Assembly (NCBI GenBank): GCA_021325525.1
Contig: JAJPHB010000039.1
Location: 1 to 51,607 of the forward strand
Reading direction: 5' to 3'
Length of the DNA: 51,607 nucleotides
Source: Alphaproteobacteria bacterium
GTDB lineage: Bacteria; Pseudomonadota; Alphaproteobacteria; ATCC43930; CGMCC-115725
Positions 1 through 51,607 of the stretch are shown here, one piece after another (position 1 is the stretch's first letter; every line of letters begins with the position of its first letter). Under the pieces are notes generated by a model. It saw only the letters and a list, made by a program, of their open reading frames with translations, had not been told where the DNA came from and made no database searches. A program made the translations under genes and the position numbers.

Positions 1-339
1 CAGAACGCGCAGAATCAGGCGATTGCCGTCGCGAAGGTGCTGGCCGGCGGCGATGCGCCCTATGCCGAGCTGCCCTGGTTCTGGTCCGACCAGTACGACG
101 TCAATTTCCAGACCGCCGGCGCGCCCGAGCGCTGGACCGACCTCCTGTGGCGTGGCCGGGCCGAGGACGGCCGCTTCACCCTCTTCTATATGGACGGCCC
201 GGTGCCTGTCGCCGGGGCCACCGTCAACAACGGCCGCGACATGCGCTTCGTGAAGCAGCTTGTGGCGCAGGGCCGCCCCGTCGATCCGGCGCTGCTCGCC
301 AATCCCGCGACGAAGCTCGCCGAGCTGTGCCGCGCCTGA
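1..339 (+). CDS. Ferredoxin reductase, C-terminal fragment (5' end outside window)
   Basis: This frame is open from base 1 to a TGA at 337-339 and gives the last 112 residues of a protein that begins upstream. Visible landmarks are AIAVAKVLAG followed by PYAELPWFWSDQYDVNFQ, which is the typical junction between the FAD/NAD domain and the C-terminal reductase domain of rhodocoxin/putidaredoxin-type ferredoxin reductases. Members of this family move electrons from NAD(P)H through FAD to a small [2Fe-2S] ferredoxin. A Rieske-type ferredoxin gene follows 49 bp downstream, so the two probably form an electron-transfer pair for an oxygenase. The nucleotide-binding motifs lie outside the window, so cofactor preference cannot be read. 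Confidence 0.8.
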   Translation, partial: QNAQNQAIAVAKVLAGGDAPYAELPWFWSDQYDVNFQTAGAPERWTDLLWRGRAEDGRFTLFYMDGPVPVAGATVNNGRDMRFVKQLVAQGRPVDPALLANPATKLAELCRA

Positions 340-388
340 AGGCAGCCCCTTGTTCGGCGGCTTCCGCTTCGTGTATTCGATAGCCGCC

Positions 389-709
389 ATGACAAGCAAC
401 GAAAACTGGGTCACCGTCGCACAGCTCTCCGAGCTCGGCGAGGGAGAGATCAAGGGCGTCGAAGTCGGCGACAAGCAGATCGCGCTCTACAATGTCGGCG
501 GGGAAATCCACGCCACGGACAATATTTGCACGCACGCCTTCGCGCTGCTCTCAGATGGATGGCTCGATGGCGACGTCATCGAATGCCCGCTCCACGCCGG
601 TCGGTTCGAGGTGAGGACGGGCAAGGCGCTGGGACCACCGGTGGAACAGGACATCAAGGTCTTCCCGGTGCGCGTCAGCGGCAGCGACATACAGGTCAAT
701 ATCGGCTAG
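389..709 (+). CDS. Rieske [2Fe-2S] ferredoxin, non-haem oxygenase type
   Basis: The protein has 106 residues from ATG 389. The cluster ligands are plain: C47-T-H49 and C66-P-L-H69, spaced CxH-x16-CxxH as in the small soluble ferredoxins of ring-hydroxylating dioxygenases. There is no signal peptide or membrane segment, so it should act in the cytoplasm. It sits just after the tail of a ferredoxin reductase, which suggests that the reductase reduces it. An in-frame start further upstream (260) would overlap the reductase gene and add a non-homologous arginine-rich stretch, so I rejected it. No oxygenase subunit is visible within the window, and the final electron acceptor is unknown. Confidence 0.88.
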   Translation: MTSNENWVTVAQLSELGEGEIKGVEVGDKQIALYNVGGEIHATDNICTHAFALLSDGWLDGDVIECPLHAGRFEVRTGKALGPPVEQDIKVFPVRVSGSDIQVNIG

Positions 710-741
710 CGGCCGAGGAAAGAAGCGGCAGGGAGGGAGGC

Positions 742-1917
742 ATGAAAGCGGTTCTGGGGGGAGCCACGGCGCTGGCGCTGCTTCTGGCTGGGCAAGCCGC
801 AACGGGGCACGCGAAAGAGCTCAAGATCGGCTTCATCGCCACCTTCTCCGGGCCCGCCGGCGTTCTCGGACAGCACCTTTACGATGGCTTCATGCTGGGC
901 GTCGCCGAGAAGGGCGGCAAGCTCGGCGGCGTGCCGACCGAGGTCATCAAGGAGGACGACCAGCTCAAGCCGGAGATCGGCCTTCAGGCGGCGCGCAAGC
1001 TCATCGAGAAAGACAAGGTCGATCTCGTCTCCGGCATCGTCTTCTCCAACATCATGATGGCGGTCTACAAGCCGATCATCGACAGCAAGACGATCCTGGT
1101 CAGCTCGAATTCCGGTCCCTCGCCGATCGCCGGCAAGCTCTGCTCGCCCTACTTCTTCTCGACCTCCTGGCAGAATGACGGGCCGCATGAGGCCATGGGC
1201 AAATACCTGCAGGACAAGGGGGTGAAGCGCCTCTACCTCATGGCGCCCAATTACCAGGCGGGCAAGGACGCGCTCGCCGGCGTCAAGCGCTTCTTCAAGG
1301 GCGAGATCGCCGGCGAGGTCTATACCAGTCTCAGCCAACTCGACTATGCCGCCGAGATCGCGCAGCTTCGGGCGGCCAAGCCCGATGCGCTCTACGTCTT
1401 CTATCCGGGCGGCTTCGGCATCACCTTCCTGAAGCAATATGCGCAGGCCGGGCTCTCGAAGGAGATCCCGCTCTACTCGGCCTTCACCGTCGATACAACG
1501 ACGCTCGCGGCACAGGGCGATGCGGCCGCCGGGACCTTCGAGAGCGCCTTCTGGAACGTCGACCTCAAGATCCCGGCGAGCCAGGCCTTCGTCGCCGCCT
1601 TCGAGAAGAAATACGGCTACGTCCCTTCAACATACGCCGCCCAAGCCTATGACAGCGCCCTTCTCATCGACAGCGCGGTCAAGGCTGTGGGCGGCGATGT
1701 TGCGAAAAAGGACGCGGTGATCGCGGCGATGAAGAAGGCGGATTTCCCCTCGATCCGCGGCGCGTTCAGGTTCAATACCAACCACTTCCCGATCGAGAAC
1801 TACTACTTGCTCGAAACGGTGAAAGGCGCCGACGGCAAGCTCGAGCAGGTGACGCGTGCCACGATCCTCGAGAACCACGCCGATGCCTATGCCGGCGAGT
1901 GCCCGATGAAGGAATGA
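742..1917 (+). CDS. ABC transporter substrate-binding protein (LivK / Peripla_BP_6 type)
   Basis: The protein has 391 residues from ATG 742, preceded by a purine-rich ribosome-binding site at 731-740. Residues 1-24 look like a Sec signal peptide, probably cut after GHA. The mature start, LKIGFIATFSGPAGVLG, is the usual opening of the type I periplasmic-binding fold used for branched-chain amino acids, amides and aromatic acids. Normally permease and ATPase genes lie beside it, but none follows here; a toxin-antitoxin operon comes next. The Rieske ferredoxin upstream makes an aromatic or carboxylate ligand plausible, but the sequence alone does not decide the ligand. Confidence 0.85.
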   Translation: MKAVLGGATALALLLAGQAATGHAKELKIGFIATFSGPAGVLGQHLYDGFMLGVAEKGGKLGGVPTEVIKEDDQLKPEIGLQAARKLIEKDKVDLVSGIVFSNIMMAVYKPIIDSKTILVSSNSGPSPIAGKLCSPYFFSTSWQNDGPHEAMGKYLQDKGVKRLYLMAPNYQAGKDALAGVKRFFKGEIAGEVYTSLSQLDYAAEIAQLRAAKPDALYVFYPGGFGITFLKQYAQAGLSKEIPLYSAFTVDTTTLAAQGDAAAGTFESAFWNVDLKIPASQAFVAAFEKKYGYVPSTYAAQAYDSALLIDSAVKAVGGDVAKKDAVIAAMKKADFPSIRGAFRFNTNHFPIENYYLLETVKGADGKLEQVTRATILENHADAYAGECPMKE

Positions 1918-1947
1918 TCATCTCGAACGGATTGCGCCCGGCATGGC

Positions 1948-1981
1948 TTGACAGCATCGCCGCCTTAGCTAGATTAGCTAA
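1948..1981 (+). promoter_or_regulatory. Promoter with overlapping palindromic operator of the toxin-antitoxin operon
   Basis: A perfect -35 hexamer TTGACA lies at 1948-1953, followed after 16 bp by TAGATT at 1970-1975. A perfect inverted repeat, TTAGCTA-GAT-TAGCTAA (1965-1981), covers the -10. This AT-rich palindrome stands out in the GC-rich surroundings. Antitoxins of the Phd/YefM family usually bind such a site with their toxin to repress their own operon; that role here is inferred. Confidence 0.7.
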
Positions 1982-1999
1982 TCGGAGCGAGAAGCGAGC

Positions 2000-2245
2000 G
2001 TGGCCGAGATCGTCGTGAACATGCATGAGGCGAAGACGACGCTGTCGCGTCTCGTCGAGCGGGCGCGTGCTGGTGAGATTATCGTTATTGCCAAAGCCGG
2101 CGAGCCGCTCGTCAAGCTTGTCCCGGTGGCAAATCGTGCGAAGCCGCGTGTTCCGGGCAAATGGCGCGGCAAGGTCTGGATGGCTGAGGATTTCGACCGC
2201 CTTCCCGATGACATCCTTGATGCGTTCGAGGGCAAATTGCCCTGA
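2000..2245 (+). CDS. Type II antitoxin, Phd/YefM family
   Basis: The protein has 81 residues and starts at GTG 2000, with GGAGCGAG upstream. The N-terminus MAEIVVNMHEAKTTLSRLVERA is the DNA-binding and dimerising fold of Phd/YefM antitoxins, which bind and mask a partner toxin and repress their own promoter. The C-terminal part (about 50-81), rich in W, D and E, is likely the segment that wraps the toxin. Its stop codon overlaps the presumed toxin start, the classic antitoxin-first layout. The two weak starts (GTG here, CTG for the toxin) suggest dosage is set at translation. Confidence 0.88.
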   Translation: MAEIVVNMHEAKTTLSRLVERARAGEIIVIAKAGEPLVKLVPVANRAKPRVPGKWRGKVWMAEDFDRLPDDILDAFEGKLP

Positions 2246-2616
2246 AACTGCTGCTCGACACATCGGCCTTCCTGTGGTGGATGAGCGGCGCGCCGATGCT
2301 CTCGAAGGCGGCACGCGCTGCCATCGCGACGCCGCAGAACGACGTGCACGTCAGCATTGCGACGGCGTGGGAAATCGCGATCAAGCGAGGTCTGGGAAAA
2401 CTCCGCATCGCCGCGGACGTCGCGGCTGCGCTGCAAAGCGAGGAGTTCGTGCTGCTGCCCATTGCCCTTGCACATGTGGATGCGGTCGCCGAACTGCCGC
2501 CGCTTCATCGCGATCCCTTCGATCGCATGCTGATTGCCCAGGCGAAACATGAGGGCATGCGGCTCGTCACCTGCGACCAGGAGATCGCAGCTTACGACGT
2601 CGCGCGGCTCTGGTAG
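2242..2616 (+). CDS. VapC-like PIN-domain ribonuclease toxin
   Basis: The PIN fold is recognisable: the first strand LLLDTSAFLWW carries the first acidic residue, SIATAWEIAIKRGLGKL the central Glu, and RDPFDRMLIAQA plus TCDQEI the later acidic positions. PIN toxins cut structured RNAs such as tRNA or rRNA using Mg2+. The first in-frame ATG (2281) would delete strand 1 and the catalytic Asp. The true start is therefore probably CTG 2242, which overlaps the antitoxin stop as CTGA and gives 124 residues, the usual length. ATT at 2236 is the only other nearby option. The gene ends 6 bp from the convergent gatB stop. Confidence 0.82.
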   Translation: MKLLLDTSAFLWWMSGAPMLSKAARAAIATPQNDVHVSIATAWEIAIKRGLGKLRIAADVAAALQSEEFVLLPIALAHVDAVAELPPLHRDPFDRMLIAQAKHEGMRLVTCDQEIAAYDVARLW

Positions 2617-2622
2617 ACGCCG

Positions 2623-4074
2623 CTACCCGTTCAGCTTCTTGCGCAGGAGCTCGTTGACGGCCGCAGGATTGGCCTTGCCTTCCGTCGCCTTCATCACCTG
2701 GCCGACGAAGAAGCCGAAGAGCTTTTCCTTGCCGGCGCGGAATTCCGCGACCTTGTCCGTCTGCGCCGCAAGCACCGCGTCGACGGCCGCTTCGATGGCG
2801 CCGGCATCGGTCACCTGCTTCCATCCCCTCTCGGCGACGATCTTGCCCGGAGGATCGCCGCTCTCGAGCATCGCGGCGAAAACGTCCTTGGCAAGGCGCC
2901 CCGAAATCGTGCCATCGGCGATGAGGTCGAGCATCGCGCCCAAATTCTCGGCCGAGACCGGTGACGCCTCGATCCCGACGCCCAGCCGGTTCAAGGCGCC
3001 GAAGAGGTCGCCCATCACCCAATTGGCCGCCTGCTTCGGATCGCGCCCGCGCGCCACCGCCTCGAAGTAATCGGCGCTCGCCCGCTCGGCGACGAGAATG
3101 CCGGCATCGGCCGGACTCAGCGCGTACGCAGCGACGAAGCGCGCCTTCTTGGCATCCGGCAATTCGGGGAGGCTCGCTTTGAGGCTCGCGACCCAAGCGG
3201 GATCGAGCGTCAGAGGCAGCAGATCGGGATCGGGGAAGTAGCGATAGTCATGCGCCTCTTCCTTCGAGCGCATCGAGCGCGTCGTGCCGCGACCGGCGTC
3301 GAACAGCCGCGTCTCCTGGCGAACCGTGCCACCCTCTTCGATGATCTCGATCTGCCGCCGCGCCTCGTAATCGATCGCCTGCATGACGTAACGCACGGAA
3401 TTGACGTTCTTGATCTCGCAGCGCGTGCCGTAGCCCTCGCCCGGTCTGCGCACCGAGACGTTGCAATCGCAGCGCAGCGAGCCTTCCTCCATGTTCCCGT
3501 CGCAGGTGCCGAGATAGCGCAGGATCGAGCGCAGCTTGCGCAGATACGCGCCCGCCTCCTCGGCGCTGCGCAGATCGGGCTCGGAGACGATCTCCATCAG
3601 CGCGACGCCGGCGCGATTGAGGTCGAGATAGGTGAGGCTCGGGTGCTGGTCGTGAAGACTCTTGCCCGCATCCTGCTCGAGATGGAGCCGCGTGATCCCG
3701 ACCTCGCGCACGCCGCCATCCGGCAGGTCGAGCACGATCTTGCCGCGTCCGACGACCGGCTGCAGATATTGCGAGATTTGATAGCCGGCGGGCAGGTCGG
3801 GATAGAAGTAGTTCTTGCGATCGAAGACCGAGTGCAGGTTGATCTCGGCGGCAAGGCCCAGCCCCGTCTTGACCGCCTGCTCGACGCAATGGCCGTTGAT
3901 GACCGGCAGCATGCCGGGAAACGCGGCATCGATCGTCGATACTTGCGTATTGGGCTCGGCGCCGAAGGCCGTGGCCGCCCCGGAGAAGAGCTTCGCGGCG
4001 GACACGATTTGCGCGTGCACTTCGAGGCCGATTACGACCTCCCAGGACCCCGTGCGTCCTTCAATGAGGCTCAT
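2623..4074 (-). CDS. gatB: Asp-tRNA(Asn)/Glu-tRNA(Gln) amidotransferase subunit B
   Basis: The protein has 483 residues from ATG 4074 to TAG. The N-terminus [12 protein letters not shown] and the later [22 protein letters not shown] are signature stretches of GatB, the subunit that binds mischarged tRNA, activates the carboxylate with ATP and receives ammonia from GatA. The C-terminal helical part ending in [10 protein letters not shown] is the YqeY-like tRNA-binding tail. The gene overlaps the end of gatA by 14 bp, so translation is probably coupled. A longer frame reaching 4278 has no family similarity in its first 68 residues and lies inside gatA, so the shorter start is preferred. Confidence 0.97.
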
Positions 4075-5584
4075 GGTGTCCGCTCCCGATGTCTCCCCCG
4101 GACGAGGAAGCTCCCGCGATGAACTGCGGGGTTGCCGTGAAAGAGGCCGCCTCTTCCAGCACGCCGGCGACGCGGAACACCGTCTCCTCGTCGAAGGCGC
4201 GGCCGATGATCTGGAGACCGAGCGGCAGCCCGCTCTCGTCGAGGCCCGCCGGCACCGAGATGGCGGGAATGCCAGCAAGGTCGGCAGGCACCGTGAAGAC
4301 GTCGTTCAGATACATGGCGATGGGATCGTCTGATTTCTCGCCGATGGCGAAGGCCGAGGACGGCGCCGTCGGCGTCAGGATGCAGTCGACCATCTTGAAC
4401 GCCTCCGCGAAATCGCGGGCGATGAGGGTGCGAACGCGCTGCGCCTTGACGTAGTAGGCATCGTAATAGCCGGCCGAGAGCACATAGGTGCCGATGAGAA
4501 CGCGCCGCCGCACCTCGGCGCCGAAGCCGGCGGCCCGCGTCAGCTCGTACATTTCTTCGAGGCTCTTGCCGTCGACGCGAAGGCCGAAGCGCACGCCGTC
4601 ATAGCGTGCGAGGTTCGAGGAGGCTTCGGCCGGCGCCACGATGTAATAGGCAGGAAGCGCGTATTTCGTCATCGGCAGGCTGATTTCGACCGGATGCGCC
4701 CCCGCCGTCTTCAGCCACTCGATGCCGCGCTGCCACAGCGTCTCGATCTCGCCCGGCATCCCGTCGACGCGGTATTCCTTCGGAATGCCGACCTTGAGCC
4801 CTCGGATGTCGCCGGTGAGGGCCGCCTCGAAATCGGGTACGGCGACCGGTGCCGAGGTCGAATCCTTCGGATCGTGCCCGGCCATTCCGCGAAGCAGCAT
4901 CGCCGCGTCGCGAACGGTGCGCGTCAGCGGCCCCGGATGATCGAGCGACGAGGCGAAGGCAACGACGCCCCAGCGCGAGCAGCGCCCGTAGGTCGGCTTC
5001 ATCCCGACGATCCCGGTGAAGCTCGCCGGCTGGCGGATCGAGCCGCCGGTATCGGTGCCGGTCGCACCAAGGGCGCCGCAAGCCGCGACGATCGCGGCCG
5101 AGCCGCCGGAGGAGCCGCCCGGCACCAGCGGCCGGTTGTCGCCGGGACGCCGCCACGGGTTTTCGGTCGGCCCGTAATAGCTCGTCGTCGTCGACGAGCC
5201 CATGGCGAACTCGTCCATATTGGTCTTGCCGAGCATGACCGCGCCCGCCGCCCAGAGCTGCGCAGTCACCGTCGATTCGTAAGGCGGCTTGAAGCCGTCG
5301 AGAATATGCGAGGACGCGGTGGTCAGGATGTCCTTGGTGCAGAAGAGGTCCTTGATGGCGAGCGGCAGCCCCTCGAGCGGCCGTGCCTCGCCGCGTTGGA
5401 GGCGCCGGTCGGACTCCGCCGCCTGCGCCATCGCGAGCTCGGGAGTCTCGGTGACGAAGGCGTTGAGCGGTCGCGCCGCTTCGACTGCGGCGACATGCGC
5501 AGCGGCCAGCTCCGTCGCGGTGAAGTTGCGCCGGCGCAGCCCGTCGCGCGCCGCCGCCATGGTGAGCCGGGTGAGCGCCGTCAT
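4061..5584 (-). CDS. gatA: Asp-tRNA(Asn)/Glu-tRNA(Gln) amidotransferase subunit A
   Basis: The protein has 507 residues from ATG 5584. It belongs to the amidase-signature family: Lys78 in LAIKDLF, the glycine/serine stretch [10 protein letters not shown] (cis-Ser at about 158-159) and nucleophile Ser182 in [11 protein letters not shown] form the Ser-cisSer-Lys triad. GatA hydrolyses glutamine and channels the ammonia to GatB for amidation of Asp-tRNA(Asn) or Glu-tRNA(Gln) in the cytoplasm. It lies between gatC (13 bp upstream) and gatB (14 bp overlap) in one minus-strand operon. Length and motifs are normal. Confidence 0.97.
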
Positions 5585-5597
5585 CGCCGCGACCCCG

Positions 5598-5885
5598 TCA
5601 CTCCACGACCTTCGGAACGGTGAAGAAGCCGTGCGCCGTCGCCGGCGCGTTGGCCAGGACCTCGTCGCGCCGCCCGCCATCTGTGACCCGGTCTTCGCGC
5701 ATGGGCAGCCGCATCGCGGCGACGCTCGTCATCGGCTCGACCCCCGAGGTGTCGACTTCGCCGAGCTGCTCGATCCAGGTCAGAATATGCGAGAGCTCGT
5801 CCGCCATCTTGACCTGCTCTGCCTCGGACAATCTGATCCGCGCCAGAGTGGCGATATGCGCCACGGTGGCCTTATCCAACGCCAT
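5598..5885 (-). CDS. gatC: Asp-tRNA(Asn)/Glu-tRNA(Gln) amidotransferase subunit C
   Basis: The protein has 95 residues from ATG 5885. The sequence [19 protein letters not shown], a middle block [19 protein letters not shown] and the tail [11 protein letters not shown] are typical of GatC, the small belt subunit that holds GatA and GatB together. It is the first gene of the gatCAB operon and is divergent from ruvX, with 85 bp between the starts. A longer frame to 5984 adds an arginine/proline-rich extension absent from the family and was not used. Confidence 0.95.
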
Positions 5886-5970
5886 GTTATAGATGTCTCC
5901 TGCTCCGAGGCGTCGCCCGCCTCGCGCTCGCGCCGGACCCCGCCCGGAGCCGGGCACGCTATCATCCGTC

Positions 5971-6450
5971 ATGCCCCTCTGCAACCCCGCCGACCTCCAG
6001 CTTATTCACCGCCCGGGACAGCGCCTTCTCGGGCTCGATCTCGGCACCAAGACCATCGGCCTTGCCCTGTCGGATACGCGGCGGCGGATCGCGTCGCCCC
6101 TCGCGACGCTCCGCCGGGGCAAGTTCCGCGACGATGCGGGGAGGCTGCGGCAGCTCGTCGAGAGCCGAGAGGTCGGCGCCATGGTCATCGGGCTCCCGAT
6201 CGCGATGGACGGCAGCGAAGGACCCCGCTGCCAGTCGGCCCGGCAGTTCGCCCGCAACCTTCTCGCGATCTTCGATATTCCGATCGCCTTCTGGGACGAG
6301 CGGCTGTCGACCCGCGCCGTCGAGCGCGAGATGATCGCCGCCGATTTGACGCGCAAGCGCCGCGGCGAGATCGTCGACCGTGTCGCCGCCGCCTACATTC
6401 TTCAGGGATTCCTCGATTGGCTCGGCAGCTTGCCCGCGCAGCCGGGCTGA
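5971..6450 (+). CDS. ruvX: Holliday-junction resolvase-like / pre-16S rRNA processing nuclease (YqgF)
   Basis: The protein has 159 residues from ATG 5971. The RNase H-like fold shows its motifs: [17 protein letters not shown] (first acidic residue), [24 protein letters not shown] and the late [13 protein letters not shown] acidic site. The family is linked to maturation of the 16S rRNA 5' end and sometimes to Holliday-junction cutting. The start was chosen because the upstream frame to 5893 is low-complexity proline/arginine and lies in the gatC promoter region. A TATCAT box at 5960-5965 is very close to the ATG, so a short or absent leader is possible. Confidence 0.93.
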
Positions 6451-6523
6451 GGTCCTCGATCGCGGGCGGCGAGAAACGAGGCGCGGACGCTGCGGCAGGC
6501 GGCCGCGCCTGATTTGCGCCGAG

Positions 6524-6958
6524 CTATTGCTGCTGTGAGGGCGGATTGGAGCTGCCGGCGACCGTACGCGGCGCCAGCTCGTTCAGCGTCGCGGTATCGA
6601 GCTCGCCCGTCTGCGGCCGGTTCTTGCTCTTCTGGTATTCGGCGATGCCGGCGCGGGTCTTCGGCCCGATGATGCCGTCGATCCGCCCATTGTAATAGCC
6701 GTCCTGATGCAGCGAGGTCTGCACGGCTTTGATCGTTTCCGGGCTCAGATTCGAGGGCGCTTGCACCATGACCGGCTCGCTCGTGCCGCTCGCGGTCGCC
6801 GGAACCGTTGCCGAGGGGCTGGCGCCCGCGGCCTTCGTCTCGCCGGCCGAATGCGCCAAGGCATGGCCCGCCGCCGTCATGTCTTCGCCGACGCCACGCA
6901 TCGTGTTGCATGCCGCCATCAAGGGAAGCACGGAAAGCAGAATGAGGATCCTCTTCAT
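6524..6958 (-). CDS. Entericidin-like lipoprotein fused to a peptidoglycan-binding domain
   Basis: The protein has 144 residues from ATG 6958; an alternative ATG at 6970 adds four residues. Residues 1-16 form a lipoprotein signal peptide with lipobox LMAAC and Cys17 as the lipidation site. The sequence after it, CNTMRGVGEDMTAAG, matches the entericidin A/B small-lipoprotein consensus. Normally the protein would end within about 30 further residues. Here a Pro/Ala/Ser linker (40-70) leads to a peptidoglycan-binding type 1 domain (about 71-128: TIKAVQTSLHQDGYYNGRID, IGPKTRAGIAEYQ). The likely role is an outer-membrane-anchored wall-binding protein. Neighbours are ruvX (convergent) and a PAS protein. 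Confidence 0.8.
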   Translation of the reverse strand: MKRILILLSVLPLMAACNTMRGVGEDMTAAGHALAHSAGETKAAGASPSATVPATASGTSEPVMVQAPSNLSPETIKAVQTSLHQDGYYNGRIDGIIGPKTRAGIAEYQKSKNRPQTGELDTATLNELAPRTVAGSSNPPSQQQ

Positions 6959-7061
6959 CGTGGCACCCATGCTCTGTCGAATGCACGGGAAACGGGACTT
7001 GGGCCCGACTTGTTCCGCTCGCGCCGATAGCGACGCGCGCTCGACCTCGGCAACGCCGATT

Positions 7062-7589
7062 TCAACCTGTGGCGGCCTTTGCCAGCGGCCACGGCAGCGG
7101 CCGTCTCCCTACCTTCCGAACACCATGCGCGATGGTTCCGACGAGGATGCGCGTGACGGTTCCGTCAGCGGCGGCAAAGGGCAGGAGAAGGCGCTCCCAA
7201 TAATCGAGCGGGATAACTGGCGGCGGCCGATGGCGGGTCAGAAGCGGACGACGCAGGGCCAGCATCCGCTGATACGCGGCAATCACGAACTGCGCGACCT
7301 CGGGAAAGGAATCGCCGACACGGCAGCCGGTGAGGTCGCGGCCGAAAGCCGCAGCGACATTCGAGCCATAGAGACGGTAGAGAAAATCGGCGCCGCCATC
7401 GACCGGCTCCATGATCATCAGCCAGCCGAGAATGAAAGTGAGCCGGGTCGGGTCGATCGCCGCCACCGGCGGCAACTCCGCATCGCCGCGCTCGCGCTCC
7501 CAATAGGCGAGAAGCGGCGGCAGGCGCGAATCATGAAAGTCTCCGGGTGCCGGCGACTCTTTGACGAAAGGGTCGAGCGCTTGCGCCAT
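7062..7589 (-). CDS. Single-domain PAS protein (PAS_5 family)
   Basis: The protein has 175 residues from ATG 7589. The core pattern, LPPLLAYWERERGDAELPP, then a strand with LGWLMIMEPVDGGADFLYRLYGS, then GRDLTGCRVGDSFPE, and a final LPFAAADGTVTRILVG, fits the PAS_5 family common in alphaproteobacteria. These have a PAS sensor fold without an attached kinase, cyclase or DNA-binding output, and their function is mostly unknown. No transmembrane segment or signal peptide is visible. The gene stands alone, 103 bp upstream of the lipoprotein gene on the same strand. Ligand and partner cannot be inferred. Confidence 0.75.
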   Translation of the reverse strand: MAQALDPFVKESPAPGDFHDSRLPPLLAYWERERGDAELPPVAAIDPTRLTFILGWLMIMEPVDGGADFLYRLYGSNVAAAFGRDLTGCRVGDSFPEVAQFVIAAYQRMLALRRPLLTRHRPPPVIPLDYWERLLLPFAAADGTVTRILVGTIAHGVRKVGRRPLPWPLAKAATG

Positions 7590-7732
7590 GGGGTTCTTCC
7601 TGCCGCCGGACGGCGCCGTTCTGACGCGGCTATCGTCGGATAGTTAAGATTTATCGCACATCGGTTAAGAGAAGATTGAGACCGCAGAGGCGTGTCAACT
7701 TCCCGGGCCCATAAGGCCGGCCGGGACGAAGA

Positions 7733-8887
7733 TCAGCGCAGGCTCGCCAGCAGTTCCGCTGCCGCCGCGTCGCCGAGGGCGAGCGCCCGCCGATACCACG
7801 CAGCGGCCTTAGCCGCGTCGCCGGCAGCGCCGCGCACGCCGAGCTCTTTCAGCACCGCCGGATCGTAGGTCCTGCCGCAGGCTTCCGCCGCCACGGCGCT
7901 GCCCGCCACCGCCGCGCGCTCATAAGAAAGGCGAGCGGCGGCAATGTCCCCGGACCGGAGGAAGGCATCGCCGCGCGCCAGCAGCACGGCAATAACGGCA
8001 TCGGGGAGTTGCGACTCGGCGGAGACCACAGCGGCGCCGGGTTTCGGGGCGCTCGCAATCGCCAAGGGCGCCTCGGGCGGCGCGGCGCTGGCCGCCGCCG
8101 ACGGCGCTGCCCCGGTCTGCTCGCCGGCGCCTTGCGCGGCCTCCGGCGCGACCTTCACCGACGCACTCTCCGGCTCGCTCCCAGCGCGCGTCTCGCTTGC
8201 CGTAGCCGGCTTTGGCGCGGCCGCCGGCACGAAGCTTGCCTCCGCGCCGTTCGCCTCGGCGCTCTCATCCCGAGGCTCGTTCACCGTGACAGAGAGAGGC
8301 CCGGCGCTCTTCCGCTCGGGCACTCTCTCCTGCGTCGCTGCCGCCGCGGTCGGTTTCGCGGGCGCGGCGCCGCCGAGCAGCGCCGCGCTCCTCGTCAACA
8401 TCGGCCAATTCTGCTGAAGGAGCCGGGCCGAAATCGCAAGGCAAAGAGCGATGAGGCAGAGGTTGAGCACTCGGATGGCTCGGCTCGGCCGTTGCCGAGA
8501 GACAGCCATGCCCTCCGTCCAATCAGCGCGGGTACGTTCGCCAAGCCGATCCTGGATCGCCGTCTTCACCGCGGCGGGCGACAGCTCCCACTCCGCCTTG
8601 GCCGGGTCCGACAATGCGGCCAGGCCTTGCAGCAGCGCGCGCAGCTCGCTCTCATCGCCAGGGTTGAGCTGCACCGACAGCTCGACAGGCTTGCTCGGCG
8701 GGCCCGGCGCCCCCTGCCCGCCTGCGCCTTCATCCTCGGCTTCGAGAACAAGCCTGGCGCGCAGCCGATAGGGACGGTTCGCGGCCACCGCCGAGGCGCG
8801 CCGAAGAGCGGGGATCGAACGGCCGTCGCCGGCGGGAGCGGCGGTGCCCTCGGTATTCAGCTGCGGCGCTCCGCCCGGTGGGTCCAT
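7733..8887 (-). CDS. Single-span membrane protein with Ala/Pro-rich linker and Sel1-like C-terminal repeat
   Basis: The protein has 384 residues from ATG 8887; a TTG at 8914 could add nine. Order: a cytoplasmic region of about 136 residues with a helical acidic patch, one membrane segment (about 137-155, VLNLCLIALCLAISARLL), a long Ala/Pro/Glu-rich linker (about 170-305), and a C-terminal helical module with GDIAAARLSYERAAVAGS, a GRTYDP turn, and KAAAWYRRALALGDAAAAELL. The last part resembles Sel1/TPR repeats. The same module closes the protein at 51108-51607. I do not recognise a named family. Topology predicts the repeats in the periplasm. A CtrA-like box lies 94 bp upstream of the ATG. Confidence 0.75.
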   Translation of the reverse strand: MDPPGGAPQLNTEGTAAPAGDGRSIPALRRASAVAANRPYRLRARLVLEAEDEGAGGQGAPGPPSKPVELSVQLNPGDESELRALLQGLAALSDPAKAEWELSPAAVKTAIQDRLGERTRADWTEGMAVSRQRPSRAIRVLNLCLIALCLAISARLLQQNWPMLTRSAALLGGAAPAKPTAAAATQERVPERKSAGPLSVTVNEPRDESAEANGAEASFVPAAAPKPATASETRAGSEPESASVKVAPEAAQGAGEQTGAAPSAAASAAPPEAPLAIASAPKPGAAVVSAESQLPDAVIAVLLARGDAFLRSGDIAAARLSYERAAVAGSAVAAEACGRTYDPAVLKELGVRGAAGDAAKAAAWYRRALALGDAAAAELLASLR

Positions 8888-8980
8888 TGTCTGAAGCCGT
8901 TTCAACCCGGCCAAGCCTGCGGCCGTGTCGCCGTGATCCTGTCGCAGCAGCGCCGAACAGGCAAGAAAAGCAGCTCTTGC

Positions 8981-8995
8981 TTAACGGCCGCTTAA
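8981..8995 (-). promoter_or_regulatory. CtrA-like box TTAA-N7-TTAA
   Basis: TTAA (8981-8984), seven bases, TTAA (8992-8995) is an exact match to the spacing of the alphaproteobacterial cell-cycle regulator CtrA. It lies upstream of the membrane protein gene that starts at 8887. The divK and pleD genes in this window show that the organism has the upstream pathway, but CtrA itself is not in the window. Confidence 0.5.
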
Positions 8996-9155
8996 ACCAG
9001 TCGAGCGACGGCGGCGCCAGCGCTCACCGTCTTAATGTCCCCGAGTCGCGCCACGCTGCACGATTCGGCGATGCCCGGCAATTTCGACAGCGCTTCAACT
9101 TGCAACCGCAAGCCATTCCACTACATGAATTCGCGCCGCCTGCCGACCGGCGGCC

Positions 9156-9184
9156 TTGCGGCTCCCCCACCCCCTTCCTATAGT
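9156..9184 (+). promoter_or_regulatory. pyrB promoter, probably giving a leaderless mRNA
   Basis: TTGCGG (9156-9161), a 17-bp spacer and TATAGT (9179-9184) form a sigma-70-type promoter. Transcription should begin near 9190-9194, at or just before the pyrB ATG at 9194. No Shine-Dalgarno sequence lies between the -10 and the ATG, which agrees with a leaderless message. Confidence 0.55.
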
Positions 9185-9193
9185 CGCGGCCCA

Positions 9194-10159
9194 ATGACCC
9201 TCGGTCCCCCCTCGTCTGCCTTCCGTCACCGCCATCTTCTGGGAATCGAGGGGTTTTCGCCGGAGGAGATCACGCTCCTCCTCGACACGGCGGAAGGTCA
9301 TGTCGAGCCCAATCGCCAAGCCGACAAGAAGCGCAGTCTCATGCGCGGGCGAACCATCATCAATCTCTTCTTCGAGAATTCGACGCGGACCCGCACCTCT
9401 TTCGAGCTCGCAGGCAAGCGCCTCGGCGCCGACGTCATTAACATGTCGGTGAGCGGCAGCTCGATCAAGAAGGGCGAGACGATGATCGACACGGCGATGA
9501 CGCTGAACGCCATGCACCCCGACGTGCTCGTCGTCCGCCATCATGAATCGGGCGCCGTGCAGCTGTTGTCGGAGAAGGTCGATTGCGCCGTCATCAACGC
9601 CGGGGACGGCAGCCACGAGCATCCGACGCAGGCGCTGCTCGACGCGCTCACGATCCGCCGCCGCAAGGGCCGTCTGCAAGGCCTCGTCGTCGCCATTTGC
9701 GGCGACATCCTGCACAGCCGCGTCGCGCGCTCCAACATCCACCTCCTCAGCATCATGGGGGCGCGCGTGCGCGTCGTCGCGCCGCGCACGCTGCTGCCCG
9801 CCGAGATCGAGCGGCTCGGCGTCGAGGTCTTTCACGACATGCGGCAGGGCCTCAAAGACGCCGACATCGTGATGATGCTGCGTCTCCAGACCGAGCGCAT
9901 GCATGGCAGCTTCGTGCCGTCGACGCGCGAATATTTCCACTTCTTCGGCCTCGATTACGAGAAGCTCGCCGCCGCCAAGCCGGACGCCCTCATCATGCAT
10001 CCGGGGCCGATGAATCGCGGCGTCGAGATCGACAGCGAGGTCGCCGACGACATCGACCGCAGCGTCATCCGCCAGCAGGTCGAGATGGGCGTCGCCGTGC
10101 GCATGGCCTGCCTCGAGCTGCTGGCGCGCGATCTCGGCAACGGACCGCCGCTGCCATGA
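9194..10159 (+). CDS. pyrB: Aspartate carbamoyltransferase catalytic chain
   Basis: The protein has 321 residues from ATG 9194. The carbamoyl-phosphate loop STRTRTSFE (63-71), [14 protein letters not shown] and the [12 protein letters not shown] signature identify the catalytic chain, which joins carbamoyl phosphate to aspartate in pyrimidine synthesis. The upstream frame to 9035 lacks family similarity. The stop overlaps the next start (ATGA), coupling it to a dihydroorotase homologue. Together they resemble the class A ATCase/inactive-DHOase complex known from Pseudomonas. No regulatory chain pyrI is present. Confidence 0.97.
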
Positions 10160-11442
10160 GCGAGGCCATCCTCTTCCGGAACGCGCGCCTTTTCGATCCC
10201 GCGAGCGGCCGCGACGAGGCGGGCGCGCTGCTCGCCATCGACGGCAAGATTGCCGCGATCGGCGCGCGGCTCGAGGCGCCCGCCGATGCCCGCATCATCG
10301 ATTGCCGCGGCAAGTGCCTCGCCCCTGGCCTCGTCGATATGCGCGTCCAGCTCCGCGAGCCCGGCGCCGAGCATATGGAGAACATGGTCTCGGCCAGCCA
10401 TGCAGCGGCGGCGGGCGGGGTCACGACCATGGTGGCGCTGCCCAACACCGATCCGCCCATCGACGAGCTCGCCTTGGTCGATTTCGTGGCGCGGCGCGCC
10501 CGTGCCATCGGCATCGTCAACATCCATACCTATGCTGCGGTGACGAAAGGCCTTGGCGGCCGCGAGCTGACCGAGATGGGGCTGCTCGCCGAGGCTGGCG
10601 CGCTGGGGTTCACGGACGCGACGCGGGCCGTCGCCGACCCGCTCGTCATGCGCCGCGCACTGTCCTATGCCAGGACGTTCGATCTTCTTCTCGTCCAGCA
10701 TCCCGAGGAGCCGAGCCTCGCCGCCGGCGGCGCGGCGACGGAAGGCGAGATGGCGACGCGTCTCGGCCTCCCCGGCATCACGCCGGTCGCCGAGGTGATG
10801 ATGATCGAGCGCGATCTGCGCCTCGTCGAGATCACCGGGGCGCGCTACCACGCGGCGCATGTCTCGACGGCGGCGGCAATCGACGCGATCCGCGGGGCCA
10901 AGGCGCGCCGCCTCCCGGTCACCTGCGACACGGCTCCCCCTTATTTCTCGCTGAACGAGACGGCGATCGGCGATTACCGCACCTTCGCGAAACTGTCGCC
11001 GCCGCTCCGCAGCGAGGCCGACCGCCAGGCGGTCGTCGCCGGTCTTGCCGATGGCACGATCGACGCCATCGCCAGCGACCACGCGCCGCACGACCAGGAA
11101 TCGAAACGCCTGCCCTTCACCTCGGCGGCCGCCGGGATCGTCGGCCTCGAGACGCTGCTGCCGCTGTCGCTTGCCCTTTACCACAACGGGCACCTGCCGC
11201 TCCTGAAAGTTCTGCGCGCGCTGAGCTGCGCGCCGGCGGACATCCTCCGCTTGCCGGGAGGGCGGCTCGCGACGGGCGCGCCGGCCGATCTCGTCATCTT
11301 CGATCTCGACCGGCCCTGGCGGATCGAGGAGGAGCGCCTGCGCTCGAAATCGAAGAACACGCCCTTCGACAAGCGCCCGGTGCAGGGCGGCGCCGTCATG
11401 ACCGTCGTCGGCGGTCGCGTCGTCTTCGAGGGCGGCGGTTAG
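10156..11442 (+). CDS. pyrC: Dihydroorotase homologue, probably catalytically inactive partner of PyrB
   Basis: The protein has 428 residues from ATG 10156 and belongs to the amidohydrolase/type I dihydroorotase family. Its strand-1 motif, which in active enzymes is D-x-H-x-H-x-REPG, here reads [10 protein letters not shown], so Arg63 and Gln65 replace both metal-binding histidines. Later landmarks such as [23 protein letters not shown] and KSKNTPFD are kept. Loss of the HxH pair is known in PyrC' (PyrX) subunits that only support aspartate carbamoyltransferase. It overlaps pyrB by 4 bp, which fits a structural role. A genuine dihydroorotase would then have to be encoded elsewhere in the genome. 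Confidence 0.9.
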
Positions 11443-11446
11443 CGCC

Positions 11447-12436
11447 ATGTGGCCGGTTTCGCTCATCGGCGCCGCATCGGGATGGGGCGCCGGTTTTCGC
11501 GAGACCGAGCTCGGCCCCGAGGCGCTTCACGCCTATGGCCTCGCGGAAGGACTGCGTGAGGCCGGGATCGCTGCCGATTGGACGGCGATGATCGAGCCGG
11601 AACGGCGCTGGCGCGAGGCGCCGGAGCAGCTGCGGGAGACCGTCTTTCGCCTCGTCGCCGAACACAATGCCCGCCTCGCCGCGCAGGTGGCGAAGGAGAT
11701 TGGTGCCGGCCGCTTTCCCGTCATTCTCGGCGGCGACCACTCCGTCGCCATCGGGAGCTGGGGCGGCGTCGCGCGCGGGCGCGCCGGGCAGAAGCTGGGC
11801 CTCGTCTGGTTCGACGCGCATCTCGACGCGCATACCGTGGCGACGAGCCCATCCATGAACCCGCACGGCATGAGCGCGGCCGTGCTGCTCGGCCATGGAG
11901 CACCCGAGTTTCTCGCCGTCGGCGGCGGCGTCGTGCGGCCGAAGAATCTCTGCTATATCGGCGCGCGCTCCTACGAAGCGGAGGAGCTGGATCTGCTGCG
12001 CCGCCTCGGCGTCCGCATCATCACGATGGCGGAGGTACACGGCCGCGGCCTCGGCGCCGCCCTCGACGAGGCGGTCGCCATCGCCGGGCGCGGCACCGAC
12101 GCCTTCGGCCTCACCATCGATCTCGACGGCTTCGACCCCGAAGACGCGCCGGGCGTCGGTCTGAGGACGCCGGACGGGCTGCGTCGTGCCGAGATGCTGC
12201 GCGTGCTCGCGCCGCTCGCCGGCCGCGCCGATCTCGCCGCCGTCGAGATCGTCGAATACATCCCATCGGCCGATGAGGATCAGCGCACGGCGCGGCTTGT
12301 CGAAGCGCTGCTCCGGACGCTGCTGCCTCGACCTCCTGATCGCCGGACTGACGGACGCCATCGCGCGGGGCGGAGCGCCGTCGCGAGGGAGGGTGAGACC
12401 GAAACAGCCGGGATGGCGCCGCTCTTCTCGCGGTGA
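11447..12436 (+). CDS. rocF: Arginase / ureohydrolase family protein
   Basis: The protein has 329 residues from ATG 11447. Manganese-binding motifs are GGDHS (95-99), FDAHLDAH (D123, H125, D127) and IDLDGFDP near residue 225. The NPHGMSAAVLLG loop also fits arginase, which converts arginine to ornithine and urea. Related enzymes (agmatinase, formimidoylglutamase) share these motifs, so the substrate is likely but not proven. It begins 4 bp after the pyrC stop and probably belongs to the same transcript. The last 30 residues are arginine-rich and unlike the family, which usually ends near residue 300; they may be a disordered tail. Confidence 0.85.
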   Translation: MWPVSLIGAASGWGAGFRETELGPEALHAYGLAEGLREAGIAADWTAMIEPERRWREAPEQLRETVFRLVAEHNARLAAQVAKEIGAGRFPVILGGDHSVAIGSWGGVARGRAGQKLGLVWFDAHLDAHTVATSPSMNPHGMSAAVLLGHGAPEFLAVGGGVVRPKNLCYIGARSYEAEELDLLRRLGVRIITMAEVHGRGLGAALDEAVAIAGRGTDAFGLTIDLDGFDPEDAPGVGLRTPDGLRRAEMLRVLAPLAGRADLAAVEIVEYIPSADEDQRTARLVEALLRTLLPRPPDRRTDGRHRAGRSAVAREGETETAGMAPLFSR

Positions 12437-12527
12437 CCAAGCGCAGCACGCTGTGCCACCTTTGCACTCTCACCTCCTTGTCGCTGGCTGGTATAGGCTG
12501 ATGGCGGAAAGGCGCTGAACCGATTCG

Positions 12528-13148
12528 ATGCCCCACCCGCTCGGCAGCTTTGCCTATGTCTGGCCGTTCTACGCCGCGGCAGTCATCGCCTATTTGTTGG
12601 GTTCTGTACCGTTCGGGCTGGTGCTGACGCGGCTCGGCGGCTATGGCGACATCCGTGCGATCGGCTCCGGCAATATCGGCGCCACCAATGTCCTGCGCAC
12701 CGGCAACAAGGGCTTGGCGCTCCTCACCTTGTTGCTCGATCTCGGCAAGGGCGCGATCGCCGTCCTCATTGCCCGGAATTTCGGGCCGGACATCGCCGTC
12801 ATCGCTGCCGCCGCCGTCGTTCTCGGCCACCTCTTCCCGATCTGGCTCGCCTTCAAGGGCGGCAAAGGAGTGGCGACGGCAGGCGGAGTGCTTCTCGCCA
12901 TCGCCTGGCCGGTCGGGGTACTGGCGCTCGCCACTTGGCTCGCCGCCGCCGTCCTCACGCGCTACTCGTCCCTGGCAGCGCTCCTCGCCTGCGCGGCAGC
13001 GCCGCTCTATGCTTGGCTGCTTGGCTTCGATCCGCAGCGCCTCGAGCTCATCGCCGTCATCGCTTTCCTCGTCATCCTGCGCCACCACGCGAATATCCGC
13101 CGCCTCGTTCGCGGCGAGGAGAGCAAGATCCGGTTGCGACGGAGCTGA
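12528..13148 (+). CDS. plsY: Glycerol-3-phosphate acyltransferase PlsY
   Basis: The protein has 206 residues and several hydrophobic segments of an inner-membrane protein. Its family motifs are clear: AYLLGSVPFG, IGSGNIGATNVLR (45-57) and GHLFPIWLAFKGGKGVAT (100-117). PlsY transfers the acyl group of acyl-phosphate to glycerol-3-phosphate, the first step of phospholipid synthesis. It is followed at 37 bp by dprA, a pairing seen in many alphaproteobacteria. Length is normal. Confidence 0.95.
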   Translation: MPHPLGSFAYVWPFYAAAVIAYLLGSVPFGLVLTRLGGYGDIRAIGSGNIGATNVLRTGNKGLALLTLLLDLGKGAIAVLIARNFGPDIAVIAAAAVVLGHLFPIWLAFKGGKGVATAGGVLLAIAWPVGVLALATWLAAAVLTRYSSLAALLACAAAPLYAWLLGFDPQRLELIAVIAFLVILRHHANIRRLVRGEESKIRLRRS

Positions 13149-13185
13149 CCTTTTCAACCGGCATCATCCGGCATAGTCTGCGGCG

Positions 13186-14301
13186 ATGGCATCGCGCGAG
13201 CTCAACCCGTCCGAGCGGCTCGACTGGCTGCGCCTCATCCGCACCGAGAATGTCGGGCCTGTCTCCTTCTATCAGCTGCTGCGCCGCTTCGGCTCTGCCG
13301 GCGCTGCGCTGGAAGCCTTGCCGCGGCTTGCCGGCCGTGGCGGGCGGCTTCAGCCGCTCGCGATCTGCCCGCGCGAAGCGGCCGAGCGGGAGATGGCGGC
13401 GCTGGCCGCCGCGGGAGCGCGGCTCATCGCCTGGGGCGAGCCGTTCTACCCCGAGGCGCTCGCCGCCATCGATGACGCGCCGCCGCTCCTCACCGTGCTC
13501 GGCCGTGCCGAGCCCCTGCGGCAGCGCATCATCGCCATCGTCGGGGCGCGCAACGCGTCGGCGAATGGCCGGCGCATCGCGCGCGAACTCGCAAGCGAGC
13601 TGGGCTCGCACGGGTTCGTGATCGCTTCGGGCCTCGCGCGCGGCATCGATGCCGCAGCGCATATGGGCGCGCTGCCGAGCGGCACGGTCGCCGTGCTCGG
13701 CGGCGGCGCCGACATCGTCTATCCCGAAGAGAACCGCGCGCTCTACGAAGCGATCGCCGAGAGCGGCGCGGTGATCGCCGAGCCGCCGCTCGGGACGGTG
13801 CCGCAAGCGCGGCACTTTCCGCGCCGCAACCGCATCATCTCCGGCCTTGCCGAGGGCATCATCGTCGTCGAGGCGGCAGCGCGCTCGGGCTCGCTCATCA
13901 CGGCCCGCTTCGCCCTCGATCAGGGGAGAGAGGTTTTCGCCGTCCCCGGCTCGCCGCTCGATCCGCGGTGCCGCGGCAGCAACGACCTCATCCGCCGCGG
14001 CGCCACGCTCACCGAGAGCGCCGAGGATGTGTTGGGCCAGCTTCCGGCAGCGCTGTCCACGCCGCGCGCGACGGTACGGCGCGTTGCGCCGCTACCCGAT
14101 CCGGTCGCGCCGAGCGAACCCGAGACCCCCGATTCCGCCCGCGCCCGCCTCATCGAGCGGCTGGGCCCGACGCCGGTCGCGGTTGACGAACTCGTCCGGC
14201 AATGCCAATTCTCAGCGGCGACGGTGGTCACTCTCCTGCTCGAGTTGGAGCTTGCCGGCCGGCTGGAGCGCCACCCGGGCAACCAGGTGTCCCTCATCTG
14301 A
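13186..14301 (+). CDS. dprA: DNA-processing protein DprA
   Basis: The protein has 371 residues from ATG 13186. An N-terminal SAM-like helical part leads to the Rossmann core with VGARNASANGRRIA, SGLARGIDAAAH, AVLGGGADIVYPEENR and HFPRRNRIISGL, all DprA/Smf signatures. A winged-helix domain (about 310-371) closes the protein. DprA loads RecA on incoming single-stranded DNA during natural transformation and is widely conserved even where competence is unknown. No other competence gene is in the window. topA follows after 45 bp on the same strand. Confidence 0.95.
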   Translation: MASRELNPSERLDWLRLIRTENVGPVSFYQLLRRFGSAGAALEALPRLAGRGGRLQPLAICPREAAEREMAALAAAGARLIAWGEPFYPEALAAIDDAPPLLTVLGRAEPLRQRIIAIVGARNASANGRRIARELASELGSHGFVIASGLARGIDAAAHMGALPSGTVAVLGGGADIVYPEENRALYEAIAESGAVIAEPPLGTVPQARHFPRRNRIISGLAEGIIVVEAAARSGSLITARFALDQGREVFAVPGSPLDPRCRGSNDLIRRGATLTESAEDVLGQLPAALSTPRATVRRVAPLPDPVAPSEPETPDSARARLIERLGPTPVAVDELVRQCQFSAATVVTLLLELELAGRLERHPGNQVSLI

Positions 14302-14346
14302 GGACCCTGAGGCCATCCTCTCCTCACCACTCATTGCCGTGGGTTC

Positions 14347-17067
14347 ATGAATATCGTCGTCGTCGAGTCGCCCGCCAAGGCAAAGACCATCAACAAATAT
14401 CTGGGCCCCGACTACCGGGTGCTGGCGAGCTACGGCCACGTCCGCGATCTGCCGGCGAAGGACGGCTCGGTGCGGCCCGACGAGGATTTCTCGATGTCCT
14501 GGGAGGTGGACGCCAAGGGCGAGAAGCGCCTCAAGGAGATCCTTGCCGCAGTCCGCGGCGCCGACCAGCTCTTCCTTGCGACCGACCCCGACCGCGAAGG
14601 CGAAGCGATCTCCTGGCACGTCCAGGAGGTCCTGCGGCAACGCCGGGCCTTGCGCGACGTCGACGTGAAGCGCGTCGTCTTCAATGAAGTGACCAAGAAC
14701 GCCGTGCTCGACGCCTTCCGCCATCCGCGCGAGCTAAACCGCGAGCTCGTCGAGGCGTATCTCGCGCGACGCGCTCTCGACTATCTCGTCGGCTTCACCC
14801 TCTCGCCGGTCCTCTGGCGGAAGCTCCCGGGGAGCCGTTCGGCGGGCCGCGTGCAGTCCGTGGCGCTGCGCCTCATCTGCGAGCGCGAAGCCGAGATCGA
14901 GGCGTTCAAGCCGCGCGAATACTGGTCGATCGAAGCCGAGTTCCGCACGCCGGCCGGCCACAGCTTCACGGCGCGGCTGACGCATCTCGGCGGCCAGCGG
15001 CTCGACAAATTCGCCCTCGCCACCGAGGCCGAGGCGCGGCGCGCCGCCGAGACCATTGCGAGGACCGCCGGCTTCGCCGTAGCCGAGATCGAGAAGAAGC
15101 AGGTGAAGCGGCATCCGCAGCCTCCCTTCACCACCTCGACGCTGCAGCAGGAGGCCTCGCGCAAACTGGGCTTCGGCGCCAGCCGCACGATGAGTCTCGC
15201 GCAGCGCCTCTACGAAGGCGTCGATATCGGCGGCGAGACGGTCGGCCTCATCACCTACATGCGGACGGACGGCGTTTCTCTCTCGGACGAGGCCATCGCC
15301 GCCGTGCGCCATCTCGTCGAAGGGGATTATGGCCGCGAATACCGGCCGGCGCAGCCTCGGATGTATAAGAGCGCGGCGAAGAACGCGCAGGAAGCGCATG
15401 AGGCGATCCGGCCGACGGAGTTCGCGCGGCGGCCCGACACTCTGGCTCGTGCGCTCGAGCCTGATCAGCATCGCCTCTATGAACTCATTTGGAAGCGCGC
15501 CGTGGCAAGCCAGATGGAGTCGGCCCGCCTCGACCAGGTGGCGGTCGATATCACCTCGACCGACCGGCAGATCGTCTTCCGGGCGACGGGCTCGGTCGTC
15601 GCTTTTGACGGGTTTCTGAAGCTCTATCACGAGGACCGCGACGACCCCGAGGAGGATGACGAGAACCGCCGCCTTCCCGCGATGCAGCGCGGCGAGGCGC
15701 TGCAGCGCGGCGCCGTCAAGCCTGAGCAGCATTTCACCCAGCCGCCGCCGCGCTACAGCGAGGCGAGCCTCGTCAAAAAGCTGGAGGAGCTCGGCATCGG
15801 CCGGCCCTCGACCTACGCCTCGATCATCCAGGTCCTGCAGGACCGCAGCTATGTCCGTCTCGAGAAGAAGCGCTTCATCCCGGAGGATCGCGGCCGCCTC
15901 GTCACCGCTTTCCTCACCTCCTTCTTCGAACGCCTCGTGCAATACAATTTCACGGCCGAACTCGAAAACCAGCTCGACGACATCTCGGGCGGCCGCAGCG
16001 ATTGGAAGGCCGTCCTGCGCGATTTCTGGCGGCAATTCTCCGCGGCGATCGACGGCACGAAGGACCTGACGATCTCACAGGTGATTGCCGCGCTCGACGA
16101 AGAGCTTGGCCCGCATTTCTTCCCGGGCGACGGCAGCGGCCGCGACCCGCGCCTCTGCCCCGGCTGCAACGCCGGGCGGCTCAGCCTGAAGCTCGGCAAG
16201 TTCGGCGCCTTCATCGGCTGCTCCAACTACCCCGAATGCCGCTACACCCGCCCGCTCGCGGTCGAGGGCGCCGGCAATGGCGAAAATGGCGAAAGCGCCG
16301 ATGCCGGGCCGCGCCAGCTCGGCATCGACCCTGCGAGCGACCAGCCGGTCAGCGTCCGCAAGGGCCCCTACGGCCACTATGTCCAGCTCGGCGAGGGCGA
16401 AAACGGCGAGAAGCCCAAGCGCGTCTCGCTGCCGCGCGGCATGCGGCCCGGCGAGATCGATCTCGAAACCGCCCTGCGCCTCCTCGCCTTGCCGCGCGAG
16501 ATCGGCCGCCATCCCGAAAGCGGCGAGCCGATCGTCGCCGGCATCGGCCGGTTCGGTCCCTATGTCAAGCACGGCTCGACCTTCAAATCCCTCGCCGTCG
16601 ATGACGACGTCCTGACGATCGGCCTCAATCGCGCCGTCAGCCTCCTCGCCGAGCCGGGCAAGGGCCGTCGCGCGGCGCCGACGCCGCTGCGCGAGCTCGG
16701 GCCGCATCCGGCCGATGCGCAGCCCGTGGCGCTCTTCCGCGGCCGCTACGGACCTTATGTCAGCCATGACGGGCTGATCGCCTCGCTGCCGAAGGCGCTG
16801 GCGCCAGAACACGTCACACTCGAGGAGGCCGTCGCGCTTCTGGCGGCGCAAGAAGCGAAGGGCAAGAAACGGCGCAGCAAGAAAGCGGCGGCGAAGGCGG
16901 CGCGTCCTCGTGCCGCCGCCAGAACCGAGGAGCCCGCCGACGACGCGAGAGCCGGCAAGATCAGCCGCCGAGGGAAGTCGGCAAAAGCCGGCGCGCCGCC
17001 CGCATCCAAGCGCGCCGGCGGCAAGCGCGCTGCCAAGGGGGCGAGCAAGCCGGCGGCGCCGAGCTGA
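14347..17067 (+). CDS. topA: DNA topoisomerase I
   Basis: The protein has 906 residues from ATG 14347. The Toprim domain opens with VVVESPAKAKTINKYLG and has the acidic triad in FLATDPDREGEAISWH. The catalytic tyrosine is Tyr304 in LITYMRTDG. After the core there is one four-cysteine zinc ribbon (CPGC ... GCSNYPEC) and several topo-C repeats (RKGPYGHYVQLGEG, GRFGPYVKHGSTFKSL, FRGRYGPYVSHDG). The final 60 residues are rich in Lys, Arg and Ala and probably bind DNA. It relaxes negative supercoils. The stop is 4 bp before rnr. Confidence 0.97.
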   Translation: MNIVVVESPAKAKTINKYLGPDYRVLASYGHVRDLPAKDGSVRPDEDFSMSWEVDAKGEKRLKEILAAVRGADQLFLATDPDREGEAISWHVQEVLRQRRALRDVDVKRVVFNEVTKNAVLDAFRHPRELNRELVEAYLARRALDYLVGFTLSPVLWRKLPGSRSAGRVQSVALRLICEREAEIEAFKPREYWSIEAEFRTPAGHSFTARLTHLGGQRLDKFALATEAEARRAAETIARTAGFAVAEIEKKQVKRHPQPPFTTSTLQQEASRKLGFGASRTMSLAQRLYEGVDIGGETVGLITYMRTDGVSLSDEAIAAVRHLVEGDYGREYRPAQPRMYKSAAKNAQEAHEAIRPTEFARRPDTLARALEPDQHRLYELIWKRAVASQMESARLDQVAVDITSTDRQIVFRATGSVVAFDGFLKLYHEDRDDPEEDDENRRLPAMQRGEALQRGAVKPEQHFTQPPPRYSEASLVKKLEELGIGRPSTYASIIQVLQDRSYVRLEKKRFIPEDRGRLVTAFLTSFFERLVQYNFTAELENQLDDISGGRSDWKAVLRDFWRQFSAAIDGTKDLTISQVIAALDEELGPHFFPGDGSGRDPRLCPGCNAGRLSLKLGKFGAFIGCSNYPECRYTRPLAVEGAGNGENGESADAGPRQLGIDPASDQPVSVRKGPYGHYVQLGEGENGEKPKRVSLPRGMRPGEIDLETALRLLALPREIGRHPESGEPIVAGIGRFGPYVKHGSTFKSLAVDDDVLTIGLNRAVSLLAEPGKGRRAAPTPLRELGPHPADAQPVALFRGRYGPYVSHDGLIASLPKALAPEHVTLEEAVALLAAQEAKGKKRRSKKAAAKAARPRAAARTEEPADDARAGKISRRGKSAKAGAPPASKRAGGKRAAKGASKPAAPS

Positions 17068-17071
17068 GGTC

Positions 17072-19336
17072 ATGGCGAAGCGCGGCTCACGCGGCCTGCC
17101 GAGCCGCAAGGAAATCCTCGATTTCATCGCGACGAGCCCTACTCCGGTCGGCAAGCGCGAGATCGCGCGCGCCTTCAAAGTGGCGCCGGCCGACCGCGTC
17201 GCGCTGAAGGGCCTCATCAAGGAGATCGAGCGATCGGGCGAGGCCGAGCGCGGACCGAAGCGCCGGCTCGCCGTTGCCGGCAAGCTCCCCGAGATCGCCG
17301 TCATCGAGGTCATCGCCATCGATCTCGACGGCGAGGCGACGGCGCGACCGGTCGCCTGGCCGCCCGGCGAGCCCGTACCGAGGATCGTTGTCGCCGAGAA
17401 CCGCCTCGGCGGCGACGAGGTCGGGCAGCGCGCCGTCGCGCGCCTCGCGCGCCTTCCGGAAGGTGGCTACGAAGCGCGGATCATCCGCCTCCTCTCCGGC
17501 ACCGCCGAGCGCGTCCTCGGCGTCTTCCGCCGCCACGGCGCAGGCGGGCGCATCGAGCCGACCGACCGGAAGCTCAAGAGCGAATACGGCGTCACCCTCG
17601 CCGAGAGCGGAGATGCCGGAGACGGCGAGCTCGTCCTCGCAGAGGTGACGGCGGCGAGGCGTTTCGGTCTTCCCCAGGCGCGGATCATCGAGCGGCTCGG
17701 CGACACCGCCGACCCGCGCACGATCAGCCTCATTGCGATCCACACTCACGACATCCCGACGACCTTCTCGCCCGAGGCGCTGGCGCAAGCCGCCGCGGCA
17801 AAACCGGTGAAGCTCGCAGGCCGCACGGATTTGCGCGCGATCCCGCTGGTCACGATCGACGGCGCCGATGCCCGCGATTTTGACGACGCAGTCTGGGCCG
17901 CGCCCGACGACGACCCGGCCAATCCCGGGGGCTGGCATATTCTCGTGGCCATCGCGGATGTCGCCTGGTATGTGCGCCCGGGCGATCCGCTCGACAGGGC
18001 CGCCGCCGAGCGCGGCAATTCGGTCTATTTTCCCGACCGCGTCGTGCCGATGCTGCCGGAGGCGCTCTCGAACGAGCTCTGCTCGCTGAAGCCGGGCATG
18101 CCGCGCGCCTGCATCGCCGTCCATATCTGGCTCGATGCCACGGGCCGCAAGCTCCGCCACCATTTCGAGCGCGGGCTGATGCGCTCGGCGGCTCGCCTCA
18201 CCTACGAGGAGGTTCAAGCGGCGCATGACGGCCGGCCGGGGGCCAAGACGGCGCCGCTCGTCGCCGGCGTCATCGCACCGCTTTACGGCGCTTATGCCGC
18301 GCTGGAGGCGGCGCGGCGCCGGCGCGGAACCCTCGACCTCGATCTGCCCGAGCGACGGGTGGTTCTCGGTGCCGACGGGCGCGTCGCGCGGATAGAGGCG
18401 CGGCAGCGGCTCGACAGTCACCGCCTCATCGAGGAATTCATGATCGCGGCCAACGTCGCGGCGGCGGAAACGCTGGAGCGCATGCGGCAACCTTGCATGT
18501 ATCGCGTCCATGACGCGCCCGACCCGGCGAAGCTCGACGCGCTGCGCGACTTCCTGATCGGACTCGAAGACAAGGGCCTGCGTCTCGCCAAGGGCCAGGC
18601 GGTGAAGCCGCGCCATTTCACCCAGCTCCTCGAACGAGCGGCCGACTCGCCCTATGCGACGCTCATCAACGAGCTCGTCCTGCGCAGCCAGGCGCAGGCC
18701 GCCTACAGTCCGGAGAATCTCGGGCATTTCGGCCTCGCCCTGCGCCGTTATGCCCATTTCACCTCGCCGATCCGCCGCTACGCCGATCTCCTCGTCCATC
18801 GCGCGCTCATCGCCGGGCACAACGCCGCCGGGACGCCTTTCGGCGAAGGAGGGCTGCCTGCGACGGACCCGGCCGCTTTCGCCGAGACGGGAGCGCATAT
18901 TTCGCGGACCGAGCGCCGCGCCGCGGCCGCCGAGCGCAGCGCCACCGACCGCTACACGGCCGCCTATCTCGCCCATCGCATCGGCGCGACCTTCCATGGT
19001 CGCGTCAACGGCGTCACCCGTTTCGGGCTCTTCGTGACGCTCGACGAGAGCGGCGCCGACGGTTTGCTGCCGATGCGCAACCTTCCCGGCGATTTTTACC
19101 TTCACGAGGAAGCCCAGCACCGCCTCGTCGGCCGGCGCACCGGCCGCGTTTTCCGCCTGGGCGACGCCCTCGATGTTCGATTGGAGGCGGCGGATTGGGT
19201 CACGGGCGGGCTCGTCCTGGCGCTTGCGATGGGCGAGCGCGCCGGCGCAGTCTCGCCGCATCCGCCCATCCGCCGCGGACGGGATTCCACGGCCGAGCGA
19301 CGGCGGGCGCCGCGGCCGCGCATGCGGCGCCGCTGA
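17072..19336 (+). CDS. rnr: Ribonuclease R
   Basis: The protein has 754 residues from ATG 17072. It has an N-terminal winged-helix region (SRKEILDFIATSPTPVGKRE), cold-shock domains, the RNB domain and a C-terminal S1 domain (about 640-715, ATFHGRVNGVTRFGLFV). The RNB metal site reads IDGADARDFDDAV, giving Asp263, Asp269, Asp271 and Asp272. This 3'-to-5' exonuclease degrades structured RNA, including rRNA and mRNA decay products. It is translated directly after topA with a 4-bp gap. An upstream in-frame start (16910) lies inside topA and was rejected. Confidence 0.97.
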   Translation: MAKRGSRGLPSRKEILDFIATSPTPVGKREIARAFKVAPADRVALKGLIKEIERSGEAERGPKRRLAVAGKLPEIAVIEVIAIDLDGEATARPVAWPPGEPVPRIVVAENRLGGDEVGQRAVARLARLPEGGYEARIIRLLSGTAERVLGVFRRHGAGGRIEPTDRKLKSEYGVTLAESGDAGDGELVLAEVTAARRFGLPQARIIERLGDTADPRTISLIAIHTHDIPTTFSPEALAQAAAAKPVKLAGRTDLRAIPLVTIDGADARDFDDAVWAAPDDDPANPGGWHILVAIADVAWYVRPGDPLDRAAAERGNSVYFPDRVVPMLPEALSNELCSLKPGMPRACIAVHIWLDATGRKLRHHFERGLMRSAARLTYEEVQAAHDGRPGAKTAPLVAGVIAPLYGAYAALEAARRRRGTLDLDLPERRVVLGADGRVARIEARQRLDSHRLIEEFMIAANVAAAETLERMRQPCMYRVHDAPDPAKLDALRDFLIGLEDKGLRLAKGQAVKPRHFTQLLERAADSPYATLINELVLRSQAQAAYSPENLGHFGLALRRYAHFTSPIRRYADLLVHRALIAGHNAAGTPFGEGGLPATDPAAFAETGAHISRTERRAAAAERSATDRYTAAYLAHRIGATFHGRVNGVTRFGLFVTLDESGADGLLPMRNLPGDFYLHEEAQHRLVGRRTGRVFRLGDALDVRLEAADWVTGGLVLALAMGERAGAVSPHPPIRRGRDSTAERRRAPRPRMRRR

Positions 19337-19461
19337 TCCCGGGATCGGAGCCATCATTTTCGCCCTGCGAGTGAGCAAAGCACGAGTTTCTTGCTTGCCA
19401 GGGAAGCTGGCCTTGGCTCATCCTCGCGCGCCGCACCCTACTCTCGTCGTTCTTTCCCGCG

Positions 19462-21039
19462 ATGCTCCACTCGACGCCGATATCGAGGCTTCGTGCCTGG
19501 TGGCGAAGAGCGCCGCCGCTCGCGCTGCGGCGCTGCCGATCGTTCATCCTGCTCGTGGCGCTCGCCGGTTGCGTTGCGGCGCAACCGGTCGCGGAGGATG
19601 GCGAGACCAGCCGGCTGTTCACTCGGGGCTATCAGGAGGTGATGGATTACTACATCGCGCCCGTCACCGCGCGCGAAGCCGCGCTTGCCGCGCTGAGCCG
19701 CCTTCCGGCGCTGGCGAGCGGCCTTGCCGTCGTGGCGCGAGGCGGCGATGTCGTCCTTGCCGAGGCAGGCACTCCGCTCGCGCATTATGCCGCCCCCGCG
19801 GACCGTGACGCGCCGGGTTGGGGCGCGCTCACCGCGGCCGTCCTCCGGGATGCGAGGGCGCATTCGCGCGATCTCGCCGCAACCTCGCGCGAGCGCATCG
19901 AGCAGGGCCTCTTCGCCGGCCTCACCGCCTCCCTCGACCGTTTCTCGGTTTATTGGGCGCCGGACACGGCGCATGAAATGCGGGCAGCGCGCGAAGGCTT
20001 CGACGGCATCGGGATCACCATCGATACCAGGGCCGAGCCGGCGCGCGTTTCCTCCCTGGTGCCGGACGGCCCGGCCGAACGCGCGGGGCTCGCCGTTGAC
20101 GATCGGATCCTCGCGATCGATGGCGCGCCGGCCGCCGCGATGGCACGGGAAGAAATCGTGCGGCGGCTGCGCGGACCGGCTGACAGCCGCGTCGAGCTCA
20201 CGGTTGCGCGGAGCGGTGTCGCCGAGGCGCTGAAGCTGACGATAACGCGCGCCTATGTCGTTGTGCCGACGGTGACGGCGCGGCGCGATGGGGCGCTCGC
20301 GGTCTTCCGCATCTCCGGCTTCAACCAGCATACCGCCGACAGCCTCCGCCAAGCCTTCGTCAAGCTGCGCCGGGAGATGCGCGACGGGTTGCGCGGCATC
20401 GTTCTGGATCTGCGCGACAATCCGGGCGGGCTTCTCGATCAGGGAGTCGCCGTCGCCGATCTCTTCATGACCGGCGGGCGCATCGTCGCCACGGTCGGTC
20501 GCAGCCCGGGCAGCAATCAGGAATTCGATGCTTCGCCCGGTGATCTGGCGCTCGGGCTGCCGATCGCCGTCATCGTCAATGGCGGATCCGCATCCTCGGC
20601 CGAGATCGTCGCCGCGGCGCTCCAGGACTCGGGCCGCGCCGTCGTCGTCGGCACCTCCTCCTACGGTAAGGGGACGGTGCAGACGGTGCTGTCCTTGCCG
20701 AACGAAGGCGAGCTGTGGCTGACCTGGGCGCGCCTCGTGACGCCCGGGGGCTACCTGCTGCAGGAGCACGGCGTCGTGCCGGCGGTGTGCACGCTTGGCG
20801 CGGAGACCGAGGCGCTTCCCGCCATCCTGCGCCGCAGCGCCGCAGGCGAGCCGCGCGCCGGTCTCGACGAGGCGGGCTGGTCGCGGCTGCGGCGCGGCTG
20901 CCCCGGCGAGACGGCCGAGCACAAGGTCGATTTGGAGGCGGCGGAGCGCGTTGTCTCCGACCGGGCCCTCTACGCCCGTCTCATTCCCGCCGAACCGACC
21001 GCGCTCGCCGCCAAGCCGTCGCCAGGCCCGCAGCAATGA
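19462..21039 (+). CDS. S41 family carboxy-terminal processing protease (lipoprotein)
   Basis: The protein has 525 residues. A hydrophobic leader ends in the lipobox LALAGC-like stretch VALAGCVA, so it is probably a lipoprotein. It contains an N-terminal helical region, a PDZ domain (about 170-255, GIGITIDTRAEPARVSSLVP) and an S41 peptidase domain with ALAVFRISGFNQ, DLRDNPGGLLDQ, GGSASSAE and SYGKGTVQT. The catalytic Ser-Lys pair is Ser378 and Lys403, with the spacing of 25 seen in CtpA/Prc. These enzymes trim or degrade periplasmic proteins from the C-terminus. The C-terminal part is longer than in many CtpA proteins. Substrates are unknown. Confidence 0.92.
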   Translation: MLHSTPISRLRAWWRRAPPLALRRCRSFILLVALAGCVAAQPVAEDGETSRLFTRGYQEVMDYYIAPVTAREAALAALSRLPALASGLAVVARGGDVVLAEAGTPLAHYAAPADRDAPGWGALTAAVLRDARAHSRDLAATSRERIEQGLFAGLTASLDRFSVYWAPDTAHEMRAAREGFDGIGITIDTRAEPARVSSLVPDGPAERAGLAVDDRILAIDGAPAAAMAREEIVRRLRGPADSRVELTVARSGVAEALKLTITRAYVVVPTVTARRDGALAVFRISGFNQHTADSLRQAFVKLRREMRDGLRGIVLDLRDNPGGLLDQGVAVADLFMTGGRIVATVGRSPGSNQEFDASPGDLALGLPIAVIVNGGSASSAEIVAAALQDSGRAVVVGTSSYGKGTVQTVLSLPNEGELWLTWARLVTPGGYLLQEHGVVPAVCTLGAETEALPAILRRSAAGEPRAGLDEAGWSRLRRGCPGETAEHKVDLEAAERVVSDRALYARLIPAEPTALAAKPSPGPQQ

Positions 21040-21052
21040 GAGGACAAGAATA

Positions 21053-21079
21053 AGCGGAGATGAGCGGAGATGAGCGGAG
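21053..21079 (+). repeat. Short tandem repeat, 10-bp unit, about 2.7 copies
   Basis: The unit AGCGGAGATG occurs at 21053-21062 and 21063-21072, and a third partial copy follows. It lies 10 bp upstream of the rpmG -35 box and just after the S41 protease stop. Copy number could vary by slippage. Confidence 0.75.
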
Positions 21080-21088
21080 GGGCGACAC

Positions 21089-21116
21089 TTGACAGGGTGG
21101 TCGCGGCGGCTATTCT
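21089..21116 (+). promoter_or_regulatory. rpmG promoter
   Basis: A perfect TTGACA (21089-21094), a 16-bp spacer and TATTCT (21111-21116) form a strong sigma-70-type promoter. It would start transcription about 30 bases before the rpmG ATG at 21153, as expected for a ribosomal protein gene. Confidence 0.7.
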
Positions 21117-21152
21117 CCGCGCCTCCCACTGATCGCACCGCGGGCGCCCGCC

Positions 21153-21320
21153 ATGGCCAAGAGCAACACTGTCCTCATCAAGCTCGTCAGCACCGCCGAT
21201 ACGGGCTATTATTACGTCACGAAAAAGAATCCGCGCACGAAGACGGAAAAGCTCGAGCTGAAAAAGTACGATCCGGTGGCGCGCAAGCACGTCGCTTTCA
21301 AGGAAGCGAAGATCAAATAG
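21153..21320 (+). CDS. rpmG: 50S ribosomal protein L33
   Basis: The protein has 55 residues from ATG 21153 to TAG 21320. The sequence [20 protein letters not shown], then [21 protein letters not shown], is a standard alphaproteobacterial L33. It has no cysteine, so it is the zinc-independent form. L33 sits near the E site of the large ribosomal subunit. It has its own promoter and is followed by a strong hairpin. It is convergent with pleD. Confidence 0.96.
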
Positions 21321-21349
21321 CAGAGCCTGGCGCGGAGCCGCCGGCTCTG
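21321..21349. terminator. Hairpin between rpmG and pleD
   Basis: CAGAGCC (21321-21327) pairs with GGCTCTG (21343-21349). Beyond a bulged T at 21328 the inner GGCG (21329-21332) pairs with CGCC (21339-21342), giving an 11-bp stem with a 6-base loop. It begins directly after the rpmG stop. No long T tract follows, so Rho-independent release may be weak; it could protect 3' ends of both convergent messages. Confidence 0.6.
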
Positions 21350-21371
21350 GGCCGCGGGCGCCGTCGGCGGC

Positions 21372-22790
<1,419 letters not shown>

Positions 22791-22795
22791 CGCCG

Positions 22796-23203
22796 TCAGC
22801 TCAAGAAGCGCTCGACCGTCTCCAGGAAGTTGGCGACGGAGATCGGCTTCGCGATGTAAGCCTCGCAACCGCCTTCGCGGATCTTCTCTTCGTCGCCCTT
22901 CATCGCGAAGGCCGTCACCGCGATGATCGGGATCGAGCGCAGATCGTCATCCTCCTTGATCCATTTGGTGACCTCCAGGCCCGAGACCTCGGGAAGCTGG
23001 ATGTCCATGAGGATCAGATCCGGCCGATGATGGCGCGCCAGCTTCAGCGCCTCCATTCCGTCCTTGGTCTGCAAGGTGTCATAGCCATGGGCTTCGAGGA
23101 GATCGTGGAAGAGCTTCATGTTGAGCTCGTTGTCCTCCACGATCAGCACCGTCTTCGGCTCGGCGCGGTCTTCCTGCGGCTGAAGGCTTTGGTTGGGGTG
23201 CAT
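22796..23203 (-). CDS. divK: Single-domain response regulator DivK
   Basis: The protein has 135 residues from ATG 23203. It is a lone receiver domain: [19 protein letters not shown], phospho-acceptor Asp67 in [16 protein letters not shown], Thr in [11 protein letters not shown] and Lys in YIAKPISV. There is no output domain. DivK in Caulobacter-like bacteria relays phosphate signals that end in control of CtrA. Location directly before pleD supports the assignment. The first 18 residues, rich in Gln and Glu, are an extension compared with the roughly 125-residue family norm, and a start at 23284 would extend it further without support. Confidence 0.93.
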
Positions 23204-23511
23204 GCTCCGCCCGTCGCTTGACACACGCTGAATGGTTCGGCGATCCCCGCGACATGACGGAGGGGGATACCCCAATTCCGACACTTGACGAGTGATCCAG
23301 CCAACGTTCTAAGGCAGCATTGTTAATAATCCGTAACCATCGCGGGTATGGGGGCGCGAAATTTCTCAAGCAGATCGGCAGCCTCGCCGGCAGCCTTCCA
23401 GCGGCCCGTCAGAAAGCGCGCCGCGAGGATCGCCGAGCGCGCTTTCGGCCGTATCGGCACCGGTCTATGATCGGCTGAGCGGCGCCGGGACAACAGTGGT
23501 CCTGTCCGGGA
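23204..23511. other. 308-bp divergent intergenic region
   Basis: This region separates divK (minus) from the ROK kinase (plus). On the plus strand TTTCGG (23443-23448), 17 bp and TATGAT (23466-23471) make a fair promoter for the kinase. Near 23323-23337 the minus strand reads GTTACGGATTATTAAC, a TTAAC-containing AT-rich island that could hold the divK promoter or an imperfect CtrA site. I see no convincing small gene. Confidence 0.5.
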
Positions 23512-24453
23512 ATGGCGCCCTCTTCCGATGGCGGATGGAAGCCTGACGTGCGCATCGGCGTCGATCTCGGCGGCACCAAGATCGAGATAGCGGCAATCGG
23601 CAACGGCGGGATCCTCGCCCGCCGCCGGATCGCGACGCCGCCGGGCGATTATGCCGGCATCGTCCTTGCCATACGCGACCTCGTCGCCGGCATCGAGGCG
23701 GCGACTGGGCGGCGCGGCACAGTCGGTGTCGCCATGCCGGGCGCGATCTCGCCGGCGACGGGGCTCGTCAAGAATTCGAACTCGACCTGCCTCAATGGCC
23801 GCCCCTTCGACCGCGACCTCTCGGCAGCGCTCGGCCGGCCGGTGCGCGTCGCCAATGACGCCAACTGCTTTGCCCTGTCCGAAGCCGTCGACGGGGCAGG
23901 TGCCGGCGCCGAGACGGTGTTCGGCGTCATCCTCGGCACGGGCGTCGGAGGCGGCATCGTCGTCGGCGGCCGCCTTCTCAGCGGGCCCAACGCGATCGCC
24001 GGCGAATGGGGCCATAACCCGATTCCGTGGCCGCGGCCTGAAGAGTGGCCCGGCCCGCCCTGCTATTGCGGCCGCACCGGCTGCATCGAGACGCTTCTCT
24101 CCGGACCGGGCCTCGCGGCGGATTACCGCCGCGCTGCGGGCGCCGTGGCCGATGCCGAAGCCATCGCCGCCGCGGCGGCGGCCGGCGATGCGGCGGCAGC
24201 GGCCGCGATGCGCCGCTATGAGGACCGCCTCGCCCGCGCCCTCGCCGGCGTCGTCAACCTGCTCGATCCCGATGTCATCGTTCTTGGCGGCGGCCTGTCC
24301 CGCCTCGACCGCCTCTACGACGCAATTCCGCGGCGCTGGGCGAAACACATCTTCTCGGATGCGGTCTCGACCCGCCTCGTGCCGCCGCGGCACGGCGATG
24401 CGAGCGGGGTGCGCGGCGCCGCGTGGCTGTGGCCCGAGGAGGCGGCGTCGTGA
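23512..24453 (+). CDS. ROK family sugar kinase (fructokinase / N-acetylglucosamine kinase type)
   Basis: The protein has 313 residues from ATG 23512. The ATP loop VDLGGTKIE (17-25) and catalytic Asp in VANDANCFALSE are present. The ROK zinc site is complete, with the His of GEWGHNP and the cysteines of CYCGRTGCIE. The family phosphorylates hexoses such as fructose, glucose or N-acetylglucosamine in the cytoplasm. No sugar transporter or repressor lies beside it, so the substrate is not determined. It has no DNA-binding domain, so it is an enzyme and not a ROK repressor. The stop overlaps the dinB start as GTGA. Confidence 0.92.
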   Translation: MAPSSDGGWKPDVRIGVDLGGTKIEIAAIGNGGILARRRIATPPGDYAGIVLAIRDLVAGIEAATGRRGTVGVAMPGAISPATGLVKNSNSTCLNGRPFDRDLSAALGRPVRVANDANCFALSEAVDGAGAGAETVFGVILGTGVGGGIVVGGRLLSGPNAIAGEWGHNPIPWPRPEEWPGPPCYCGRTGCIETLLSGPGLAADYRRAAGAVADAEAIAAAAAAGDAAAAAAMRRYEDRLARALAGVVNLLDPDVIVLGGGLSRLDRLYDAIPRRWAKHIFSDAVSTRLVPPRHGDASGVRGAAWLWPEEAAS

Positions 24454-25685
24454 CGGCTCTTTGCCGCGATTGCGGCAGCGTGACGGCGCCGCCCGCAGGC
24501 GAGCGCTGCCGCATTTGCGGGTCTGCCCGGCTCGTCCGACACGACGAGCTCGGCGCGCTCGCCATCGCCCATATCGATTGCGATGCCTTTTACGCCAGCG
24601 TCGAGAAGCGCGATGCGCCGCAGCTTGCCGAACAGCCGGTCATCGTCGGCGGCAGACAGCGCGGCGTCGTTCTCGCCTGCTGCTATGTCGCGCGCCTCTA
24701 TGGCGTCCGCTCCGCCATGCCAATGTTCAAGGCGCTGGAAGCGTGCCCCGACGCCGTCGTCATCCGGCCGGATATGGCGAAGTACCGCGCCGTCGGCCGC
24801 CAGGTGCGGGCGCTGATGCAGGAGACGACCCCGCTCGTCGAGGCGCTCTCGATCGACGAGGCGTTTCTCGACCTCACCGCCATCGAGGCGCGGAACGGAG
24901 GGATGCCGGCACGCACCCTCGCCCTCCTCGCACGCCGCATCGAGGACGAGATCGGCGTCACCGTCTCGATCGGCCTCAGCTACAACAAATTCCTCGCCAA
25001 AGTCGCCTCCGACCTCGACAAGCCGCGCGGCTATGCGGTCATCGGCCGTGCGGAAGCGATGGCGTTCCTCGCCCCCCGGCCGGTGGGCCTTCTTTGGGGC
25101 GTCGGCCCGGCCTTGCAACGCCGCCTCGCACGCGACGGCATCACTCGGATCGGCCAGCTGCAAGAGATGAAAGCGGTGGAACTGGCGGCCCGCTACGGCG
25201 CCATCGGCCGCCGGCTCGCTCGCTTCGCGCGCGGCGAGGATGACCGCCGTGTCGAACCCGACGCGCCCACCAAGAGCATCTCCGCCGAGACCACCTTCGC
25301 CCGCGATCTTAGCCGCCTCGATGAGATCGGGCGTGAGCTGGAGCCGCTTTGCCAGCAGGTCGCGGCGGCGCTGCGCCGCAAGGAGCTGGCGGCATCGGGG
25401 GTATCGCTGAAGCTGAAATCGGCCGATTTCGCGCTGCGCACCCGCGCGCGCCGCCTCGCCGATCCGACACAGCGCGCCGAGCACCTCTTTCGTACAGCGG
25501 TGGCACTCCTCGAGCGCGAGATCGACGGCACGCGCTTCCGCCTTGTCGGCATCGGCGCCGAGAGCCTTGTTCCGGCACGCCTCGCCGACCCGCCCGACCT
25601 CTTCGGCGACCCCGGCAAGCTTCTGAGCGCGAAAGCGGAAGCGGGCCCTCGGTCCTTGGCGAAACCGCAGCGCCCACTGCGCTGA
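24450..25685 (+). CDS. dinB: DNA polymerase IV (Y-family) with N-terminal zinc-ribbon-like extension
   Basis: The protein has 411 residues starting at GTG 24450, whose GTGA overlaps the ROK kinase stop. The Y-family palm carries Asp43 in HIDCDAFYASVE and Asp136-Glu137 in LSIDEAFLDL, the metal ligands for nucleotide addition. Fingers, thumb (LLWGVGPALQRRLARDG) and little-finger regions follow. The first 30 residues contain four cysteines, C5-x2-C8 and C20-x2-C23, a likely zinc ribbon not found in the E. coli enzyme. The polymerase copies past damaged bases with low fidelity. No SOS box was recognised. It converges on eipB with 4 bp between stops. Confidence 0.95.
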   Translation: MTALCRDCGSVTAPPAGERCRICGSARLVRHDELGALAIAHIDCDAFYASVEKRDAPQLAEQPVIVGGRQRGVVLACCYVARLYGVRSAMPMFKALEACPDAVVIRPDMAKYRAVGRQVRALMQETTPLVEALSIDEAFLDLTAIEARNGGMPARTLALLARRIEDEIGVTVSIGLSYNKFLAKVASDLDKPRGYAVIGRAEAMAFLAPRPVGLLWGVGPALQRRLARDGITRIGQLQEMKAVELAARYGAIGRRLARFARGEDDRRVEPDAPTKSISAETTFARDLSRLDEIGRELEPLCQQVAAALRRKELAASGVSLKLKSADFALRTRARRLADPTQRAEHLFRTAVALLEREIDGTRFRLVGIGAESLVPARLADPPDLFGDPGKLLSAKAEAGPRSLAKPQRPLR

Positions 25686-25689
25686 CGAC

Positions 25690-26514
25690 TCAGCAATTCG
25701 GCTTCGGCAGCGCCTCGATGCTGTCGAGCGTCGCTTTGATGGCGAAATCGCCGTAATCGAGCACCATGTCGCGCGAGACGCCATTGTCGAGAAGGCGCAT
25801 GCCGAGCTCGTAATCGGGTTGGTCCGCTTTGGTGTCGGCCGGAAAGAAGGCAAGGCGCATGCGCCAGGAGGGCCGGGCGAGAAGCGGGCTCTTCACCTTC
25901 GCCTCGGCGGCGCCGGCCTCGGCCGTCTGCGGCGACCCGATGACCGCCGAGACATCGACGGCATTCTCCTCGGTCGCACCGTCGAACACCTTCGCGCCGA
26001 CGAACTGGTCGCCGGCCGCGGCGCGCTCGATCAGCAGGATCGTGTGCGCCGTCGGGAAAATGACGCCCGGGGCCAAGGTCATGGTCTCGTTGTTGGGCTT
26101 GGTGAAGTCCACCGTGCCGCCCTTTCCCTTGCCGTCGAGCCGCGCCTCGCCGCGCACTTCGTCATCGATGTCGCCATTCTTCAGCTTGCGCTGGTAGAAG
26201 CGGTAGCGCAGGCCGTCCTTGGACTCCCAGGTGACAAAGTTCGAGGTGAGCTCGACATCGGGCTCCTCGGCGTAGTGCATGGTCAGCTTGTAGCGCTGCT
26301 CGACGGTCCAGCCGTCGCAGGTCTCGCCCCATTCGAACGCCATGCTGCCGCTCGCCGCGACGACGCCGCTATTTTGCTTGGATGAGCTGAGCGACATGTC
26401 GTAGAGGGCGCGGTGGGGCGCAATGTCGACGGCGATAGCCGGGCCGGCCATGGCGACGAGAAGGCCCGCGGCGACCGCGACGGCCCTGCCGGGCGACAAG
26501 CGCATCGATATCAC
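25690..26514 (-). CDS. eipB: Cell-envelope integrity protein EipB (DUF1849)
   Basis: The protein has 274 residues from ATG 26514; ATG 26505 is an alternative. A signal peptide (about 1-28, ending in GPAIA) directs it to the periplasm. The mature protein is beta-rich, with HRALYDMSLSS near the start. Cys66 in GETCDGWT and the very last residue Cys274 are the only mature cysteines and match the conserved disulfide of EipB from Brucella, a periplasmic beta-spiral protein needed for envelope stress resistance. It stands as a single gene, divergent from the adenylate cyclase. Confidence 0.88.
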   Translation of the reverse strand: MISMRLSPGRAVAVAAGLLVAMAGPAIAVDIAPHRALYDMSLSSSKQNSGVVAASGSMAFEWGETCDGWTVEQRYKLTMHYAEEPDVELTSNFVTWESKDGLRYRFYQRKLKNGDIDDEVRGEARLDGKGKGGTVDFTKPNNETMTLAPGVIFPTAHTILLIERAAAGDQFVGAKVFDGATEENAVDVSAVIGSPQTAEAGAAEAKVKSPLLARPSWRMRLAFFPADTKADQPDYELGMRLLDNGVSRDMVLDYGDFAIKATLDSIEALPKPNC

Positions 26515-26679
26515 TCCTCAACAGAAGCCGCCGGCACCGCCGGCCCCCGGACTATCTCACGGTTCGCCTTGCCAAGGTAGTGCGCCATCGCTCGCCCGAT
26601 GCCGCGATGCGCAGCCGCTTTCCGGAGCATGGCCAGCGAGCCCGTTCCACACGGCGCATTTCTGGCGTAGACTCCGCAG

Positions 26680-28086
26680 ATGAGCGAAGCCGATTCCCTG
26701 TTGTCGCTTCTGCGGCAATCGGTCGCTTCCGATATCGTCGCGGCGATCGAGGACCTGATCCGGAACGCACCCGATCGCGAGCTGAACCGCATCAATGCGC
26801 TGAATTTCGCCGCAAGGCGCGGCCTCGATGAAGAGCGCGTCATCGCCGGCTTTCTCCACGCGACGCGGATTGGCCTCTTCGATCTCTCCTGGAACGTCCT
26901 GTGCCCGGGCTGCGGCGGCGTGCTCGATGCCGGCACCTCGCTGAAAAGCCTCGTCCACGAGGAATATGATTGCGCGCTTTGCGCCGCCGGCTACGAGCCG
27001 ACGCTCGACGAGATGGTCGAGGTCACCTTTACCGTGACGCGCCGCGCCCGCAGCATCGCCGCGCATGATCCGGACCAGCTTCCCTTCGCCGAATATTGCC
27101 GCCAGATCTTCTGGAGCTCAGGGGTCGACCTGCCCGAGGAGTTCGCGCAGCTCATCGAGGAGGTCACGCTCGACGCGGTCGAGCTTCCGCCGGGCGAGAA
27201 GGCGATCCTTTCGATGCAGCTTCCGGCGGAATTCCTCATCGTCTTCGACCCGGTGACGCATGGGACGCAATTTCTCGATGTGAAGGGCGAGCCGACACGG
27301 GAGCGGCAGACCCTTGCCGTCGCCTTTGACAAGGTGCGAGCGCCGACCGGCACGACGTCGATGCGGCCGGGCCCGTTGCGCCTCACGCTCGAGAACCACA
27401 GCGATGTTCGGGTGCTCCCGGGCGTCTGGATCGCGGCGGAAAAGCTTCACGCGCTTCTGGGCAAGCGCCGGCCTTTCCTCACGGCAAAGCGTCTCCTGAC
27501 GAACCAGACATTTCGCGATATTCACCGCACCGACGCGCTCGATGTCGACCAGCGCCTCAAGATCACGAGCCTCACCTTCCTCTTCACCGACCTCAAGGGC
27601 TCGACCGAGCTCTATGAGCGCGTCGGCGACCTCGCCGCCTTCGATCTCGTCAAGGCGCATTTCCGCATTCTGACGGAGATCGTCGCCGCCGAGGCCGGGG
27701 CGGTCGTCAAGACCATCGGCGACGCGGTGATGGCGACCTTCCCGACGCCCGACCGCGCCCTCGCCGCCGCCTTGCGCATGCGCGAGGCGATGCGCGCCCT
27801 CAACGAGGAGCGCAAGAGCGAGGATTTGCTGCTCAAGATAGGCATCCATGAAGGTCCATGCCTGGCCGTGATGCTGAACGACCGCCAGGACTATTTCGGC
27901 CAGACGGTGAACATCGCCTCGCGCGTGCAGAACCTCGCCGTCTCCCGCTCGATCTTCGCGACCGGATCGGTGGTCGAGCACCCCGAGGCATCGAGCCTCC
28001 TCGCGGCGAGCGGCCTCAAGGCCTTGCCGCAGCGCCGCACCTTGCGCGGCATCGTCGACGCCTTCCCGGTCTTCGAGATCCCCTGA
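26680..28086 (+). CDS. Class III adenylate cyclase with N-terminal DUF5939-like/zinc-ribbon region
   Basis: The protein has 468 residues from ATG 26680. The C-terminal cyclase homology domain (about 295-440) has both metal-binding aspartates: Asp304 in LFTDLKGSTELY and Asp348 in KTIGDAVMATF, plus GQTVNIASRVQ, so it should be active in making cAMP. The N-terminal 280 residues match the DUF5939-type region found on such cyclases. They include a four-cysteine motif, C75-x2-C78 and C98-x2-C101, that may hold zinc. No membrane segment is seen, so it is cytosolic. TAGACT at 26668-26673 lies so close to the ATG that a leaderless message is possible. Confidence 0.88.
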   Translation: MSEADSLLSLLRQSVASDIVAAIEDLIRNAPDRELNRINALNFAARRGLDEERVIAGFLHATRIGLFDLSWNVLCPGCGGVLDAGTSLKSLVHEEYDCALCAAGYEPTLDEMVEVTFTVTRRARSIAAHDPDQLPFAEYCRQIFWSSGVDLPEEFAQLIEEVTLDAVELPPGEKAILSMQLPAEFLIVFDPVTHGTQFLDVKGEPTRERQTLAVAFDKVRAPTGTTSMRPGPLRLTLENHSDVRVLPGVWIAAEKLHALLGKRRPFLTAKRLLTNQTFRDIHRTDALDVDQRLKITSLTFLFTDLKGSTELYERVGDLAAFDLVKAHFRILTEIVAAEAGAVVKTIGDAVMATFPTPDRALAAALRMREAMRALNEERKSEDLLLKIGIHEGPCLAVMLNDRQDYFGQTVNIASRVQNLAVSRSIFATGSVVEHPEASSLLAASGLKALPQRRTLRGIVDAFPVFEIP

Positions 28087-28101
28087 CGCGGCATCTGGTG
28101 C

Positions 28102-28137
28102 CGGAAGTTTCTTCCGCGCGCGGCAGAATTTGCCGCG
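28102..28137. repeat. Two adjacent perfect inverted repeats upstream of the sigma-54 promoter
   Basis: CGGAAG-TTT-CTTCCG occupies 28102-28116, and CGCGGCA-GAATT-TGCCGCG occupies 28119-28137. They lie between the cyclase stop (28086) and the -24 element, about 55-90 bp upstream of it. They could bind a sigma-54 activator protein, or the first could be the cyclase terminator. Confidence 0.55.
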
Positions 28138-28191
28138 GCCCCAAGCCGGAATTCAGGCCAGATTTCACACCGAATTCCCAAAGACCGCGCC

Positions 28192-28207
28192 TGGCACGGT
28201 CCTTGCT
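28192..28207 (+). promoter_or_regulatory. Sigma-54 (RpoN) promoter of the GGDEF gene
   Basis: TGGCACG-N4-TTGCT matches the -24/-12 consensus fully, with GG at 28193-28194 and GC at 28205-28206 exactly 10 bp apart. Transcription should start about 12 bases downstream, near 28218, leaving a leader of about 28 bases with GGAG (28237-28240) before ATG 28247. Confidence 0.85.
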
Positions 28208-28246
28208 TGAGGCTCCGTAGACCCATTGTCGTGCACGGAGCGCGTC

Positions 28247-28933
28247 ATGTCGTATCTCGCCGAAACGCAGGCCCGGATCACCCCAGACCATAAGGTCGAG
28301 CCGCGCGCCGACAACGTGATCCCGTTGACTTTGCCGCGCGAGGCCGACCGCCAGGGAGTCGTCGATTGGGCACTCGCAGCGGTCGCCGAGGCCGAGCAGC
28401 GCCTTGCTGCCCTCCAGGCGCGCGTCGACTATCTCGAAGGCATCTCGGTAACGGACGAGCTCACCGGCTTGCTCAACCGCCGAGGCTTCCTCGCCCAGCT
28501 TGACCGCGCCATGGCATCGGCGCGGCGCGGCGGCCCGCATGGCGTCCTCATGATATGCGATCTCGACGGCTTCAAGGCGATCAACGACATCCACGGGCAT
28601 CTCGTCGGCGACGAGGTGCTGGCCCAGTTCGCGAACCTCCTCGCCCGCCACGTCCGCCGCATCGACACGGTAGCGCGGCTCGGTGGCGATGAATTCGCCG
28701 TGCTGTTGGTCGGAGCCCATCTCGCGGCGGCGCGGCGCAAGGTGCATGCCTTGACCCAGCTCATCGGCAAGACCGCCTTTCCGGTGAGCGCCGGCGAAGT
28801 CAGGCTTGGCGCCAGCTTCGGGCTCGCGACTTATTCGGGCGAGGAGAGCGAGGACGAGCTCCTGAACCGCGCCGACCGCGCCATGTACGGGCAGAAGCGC
28901 CGCCACGCCGCGGCCCGCGCCGCGCGCAATTGA
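28247..28933 (+). CDS. Diguanylate cyclase (GGDEF domain)
   Basis: The protein has 228 residues from ATG 28247, with GGAG six bases upstream. A TTG start at 28226 would add seven residues but would place the start before the ribosome-binding site. A short N-terminal part with a coiled-coil stretch (about 46-68, AEAEQRLAALQARVDYLE) leads to one GGDEF domain (about 70-225) with an intact GGDEF loop and an RRID inhibitory site five residues before it. It should make c-di-GMP and dimerise through the coil. There is no sensor domain or membrane segment, so control is probably transcriptional, through the sigma-54 promoter. Confidence 0.93.
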   Translation: MSYLAETQARITPDHKVEPRADNVIPLTLPREADRQGVVDWALAAVAEAEQRLAALQARVDYLEGISVTDELTGLLNRRGFLAQLDRAMASARRGGPHGVLMICDLDGFKAINDIHGHLVGDEVLAQFANLLARHVRRIDTVARLGGDEFAVLLVGAHLAAARRKVHALTQLIGKTAFPVSAGEVRLGASFGLATYSGEESEDELLNRADRAMYGQKRRHAAARAARN

Positions 28934-28948
28934 TCCGCGGCGGCAGCG

Positions 28949-29512
28949 CTAATTCGACGCGGCGGTCCGCGCCGGCGGTAGCGGCGGAATTACCAGAGTC
29001 TGGTCGGGCGGCAATGGATTGCCGCTGACGCCGAGCGCTCGCAGCGCCGCGAGTTGCGGCGCACCGAGGGGTCCGAGGACGACCCGGTGAAATTCGGTAC
29101 CCCGCTGGCGGATGACGAGCACTCTCGCATTGTAATCGAGATAGCTCCGCGCCAGCCGGTCGGCATTGGCGCGTTCGACGAAGCTTCCGATGAGAAGATA
29201 CTGCGCGGATGGCCAGGCTCCGGCGGGCGATGCCGAAAGCGGCGCCGCGGCGGCGATCGCCGATCCGCCGCGACGCTGCTCCACGGGTGCCGGCGCTAGC
29301 GGATGCCGAGGATCGCGGCAGATCGCCTTCCCGACGAAGATATGCCAAGCGGCGCAGTCCTCGCCCTTGACCGCCGAGACGCCGTTGTCGGAGACGCTCT
29401 TGCCCGTCGCGGCATAGCTCGCGCCGTCGGCTGCAAGAGAGGCGACGGTGACGGTCGGCGAGACGCAGCCCGCCAGCGACGTCGCCAGCACCACCAGCCC
29501 GGCCACGCGCAT
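28949..29512 (-). CDS. SPOR-like lipoprotein
   Basis: The protein has 187 residues from ATG 29512. It opens with a lipoprotein signal (LVVLATSLAGC, Cys16 as lipidation site). A middle stretch has a Cys pair (EDCAAWHIFVGKAIC). The region from about 104 to 155, QYLLIGSFVERANADRLARSY and then FHRVVLGPL, matches the SPOR fold that binds denuded glycan strands in the cell wall, often at the division septum. It ends in a proline-rich tail. The gene converges on the GGDEF gene with 15 bp between stops. Its exact role is unknown. Confidence 0.75.
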   Translation of the reverse strand: MRVAGLVVLATSLAGCVSPTVTVASLAADGASYAATGKSVSDNGVSAVKGEDCAAWHIFVGKAICRDPRHPLAPAPVEQRRGGSAIAAAAPLSASPAGAWPSAQYLLIGSFVERANADRLARSYLDYNARVLVIRQRGTEFHRVVLGPLGAPQLAALRALGVSGNPLPPDQTLVIPPLPPARTAASN

Positions 29513-29618
29513 CGGCGCCCCCGTCTCGCTCCTCGCATCCTTTCTGAATCAACCGACGCGCGAAAGCAAGAAGAACGGCACCGTGCTTGTCGCGTGCCGC
29601 TGACGCGGAATCCGCTCT

Positions 29619-31427
29619 CTAGCGCTCCTTCTGCCCCTTTGCCGGTGCGAGATCGAGCCGCAGATGCAGCTCCTTAAGGCGCGCCGGCGGCACCGGCGAA
29701 GGCGCCTGCATCAGGAGGTCCTGTGCCTGCTGGTTCATCGGGAAGGCGATGACCTCGCGGATGTTCACCGTGTCGGCCAGCAGCATGACGATGCGGTCGA
29801 TGCCGGGCGCCGAGCCGCCATGGGGCGGCGCCCCGTATTTGAAGGCGTTGAGCATGCCGCCGAAGCGGCTCTCGACATCCTCCTTGGAGTAGCCGGCGAT
29901 CGCGAAGGCCTTGTACATGATGTCCGGGCGATGGTTGCGGATGGCGCCCGAGCTGAGCTCGACGCCATTGCAGACAATGTCGTACTGAAAGGCCTTGATC
30001 GTCAGCGGGTCCTTGGTCTCCAGCGCTTCGAGCCCGCCTTGCGGCATCGAGAAGGGATTGTGGCTGAACTCGATCTGGCCCGTCTCCTCGTTGCGCTCAT
30101 ACATCGGAAAATCGACGATCCAGCAGAAGCGGTACGCGTCTTGCGCGATGAGGCCGAGCTCACCGCCGATCCGCGTCCGCGCCGCTCCGGCGAGCTTCGC
30201 GGCAGCCGCCTTGTCGCGGTCGGCGACGAAGAAGACGGCGTCGCCCGGCCCGACCCCGGCCAGCGCGCGCAGCCTGTCGAGCCGCGCCTGATCGAGGAAT
30301 TTGGCGATCGGCCCCCTCGCTTCCGCCCCTCCATCGCCTTCGCCGAAGACGATGTAGCCGAGCCCCGGCGCCCCTTCGCCGCGCGCCCAATCGTTGAGCT
30401 TGTCGAAGAAGCTGCGCGGTCTTGCCGCGGCACCCGGCGCCGGAAGGGCGCGCACCACGCCGCCCTGCTCGACGAGGTTAGAGAACACGGCGAAGCCCGA
30501 GCCGCGGAACACCTCCCCGACCTCGGTCATGACGATGGGGTTGCGCAAATCGGGCTTGTCGGAGCCGTATTTGAGCTGCGCCTCCTCATAGCCGATGCGC
30601 GGAAACGGCGGCTTCGTCACCTCCCGGCCGCGGCCGAACTCCTCGAAGACGCCGGCGATGACGGGCTCGATGGCGGCGAAGACGTCCTCCTGCGTCACGA
30701 AGGACATTTCGAAATCGAGCTGATAGAACTCGCCGGGCGAACGGTCGGCGCGCCCCGCCTCGTCGCGGAAACAAGGCGCGATCTGGAAGTAGCGGTCGAA
30801 GCCCGACACCATCAGGAGCTGCTTGAATTGCTGCGGCGCCTGCGGGAGAGCGTAGAACTCGCCGGGATGGAGGCGGCTCGGTACGAGATAGTCGCGCGCT
30901 CCTTCGGGCGAGCTCGCCGTCAGGATCGGCGTCTGGAACTCGGTGAAACCCTGCTCCTGCATGCGGCGGCGGATCGAGGCGATGACCCGCGAACGCAGCA
31001 TGATGTTGGCATGGACCGCCTCCCGCCGCAGATCGAGGAAGCGGTAGCGCAGCCTTGTCTCCTCCGGGTAATCGGCATCGCTGTTGACCGGGAAGGGCAG
31101 CGGCTCGGCTTCGGAAAGGACTGTCAACTCGGAGACCGCCAGTTCGACCTCACCGGTCGCGAGCTTGGGATTGACCGTCTCCGGGGAACGACGCGCGACC
31201 TCGCCGCGCACCGTGATGACGCTTTCGAGCCGCACCCCTTCGGCGGCCGCGAAATTCGGGCTCGCGCTGTCGATGACGCATTGCGTCAGGCCGTAATGGT
31301 CGCGCAGATCGATGAAGAGCAGATGACCGTGGTCGCGCTTGCGGTGTACCCAGCCCGATAAGGTCGCGCTCCGCCCCGCATCTGAGGGCCGCAACTGTCC
31401 GCAGTTATGCGTCCGATAAGCCTGCAT
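29619..31427 (-). CDS. aspS: Aspartyl-tRNA synthetase, probably non-discriminating (Asp/Asn)
   Basis: The protein has 602 residues from ATG 31427. The OB-fold anticodon domain contains [18 protein letters not shown], the class II motif 2 region reads [18 protein letters not shown], a GAD-type insert follows, and [11 protein letters not shown] is motif 3. It attaches aspartate to tRNA. His33, in the RKRDHG loop, is the residue type reported for non-discriminating bacterial AspRS that also charge tRNA(Asn); discriminating enzymes usually have Leu there. GatCAB, present at 2623-5885, would convert the mischarged product. The gene is divergent from rnd. Confidence 0.95.
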
Positions 31428-31580
31428 CGGCGTGCCGTGAGAAGAGATGGATCGGTGCCCGAAATGAGGGCGCAAGAGCGCATGGATGCTCGCGTTTTGT
31501 CAAGCTGTTGTCGGGAAATGCCCGGGGCCAAACCCAGGCGTGCCTTTCCCACCGCGCAGATTGCGTGTAATAGGTCGCCG

Positions 31581-32771
31581 ATGACGATGATTGCCGACAG
31601 CGCGCAGCTCGCCGAATTCTGCGCGCGCCAGAGCGCCGCGTCCTTTATCGCGGTCGATACCGAGTTCATGCGCGACAAGACCTATTGGCCGCAGCTCTGC
31701 CTCGTACAGATCGCCGGACCGGACGACGCCGCCGCGATCGATGCGCTCGCGCCCGATCTCGACCTCGCGCCGCTGCTGCGGCTGATGGCCGATCCGGCGG
31801 TGCTGAAAGTGTTTCACGCGGCGCGGCAGGATGTGGAGATCTTCTATCACCTGAGCGGCGCCGTGCCGATGCCGCTCTTCGATACACAAGTCGCGGCGAT
31901 GGTCTGCGGCTTCGGCGATTCAGTGAGCTACGAGACCCTCGCCGGCAAGCTTGCCGGGGCGAGAATCGACAAGTCCTCGCGCTTCACCGATTGGTCGCAC
32001 CGGCCCTTGACGGAACGCCAGGTCCAATACGCTCTCGCCGACGTCGTCCATCTCCGCCGCGTCTATGAGAAGCTCCGCGTCAGCCTCGACCGCACCGGCC
32101 GGGCCGGCTGGCTCGAAGAGGAGATGGCCGAGCTGACCGATCCCGCGACTTATCGCCTCGATCCCGCCGAGGCCTGGCGGCGCTTCCGGACGCGGAGCGG
32201 CAACCGGCGCTTCCTCGCGGTGCTGCGCGAGCTCGCCGCCTGGCGCGAGACGGCGGCCCAGCAGCGCAACCTGCCGCGCAACCGGATCGTTCGCGACGAG
32301 CAACTCCTCGAAATCGCTGCGCACGCGCCCGCCTCGACGGCGGAACTCGCGCGGACGCGCGGCCTCGGCAAGGGCCTCGCCGAAGGCCGCTTCGGCGCCG
32401 AGATGCTGGCCGCGATCGCCCGGGCCCTCGCCTTGCCCGAAAGCGAACACCCGCCGCTTCCCGCACGGCAGGAAGCGCCGCCCGGGCTGGGGCCGCTCGT
32501 CGATCTGCTGCGGGTGCTCCTCAAATTGCGCTGCGAAGAAAACGGCGTCGCCCAGAAGCTGGTGGCGAATGCCGAGGATCTCGAACTGCTCGCGGCCACG
32601 GATGACGCTCAGATCCGAGCCCTTTCGGGTTGGCGCTTCGACCTCTTCGGCCGTGACGCGCTGGCGTTGAAGCACGGGACCCTCGCCCTCACCGCCGCCG
32701 GTCGCAAGATCAAGGTCGTGTCTCTTGCGGAGGAGCCGCCGAGCGCGGCCAAAGCGGCGCGCACGCGGTAG
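31581..32771 (+). CDS. rnd: Ribonuclease D
   Basis: The protein has 396 residues from ATG 31581; an ATG two codons later is also possible. The DEDDy exonuclease motifs are IAVDTEFMRDKTYWP (Asp26, Glu28), FHAARQDVEIFYH and YALADVVHLRRVY. A helical HRDC-type region follows (about 205-290 and 345-375). RNase D trims tRNA 3' ends. Upstream in-frame sequence to 31407 overlaps the aspS start region and is not conserved in type. It converges on ppx, with a hairpin in between. Confidence 0.95.
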   Translation: MTMIADSAQLAEFCARQSAASFIAVDTEFMRDKTYWPQLCLVQIAGPDDAAAIDALAPDLDLAPLLRLMADPAVLKVFHAARQDVEIFYHLSGAVPMPLFDTQVAAMVCGFGDSVSYETLAGKLAGARIDKSSRFTDWSHRPLTERQVQYALADVVHLRRVYEKLRVSLDRTGRAGWLEEEMAELTDPATYRLDPAEAWRRFRTRSGNRRFLAVLRELAAWRETAAQQRNLPRNRIVRDEQLLEIAAHAPASTAELARTRGLGKGLAEGRFGAEMLAAIARALALPESEHPPLPARQEAPPGLGPLVDLLRVLLKLRCEENGVAQKLVANAEDLELLAATDDAQIRALSGWRFDLFGRDALALKHGTLALTAAGRKIKVVSLAEEPPSAAKAARTR

Positions 32772-32785
32772 GTCGCCGATCTTGC

Positions 32786-32807
32786 CCGGCGGCCTCCTCG
32801 CCGCCGG
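32786..32807. terminator. Bidirectional hairpin between rnd and ppx
   Basis: CCGGCGGC (32786-32793) and GCCGCCGG (32800-32807) form a perfect 8-bp stem with a six-base loop CTCCTC. It lies in the 45-bp gap between convergent stops. No T tract is present on either side. Confidence 0.5.
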
Positions 32808-32816
32808 CCCGTCACG

Positions 32817-34289
32817 TCAGTCGCCGGACCTGATGCTGGCGCGCCGTTCGAGCGCACGCCCAAGGGCGTCGAGGCGACGCTGCACGGTCTCGCCGGAAGA
32901 GATCGGGTCGCCAGCGGGGGCGCTCAGCACGAGCTCTCTTTCATCGAGCGAAAGCCGCGTCCGCGTTAAGAGACGGGGGGCGCCGCCGCTCAGCGTGTAG
33001 CCGAGGCGGAGCGCGAGGCCGATGGCGCGTGCGGCGGCGTGCTCGGCATCGCCGAGAAGGCGCCGCGTCTGCGCCTTGATTTCCGCATCGGCGGCGCCGC
33101 CATAGCGGGCATGGAGCGCCGTCGCGACGAAGACGCGCTCGCTGTGATCGATGCCGGCAACGGGCATGTGCAAGCAGTGCTGGAACGCCTCCTCGGCCCG
33201 GTAATCCGGATGGCTGTTCCAGGCCGTGTCGCCGAGCAGCGCCGATGCCAACCGCAGGCGGCGGCGCGACGGGCTCTCATCGGGGAAGAGCGGCGACATC
33301 CAGGCGAAAAGTTCGTCGCCGGAGAGGCCGAAACGTGGCCGCGCCTCGGCGATGCCGCGGCAGGCGACAAGCAGCGGGTCCTCTTGCCGCTCCGCTTCGG
33401 TCAGAAGATCGAAGACCAGCCCCTCGCGCAAGCCATAGGCGGAGAAGACGAACCGCTCGGGCTCGATCGCCTCGGCAAGGCGGGCCAGCACGAAGGCGGC
33501 GAGCGGCACGTTCTCGGCGCGCTTGCGCGAGACCGAGGTGATCTTCTCGAGCGATTTGCGCGACAGCGTGCCGAGGAAACGGAACACCTGCTCGGCATCG
33601 CTGCGCAGGACCGTATATCCTTGAATGATATGAAGCGGATAGCGCATCTGCTCCATATGGATGCGCGCCAGCGCCCGCCAGGCGCCGCCGACGAGGTAAA
33701 GGCCACGCCCGCGCTGCTGCCGCAGCCACGGCACGCTGCCGATATGGCCGTCGACGAGTTCGCGCAAACGGCGGTGATCCTCGCTGAACTCCGCGAGGCG
33801 GAGCGGGCCGAGTGGCAGGGTGGCGCCGATGCCGGCCTGGCCCGCTCGAACCGGTACGAGCTCGACGCTGCCGCCGCCAAGATCGGCGACAATGCCGTCG
33901 GCCGCAGGAATCCCGGCCACGACGCCGAGAGCCGAGAGTCGCCCCTCGGCGGCGCCGTCGAGGATGCGCACGGAATGCCCGCAGCGTCGCCTCGCCTCGG
34001 CGACGAAATCGGCGCCATCGGCGGCATCGCGGACTGCCGCGGTCGCGATGAGGTCGAGGCGGATGACACCGACTGCCTCTGCCAGAGCGACGAAGCGCTG
34101 GAGATGGGAAAGCGCTGACACGATCCCCTCGGGGTTGAGACGGCCCGTCCGGCCCAATCCGCGGCCGAGCGCGCAGAGCGCCTTTTCGTTGAGCAGCGCG
34201 AAAGGCGCTCGCCCGATCCCGTCATAGACGACGAGGCGAAGCGAATTGGAGCCGATGTCGATGACGGCGATGCGGCCGCTGGTTGCCAT
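32817..34289 (-). CDS. ppx: Exopolyphosphatase / pppGpp phosphohydrolase (Ppx/GppA)
   Basis: The protein has 490 residues from ATG 34289; a GTG at 34295 is alternative. The ASKHA-fold phosphate loops are AVIDIGSNSLRLVVYD near the N-terminus and VADLGGGSVELV near residue 137. An HD-like C-terminal region follows (HPDYRAEEAFQHCLH, GIDHSERVFVA). These enzymes remove terminal phosphate from polyphosphate, or convert pppGpp to ppGpp. It is 17 bp downstream of ppk, so the same operon makes and breaks polyphosphate, which favours the Ppx activity. Confidence 0.93.
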   Translation of the reverse strand: MATSGRIAVIDIGSNSLRLVVYDGIGRAPFALLNEKALCALGRGLGRTGRLNPEGIVSALSHLQRFVALAEAVGVIRLDLIATAAVRDAADGADFVAEARRRCGHSVRILDGAAEGRLSALGVVAGIPAADGIVADLGGGSVELVPVRAGQAGIGATLPLGPLRLAEFSEDHRRLRELVDGHIGSVPWLRQQRGRGLYLVGGAWRALARIHMEQMRYPLHIIQGYTVLRSDAEQVFRFLGTLSRKSLEKITSVSRKRAENVPLAAFVLARLAEAIEPERFVFSAYGLREGLVFDLLTEAERQEDPLLVACRGIAEARPRFGLSGDELFAWMSPLFPDESPSRRRLRLASALLGDTAWNSHPDYRAEEAFQHCLHMPVAGIDHSERVFVATALHARYGGAADAEIKAQTRRLLGDAEHAAARAIGLALRLGYTLSGGAPRLLTRTRLSLDERELVLSAPAGDPISSGETVQRRLDALGRALERRASIRSGD

Positions 34290-34306
34290 CGGCACGAGCC
34301 GCGGGA

Positions 34307-36463
34307 TTAGGACGGCACCTGATTATCGAGGACGAGGCGCGGTGCCGATTGAGCGCGCCGCAGCGCGCTGCCGCGGCCGGAGAGGCTGGGATTGGTCATA
34401 AAATAGGTATGGGCGCTGAACGCCTCGCCGTCGAGGGGGGCGCGGGTATAGGCCCCGTCGCGGTCGAGCAGCCAGCTTTGCGCCGTGTCCTTGAGGTTGG
34501 CGACCATGATCTCGTCCAGGATCTGGCGGTGCACTGTCGGATTTTCGATCGGCACCAGGGCCTCGACGCGCCAGTCGAAGTTGCGCGGCATCCAATCGGC
34601 GGAGCTGATGAAGACCTTGGCTTCATCCGAGGGCAGGCGGTGGCCGTTGCCGAAGACGACGATGCGGCCGTGTTCGAGGAAGCGACCGATGATGCTCTTC
34701 ACTCGGATTGTCGGCGAAAGGCCGGCGACGCCGGGACGCAGGCAGCAGATGCCGCGGACGATCAGGTCGATCTCGACCCCGGCGAGGGAGGCGCGGTAGA
34801 GCGCGTCGATGATGGGCGGATCGACGATCTGGTTGAGCTTCGCCCAAATCTGCGCGGGCCGGCCGGCCCGCGCATGGGCGATCTCGGCCTCGATCAGCTC
34901 CATCAGCTTCTGCCTGAGGCCGATCGGCGCAATGACGACCTTCTCCAAGGTCGCCGGCGTCGCATAGCCGGTCATGTAGTTGAAGACGCGGGCGGCGTCG
35001 CGGCAGAGCGTCGGATCCGAGGTGAAAAAGGAAAGGTCGGTATAGACCTTCGCCGTATAGGGATGATAGTTGCCCGTGCCGAAATGCACATAGGAGCGCA
35101 GCGCCCCCGCTTCGCGGCGCACGACCAGCGCCACCTTGGCGTGAGTTTTCAATTCGAGAAAGCCGTAGACGACCTGGACGCCGGCGCGTTCTAGGTCGCG
35201 GGCCCAGCGGATATTCGCCTCCTCGTCGAAGCGGGCCTTCAGCTCGACCAGCGCCGTCACCGACTTGCCCGCCTCGGCGGCCTCGATGAGAGCGCGGACG
35301 ACGGGGCTATCCTCGCTCGTGCGGTAGAGGGTCTGCTTGATGGCGACGACGGCCGGGTCGCGCGCCGCCTGGCGGACGAATTGGACGACGACGTCGAAGC
35401 TCTCATAGGGGTGGTGGACGACGATATCCTTCTGGCGGATCGCGGCAAAGCAATCGCCGCCGAAATCACGGATGCGCTCGGGGAAGCGGGCGTTGTAGGG
35501 CGTGAAGATGAGGTCCGGGCGCTCGTCGATGATGAGCTGGCTCGTATCGGCGAGGCCAAGGATGCCATCGAGGCTGATGACGTCGGAATCCGAGGCGTCG
35601 AGCTCCTCGGCGAGGAAGCGGCTCAAATCGGCCGGCATGCCGATATCGACGCTGAGGCGGATGACGTGGCCGCGCCGCCGCCGCTTCAGCGCCGTCTCAT
35701 AGAGGCGCACGAGGTCCTCCGCCTCCTCCTCGATCTCGACCTCGCTGTCGCGCAGGATGCGGAACATCCCCTGCCCCATGACCTGGAATCCGGGAAAGAG
35801 GTGATCGAGATAGAGGCCGATCATCTCCTCCATGGGGAGGAAGCGAACCGCTTTCCCGGGGAGGCGGACGAAGCGGTTGATGGAAGGCGGCAGGAGCAGC
35901 AGGGCGTTCATGCGCTCGCCGTCGCTGCGGCGCACGAGCTGCAGGGCAAGGCCAAGGCCGAGATTGGCGATGAACGGGAAAGGATGGGCCGGGTCGATCG
36001 CGAGCGGAGTCAGGATCGGGAAGATGTCGGCCATGAACTGCTCTTCGAGCCAGCTCCGGTCCTCGGGCTGAAGCTCCTGCGGGCCGATGATGGCAATACC
36101 CGCATTGGCCAATTCGGCGCGCAGCACGCGCCACGTCACCTGCTGGTCGCGCATGAGCTTGCCGGCGCGCTTGTTGATGGCTTCGAGCTGCTGCGCCGGC
36201 GTCAAGCCGTCCTGGCTCGCCGTGACGATGCCGGCGAGGACGTGTCCCTTGAGGCCGGCAACGCGCACCATATAAAATTCGTCGAGATTGCTGGCCGAGA
36301 TCGAGAGGAAGCGAAGCCGCTCGAGCGGCGGATGGTGCGGGTTCTCGGCTTCGGCGAGGACGCGCTCGTTGAAGGCGAGCCAAGAGAGCTCGCGGTTGAT
36401 GAACCGCGACTCCGAGCCGAGATCGATTCCCTGAGCCGTCGTTGCTCGCCGCGCTCTGCTCAC
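34307..36463 (-). CDS. ppk: Polyphosphate kinase 1
   Basis: The protein has 718 residues and starts at GTG 36463. The N-domain begins with [18 protein letters not shown], a PPK1 hallmark. The phosphorylated histidine is His441 in [17 protein letters not shown], and a second active-site block reads [18 protein letters not shown]. It transfers the gamma phosphate of ATP to growing polyphosphate chains at the inner membrane. The downstream partner ppx follows after 17 bp. The gene is divergent from a SixA-like phosphatase gene, with 63 bp between the starts. Confidence 0.97.
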
Positions 36464-36526
36464 GAGACGCTCCAGCCTTGCCTGAACTGAACCGGACCGA
36501 GTCTATAGCGGCGAAATGTTAAAGTC

Positions 36527-37093
36527 ATGAGCACAGCATCGCCATCGCTGCCCGACGACGGCGCGCAGAGGCGCCTTAGCCTGCTTCGCCACGCCAAATC
36601 GAGCTGGGACAGTTCCGCTTTCGACGATCACGAGCGACCGCTCGATGGGCGCGGCCAGGCGGCAGGGCGGCTCCTCGCCGCCTATTTCGCCAACCGCCAC
36701 GCGCCTGACCTCGTCCTGTGCTCGGATGCGCTGCGAGCGCGGCAGACCTATGCGCTGATCGCCGCCGGCCTGCCGGGGCGGCCGCGCGTCCTCTTCGAAG
36801 CGGCGCTCTATCTTGCATCATGCGACCGACTGCTGGCGCGCATCGAGGCGGTCTCGGACGAGACTCGCGACTTGCTCGTCATCGGGCACAATCCCGGGCT
36901 CCACGAGCTCGCGGCAATCCTCGCTGAGATCGGGCCGCCACGCCTGATCGGCGCGATCCGCCAAGCGTTTCCGACAGGCGCCGTCGCGGGCTACGTCTTC
37001 AACGGCGGTTGGCATGAGCTTCATTCGATCGCGTCCACCGTCGTCGAATTCGTGACGCCCGCCTTGCTGAGCCGCCGGGAGGTCGATGCATAG
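36527..37093 (+). CDS. sixA: SixA-like histidine phosphatase
   Basis: The protein has 188 residues from ATG 36527. The histidine-phosphatase signature LLRHAKSSWD (His22 as the nucleophile) and the second His in VIGHNPGLHEL are typical of SixA, which removes phosphate from phosphohistidine on phosphotransfer domains. No membrane segment is seen. The same fold includes phosphoglycerate mutase-like enzymes, but the RHAKS form and length favour SixA. Its target is not evident; ppk is divergent and makes a phosphohistidine intermediate, though no link is shown. Confidence 0.88.
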   Translation: MSTASPSLPDDGAQRRLSLLRHAKSSWDSSAFDDHERPLDGRGQAAGRLLAAYFANRHAPDLVLCSDALRARQTYALIAAGLPGRPRVLFEAALYLASCDRLLARIEAVSDETRDLLVIGHNPGLHELAAILAEIGPPRLIGAIRQAFPTGAVAGYVFNGGWHELHSIASTVVEFVTPALLSRREVDA

Positions 37094-37187
37094 GCCGCCA
37101 CTTGTCGACCGGTCCACGTCGATTGGCGCTCGCGCCGCGATGTGCGCGCGACGATAATATTCCGGCGAAAAGGAGCGGAGTGGGGAC

Positions 37188-38030
37188 GTGCCCGAAGTCA
37201 CAGCCAAGGACGGCGCCAAGCTTCATTACGAGGTCCACGACTACACCGATCCGTGGAAGCAGGCGCCGACGCTCGTCCTGCAGCACGGCTTCGGCCGGTC
37301 ATCGCGGTTCTGGTACGGGCTCGTGCCGTATCTGAGTCGCCATTACAAGGTCGTCTGCCCGGACCTCCGCGGCCTCGGACGATCCTCGACGGAGTTCGAC
37401 CTCGACCGCGGCATTACCGTCGAGACCTATCTTTCCGATCTCCTCCATATTATCGATGCCCTGGGCGCGCCGTCCGTCCACTACGCGGGCGAATCGCTGG
37501 CCGGCATTCTCGGCCTCATCCTTGCCGCCGAACACCCGGACCGGCTGCGCACGCTCTGCGCGCTCTCGACTCCGCCCTACATCATCAAGGAGACGTTCAA
37601 GACCTTCGCATTCGGCCATGCCTCCTGGCAGGAGGCGCTGGTCGCGATGGGCTCCGTCGCCTGGGCCAAGGCCGCCAATGCTGCGACCCGCTTTCCCGCC
37701 GACGCCGATCCGGGACTCCTCGAGTGGTACGCGACGGAGATGGGAAAGAGCAACGTCGCGGTGATGATCCGGATGGTCGATCTCCTCGAAAAGGTCGATG
37801 CCACCCCTTATCTCGATCGCATCACGGCACCGGTGCTCGGTCTTTATCCCGCCCAGGTCGCGACCGTCACCAAGGAGCAGGAACAGCTCCTGCGCGATCG
37901 GATCGCGGACTTCCACCTCGTCCACCTGCCCTTGCGCTATCACATGACCTGGATGGTCGAGCCCGCCGCTTGCGGCGACGCCATGCTGCATTTCATGGCG
38001 CTCCACGACGGCATTTCCTGCCACGAATAG
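37188..38030 (+). CDS. Alpha/beta hydrolase, acid residue not obvious
   Basis: The protein has 280 residues from GTG 37188, with the strong ribosome-binding site AAGGAGCGGAG beginning 18 bases upstream. The alpha/beta hydrolase fold is clear: LVLQHGFGRSSRFW (oxyanion loop), VVCPDLRGLGRSS, and the nucleophile elbow YAGESLAG with Ser103. The usual acid after strand 6 or 7 is not obvious, since that region reads APVLGLYPAQVATV, and the candidate histidine near the C-terminus (HFMALHD) is in an unusual context. Substrate cannot be predicted. It converges on hdaA with 27 bp between stops. Confidence 0.82.
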   Translation: MPEVTAKDGAKLHYEVHDYTDPWKQAPTLVLQHGFGRSSRFWYGLVPYLSRHYKVVCPDLRGLGRSSTEFDLDRGITVETYLSDLLHIIDALGAPSVHYAGESLAGILGLILAAEHPDRLRTLCALSTPPYIIKETFKTFAFGHASWQEALVAMGSVAWAKAANAATRFPADADPGLLEWYATEMGKSNVAVMIRMVDLLEKVDATPYLDRITAPVLGLYPAQVATVTKEQEQLLRDRIADFHLVHLPLRYHMTWMVEPAACGDAMLHFMALHDGISCHE

Positions 38031-38057
38031 CGCGCCCTTTCACGCCGCCCCCGGACC

Positions 38058-38726
38058 TCAGCCCTCCGCCTCCTGGCGCAGCACGGCGCGGGCGAGCGGG
38101 ATCGTGATCGGCCGCTTGCCTTCGAGCGCAGCGCGGTCGAGCGCTGCCACCACACGCCCAGCGGCGGCGAAGGAGCGCTCCATCTGGCGCAGCAGGAATT
38201 GGATGACCTCGTCGCCGACAACGAGTTGACGATCGGCGCAGAGCTTGACGAGAACGGCGGCGATCAAGGCGTCGTCGGGCGGGCGCACGGCAATCTGCGG
38301 CGCCGCGACCAGCCGCGAGCGCAAATCGGGAAGGCCGAGTCGCCACTGCGCCGGCGGCTCGGCCGCGGTCAGCAACAGTCGTCCGCCGCGCTCGGCGATG
38401 AGGTTCACGAGGTGGAGCAGCGGCCGTTCCGGCGCTTCCTCCGCATCGTCGAGAATGGCGGTCGTCGCGGCGCCGAGCAAGGCTGGCACCGTCGCGGTCG
38501 AGAGGGCGGCCGCGGCAAGCGTCGGCGCCCCGGAGCGGGCGCGCAAGACATGGGCAAGGTGCGTCTTGCCGCAGCCTGTGGGCCCGTGCAGAACGAGCAA
38601 CGGCGCCGGCCAGTCCGGCCAGCGGTCGAGCCAGGCGACCGCCTCGGCGTTGCTGGGCGTGACGAGAAAATCCGCAGCGCCCAAGGCCGGGCGGTGCGGA
38701 AAATCAAAGGTGAACTGGCTCGTCAT
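38058..38726 (-). CDS. hdaA: DnaA-family regulatory inactivator HdaA
   Basis: The protein has 222 residues from ATG 38726. It is an AAA+ protein made only of the DnaA-like ATPase part: an N-terminal QFTFDFPHRPAL (likely sliding-clamp binding), Walker A GPTGCGKTHL (48-57), Walker B-like AILDDAEE and a C-terminal helical lid. It lacks the DnaA DNA-binding domain. Hda proteins bind the clamp and trigger ATP hydrolysis on DnaA to prevent re-initiation. It overlaps the 3' end of perM by 23 bp. The longer frame to 38834 has no family match. Confidence 0.92.
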   Translation of the reverse strand: MTSQFTFDFPHRPALGAADFLVTPSNAEAVAWLDRWPDWPAPLLVLHGPTGCGKTHLAHVLRARSGAPTLAAAALSTATVPALLGAATTAILDDAEEAPERPLLHLVNLIAERGGRLLLTAAEPPAQWRLGLPDLRSRLVAAPQIAVRPPDDALIAAVLVKLCADRQLVVGDEVIQFLLRQMERSFAAAGRVVAALDRAALEGKRPITIPLARAVLRQEAEG

Positions 38727-39846
38727 CGCGGCTGCGAACGGAACGAGCCTCGCGGACCGGCTCGGGCCCGGCGGTCTCGGCGCGCGCCGGACCCGGGTCA
38801 TAGAGCGGACTCGCCAGATAGCGCTGCAGGGCAAAGCGCATGAGGACGCCGATGATCGCCGCGGCCGGCACGGCGACGAGGAGCCCGGCGAGGCCGAAGA
38901 GATCGCCGAAGGCGAGCAGCGCGAAGATGACCCAGACCGGATGGAGGTGCACGCGGTCGCCCACCAGCTTCGGCGTCAGCAGATTGCCCTCGATCGCCTG
39001 ACCCGCGGCGAAGATGGCGGCGATCACCGCCACTGCTGCCCAGCTGTCGAATTGGGTGATGGCGAGAAGGATGGCGAGGCCGCCGCCGATCGCGCCGCCG
39101 AGAAAGGGAATGAAGATGAGGAAGCCGACAAGAAGCCCGAGGACGAGGCCGAAATCGAGGCCGGCGAGCGACAGCGCCGCGGCGTAATAGGCCGCCATCA
39201 GCAGGCAGACCGTCGCTTGGCCGCGGATGAAGCCGGCAAGCGTGGCATCGACGAGGGCCGCCTGTTCCCGCACCGTCTCGACATAAGGGCGCGGCAACCA
39301 GCTATCGACGCGCCTCACGATCCGCCGCCAATCGCGCAGCAGGAAGAAGGCGACGACCGGCGTGATGAAGACGAGCGAGAGCAGGTTGAAGAAGGCGATG
39401 CTGCTGGTGAGCATTCGCTGCAGGAGCTGGCTCAGCCAAGCGAAGGCATCCCCGAGACGGGCGGTCGCGGCGTCGCGGAGCTGCGCGAAATCCTGCGGCG
39501 ATAGGCGCTCCTGCAAGATGCCCATGAGGGCGGTCAGGTCGCGGCGCGCCGCTTCGAGAAAGCGGGGGAAGCGGCGGATGAGCTCGCCGATCTGGCTCTC
39601 GATGACCGGCACGAGGACGAGGAGCACGAGGGCGATGGCGAGGGCGAAAGCGAAGAGTGCGATCAAGGCGCCGACGCCGCGCGGCACACGCAGCCGTTCG
39701 AGCTGCCCGACCAGAGGGTCGAGGCTATAGGCGATGGCGAAGCCGGCCGCGAAAGGCAGCAGGATGGCGTCGAGCAGATAGAGGGCAAACCCGCAGAGGA
39801 CGAGCCCGGCGGCCCAGAACGCGCCGCGCTGCGCCGCCGGGCTCAT
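38704..39846 (-). CDS. AI-2E transporter family (PerM-like) membrane protein
   Basis: The protein has 380 residues from ATG 39846, whose ATGA overlaps the pgsA stop. Several hydrophobic segments are visible, including AFWAAGLVLCGFALYLLDAI, ALIALFAFALAIALVLLVLV and FLIFIPFLGGAIGGGLAILL, the last with the family P-x-x-G motif. The family (AI-2E, PF01594) exports or permeates small molecules or ions; the name comes from one member and does not fix the substrate here. It overlaps hdaA, a gene order common in Rhodospirillales-like genomes. An in-frame extension to 40689 runs antisense-unlike and over pgsA, and was rejected. Confidence 0.92.
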   Translation of the reverse strand: MSPAAQRGAFWAAGLVLCGFALYLLDAILLPFAAGFAIAYSLDPLVGQLERLRVPRGVGALIALFAFALAIALVLLVLVPVIESQIGELIRRFPRFLEAARRDLTALMGILQERLSPQDFAQLRDAATARLGDAFAWLSQLLQRMLTSSIAFFNLLSLVFITPVVAFFLLRDWRRIVRRVDSWLPRPYVETVREQAALVDATLAGFIRGQATVCLLMAAYYAAALSLAGLDFGLVLGLLVGFLIFIPFLGGAIGGGLAILLAITQFDSWAAVAVIAAIFAAGQAIEGNLLTPKLVGDRVHLHPVWVIFALLAFGDLFGLAGLLVAVPAAAIIGVLMRFALQRYLASPLYDPGPARAETAGPEPVREARSVRSRDDEPVHL

Positions 39847-40388
39847 CCTGTCCCCTCGGCGCCGGCGATGCTCCGTGTCCAGCGGACGAGATAAGCGGCG
39901 CCGGACAGCACCGTCGTCCCCGCCGCCGCGAGGATGAGGGCCTCGCCGACGCCGCGATCGGCGATGCCGAGGCCGAGCCGCGCCAGGGTGAAGGCCGCCA
40001 GCACGATCTGCAGCGCCGTGTTGATCTTGCTGATGACGAGCGGCTCCCAGCGCAGCTTGCGGAAGAGGAGCTGGATGAAGAGGAAGCCGCCGACGATCAT
40101 CAGGTCGCGGAAGATGACGAGGATGACGAGCCAGGCGGGAAGCTGCCCGGCGATCCCGAGCGTCGCATAGACGCTGACCAGCAGCACCTTGTCGGCGACG
40201 GGATCGAGCAGCGCGCCGAGCTCGGTCGTCATGCCGAACTTCTTGGCGATGAAGCCGTCCGCCGCGTCCGAGACGCCGGCGACGACGAAGGTCCAGAAGG
40301 CCGCCGCGAAATCGCCGGCGAGAATGAGCCAAATGGCGAGCGGGACGAGGAGAAGGCGCCCGAGAGTGATGAGGTTCGGCAGGTTCAA
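39843..40388 (-). CDS. pgsA: CDP-alcohol phosphatidyltransferase (PgsA-like)
   Basis: The protein has 181 residues from ATG 40388, beginning MNLPNLITLGRLLLVPLAIW. The CDP-alcohol motif reads DAADGFIAKKFGMTTELGAL and then LDPVADK, so all four metal-binding Asp positions are present; the usual A-R after DG-x2 is A-K here. It is a multi-span inner-membrane enzyme that joins a CDP-diacylglycerol to an alcohol, most likely glycerol-3-phosphate to give phosphatidylglycerol-phosphate. It lies 15 bp downstream of a DUF2066 gene and overlaps perM. Confidence 0.9.
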   Translation of the reverse strand: MNLPNLITLGRLLLVPLAIWLILAGDFAAAFWTFVVAGVSDAADGFIAKKFGMTTELGALLDPVADKVLLVSVYATLGIAGQLPAWLVILVIFRDLMIVGGFLFIQLLFRKLRWEPLVISKINTALQIVLAAFTLARLGLGIADRGVGEALILAAAGTTVLSGAAYLVRWTRSIAGAEGTG

Positions 40389-40403
40389 CGCTGTGCCGTC
40401 CCC

Positions 40404-41516
40404 CTATTGCCCGGTGCCGCGCCGCTGGAGCGTCCAGCTTTGCCCATCCTGGCGCAAGACGAGGTCGCGCTGCGCCAAGGCGAGCTGCAGCTTTGCGGGA
40501 TCGCCGAGGAAATGGATTTCGACCTGTGCCGCGTGCCTGTCGAGCGCGAGGAGGTCGCTCGATTTGATGACCGGCAATCCCGCCAGCCGGCCGCGCACGA
40601 ACAGCCAGTCGCCGAGGCTCGTGATCGGCACCTCGGCCGTCAGAGCCCCCGCCTGTGCGGCTCCGCCAAGCAGCATCTCGCGCTTCCATGCCTCTTCGAG
40701 GGCGGCGATGCTGTCATCGACCGCTCGCGCCATGAGGTCCTGTTGGCTCTCGCCGGGATTCGGGCGAAACGTCTCGTTCAAGATATCGGTCGACCCCGCT
40801 GCGGAGACGCGCTTCACCACGGTCGCGAGCGCGCCATCGTCTCCCTGCGTCGCATGGGCGATGAGCGCGTCGCCGCCGCCATAGCGGGCCGCGATGGCCG
40901 CCAGGGCATCGAGGTCGGCGGCCAAGGCCTTCTGGGCGTCGATCGCCGCCACGTCGCCGGCATCGCCCAGCGGCACCGCGAGCGGCACCAAGCCCGCCGC
41001 CGGCTTGCGGTTCGCCCAGGCGTCGCGCCACGGATTGGGATCATCCCAAAGAACCGAGGCGCCGCCTTGCGTCAGCACGGGCAGCACGGTCACCGGTTTG
41101 CTCATCGTCTCAGCAAAGGGGATGCCGGCGCTGCGCAGCAGCCCGCGCACGGCCTCCGGGCGGAAGCGAAAGGTGTAGTCGGCAAGATAGCGCACGGTCG
41201 AGCGCCGCTCGTTCGCGACTTCGAAATCGCGGATCATGTCGGTGAGCTGCGCATCGCTCGGCTTCGGCAGGCGCTTCTGATCCGCGGCGAGCGTGAGACG
41301 CCCCACCAGGATGCGGAAGGCGCGGCGCTGGCCGTCGATCCGCGCCGCCTCGCGGGCCGCCGCCGCGCTCGCCGCGGTCGCGTCGACTGGTACATCGGCG
41401 ACCGTGAAGATATCGGCCGAGCCCGAAGACTGCCCCAAGGCGGGGACCGCGAGGTAGAGCGCGAGCATGACGAGCGCCGATAGGGCTCCCGCCATCTGCC
41501 GCATAGGTCTCATCAT
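40404..41516 (-). CDS. DUF2066 domain periplasmic protein
   Basis: The protein has 370 residues from ATG 41516 or the next ATG (41513), with GGGGAGG upstream. A signal peptide (about 1-29, ending in VPALGQ) exports it. The mature part opens with DIFTVADVPVDATAASAAAA and AFRILVGRLTL, a pattern I associate with DUF2066, a family of unknown function common in Rhodospirillales and gammaproteobacteria. Other blocks are VRYLADYTFRF and PVTVLPVLTQGG. It leads the minus-strand run pgsA-perM-hdaA. No catalytic motif is recognised. Confidence 0.8.
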   Translation of the reverse strand: MMRPMRQMAGALSALVMLALYLAVPALGQSSGSADIFTVADVPVDATAASAAAAREAARIDGQRRAFRILVGRLTLAADQKRLPKPSDAQLTDMIRDFEVANERRSTVRYLADYTFRFRPEAVRGLLRSAGIPFAETMSKPVTVLPVLTQGGASVLWDDPNPWRDAWANRKPAAGLVPLAVPLGDAGDVAAIDAQKALAADLDALAAIAARYGGGDALIAHATQGDDGALATVVKRVSAAGSTDILNETFRPNPGESQQDLMARAVDDSIAALEEAWKREMLLGGAAQAGALTAEVPITSLGDWLFVRGRLAGLPVIKSSDLLALDRHAAQVEIHFLGDPAKLQLALAQRDLVLRQDGQSWTLQRRGTGQ

Positions 41517-41710
41517 GACGCCTCCCCGCTCACCTGCGACCCGTCCCCCGATCGCCGGCGGGTCATAGCGCAAATCCTCCGCCCGTGCCACAGCGCGGCG
41601 CGGCGCGCGCCTAACCCTTTATTAGCCTTCTTCCGGCAGCATCGATGGGCACTCGATACCGACGGGGAGCCGCGTCGAGGCCAGGCGGGCGGGCGCTTTC
41701 AGGTCGATCG

Positions 41711-42994
41711 ATGGACGCAAACGCGCAGCAGCAGGTGAACCGTCCGCGCCAGCGGATCGATCAGGCAACGCTCGACCGCGTGCTCGAGCGCCATGAGCGC
41801 TACCTGACGGGCCGGCACGGCGGGCAGCGCGCCGTCCTCGTCTATATGGACCTCTCGCACCTCGTCCTTGCCGGCAGGAACCTGGCGAATGCCGAGATCG
41901 CCGCTTCCTTTCTGATCGAGGCTAACCTCGCCGGAGCCGATCTCGGCCATGCCTCCCTCTTCGGCTCCGACCTCACCCGCGCCGATCTGCGCGGCGCCAA
42001 TCTCATGCGCGCCGATTTGCGCGGCGCCTGCCTGCGCGGCGCCGATCTCACCGGCGCCAATCTCTTCGATGCCGACCTCCGCGACGGGCGCCTCGCGCAG
42101 AAGGCGCGCACGGGCGAGCTGCAGATGATTGCCGTCAACCTCAGCTCGACCGAGCTCACCGGCGCCAAGATGGTGAACGCCAATCTGAGCCAGGCGCGCC
42201 TCTCCGGCTCGATGGCGATGTTCACCGATTTCAGCGACGCCATCATGCGGAGCTGCAAGCTGGTGCGCGCCGACCTCCGCAACGCCAATCTCAGCGGCGC
42301 CAATCTCGAAGGCGCCGATTTGAGCGGCGCCGATCTGCGCGGTGCCGATCTGCGCAATGCCGTCCTCATGCGCGCGCAAATGGCGATGACCGAGACGGCC
42401 GGCGCCGACCTCACCGGCGCCCTCACCGACAAGCTCGCCGGCCGCTCGCTCGAGGAGCTGGGGCAGCCGCTGGAGCAGCTCGTTCGTCTCCACGAGACCT
42501 GGGTCCAGAGCTTCGGTGCCGAAGGCCGCCAGCTCGACCTCTCGGGCTTCGACCTGCGCACAACGACCCGCCTGTCGCGAGCGCAGCTCAGCGCGCTCAA
42601 GGCGAAGGGCGCCATCTTCTTCGGGCTCGATCTCGAAGGAACCGCCCTCCAGGCGGCGCAGCTCGAAGAGGCGGATCTGCGCTCCTGCCGCCTCGCGCGC
42701 GTCGATCTGCGCGGCGCCAATCTGCGCAACGCCCGCCTCAATCTCGCCGATCTGCGCGACTGCAATCTGGGGCCGCTGGTCATCGCCGAGGGCCGCCTTG
42801 CGCCGAGCAAGCTCGAAGGCGCCGTCTTCCGCAACGCCGATCTCCGCGGCGCCGATCTGCGCCGCGCCGATTGCCGCCGCGCCGATTTCGCCGCCGCCAA
42901 CGTCACCGGCGCCAATTGGGGCGGCGCCCAGATCGAAGCCGCCGAAATCGGCAGCGCCATCGGTTTCGGCAGCCCCGCCGCCGCGCATCGCTGA
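41711..42994 (+). CDS. Pentapeptide-repeat protein
   Basis: The protein has 427 residues from ATG 41711. A short charged helix (16-35) precedes A(D/N)LxG repeats in three blocks, about 46-128, 140-237 and 295-412, separated by a non-repeat segment (238-290, [20 protein letters not shown]). Such repeats fold as a right-handed quadrilateral beta helix. Some members mimic DNA and protect gyrase; most have unknown roles. There is no signal peptide. purM follows after 76 bp in the same direction, without an obvious functional link. An earlier in-frame ATG at 41645 adds an arginine-rich lead. Confidence 0.93.
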
Positions 42995-43070
42995 CCGCCG
43001 CTCCGCCTTCCGCTCCTCGCCCGCCTGGGCTAAAAGCACCTCCGCGGCAGCGAGGGTTCGAGGACGAGGC

Positions 43071-44168
43071 ATGGCGAAGGGTGCCGGAAGCGGCAGGAAC
43101 GGACGGAATGCGCGCCAGAGCTACCGCGAGGCCGGGGTCGACATCGACACCGGCAATGCCCTCGTCGGGGCGATCAAGCCGCTGGCCAAGGCGACGGCGC
43201 GGCGCGGCGCCGATGCCGGGCTCGGCGGGTTCGGCGCGCTCTTCGATCTGAAGGCGGCGGGCTTCCGCGATCCCATCCTCGTCGCCACGACGGACGGTGT
43301 CGGCACCAAGCTCAAGATCGCCATCGCCGCCGGCCGCCACGAGACGATCGGCATCGACCTCGTCGCCATGTGCGTCAACGACCTCGTCGTCCAGGGCGCC
43401 GAGCCTCTCTTCTTCCTCGACTACTACGCCTCCGGGAAGCTCGATGTCGCGACTGGCCGCACCATCATCGCCGGCATCGCCGAAGCCTGCCGCGCTGTCG
43501 GCTGCGCCTTGATCGGCGGCGAGACCGCCGAGATGCCGGGCCTCTATGCCGCCGGCGATTACGACCTCGCCGGCTTCGCCGTCGGCGCGGCGGAGCGCGG
43601 CCAGATTCTCACCGGCGCCGATTGCCGCGAGGGCGACGTCGTCCTCGGCCTCGCTTCGAGCGGGCTGCATTCGAACGGCTTCTCGCTTGTCCGCCGGGTA
43701 GTCGAGACGGCGGGGCTCGCCTACAGCCTCCCCGCGCCCTTCGCCCGTGGGCAATCGCTGGGCGAGGCGCTGCTCACCCCGACCCGGCTCTATGTGAAGA
43801 GCTGCCTTGCCGCCTTGCACGCGGGCGGGGTCAAAGCCTTCGCCCATATCACCGGCGGCGGGCTCTTGGAAAACATTCCGCGCGTGCTGCCGAAGGGGCT
43901 CGCGGCCGCCCTCGACGCCGCGAGCTGGCCGCTGCCGCCGGTCTTCCGCTGGCTCGCCGAGACGGCCGGCATCGCGCCCGAGGAGCTGGCACGCACCTTC
44001 AACTGCGGCATCGGCATGGTCGCCGTGGTCGCGGCCGAGGCCGAACCGGCCGTGACCGAGGCGTTGCGCCGCGAAGGCGAGACCGTCCACCCTGTCGGCC
44101 GGCTGGTCCCGCGCGGCGACGGGCCCGGCGTCGTCATCACCAATATGGCGGGCGCATGGCCCGGCTGA
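43071..44168 (+). CDS. purM: Phosphoribosylformylglycinamidine cyclo-ligase
   Basis: The protein has 365 residues from ATG 43071. Family landmarks are [66 protein letters not shown] and [15 protein letters not shown]. It closes the imidazole ring with ATP to give AIR in purine synthesis. It overlaps purN by 13 bp, the common purMN arrangement. A frame open further upstream lies inside the pentapeptide gene and was rejected. Confidence 0.97.
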
Positions 44169-44806
44169 GGACCGCCGTCCTCATCTCGGGGCGCGGCTCC
44201 AACCTGCGGGCGCTCATCGCCGCCTGCGCCGCACCCGATTTCCCGGCCGAGATCGTTGCCGTCATCGCCAATCGCGCGGATGCGGGCGGTCTTGCCCATG
44301 CCGCGGCGGCCGGCATCGCGTCTCGGGTCGTCCCGCATCGCGACTATCCGAGCCGCGAGGCCTTCGATGCGGCGCTCGATGCGGCGCTGCGCCAAGCGGG
44401 GGCGGAGCTCGTCTGCCTCGCCGGCTTCATGCGCCTCTTGACGGCGCCCTTCGTCGAGGCCTGGCGCGACCGCATGATCAACATCCATCCCTCGCTGCTG
44501 CCGGCCTTCCCCGGCCTCCGCACGCATGAGCGCGCGCTCGAAGCCGGCGTCCGCTTCAGCGGCTGCACCGTCCATTATGTGCGGCCGGAGATGGATCTTG
44601 GACCCATCATCCTGCAGGCCGCGGTGCCGGTGCTGCCGCGAGACGACGCGGAGAGGCTTGCCGCGCGAATTCTCGCGGCCGAGCACCGCGCCTATCCGCT
44701 CGCCCTTCGCCTCGTCGCCGAGGGGCGCGCGCCCGTCGTCGGGAACCGTGTGGTTCTTCAGACCGAGCCGCCGGCCATCGAAGCCCTGTTCAATCCGCCG
44801 GGTTGA
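44156..44806 (+). CDS. purN: Phosphoribosylglycinamide formyltransferase
   Basis: The protein has 216 residues from ATG 44156, inside the end of purM. The nucleotide loop [13 protein letters not shown], the formyl-transfer motif [15 protein letters not shown] with Asn and His, and the catalytic Asp in [10 protein letters not shown] are all present. It transfers a formyl group from 10-formyltetrahydrofolate to GAR. Length is normal. Confidence 0.97.
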
Positions 44807-44840
44807 ACGCGCCGAGCTCGCGGGCGCGACGATCCGATGC

Positions 44841-44868
44841 TTGCGAAAATCGGCTCGCGCGCTATACC
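44841..44868 (+). promoter_or_regulatory. Promoter of the cytochrome oxidase subunit IV gene
   Basis: TTGCGA (44841-44846), a 16-bp spacer and TATACC (44863-44868) make a fair sigma-70 promoter after purN and 40 bases before ATG 44908. Confidence 0.45.
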
Positions 44869-44907
44869 TCTGGCCAGCCTTCCTTTTCGGAGCCGAACGG
44901 ACCGCCG

Positions 44908-45030
44908 ATGACGATCGACGCAGAATTGCAGCGCCACAAGGAGACCTGGCACGGCTTCACGACCTTCCTCAAGCTCGGAACCGCAGCCGTGGTCGTCACC
45001 CTCATCCTGATGGCGATCTTCCTGCTCTGA
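44908..45030 (+). CDS. aa3-type cytochrome c oxidase subunit IV
   Basis: The protein has 40 residues from ATG 44908. MTIDAELQRHKETWHGFTTF followed by one hydrophobic helix (LGTAAVVVTLILMAIFLL) is the alphaproteobacterial small subunit IV (COX4_pro_2) of the aa3 oxidase, known from Paracoccus and Rhodobacter. It sits in the inner membrane around the catalytic core and its function is unclear. The other oxidase genes are not nearby, which is usual. It converges on ndk with 21 bp between. Confidence 0.9.
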   Translation: MTIDAELQRHKETWHGFTTFLKLGTAAVVVTLILMAIFLL

Positions 45031-45051
45031 AACCGGCGCGCCCCGGCCGTC

Positions 45052-45474
45052 TCAGGGGCAGATCTCGCTCGCGGCGAAGAAGAAGCCGATCTCGGTCCGG
45101 GCGTTCTCGGGCGAATCGGAGCCGTGCACCGAATTCGCCTCGATCGATTCGGCGAAATCCTTGCGGATGGTGCCGGGAGCGGCATTCGCGGGATTGGTGG
45201 CGCCCATGATCTCGCGGTTGAGCGCGACGGCGTTCTCGCCCTCCAGCACCTGCACGACGACGGGCCCCGAAGTCATGAAGGCAACGAGGTCGCGGAAGAA
45301 CGGCCGCTCGCGGTGGACCGCGTAGAATTGCTCGGCCATCTCGCGCGACAGGCGCAGGCGCTTTTGCGCGATGATGCGGAGGCCGCGCTCCTCGAAACGC
45401 GCATTGATCTTGCCGGTGAGGTTCCGGCGCGTCGCGTCCGGCTTGATGATCGAAAGCGTGCGTTCGGTGGCCAT
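45052..45474 (-). CDS. ndk: Nucleoside diphosphate kinase
   Basis: The protein has 140 residues from ATG 45474. [18 protein letters not shown] at the start, [19 protein letters not shown] and the phospho-histidine His117 in [15 protein letters not shown] are standard. It moves phosphate from ATP to other nucleoside diphosphates. An in-frame lead to 45891 runs through a repeat element and was rejected. On the minus strand TTGCCG (45547-45542), 18 bp and TATAAC (45523-45518) form a likely promoter. Confidence 0.97.
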
Positions 45475-45582
45475 AGGGGACAGCGTCTCCAGCTCGGCTG
45501 TGGCAAAATTGCGCGGGGTTATAGCCGCATCGCGCGCGCGCCGGCAACAACGCAGGCCGAGGAGGGCTCCGGAAGCGGCGCC

Positions 45583-45619
45583 AACCCTCACCCTGCCCTC
45601 TCCCGCAAGCGGGAGAGGG
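45583..45619. repeat. Palindromic intergenic repeat, copy 1
   Basis: The element starts with AACCCTCACCCT (45583-45594) and contains a perfect 11-bp inverted repeat: CCCTCTCCCGC (45596-45606), loop AA, GCGGGAGAGGG (45609-45619). It lies between ndk and the transglycosylase gene. The same 12-base lead appears at 46579-46590, so it is a dispersed family and not a one-off terminator. Confidence 0.8.
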
Positions 45620-45697
45620 TTCATCAGGTCGAGCAGCGCCGAGCCTTGCCGTGATGGCGCGCCGGCGCGGCCGGGCGCATAATGGGGCCCTCGCCCG

Positions 45698-46531
45698 ATG
45701 TCCTCATCCGCCGCCGCCAGACTCCCGTCGCGCCGAACGCCTCGCCGCCGGGCCCGGACCCGGTTCGGGCGCCGTTTCCGGCGCTGGCGGAAGGGCGCCA
45801 CTGCGGCCTGGCGCCGTTTCCGCGTGGCCCCGCCGGCGCTGCGCGGCTTCATTGTCGCCGCCCTGGTGCTCGCGAGCCTCGCCGCGGCCAATCTCGTCTA
45901 TCATGTCGCGCGCAAGCCGACGGAGATGCTGTTTCCGGTGAGCGGCGCCCTCGACAAGCCGCCCGCCGAGACTTGGCGCGACTATGCGCCGCTGTTCCGC
46001 GAATATTCCACCGCCGCCATCCCGCCCGAGCTGCTGGCGGCGCTGGCGCAGATCGAAGGGGCCGGCAATCCGGTGGCGCATACCTACTGGCGCTGGCGCC
46101 TCGACTGGCATCCTTTCGCGATCTGGGCGCCGGCCTCGAGCGCCGTCGGCATGTATCAGATGACCGACGCCGCCTTCGCCGAGGCGCGGCGCTACTGCAT
46201 CCGCGACCATCGCGTCGTCGCCGACGGGTGCTGGTGGACGGGGCTCTATACGCGAATCCTGCCGAGCCACGCCGTCGCGCTGACCGCGATCTATCTCGAC
46301 CGCAACGTTGCGGCGGTTCTCGGCGATCGGAGCCCCCCGGCGAGCCCGCGGCAAACCGCGGCCCTCGCCGCCCTCATCCATCTCTGCGGCACGGGCCCGG
46401 CTAAGGCCTATCTCCGCCACGGCTTCCGCCTCGCGCCCGGCGAGCGCTGCGGCGACCACGACCCGGCGCGCTACCTCGCCCGCGTCGCCGAGATGGAACA
46501 GGAGTTTCGACGGCTCGCCGAAGGAAGATAG
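45698..46531 (+). CDS. Membrane-anchored lytic transglycosylase-like protein
   Basis: The protein has 277 residues from ATG 45698. The first 47 residues are very rich in arginine and would stay in the cytoplasm; a membrane segment follows (48-69). The periplasmic part has the SLT-like pattern [20 protein letters not shown] with candidate catalytic Glu120, then [19 protein letters not shown], which matches the G(L/M)(M/Y)Q motif. It should cleave peptidoglycan glycan strands. A Trp-rich loop ([16 protein letters not shown]-like, about 127-143) is unusual. The start is uncertain because of the basic lead. Confidence 0.75.
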
Positions 46532-46567
46532 GTTTTATTGCATACGTCCGCCGCTTTTGAGGCGCAC

Positions 46568-47713
46568 TCAGCGCGCCGAACCCTCACCCTCCCCGTGCTC
46601 CGCACGGATCCCATCCTTCCCCCATGAAGGGAGAGAGCGGTTGAGCGCCACGACCCGATCGAGCTGCGCGAAGGTGCATTGGGCGGGCGCCTTGTCGGGG
46701 CGCCAGCGCAGGAGCGTGGTGCCGTGGCGAAAGCGGCCGCCGGTCATCTGGTCGTAGCGCACCTCGACGACGAGCACCGGCCGCAGCGGCTGCCATTCGG
46801 CGGAGCGCGCGCCGCTCCACCGGCTGGGGGCGCCGGGCGCCTTGCCGGTGAAGCCCGGCGGCTCGGTGAGCGCTTCGAGGCGCTGCGTCAGCGCCGAGCG
46901 CTCGGCATCGCGGATCGTCGCGGTGAAGCCGACATGGTCGAGCTTCCCTGCCTCGTCGTAGAGGCCGAGAAGGAGCGAGCCCACCTCGCGGCTGCGGCTC
47001 TCGTAGCGGAAGCCGCCGACGACGCAGTCGGCGCTCCGCCGCTGCTTCACCTTGACCATCCTGCGCTCGCCCGGACGGTAGGAGTCGTCGCGGCGCTTGG
47101 CGACGATCCCGTCGAGAGCGCCGCCGAGACCATCGAACCAGCGCCGCGCCACGGCCGGGTCGGCGGTCGAGGGCGAAAGCAGGAGCCGGTTCTCCTCGCC
47201 CATCCCGCCATGGAACGCCTCCAGCGCCGCCCGGCGCCGGGCGAGCGGCACGTCCAGCAACACGCGTCCCTCGATGAGAAGCGCATCGAAGAGGATGAAG
47301 ACGGCAGGCGTCTCGGCCGCGAGCTTGCGGATGCGGCTCTCGGCCGGATGGAGCCGCGCTTGCAGCGCATCGAAGGAGAGCGTGCCTTCGACCGGGACGG
47401 CGAGTTCACCGTCGAGGACGAAGCGCTCTGTGGCGAGGCCGCGCAGAAGCGCCACGATCTCGGGAAAGTACCGCGTCAGCGGCTTTCCCGATTTGGCGCG
47501 CAACTCGACCGCGCGCCCGGCACGGAAGGCAAGGCAGCGGAAGCCGTCCCATTTCGGCTCGTATTGCCAGCCCTCCCCGACCGGCAGGCTGTCCGCGAGC
47601 CGCGCCTCCATGGCCGGGGTGCCGACCGGCACCGGGAGCGCCGCGTGGGCGCGAGATCGCGTGTTGACGTGCAAGTGCGGCTCGCATCTAGCCGTTGACG
47701 ATCGTGCCGCCAT
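46568..47713 (-). CDS. ATP-dependent DNA ligase, LigC-like, single-domain
   Basis: The protein has 381 residues from ATG 47713, which overlaps the end of the SDR gene by 26 bp; later non-ATG starts are possible. The adenylation motif EPKWDGFR carries Lys54, and DGELAV, FDALLIEG, DGIVAKRRD and KVKQRRSADCVVGG are the later ligase motifs. A C-terminal OB fold follows (about 230-350). There is no polymerase or nuclease domain, so it resembles LigC and not full LigD. No Ku gene is in the window. The last 22 residues are encoded by a repeat element that supplies the stop. Confidence 0.87.
   Translation of the reverse strand: MAARSSTARCEPHLHVNTRSRAHAALPVPVGTPAMEARLADSLPVGEGWQYEPKWDGFRCLAFRAGRAVELRAKSGKPLTRYFPEIVALLRGLATERFVLDGELAVPVEGTLSFDALQARLHPAESRIRKLAAETPAVFILFDALLIEGRVLLDVPLARRRAALEAFHGGMGEENRLLLSPSTADPAVARRWFDGLGGALDGIVAKRRDDSYRPGERRMVKVKQRRSADCVVGGFRYESRSREVGSLLLGLYDEAGKLDHVGFTATIRDAERSALTQRLEALTEPPGFTGKAPGAPSRWSGARSAEWQPLRPVLVVEVRYDQMTGGRFRHGTTLLRWRPDKAPAQCTFAQLDRVVALNRSLPSWGKDGIRAEHGEGEGSAR
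46579..46638. repeat. Palindromic intergenic repeat, copy 2, reaching into the ligase gene
   Basis: AACCCTCACCCT (46579-46590) is identical to the lead of the copy at 45583. Two small hairpins follow: CGTGC-TCC-GCACG (46594-46606) and CCTTC/GAAGG (46615-46630). On the minus strand the ligase reading frame runs through it and ends at 46568. Confidence 0.7.
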
Positions 47714-48542
47714 TGGGATGGAGCACTTGGCCCGTCATGTAACTCGCATCCTTGGAGGCGAGGAAGACGAAGGAGGTCGCGACCTCCCAGGGCTGACCCG
47801 CCCGGCCGAGCGGCACATTCGCGCCTTGCTTTGCGACATGATCGGGCGGGAAGCTCGCCGGGATGAGCGGCGTCCAGATGGGGCCGGGCGCTACGGCGTT
47901 GACGCGGATCTTGCGCTCGGCCAGCTTCATCGCCAGCGAGCGCGTAAAGGCGACGATCGCCCCCTTGGTCGCGGAATAGTCGATGAGGACGGGATTGCCC
48001 TTATAGGCCGTCACCGACGTCGTGTTGATGATGGCGGCGCTTTCGGCAAGATGCGGCAGCGCCGCCTGGGTCATGAAGACATAGCCGAAGATGTTGGTGC
48101 GGAAGGTGCGGGTGAGCTGCTCCTCGCTGATCTTCTCGAGCTCCTGCGCCACATGCTGCTCGCCCGCATTGTTGACGAGGACATCGAGCCGGCCGAATTC
48201 GCGGATGACCTTGCCCACGGCATCGCGACAGTAGCGGCGCGAGCCGACATCGCCCGGCAGCAGGAGGCAGCGCCGCCTCGCCTCCTCGACAAGCACCTTT
48301 GTCTCGGCGGCGTCCTCGTGCTCTTCGAGATAGAGGACGGCGAGATCGGCGCCCTCGCGAGCGAAGAGCGCGGCGACCGCGGGGCCGATGCCGCTGTCGC
48401 CGCCGGTGACGATCGCGACCTTGCCGGCGAGCTTGCCGGCGCCCTTGTAGCCGCCGGGCGGCAGGCTCTCGGGGCGCGGCGTCATCGCCGCTTCGCTGCC
48501 CGGCAGTTCCTGCTTCTGCGGCGGCCGCTGCTGCTCCGGCAT
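47688..48542 (-). CDS. SDR family oxidoreductase (YghA / general stress protein 39 type)
   Basis: The protein has 284 residues from ATG 48542, with GGGAGG upstream. After a Gln/Pro-rich lead of about 37 residues, found in this SDR subgroup, the cofactor loop TGGDSGIG (46-53) and NNAG (124-127) appear. The catalytic residues are Ser176, Tyr189 and Lys193 (YSATK). It reduces or oxidises a small substrate with NAD(P)H; the subgroup is often stress-induced. It overlaps the ligase gene and lies 11 bp after a very small gene. Substrate unknown. Confidence 0.93.
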   Translation of the reverse strand: MPEQQRPPQKQELPGSEAAMTPRPESLPPGGYKGAGKLAGKVAIVTGGDSGIGPAVAALFAREGADLAVLYLEEHEDAAETKVLVEEARRRCLLLPGDVGSRRYCRDAVGKVIREFGRLDVLVNNAGEQHVAQELEKISEEQLTRTFRTNIFGYVFMTQAALPHLAESAAIINTTSVTAYKGNPVLIDYSATKGAIVAFTRSLAMKLAERKIRVNAVAPGPIWTPLIPASFPPDHVAKQGANVPLGRAGQPWEVATSFVFLASKDASYMTGQVLHPNGGTIVNG

Positions 48543-48553
48543 CGCGGCCTCCC

Positions 48554-48625
48554 TCAGCCCTCAGCGCCGGAGCCGTTGCGCGCCCCGCCTTGGCGATGCT
48601 CCTTGCCCTCGCTCTTCTCTGCCAT
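48554..48625 (-). CDS. Putative 23-residue hydrophilic peptide
   Basis: ATG 48625 to TGA 48554 encodes MAEKSEGKEHRQGGARNGSG plus three residues. A GAGGAG ribosome-binding site sits about nine bases upstream, stronger than that of many genes here. The peptide is charged and glycine-rich, without a signal or hydrophobic part. It lies 11 bp before the SDR gene and could be a leader peptide or a small stress protein. I do not recognise a family, and it is too short for a confident call. Confidence 0.45.
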   Translation of the reverse strand: MAEKSEGKEHRQGGARNGSGAEG

Positions 48626-48714
48626 CTCGCTCTCCTCGCTGCGTGCCGTCTCCATTCCGGAAACGCCGCGGCGAGGACGAGGTTCTGGATGAGTTTGGCA
48701 ATGACGGGAGACGC

Positions 48715-48852
48715 TCAGTATCCGCCGCCGCCGCCATCGCCGCTGCGTGCGACTGGCTCGGCGCCGGACCCGGTCGGCGCCGGCCGCGAGCAGCCCGCCG
48801 CCAGCGCCATCATGAGGACGAGGGCGATCAGAGCGATGCGAAATCCGTTCAT
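48715..48852 (-). CDS. Small lipoprotein, 45 residues
   Basis: ATG 48852 to TGA 48715 encodes a protein that starts MNGFRIALIALVLMMALAAG and is followed by Cys21, a clear lipobox (LAAGC). The mature part has about 25 residues: a Pro/Thr/Ala stretch, then a glycine run ending in tyrosine. Such tiny lipoproteins usually anchor in the outer membrane and have unknown roles. It lies upstream of the small peptide and SDR genes on the same strand and downstream of the glyoxalase II-like gene. Confidence 0.7.
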   Translation of the reverse strand: MNGFRIALIALVLMMALAAGCSRPAPTGSGAEPVARSGDGGGGGY

Positions 48853-48965
48853 GACGTGCCTCCAGCCGGTGATGGAAGCAAATCATAGCCGCACCGCCCC
48901 CGGCCGGCGCGGGGTGGGCGATCACATCGCCGCGAGGAGCGGCTGGCGCGCGGCTGCGCCCGGGC

Positions 48966-49757
48966 TCACCACTTGTTGCGGAGCTCGCGCAGCTTCAGGA
49001 ACACGGTCTTGGGATCGGGATGCTCGGGAAGGTCCGGGAAGGCTTCGCGCAGGCGCCTCAAGACTGAAGGGCTCGACAGGCGGAAGAAGGTGTTGTTCTC
49101 CTTCTCCAGCCCCAAGGTGGTGACGAGCGCCCGCGACGGGTCCTGGCGCTCCATATCGGGCAGCATCGCCTTCGCCTTGGCGTTTTCCGGCTCGCGGTCG
49201 AGAGTGAAGCGGAGGTTGTTGGCGATGTAGTCGTGGCCGGGATAGACGAGGGTCGCGTCCGGGAGCTTCGCGAGCTGGGCGGCGAAGGTGTTGTAGAGCT
49301 CGGCCGGATGGCCGCCATTGTGGCAATTGCCGGCGCCGGCATTGAAGAGCGTGTCGCCGCAGAAGAGCGCCGGCCGGTCGCCATGCGCCAAGAGGCAGAT
49401 ATGCGACATCGTGTGGCCGGGCGTATCGAGGCATTCGAGCTCGACCGTCCTCCCGATCTTGACGACGTCGCCGGCGGCAAGGCCGCGATCGATGCCGCGG
49501 ATCTTGTCCTTGGCCTTCGCATGCGCCAGCAGCTTGGCGCCGGTCGCCGCCACCATCGGCCCGTTGCCGCCGGTGTGGTCGCCATGCTCGTGCGTGTTCA
49601 GAATCTGGGTGATCCGCCAGCCTTTCGCTTTGGCCGCGGCGAGGCATTTCTCGTGATCGAGCGGATCGACCGCGAGGGCTTCGCCCGTCTCGGGGCAAGC
49701 GATGAGGTAGTTGAAGTTGCGATAGGCATTCGCGGTCCAGATCTGCTCGACGAGCAT
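48966..49757 (-). CDS. gloB: Glyoxalase II-like metallo-beta-lactamase hydrolase
   Basis: The protein has 263 residues from ATG 49757. The metal-binding motif is THEHGDHTGG (H56, H58, D60, H61), with later ligands in PGHTMSHICL, FCGDTLF and YPGHDYI. A C-terminal helical domain (about 185-263) with FTLDREPENAKA and ENNTFFRL fits hydroxyacylglutathione hydrolase, which splits S-lactoylglutathione in methylglyoxal detoxification. The first motif has Glu where glyoxalase II usually has His (THHH). It is divergent from the TAXI gene. Confidence 0.9.
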   Translation of the reverse strand: MLVEQIWTANAYRNFNYLIACPETGEALAVDPLDHEKCLAAAKAKGWRITQILNTHEHGDHTGGNGPMVAATGAKLLAHAKAKDKIRGIDRGLAAGDVVKIGRTVELECLDTPGHTMSHICLLAHGDRPALFCGDTLFNAGAGNCHNGGHPAELYNTFAAQLAKLPDATLVYPGHDYIANNLRFTLDREPENAKAKAMLPDMERQDPSRALVTTLGLEKENNTFFRLSSPSVLRRLREAFPDLPEHPDPKTVFLKLRELRNKW

Positions 49758-49870
49758 CGTTTGCCCTCCCGTCTTCGACCTTCGAAAGTGTAGGTCCGCG
49801 GCGGGCGCATTGCCAGAGCATCGACCGTTGCCGTAATGGGCAAGATTCCCTTCAAGACTTCGCTCCTCTT

Positions 49871-49879
49871 TGCTATAAT
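49871..49879 (+). promoter_or_regulatory. Extended -10 promoter of the TAXI gene
   Basis: TGCTATAAT (49871-49879) is a perfect extended -10 in a GC-rich genome. The -35 region (49851-49856, TTCAAG) is weak, as often seen with extended -10 promoters. Transcription should start near 49886, leaving a leader of about 70 bases before ATG 49958. Confidence 0.65.
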
Positions 49880-49957
49880 ATTGTCACAAGATTGAACCTC
49901 CGATCTCATCGGCACCGCCGATCGACAACAACAAACGGAGGCAACGGGGAGGCTAAG

Positions 49958-51067
49958 ATGTTGCGAAGAGCCGCGCTCTTTTCGGCGTGGGTCGCCTGCG
50001 GGCTCGCCTTCGGCTTACCGGCGGCGGCGCAGAGCGACAATCTGAAGAGAGAGACCAATCGCGGCGTCATCGGCGTCATCAGCGGCGGCGTCGACGGCAC
50101 CTATGTCCGCATCGCCGCCGACCTCTCGGCCGTGCTGGAAGAGCCCGGCACCTTGCGCGTGCTGCCGGTGCTGGGCAAAGGGTCGGTCCAGAACCTCGCC
50201 GACCTCCTCTATCTGCGCGGCATCGATGTCGGCATCGTCCAGTCGGATGTCCTCGCCTATGTCCGGCGCGAGAAGCTCTATCCCGGCCTCGAATCGCGCG
50301 TTCAATACATCGCCAAGCTCTACAATGAAGAGCTGCACCTCCTGGCCGGCAAGGACATCAATTCGGTCAACGACCTCGCCGGCAAAACGGTGAATTTCGA
50401 CGTCAAAGGCAGCGGCACCTACATGACCGCGACCCTCATCTTCGACGCCCTCCACATCAAGGTCGTGCCGGTCAGCGACGACCAGGCGCTGGCGCTGGAG
50501 AAGGTGCGCAAGGGCGAGACCGCGGCGCTCGTCTATGTCGCCGGCAAGCCGGCGCGGCTCTTCCGCGACTTGAAGGCGGAAGACGGCGTCCATTTCCTGC
50601 CGATCCCGCAGACCCCGGAGATCCTGCAGACCTACCTGCCCTCGCAGCTGACGCCGGCGGACTACCAGCTCCTGTCGGCGCCCATCGACACGGTCGCGGT
50701 CGGCGCCGTGATGGCGGTCATCTCCTTCCCGCCGCAGTCGGAGCGCTATCACAACCTCGCGCGTTTTGCCGAGGCGTTCTTCAGCAAGTTCCCGTCCTTC
50801 CTCGAAGCGCCGCGCCATCCGAAATGGAAGGAGGTCAACCTCTCGGCCCAGCTTCCCGGATGGACCCGCTTTCCGCCCGCCGAGGCGTGGCTGAAGCGCC
50901 AGGGGACGATGGAGCGCTTGGCCGCGGATACGCGGCTGCGCCAGGCCTTCGACGCCTTCCTCGACGAGCAGTCTAAGGCGATCGGCCGGGTCGAGACCGC
51001 CGAGCAGAAGAAGATCATGTTCGAGCAGTTTTTGCGCTGGCAGGAGAAGCAGCCGCAACTGCAATAG
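49958..51067 (+). CDS. TAXI family TRAP transporter solute-binding protein
   Basis: The protein has 369 residues from ATG 49958, preceded by GGGGAGG (49946-49952). A signal peptide (about 1-25, PAAAQ) directs it to the periplasm. VIGVISGGVDGTYVRIAADL near the start, the middle LPVLGKGSVQNLADLLYLRG and DVGIVQSDVLAYVR match TAXI solute-binding proteins of TRAP transporters. The C-terminal portion (about 285-369) is helical and longer than in classic members. No TRAP permease gene is within the visible downstream 540 bases. The ligand is unknown. Confidence 0.85.
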   Translation: MLRRAALFSAWVACGLAFGLPAAAQSDNLKRETNRGVIGVISGGVDGTYVRIAADLSAVLEEPGTLRVLPVLGKGSVQNLADLLYLRGIDVGIVQSDVLAYVRREKLYPGLESRVQYIAKLYNEELHLLAGKDINSVNDLAGKTVNFDVKGSGTYMTATLIFDALHIKVVPVSDDQALALEKVRKGETAALVYVAGKPARLFRDLKAEDGVHFLPIPQTPEILQTYLPSQLTPADYQLLSAPIDTVAVGAVMAVISFPPQSERYHNLARFAEAFFSKFPSFLEAPRHPKWKEVNLSAQLPGWTRFPPAEAWLKRQGTMERLAADTRLRQAFDAFLDEQSKAIGRVETAEQKKIMFEQFLRWQEKQPQLQ

Positions 51068-51107
51068 CGCCCGGCCTCGCTCCGCCGGTCGCCTCAGGAG
51101 GCGCGCC

Positions 51108-51607
51108 ATGACGCGGATTTGGCATGCAGCGCTGATGGGTGCACTCCTCGCCCTCGCACCGGTGAGCGCCTTCGCCACGGGCCGGATCCCTTGCGCGGGC
51201 GGCGAGCGGGAGAGTGCCCTGCCTTGCCGCGGCGCCGCGGATCTGCGCGTCCTCCGCGTCGCCGCCACGGCTCCGGCGGAAGCCGCGATGCTCGAAGCGC
51301 GCGGCAATGAGGCGCTGGCCAATGGCGACCTCGCCGCCGCCCGCCTCCTCTATGCACGGGCCGCCGAGCTCGGCAGCGTCACGGCGGCGACGGCGATGGG
51401 GACGACCTTCGACCCCGTCTATTTCCGGAAGTGGAGGGTCGAAGGCCTCCGCCCCGAGCCGGACAAGGCGGAAGCCTGGTACCGGAAGGCGCTGGCCGCC
51501 GGCGACGCCGCCGCCGGCGGCAAGCTGCGCGAGCTCATCGCGTCGGGCGCCCTTCCGCAGCCGCGCTCCAGCCTGACGACATGGGTCACCGCGCCGGCCA
51601 AGGCGGC
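51108..51607 (+). CDS. Exported protein with Sel1-like repeat (3' end outside window)
   Basis: The frame is open from ATG 51108 to the window end (166 residues), with AGGAGG at 51096-51101. It begins with a signal peptide (MTRIWHAALMGALLALAPVS, cut near AFA). After a Cys-containing spacer (PCAGG ... LPCRG) there is a helical module: GDLAAARLLYARAAELGS, a GTTFDP turn, and KAEAWYRKALAAGDAAAGG. This closely matches the C-terminus of the 7733-8887 protein. The gene is 40 bp after the TAXI gene and probably co-transcribed. Confidence 0.75.
   Translation, partial: MTRIWHAALMGALLALAPVSAFATGRIPCAGGERESALPCRGAADLRVLRVAATAPAEAAMLEARGNEALANGDLAAARLLYARAAELGSVTAATAMGTTFDPVYFRKWRVEGLRPEPDKAEAWYRKALAAGDAAAGGKLRELIASGALPQPRSSLTTWVTAPAKA

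Follow-up and report, generated by a model that had tools for sequence, protein, structure and literature searches.

According to the parts of the cited reports covered here, the late flagellar promoters of Caulobacter depend on FlbD and sigma-54 and show ftr elements, with a role for FliX in the same system (PMC3930126, PMC3096577), and the RpoN motif of this bacterium is GGCNC-N4-CTTGC (PMC4287350). DgcB (CC_1850) of Caulobacter is a stator-associated diguanylate cyclase that drives surface attachment (PMC7885107, PMC11481889, PMC5677366), and its catalytic Glu is residue 261 (dgcB E261Q; PMC7885107). Both DgcB at the stator and the phosphorylation of PleD are links between c-di-GMP and the flagellum that act on enzyme activity (PMC7885107). 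In E. coli, predicted sigma-54 promoters are located before the diguanylate cyclase genes yhjK and yeaJ (PMC3162934), so the pairing of sigma-54 with a diguanylate cyclase is not new in itself.

The window, i.e., the whole stretch of 51,607 nucleotides analysed, contains a gene encoding a predicted diguanylate cyclase, preceded by a sigma-54-type element and three palindromes (Table 1). The only domain above the cut-off in its product is GGDEF (PF00990, 1.9e-40), in agreement with an earlier interpretation made from the letters of this DNA (the sequence-only reading), which had described a GGDEF enzyme without a sensor domain. The predicted model (mean pLDDT 87.9, 18 sequences) shows low confidence in residues 1-20, a single long helix between residues 35 and 67, and the GGDEF domain from about residue 70; PleD structures are among the closest solved relatives by sequence (7.9e-27). 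The GGDEF motif is at residues 146-150 and the I-site is R137-xx-D140. Residues D105, N113, D114, G146-F150, R137 and D140, to which we assign metal, substrate and I-site roles, are invariant in 11 orthologues, and the helix ahead of the GGDEF domain, which might serve dimerisation or docking, is conserved in the same set. The diguanylate cyclase signature (GGDEF, metal and substrate residues, and RxxD I-site) is complete in the predicted enzyme, and the product is predicted to make c-di-GMP.

Table 1. Features of the GGDEF locus and its surroundings in the window.
Feature	Position	Strand	Remarks
pleD-like (two receivers + GGDEF) and divK-like (single receiver) genes	21372-23284	-	Pfam domains; tblastn synteny
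EipB-like gene	25690-26514	-	in relatives it usually precedes the GGDEF gene
DUF5939 + class III nucleotide cyclase gene	26680-28086	+	neighbour outside the conserved locus
ftr-like palindrome CGGCA-TCTGG-TGCCG	28089-28103	+	8/8 arm bases; starts 3 bp past the cyclase stop codon
Palindrome CGGAAG-TTT-CTTCCG	28102-28116	+	6/8; can be taken for an ftr-like element with symmetric changes
ftr-like palindrome CGCGGCA-GAATT-TGCCGCG	28119-28137 (core 28121-28135)	+	8/8 arm bases; proposed FlbD enhancer
Sigma-54 -24/-12 element TGGCACGGTCCTTGCT	28192-28207	+	0 mismatches against TGGCAC-N5-TTGCW
Predicted transcription start	28218	+	12 bp past the -12 GC; placed from spacing alone
Sensorless diguanylate cyclase gene, 228 aa	28247-28933 (ATG 28247; stop ends 28933)	+	PF00990
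Gene for a small protein, marginal SPOR domain	28949-29512	-	21.8 bits against a cut-off of 21; partly conserved in place

The -24/-12 element, located 40 bp upstream of the ATG, shows a spacing of 10 bp between GG and GC, and here the sequence-only reading, which had proposed an RpoN consensus with this spacing, was accurate. It is the only perfect match to TGGCAC-N5-TTGCW in the whole window, with 0.01 expected from dinucleotide shuffles. In the complete genome (4.79 Mb) the same consensus with at most one mismatch is not enriched (66 sites, compared with 93 when the pattern is reversed); a single match is therefore weak evidence, and its position and its conservation carry the weight. Two palindromes had been reported upstream, at 28102-28116 and 28119-28137, and both are exact, while a third one, at 28089-28103, had been overlooked. 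Two of the three contain an exact GGCA-N5-TGCC, at distances of 70 and 102 bases ahead of the -24 element, and this element resembles the ftr sites of Caulobacter. The strict form CGGCA-N5-TGCCG is found twice in the window (0.32 expected; at least two in 4 of 100 shuffles), and alone it is at chance level in the whole genome, with 61 sites against 60 for the reversed pattern. The combination of a palindrome and a -24/-12 element 50-80 bp apart is found once in the window and in none of 100 shuffles. The C-to-A and G-to-T variants of the palindrome at 28102-28116 recur at the same positions in 7 and 11, respectively, of 66 orthologue sites, and the commonest spacer among the orthologue palindromes is A/G-A-T/A-T-T, GAATT being the spacer at 28119-28137.

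As judged from its sequence, the GGDEF gene is a member of a broad alphaproteobacterial family. The close set contains 61 genomes (the own genome and 60 relatives): 17 show a match at 1e-30, with 20 matches in all, and the 11 matches with at least 44% identity, own gene included, are considered close orthologues. All 11 show a -24/-12 element directly upstream (0-2 mismatches; perfect in two) and eight show strict CGGCA-N5-TGCCG, and the nine weaker GGDEF matches show neither the element nor the palindrome within 400 bp (0/9 for each). FliM is encoded in all but one of the 11 orthologue-bearing genomes (the exception, G026, is 79% complete) against 23 of the 50 without an orthologue. In the whole class, 153 of 387 genomes match the profile at 1e-45, and the loci examined are the matches down to an E value of 1.2e-61. 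The -24/-12 element (0-2 mismatches) precedes the gene in 29 of 29 further loci and in 38 of the next 40, for which the reverse strand gives 0/40 and mononucleotide shuffles 1.4/40. Three loci repeat genomes already counted, and the total is 75 of 77 distinct orthologues, some of them from the same genus, with at most two mismatches; the two loci which lack an adjacent element are L185 (G294) and L196 (G265). Palindromes with 8/8 arm bases are present in 40 of 75 upstream regions (0.2 in shuffled sequences, none for the reversed pattern) and with at least 7/8 in 66 (5.0 shuffled, seven reversed). The element and the palindromes, whose possible loss in relatives had been put forward as the test of the sequence-only reading, are thus retained. 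Perfect -24/-12 elements are found in Azospirillum sp. TSH64, Rhodospirillaceae SAT2755, A. brasilense and Emcibacteraceae OFTM144, and the A. brasilense orthologue also shows two palindromes. Among 80 named GGDEF loci, L057-L061 show the site, L057 being G001 again with one mismatch; the other 75, all weaker relatives, include three with a two-mismatch site.

The tree of the family contains 113 loci and the PleD of the window: 120 loci entered and seven were dropped for an internal stop or a length below 140 aa. Left out were L052, which has an internal stop, the repeats L137-L139, four loci that closely resemble retained rows (L153, L154, L158 and L161) and, from the 80 named loci, 41 including L057. 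A single clade (80 rows; support 100/96, in a tree whose bootstrap had not settled) holds 68 of the 70 promoter-bearing rows. The remaining 12 rows of this clade are ten that form one paralogous clade, and L185 and L196. The two promoter-bearing rows outside it, L085 and L124, are unrelated and were labelled through two-mismatch sites, as chance predicts. The paralogous clade shows no site in any of its ten rows and includes a GGDEF gene of G000 (C159:5854-6390, L054) without a sigma-54 site. An origin of the family from the nearby pleD gene is not supported by the tree, in which the PleD of the window groups outside the GGDEF family.

The genome encodes RpoN once and six clear sigma-54 activators. 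One of them, on a contig of 5.3 kb (C124), is FlbD-like: its best family is NF050807 (FlbD), with 680 or 718 bits, below the curated cut-off of 750 bits, for a gene whose start is lost because the contig ends inside it. Its neighbours are flhA (FHIPEP, 1.3e-261), an flhF-like gene for an SRP54-type GTPase and an flhG-like gene of the ParA/MinD type. Another activator is a PEP-CTERM response regulator (TIGR02915, 693 bits, above the cut-off), and the remaining four are, as we would name them from sequence, NtrC-, NtrX- and PspF-like proteins and the C151 activator. Eighteen hand-picked sigma-54-like sites of the same genome were compared for palindromes and boxes. Six of them show 8/8 palindromes, the exact GGCA-N5-TGCC occurring once or twice between -66 and -102 relative to the -24 element. 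They belong to the GGDEF gene, two uncharacterised genes, flgI and two flgE/F/G-family genes (one flgF-like, the other flgE-like), the flagellar labels being those of the Pfam families FlgI and FlgE/F/G. The flgI, flgF-like and GGDEF sites have two exact elements each. The other 12 sites show palindromes of 6/8 at most, and nine of them have a TTTACA/TTTGACA box, which is absent from all six palindrome-bearing sites; many of the 12 precede genes that look PEP-CTERM-like by eye. In G000, L014, L015, L019, L025, L027 and L030 make up a second sigma-54-like class with this box upstream and PEP-CTERM-type genes (by eye). Since GGCA-N5-TGCC precedes flagellar but not PEP-CTERM-type sigma-54 sites, it is very probably an FlbD (ftr-type) enhancer of late flagellar genes. 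The GGDEF gene shows an upstream element like that of late flagellar genes, an FlbD-like gene is encoded in the same genome, and FlbD can be named as the likely activator through the elements common to flagellar genes.

In 17 genomes, 32 matches were obtained for a composite element (GGCA-N5-TGCC, 50-80 bases, TGGC-N7-TTGC), against two for the reversed pattern, and six of the 17 have none. By Pfam, the genes that follow it include FlgI (L225), FlgE/F/G-family (L235, L240) and FliK (L222, L244) genes, and also GGDEF genes; several matches, including those of two genomes of the same order, precede unrelated or doubtful frames. The element also picks out further uncharacterised candidate flagellar genes. 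A family with the motif NPLQH(L/I)P is repeatedly found after an ftr-like plus sigma-54 element in several genomes (L016:5014-5913, + strand, G000 contig C28; L230, L232, L267, L269 and L271); its G000 and G003 members show no Pfam match and the G000 member no NCBIfam match, and the family is a candidate for a flagellar gene of unknown function. Another protein, whose start resembles a secretion signal by eye, follows the composite element in two genomes, as L036 (7080-7808, + strand, G000 contig C14) and L245 (G006); the L245 member shows a Sel1 repeat below the cut-off and the L036 member no Pfam match. By description only, it recalls Caulobacter FssB, which has a Sec signal and TPR in the part of the report covered (PMC7885107).

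In the 387 genomes, FlbD (1e-130) is found in 60 of the 76 that carry the gene (1e-60) and in 129 of the 311 that do not (Fisher p = 3.5e-9, kinship uncorrected). Its presence in these 129 genomes indicates that the GGDEF gene is no fixed part of the regulon. Nor does FlbD accompany the gene everywhere: with all candidates scored, a recognisable full FlbD is absent from 16 of the 76 gene-bearing genomes, among which G191 and G271 show a partial or divergent FlbD, and G294 retains only the C-terminal half. The composite element gives 15 matches across these 16 genomes, against three for the reversed pattern, and none in four of them (G010, G271, G305 and G387); the gene behind it is that of flagellin in G148 and flgI in G332. 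An FlbD-type activator may be present but unrecognised in such genomes, or lost at contig ends. In G294, a composite element (L263) is found not next to the GGDEF gene but at a distance of about 1.4 kb on its upstream side.

The GGDEF gene is about 5 kb from the pleD-like gene; the names pleD and divK are those that we presume for the two genes given in Table 1. The order pleD-divK-rok-dinB-eipB-GGDEF-(SPOR)-aspS-rnd-ppx recurs in a large part of the family, and sections of this order are also found in Azospirillum, SAT2755 and Emcibacteraceae. In 13 of 14 related loci an eipB homologue is located at most 2 kb upstream of the GGDEF gene, and none was found in L061. Several relatives (L040-L045) show a stretch like GTATGTCACGCTTC between eipB and the GGDEF enhancers, possibly an eipB promoter or a regulator site. 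The convergent gene does encode a SPOR domain, as had been noted, although just above the cut-off.

Two of the alternatives concern the neighbouring genes. The sequence-only reading had joined the upstream cyclase (cAMP), c-di-GMP and the SPOR protein (cell wall) in one module, and the three genes are indeed adjacent in the own genome. However, the nucleotide cyclase of the window gives no tblastn match (1e-8) in any of the 14 related loci, being found only here among the loci compared, and the SPOR gene is in place in four of the 14 (35-44% identity). The absence of the cyclase gene leaves a module of two messengers and the cell wall unsupported, and we consider it highly improbable; the sigma-54 promoter, the palindromes and the sensorless GGDEF enzyme of the same interpretation stand, and are conserved. 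Only slightly more credit is due to the idea that the palindromes end transcription of the upstream cyclase gene and are not activator sites. The location of the palindrome at 28089-28103 just past the cyclase stop, with a T-containing tail behind it, speaks for this idea, and this palindrome could double as a weak terminator stem. Against it, relatives that lack the cyclase gene at this place keep palindromes at a similar distance from the -24/-12 element, and terminator-like sites in the region are at shuffle level (two found, 2.2 expected).

The other two alternatives concern the promoter. An accidental -24/-12 match, with transcription of the gene from a different promoter, fits the missing genome-wide enrichment of the consensus, but hardly its presence upstream of nearly all distinct orthologues and its absence from the reverse strand, and this is the least probable of all the explanations. 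A sigma-54 promoter that answers to a different activator (NtrC-, NtrX-, PEP-CTERM-regulator- or PspF-like, or C151) has the best chances among the alternatives, and is nevertheless unlikely. The genome offers six clear activators, and the gene-bearing genomes without a recognisable full FlbD also favour this explanation. However, the palindrome class is common to flagellar genes and absent at the PEP-CTERM-type promoters, most of which have the TTTACA/TTTGACA box, a comparison that makes control by the PEP-CTERM regulator unlikely, and the composite element in relatives often leads to flagellar genes. The anatomy of the promoter and its conservation can be regarded as established at the level of sequence comparison. 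Because promoter and palindromes are like those of flagellar genes and are conserved in the orthologues, the likeliest reading places the GGDEF gene among the late (class III-type) flagellar genes controlled by FlbD and sigma-54, and we hold this to be probable.

As a late flagellar gene, it would be transcribed from its sigma-54 promoter upon binding of FlbD to the GGCA-N5-TGCC elements, a step for which the case is strong, and by analogy with Caulobacter FliX would permit the action of FlbD only once the early basal body is built. A sensorless GGDEF enzyme with this timing would be produced alongside the proteins of hook, rod and ring, and the capacity to make c-di-GMP would thus be tied to flagellum assembly. 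The c-di-GMP would most likely act at the flagellated pole or at the motor, where it would either help the cell to pass later from swimming to attachment or act as a brake, this being the least certain step; a DgcB-like role in attachment is the Caulobacter analogy for this output. Its role may be in attachment, in motor control or in flagellar assembly itself. A bolder proposal, to which we give somewhat less than even chances, is that the only input of this sensorless family is the flagellar assembly checkpoint (basal body completed, FliX and FlbD on), so that each new flagellum would come with its own dose of an enzyme that subsequently slows it down or stops the cell from swimming, as a timer from assembly to settlement. 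The conservation of the promoter arrangement in many Alphaproteobacteria suggests that flagellum building also builds a c-di-GMP enzyme able to end swimming later. If it does belong to the late flagellar genes, the GGDEF gene would provide a simple and testable transcriptional coupling in many genera, Azospirillum included.

A diguanylate cyclase gene inside the FlbD flagellar regulon was not found in print in the literature covered. In the open-access papers searched, supplements aside (e.g., the RpoN start-site table of PMC4287350), no FlbD-controlled diguanylate cyclase was found, and none is named in the parts covered of PMC3930126, PMC8921679, PMC12918737, PMC12363192, PMC12316311, PMC3162934, PMC4287350 and PMC5677366; an earlier report is possible. 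Compared with the Caulobacter FlbD system, as described in the parts of the reports covered, the window shows the same arrangement of a -24/-12 element, which fits the Caulobacter RpoN motif exactly (PMC4287350), and upstream palindromic elements, as before flgI and the flgE/F/G-family genes, and the genome encodes an FlbD-like activator. Unlike that system, the element precedes a gene for a signalling enzyme that is located away from the flagellar clusters, in a neighbourhood of eipB, dinB and divK-pleD. For E. coli yhjK and yeaJ a sigma-54 promoter is likewise assigned, in other bacteria and for other genes, and the part of the report covered names no flagellar activator (PMC3162934). The predicted enzyme shares the GGDEF domain with PleD, which has two receiver domains and whose copy in the window is outside the family in the tree. 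Like DgcB, it would be a diguanylate cyclase linked with the flagellum, but its catalytic Glu is residue 149 and not 261, a distinction made by position and not by sequence, and the link described for DgcB in the portions covered, which do not mention dgcB transcription, is at the protein level, whereas the link proposed here is transcriptional.
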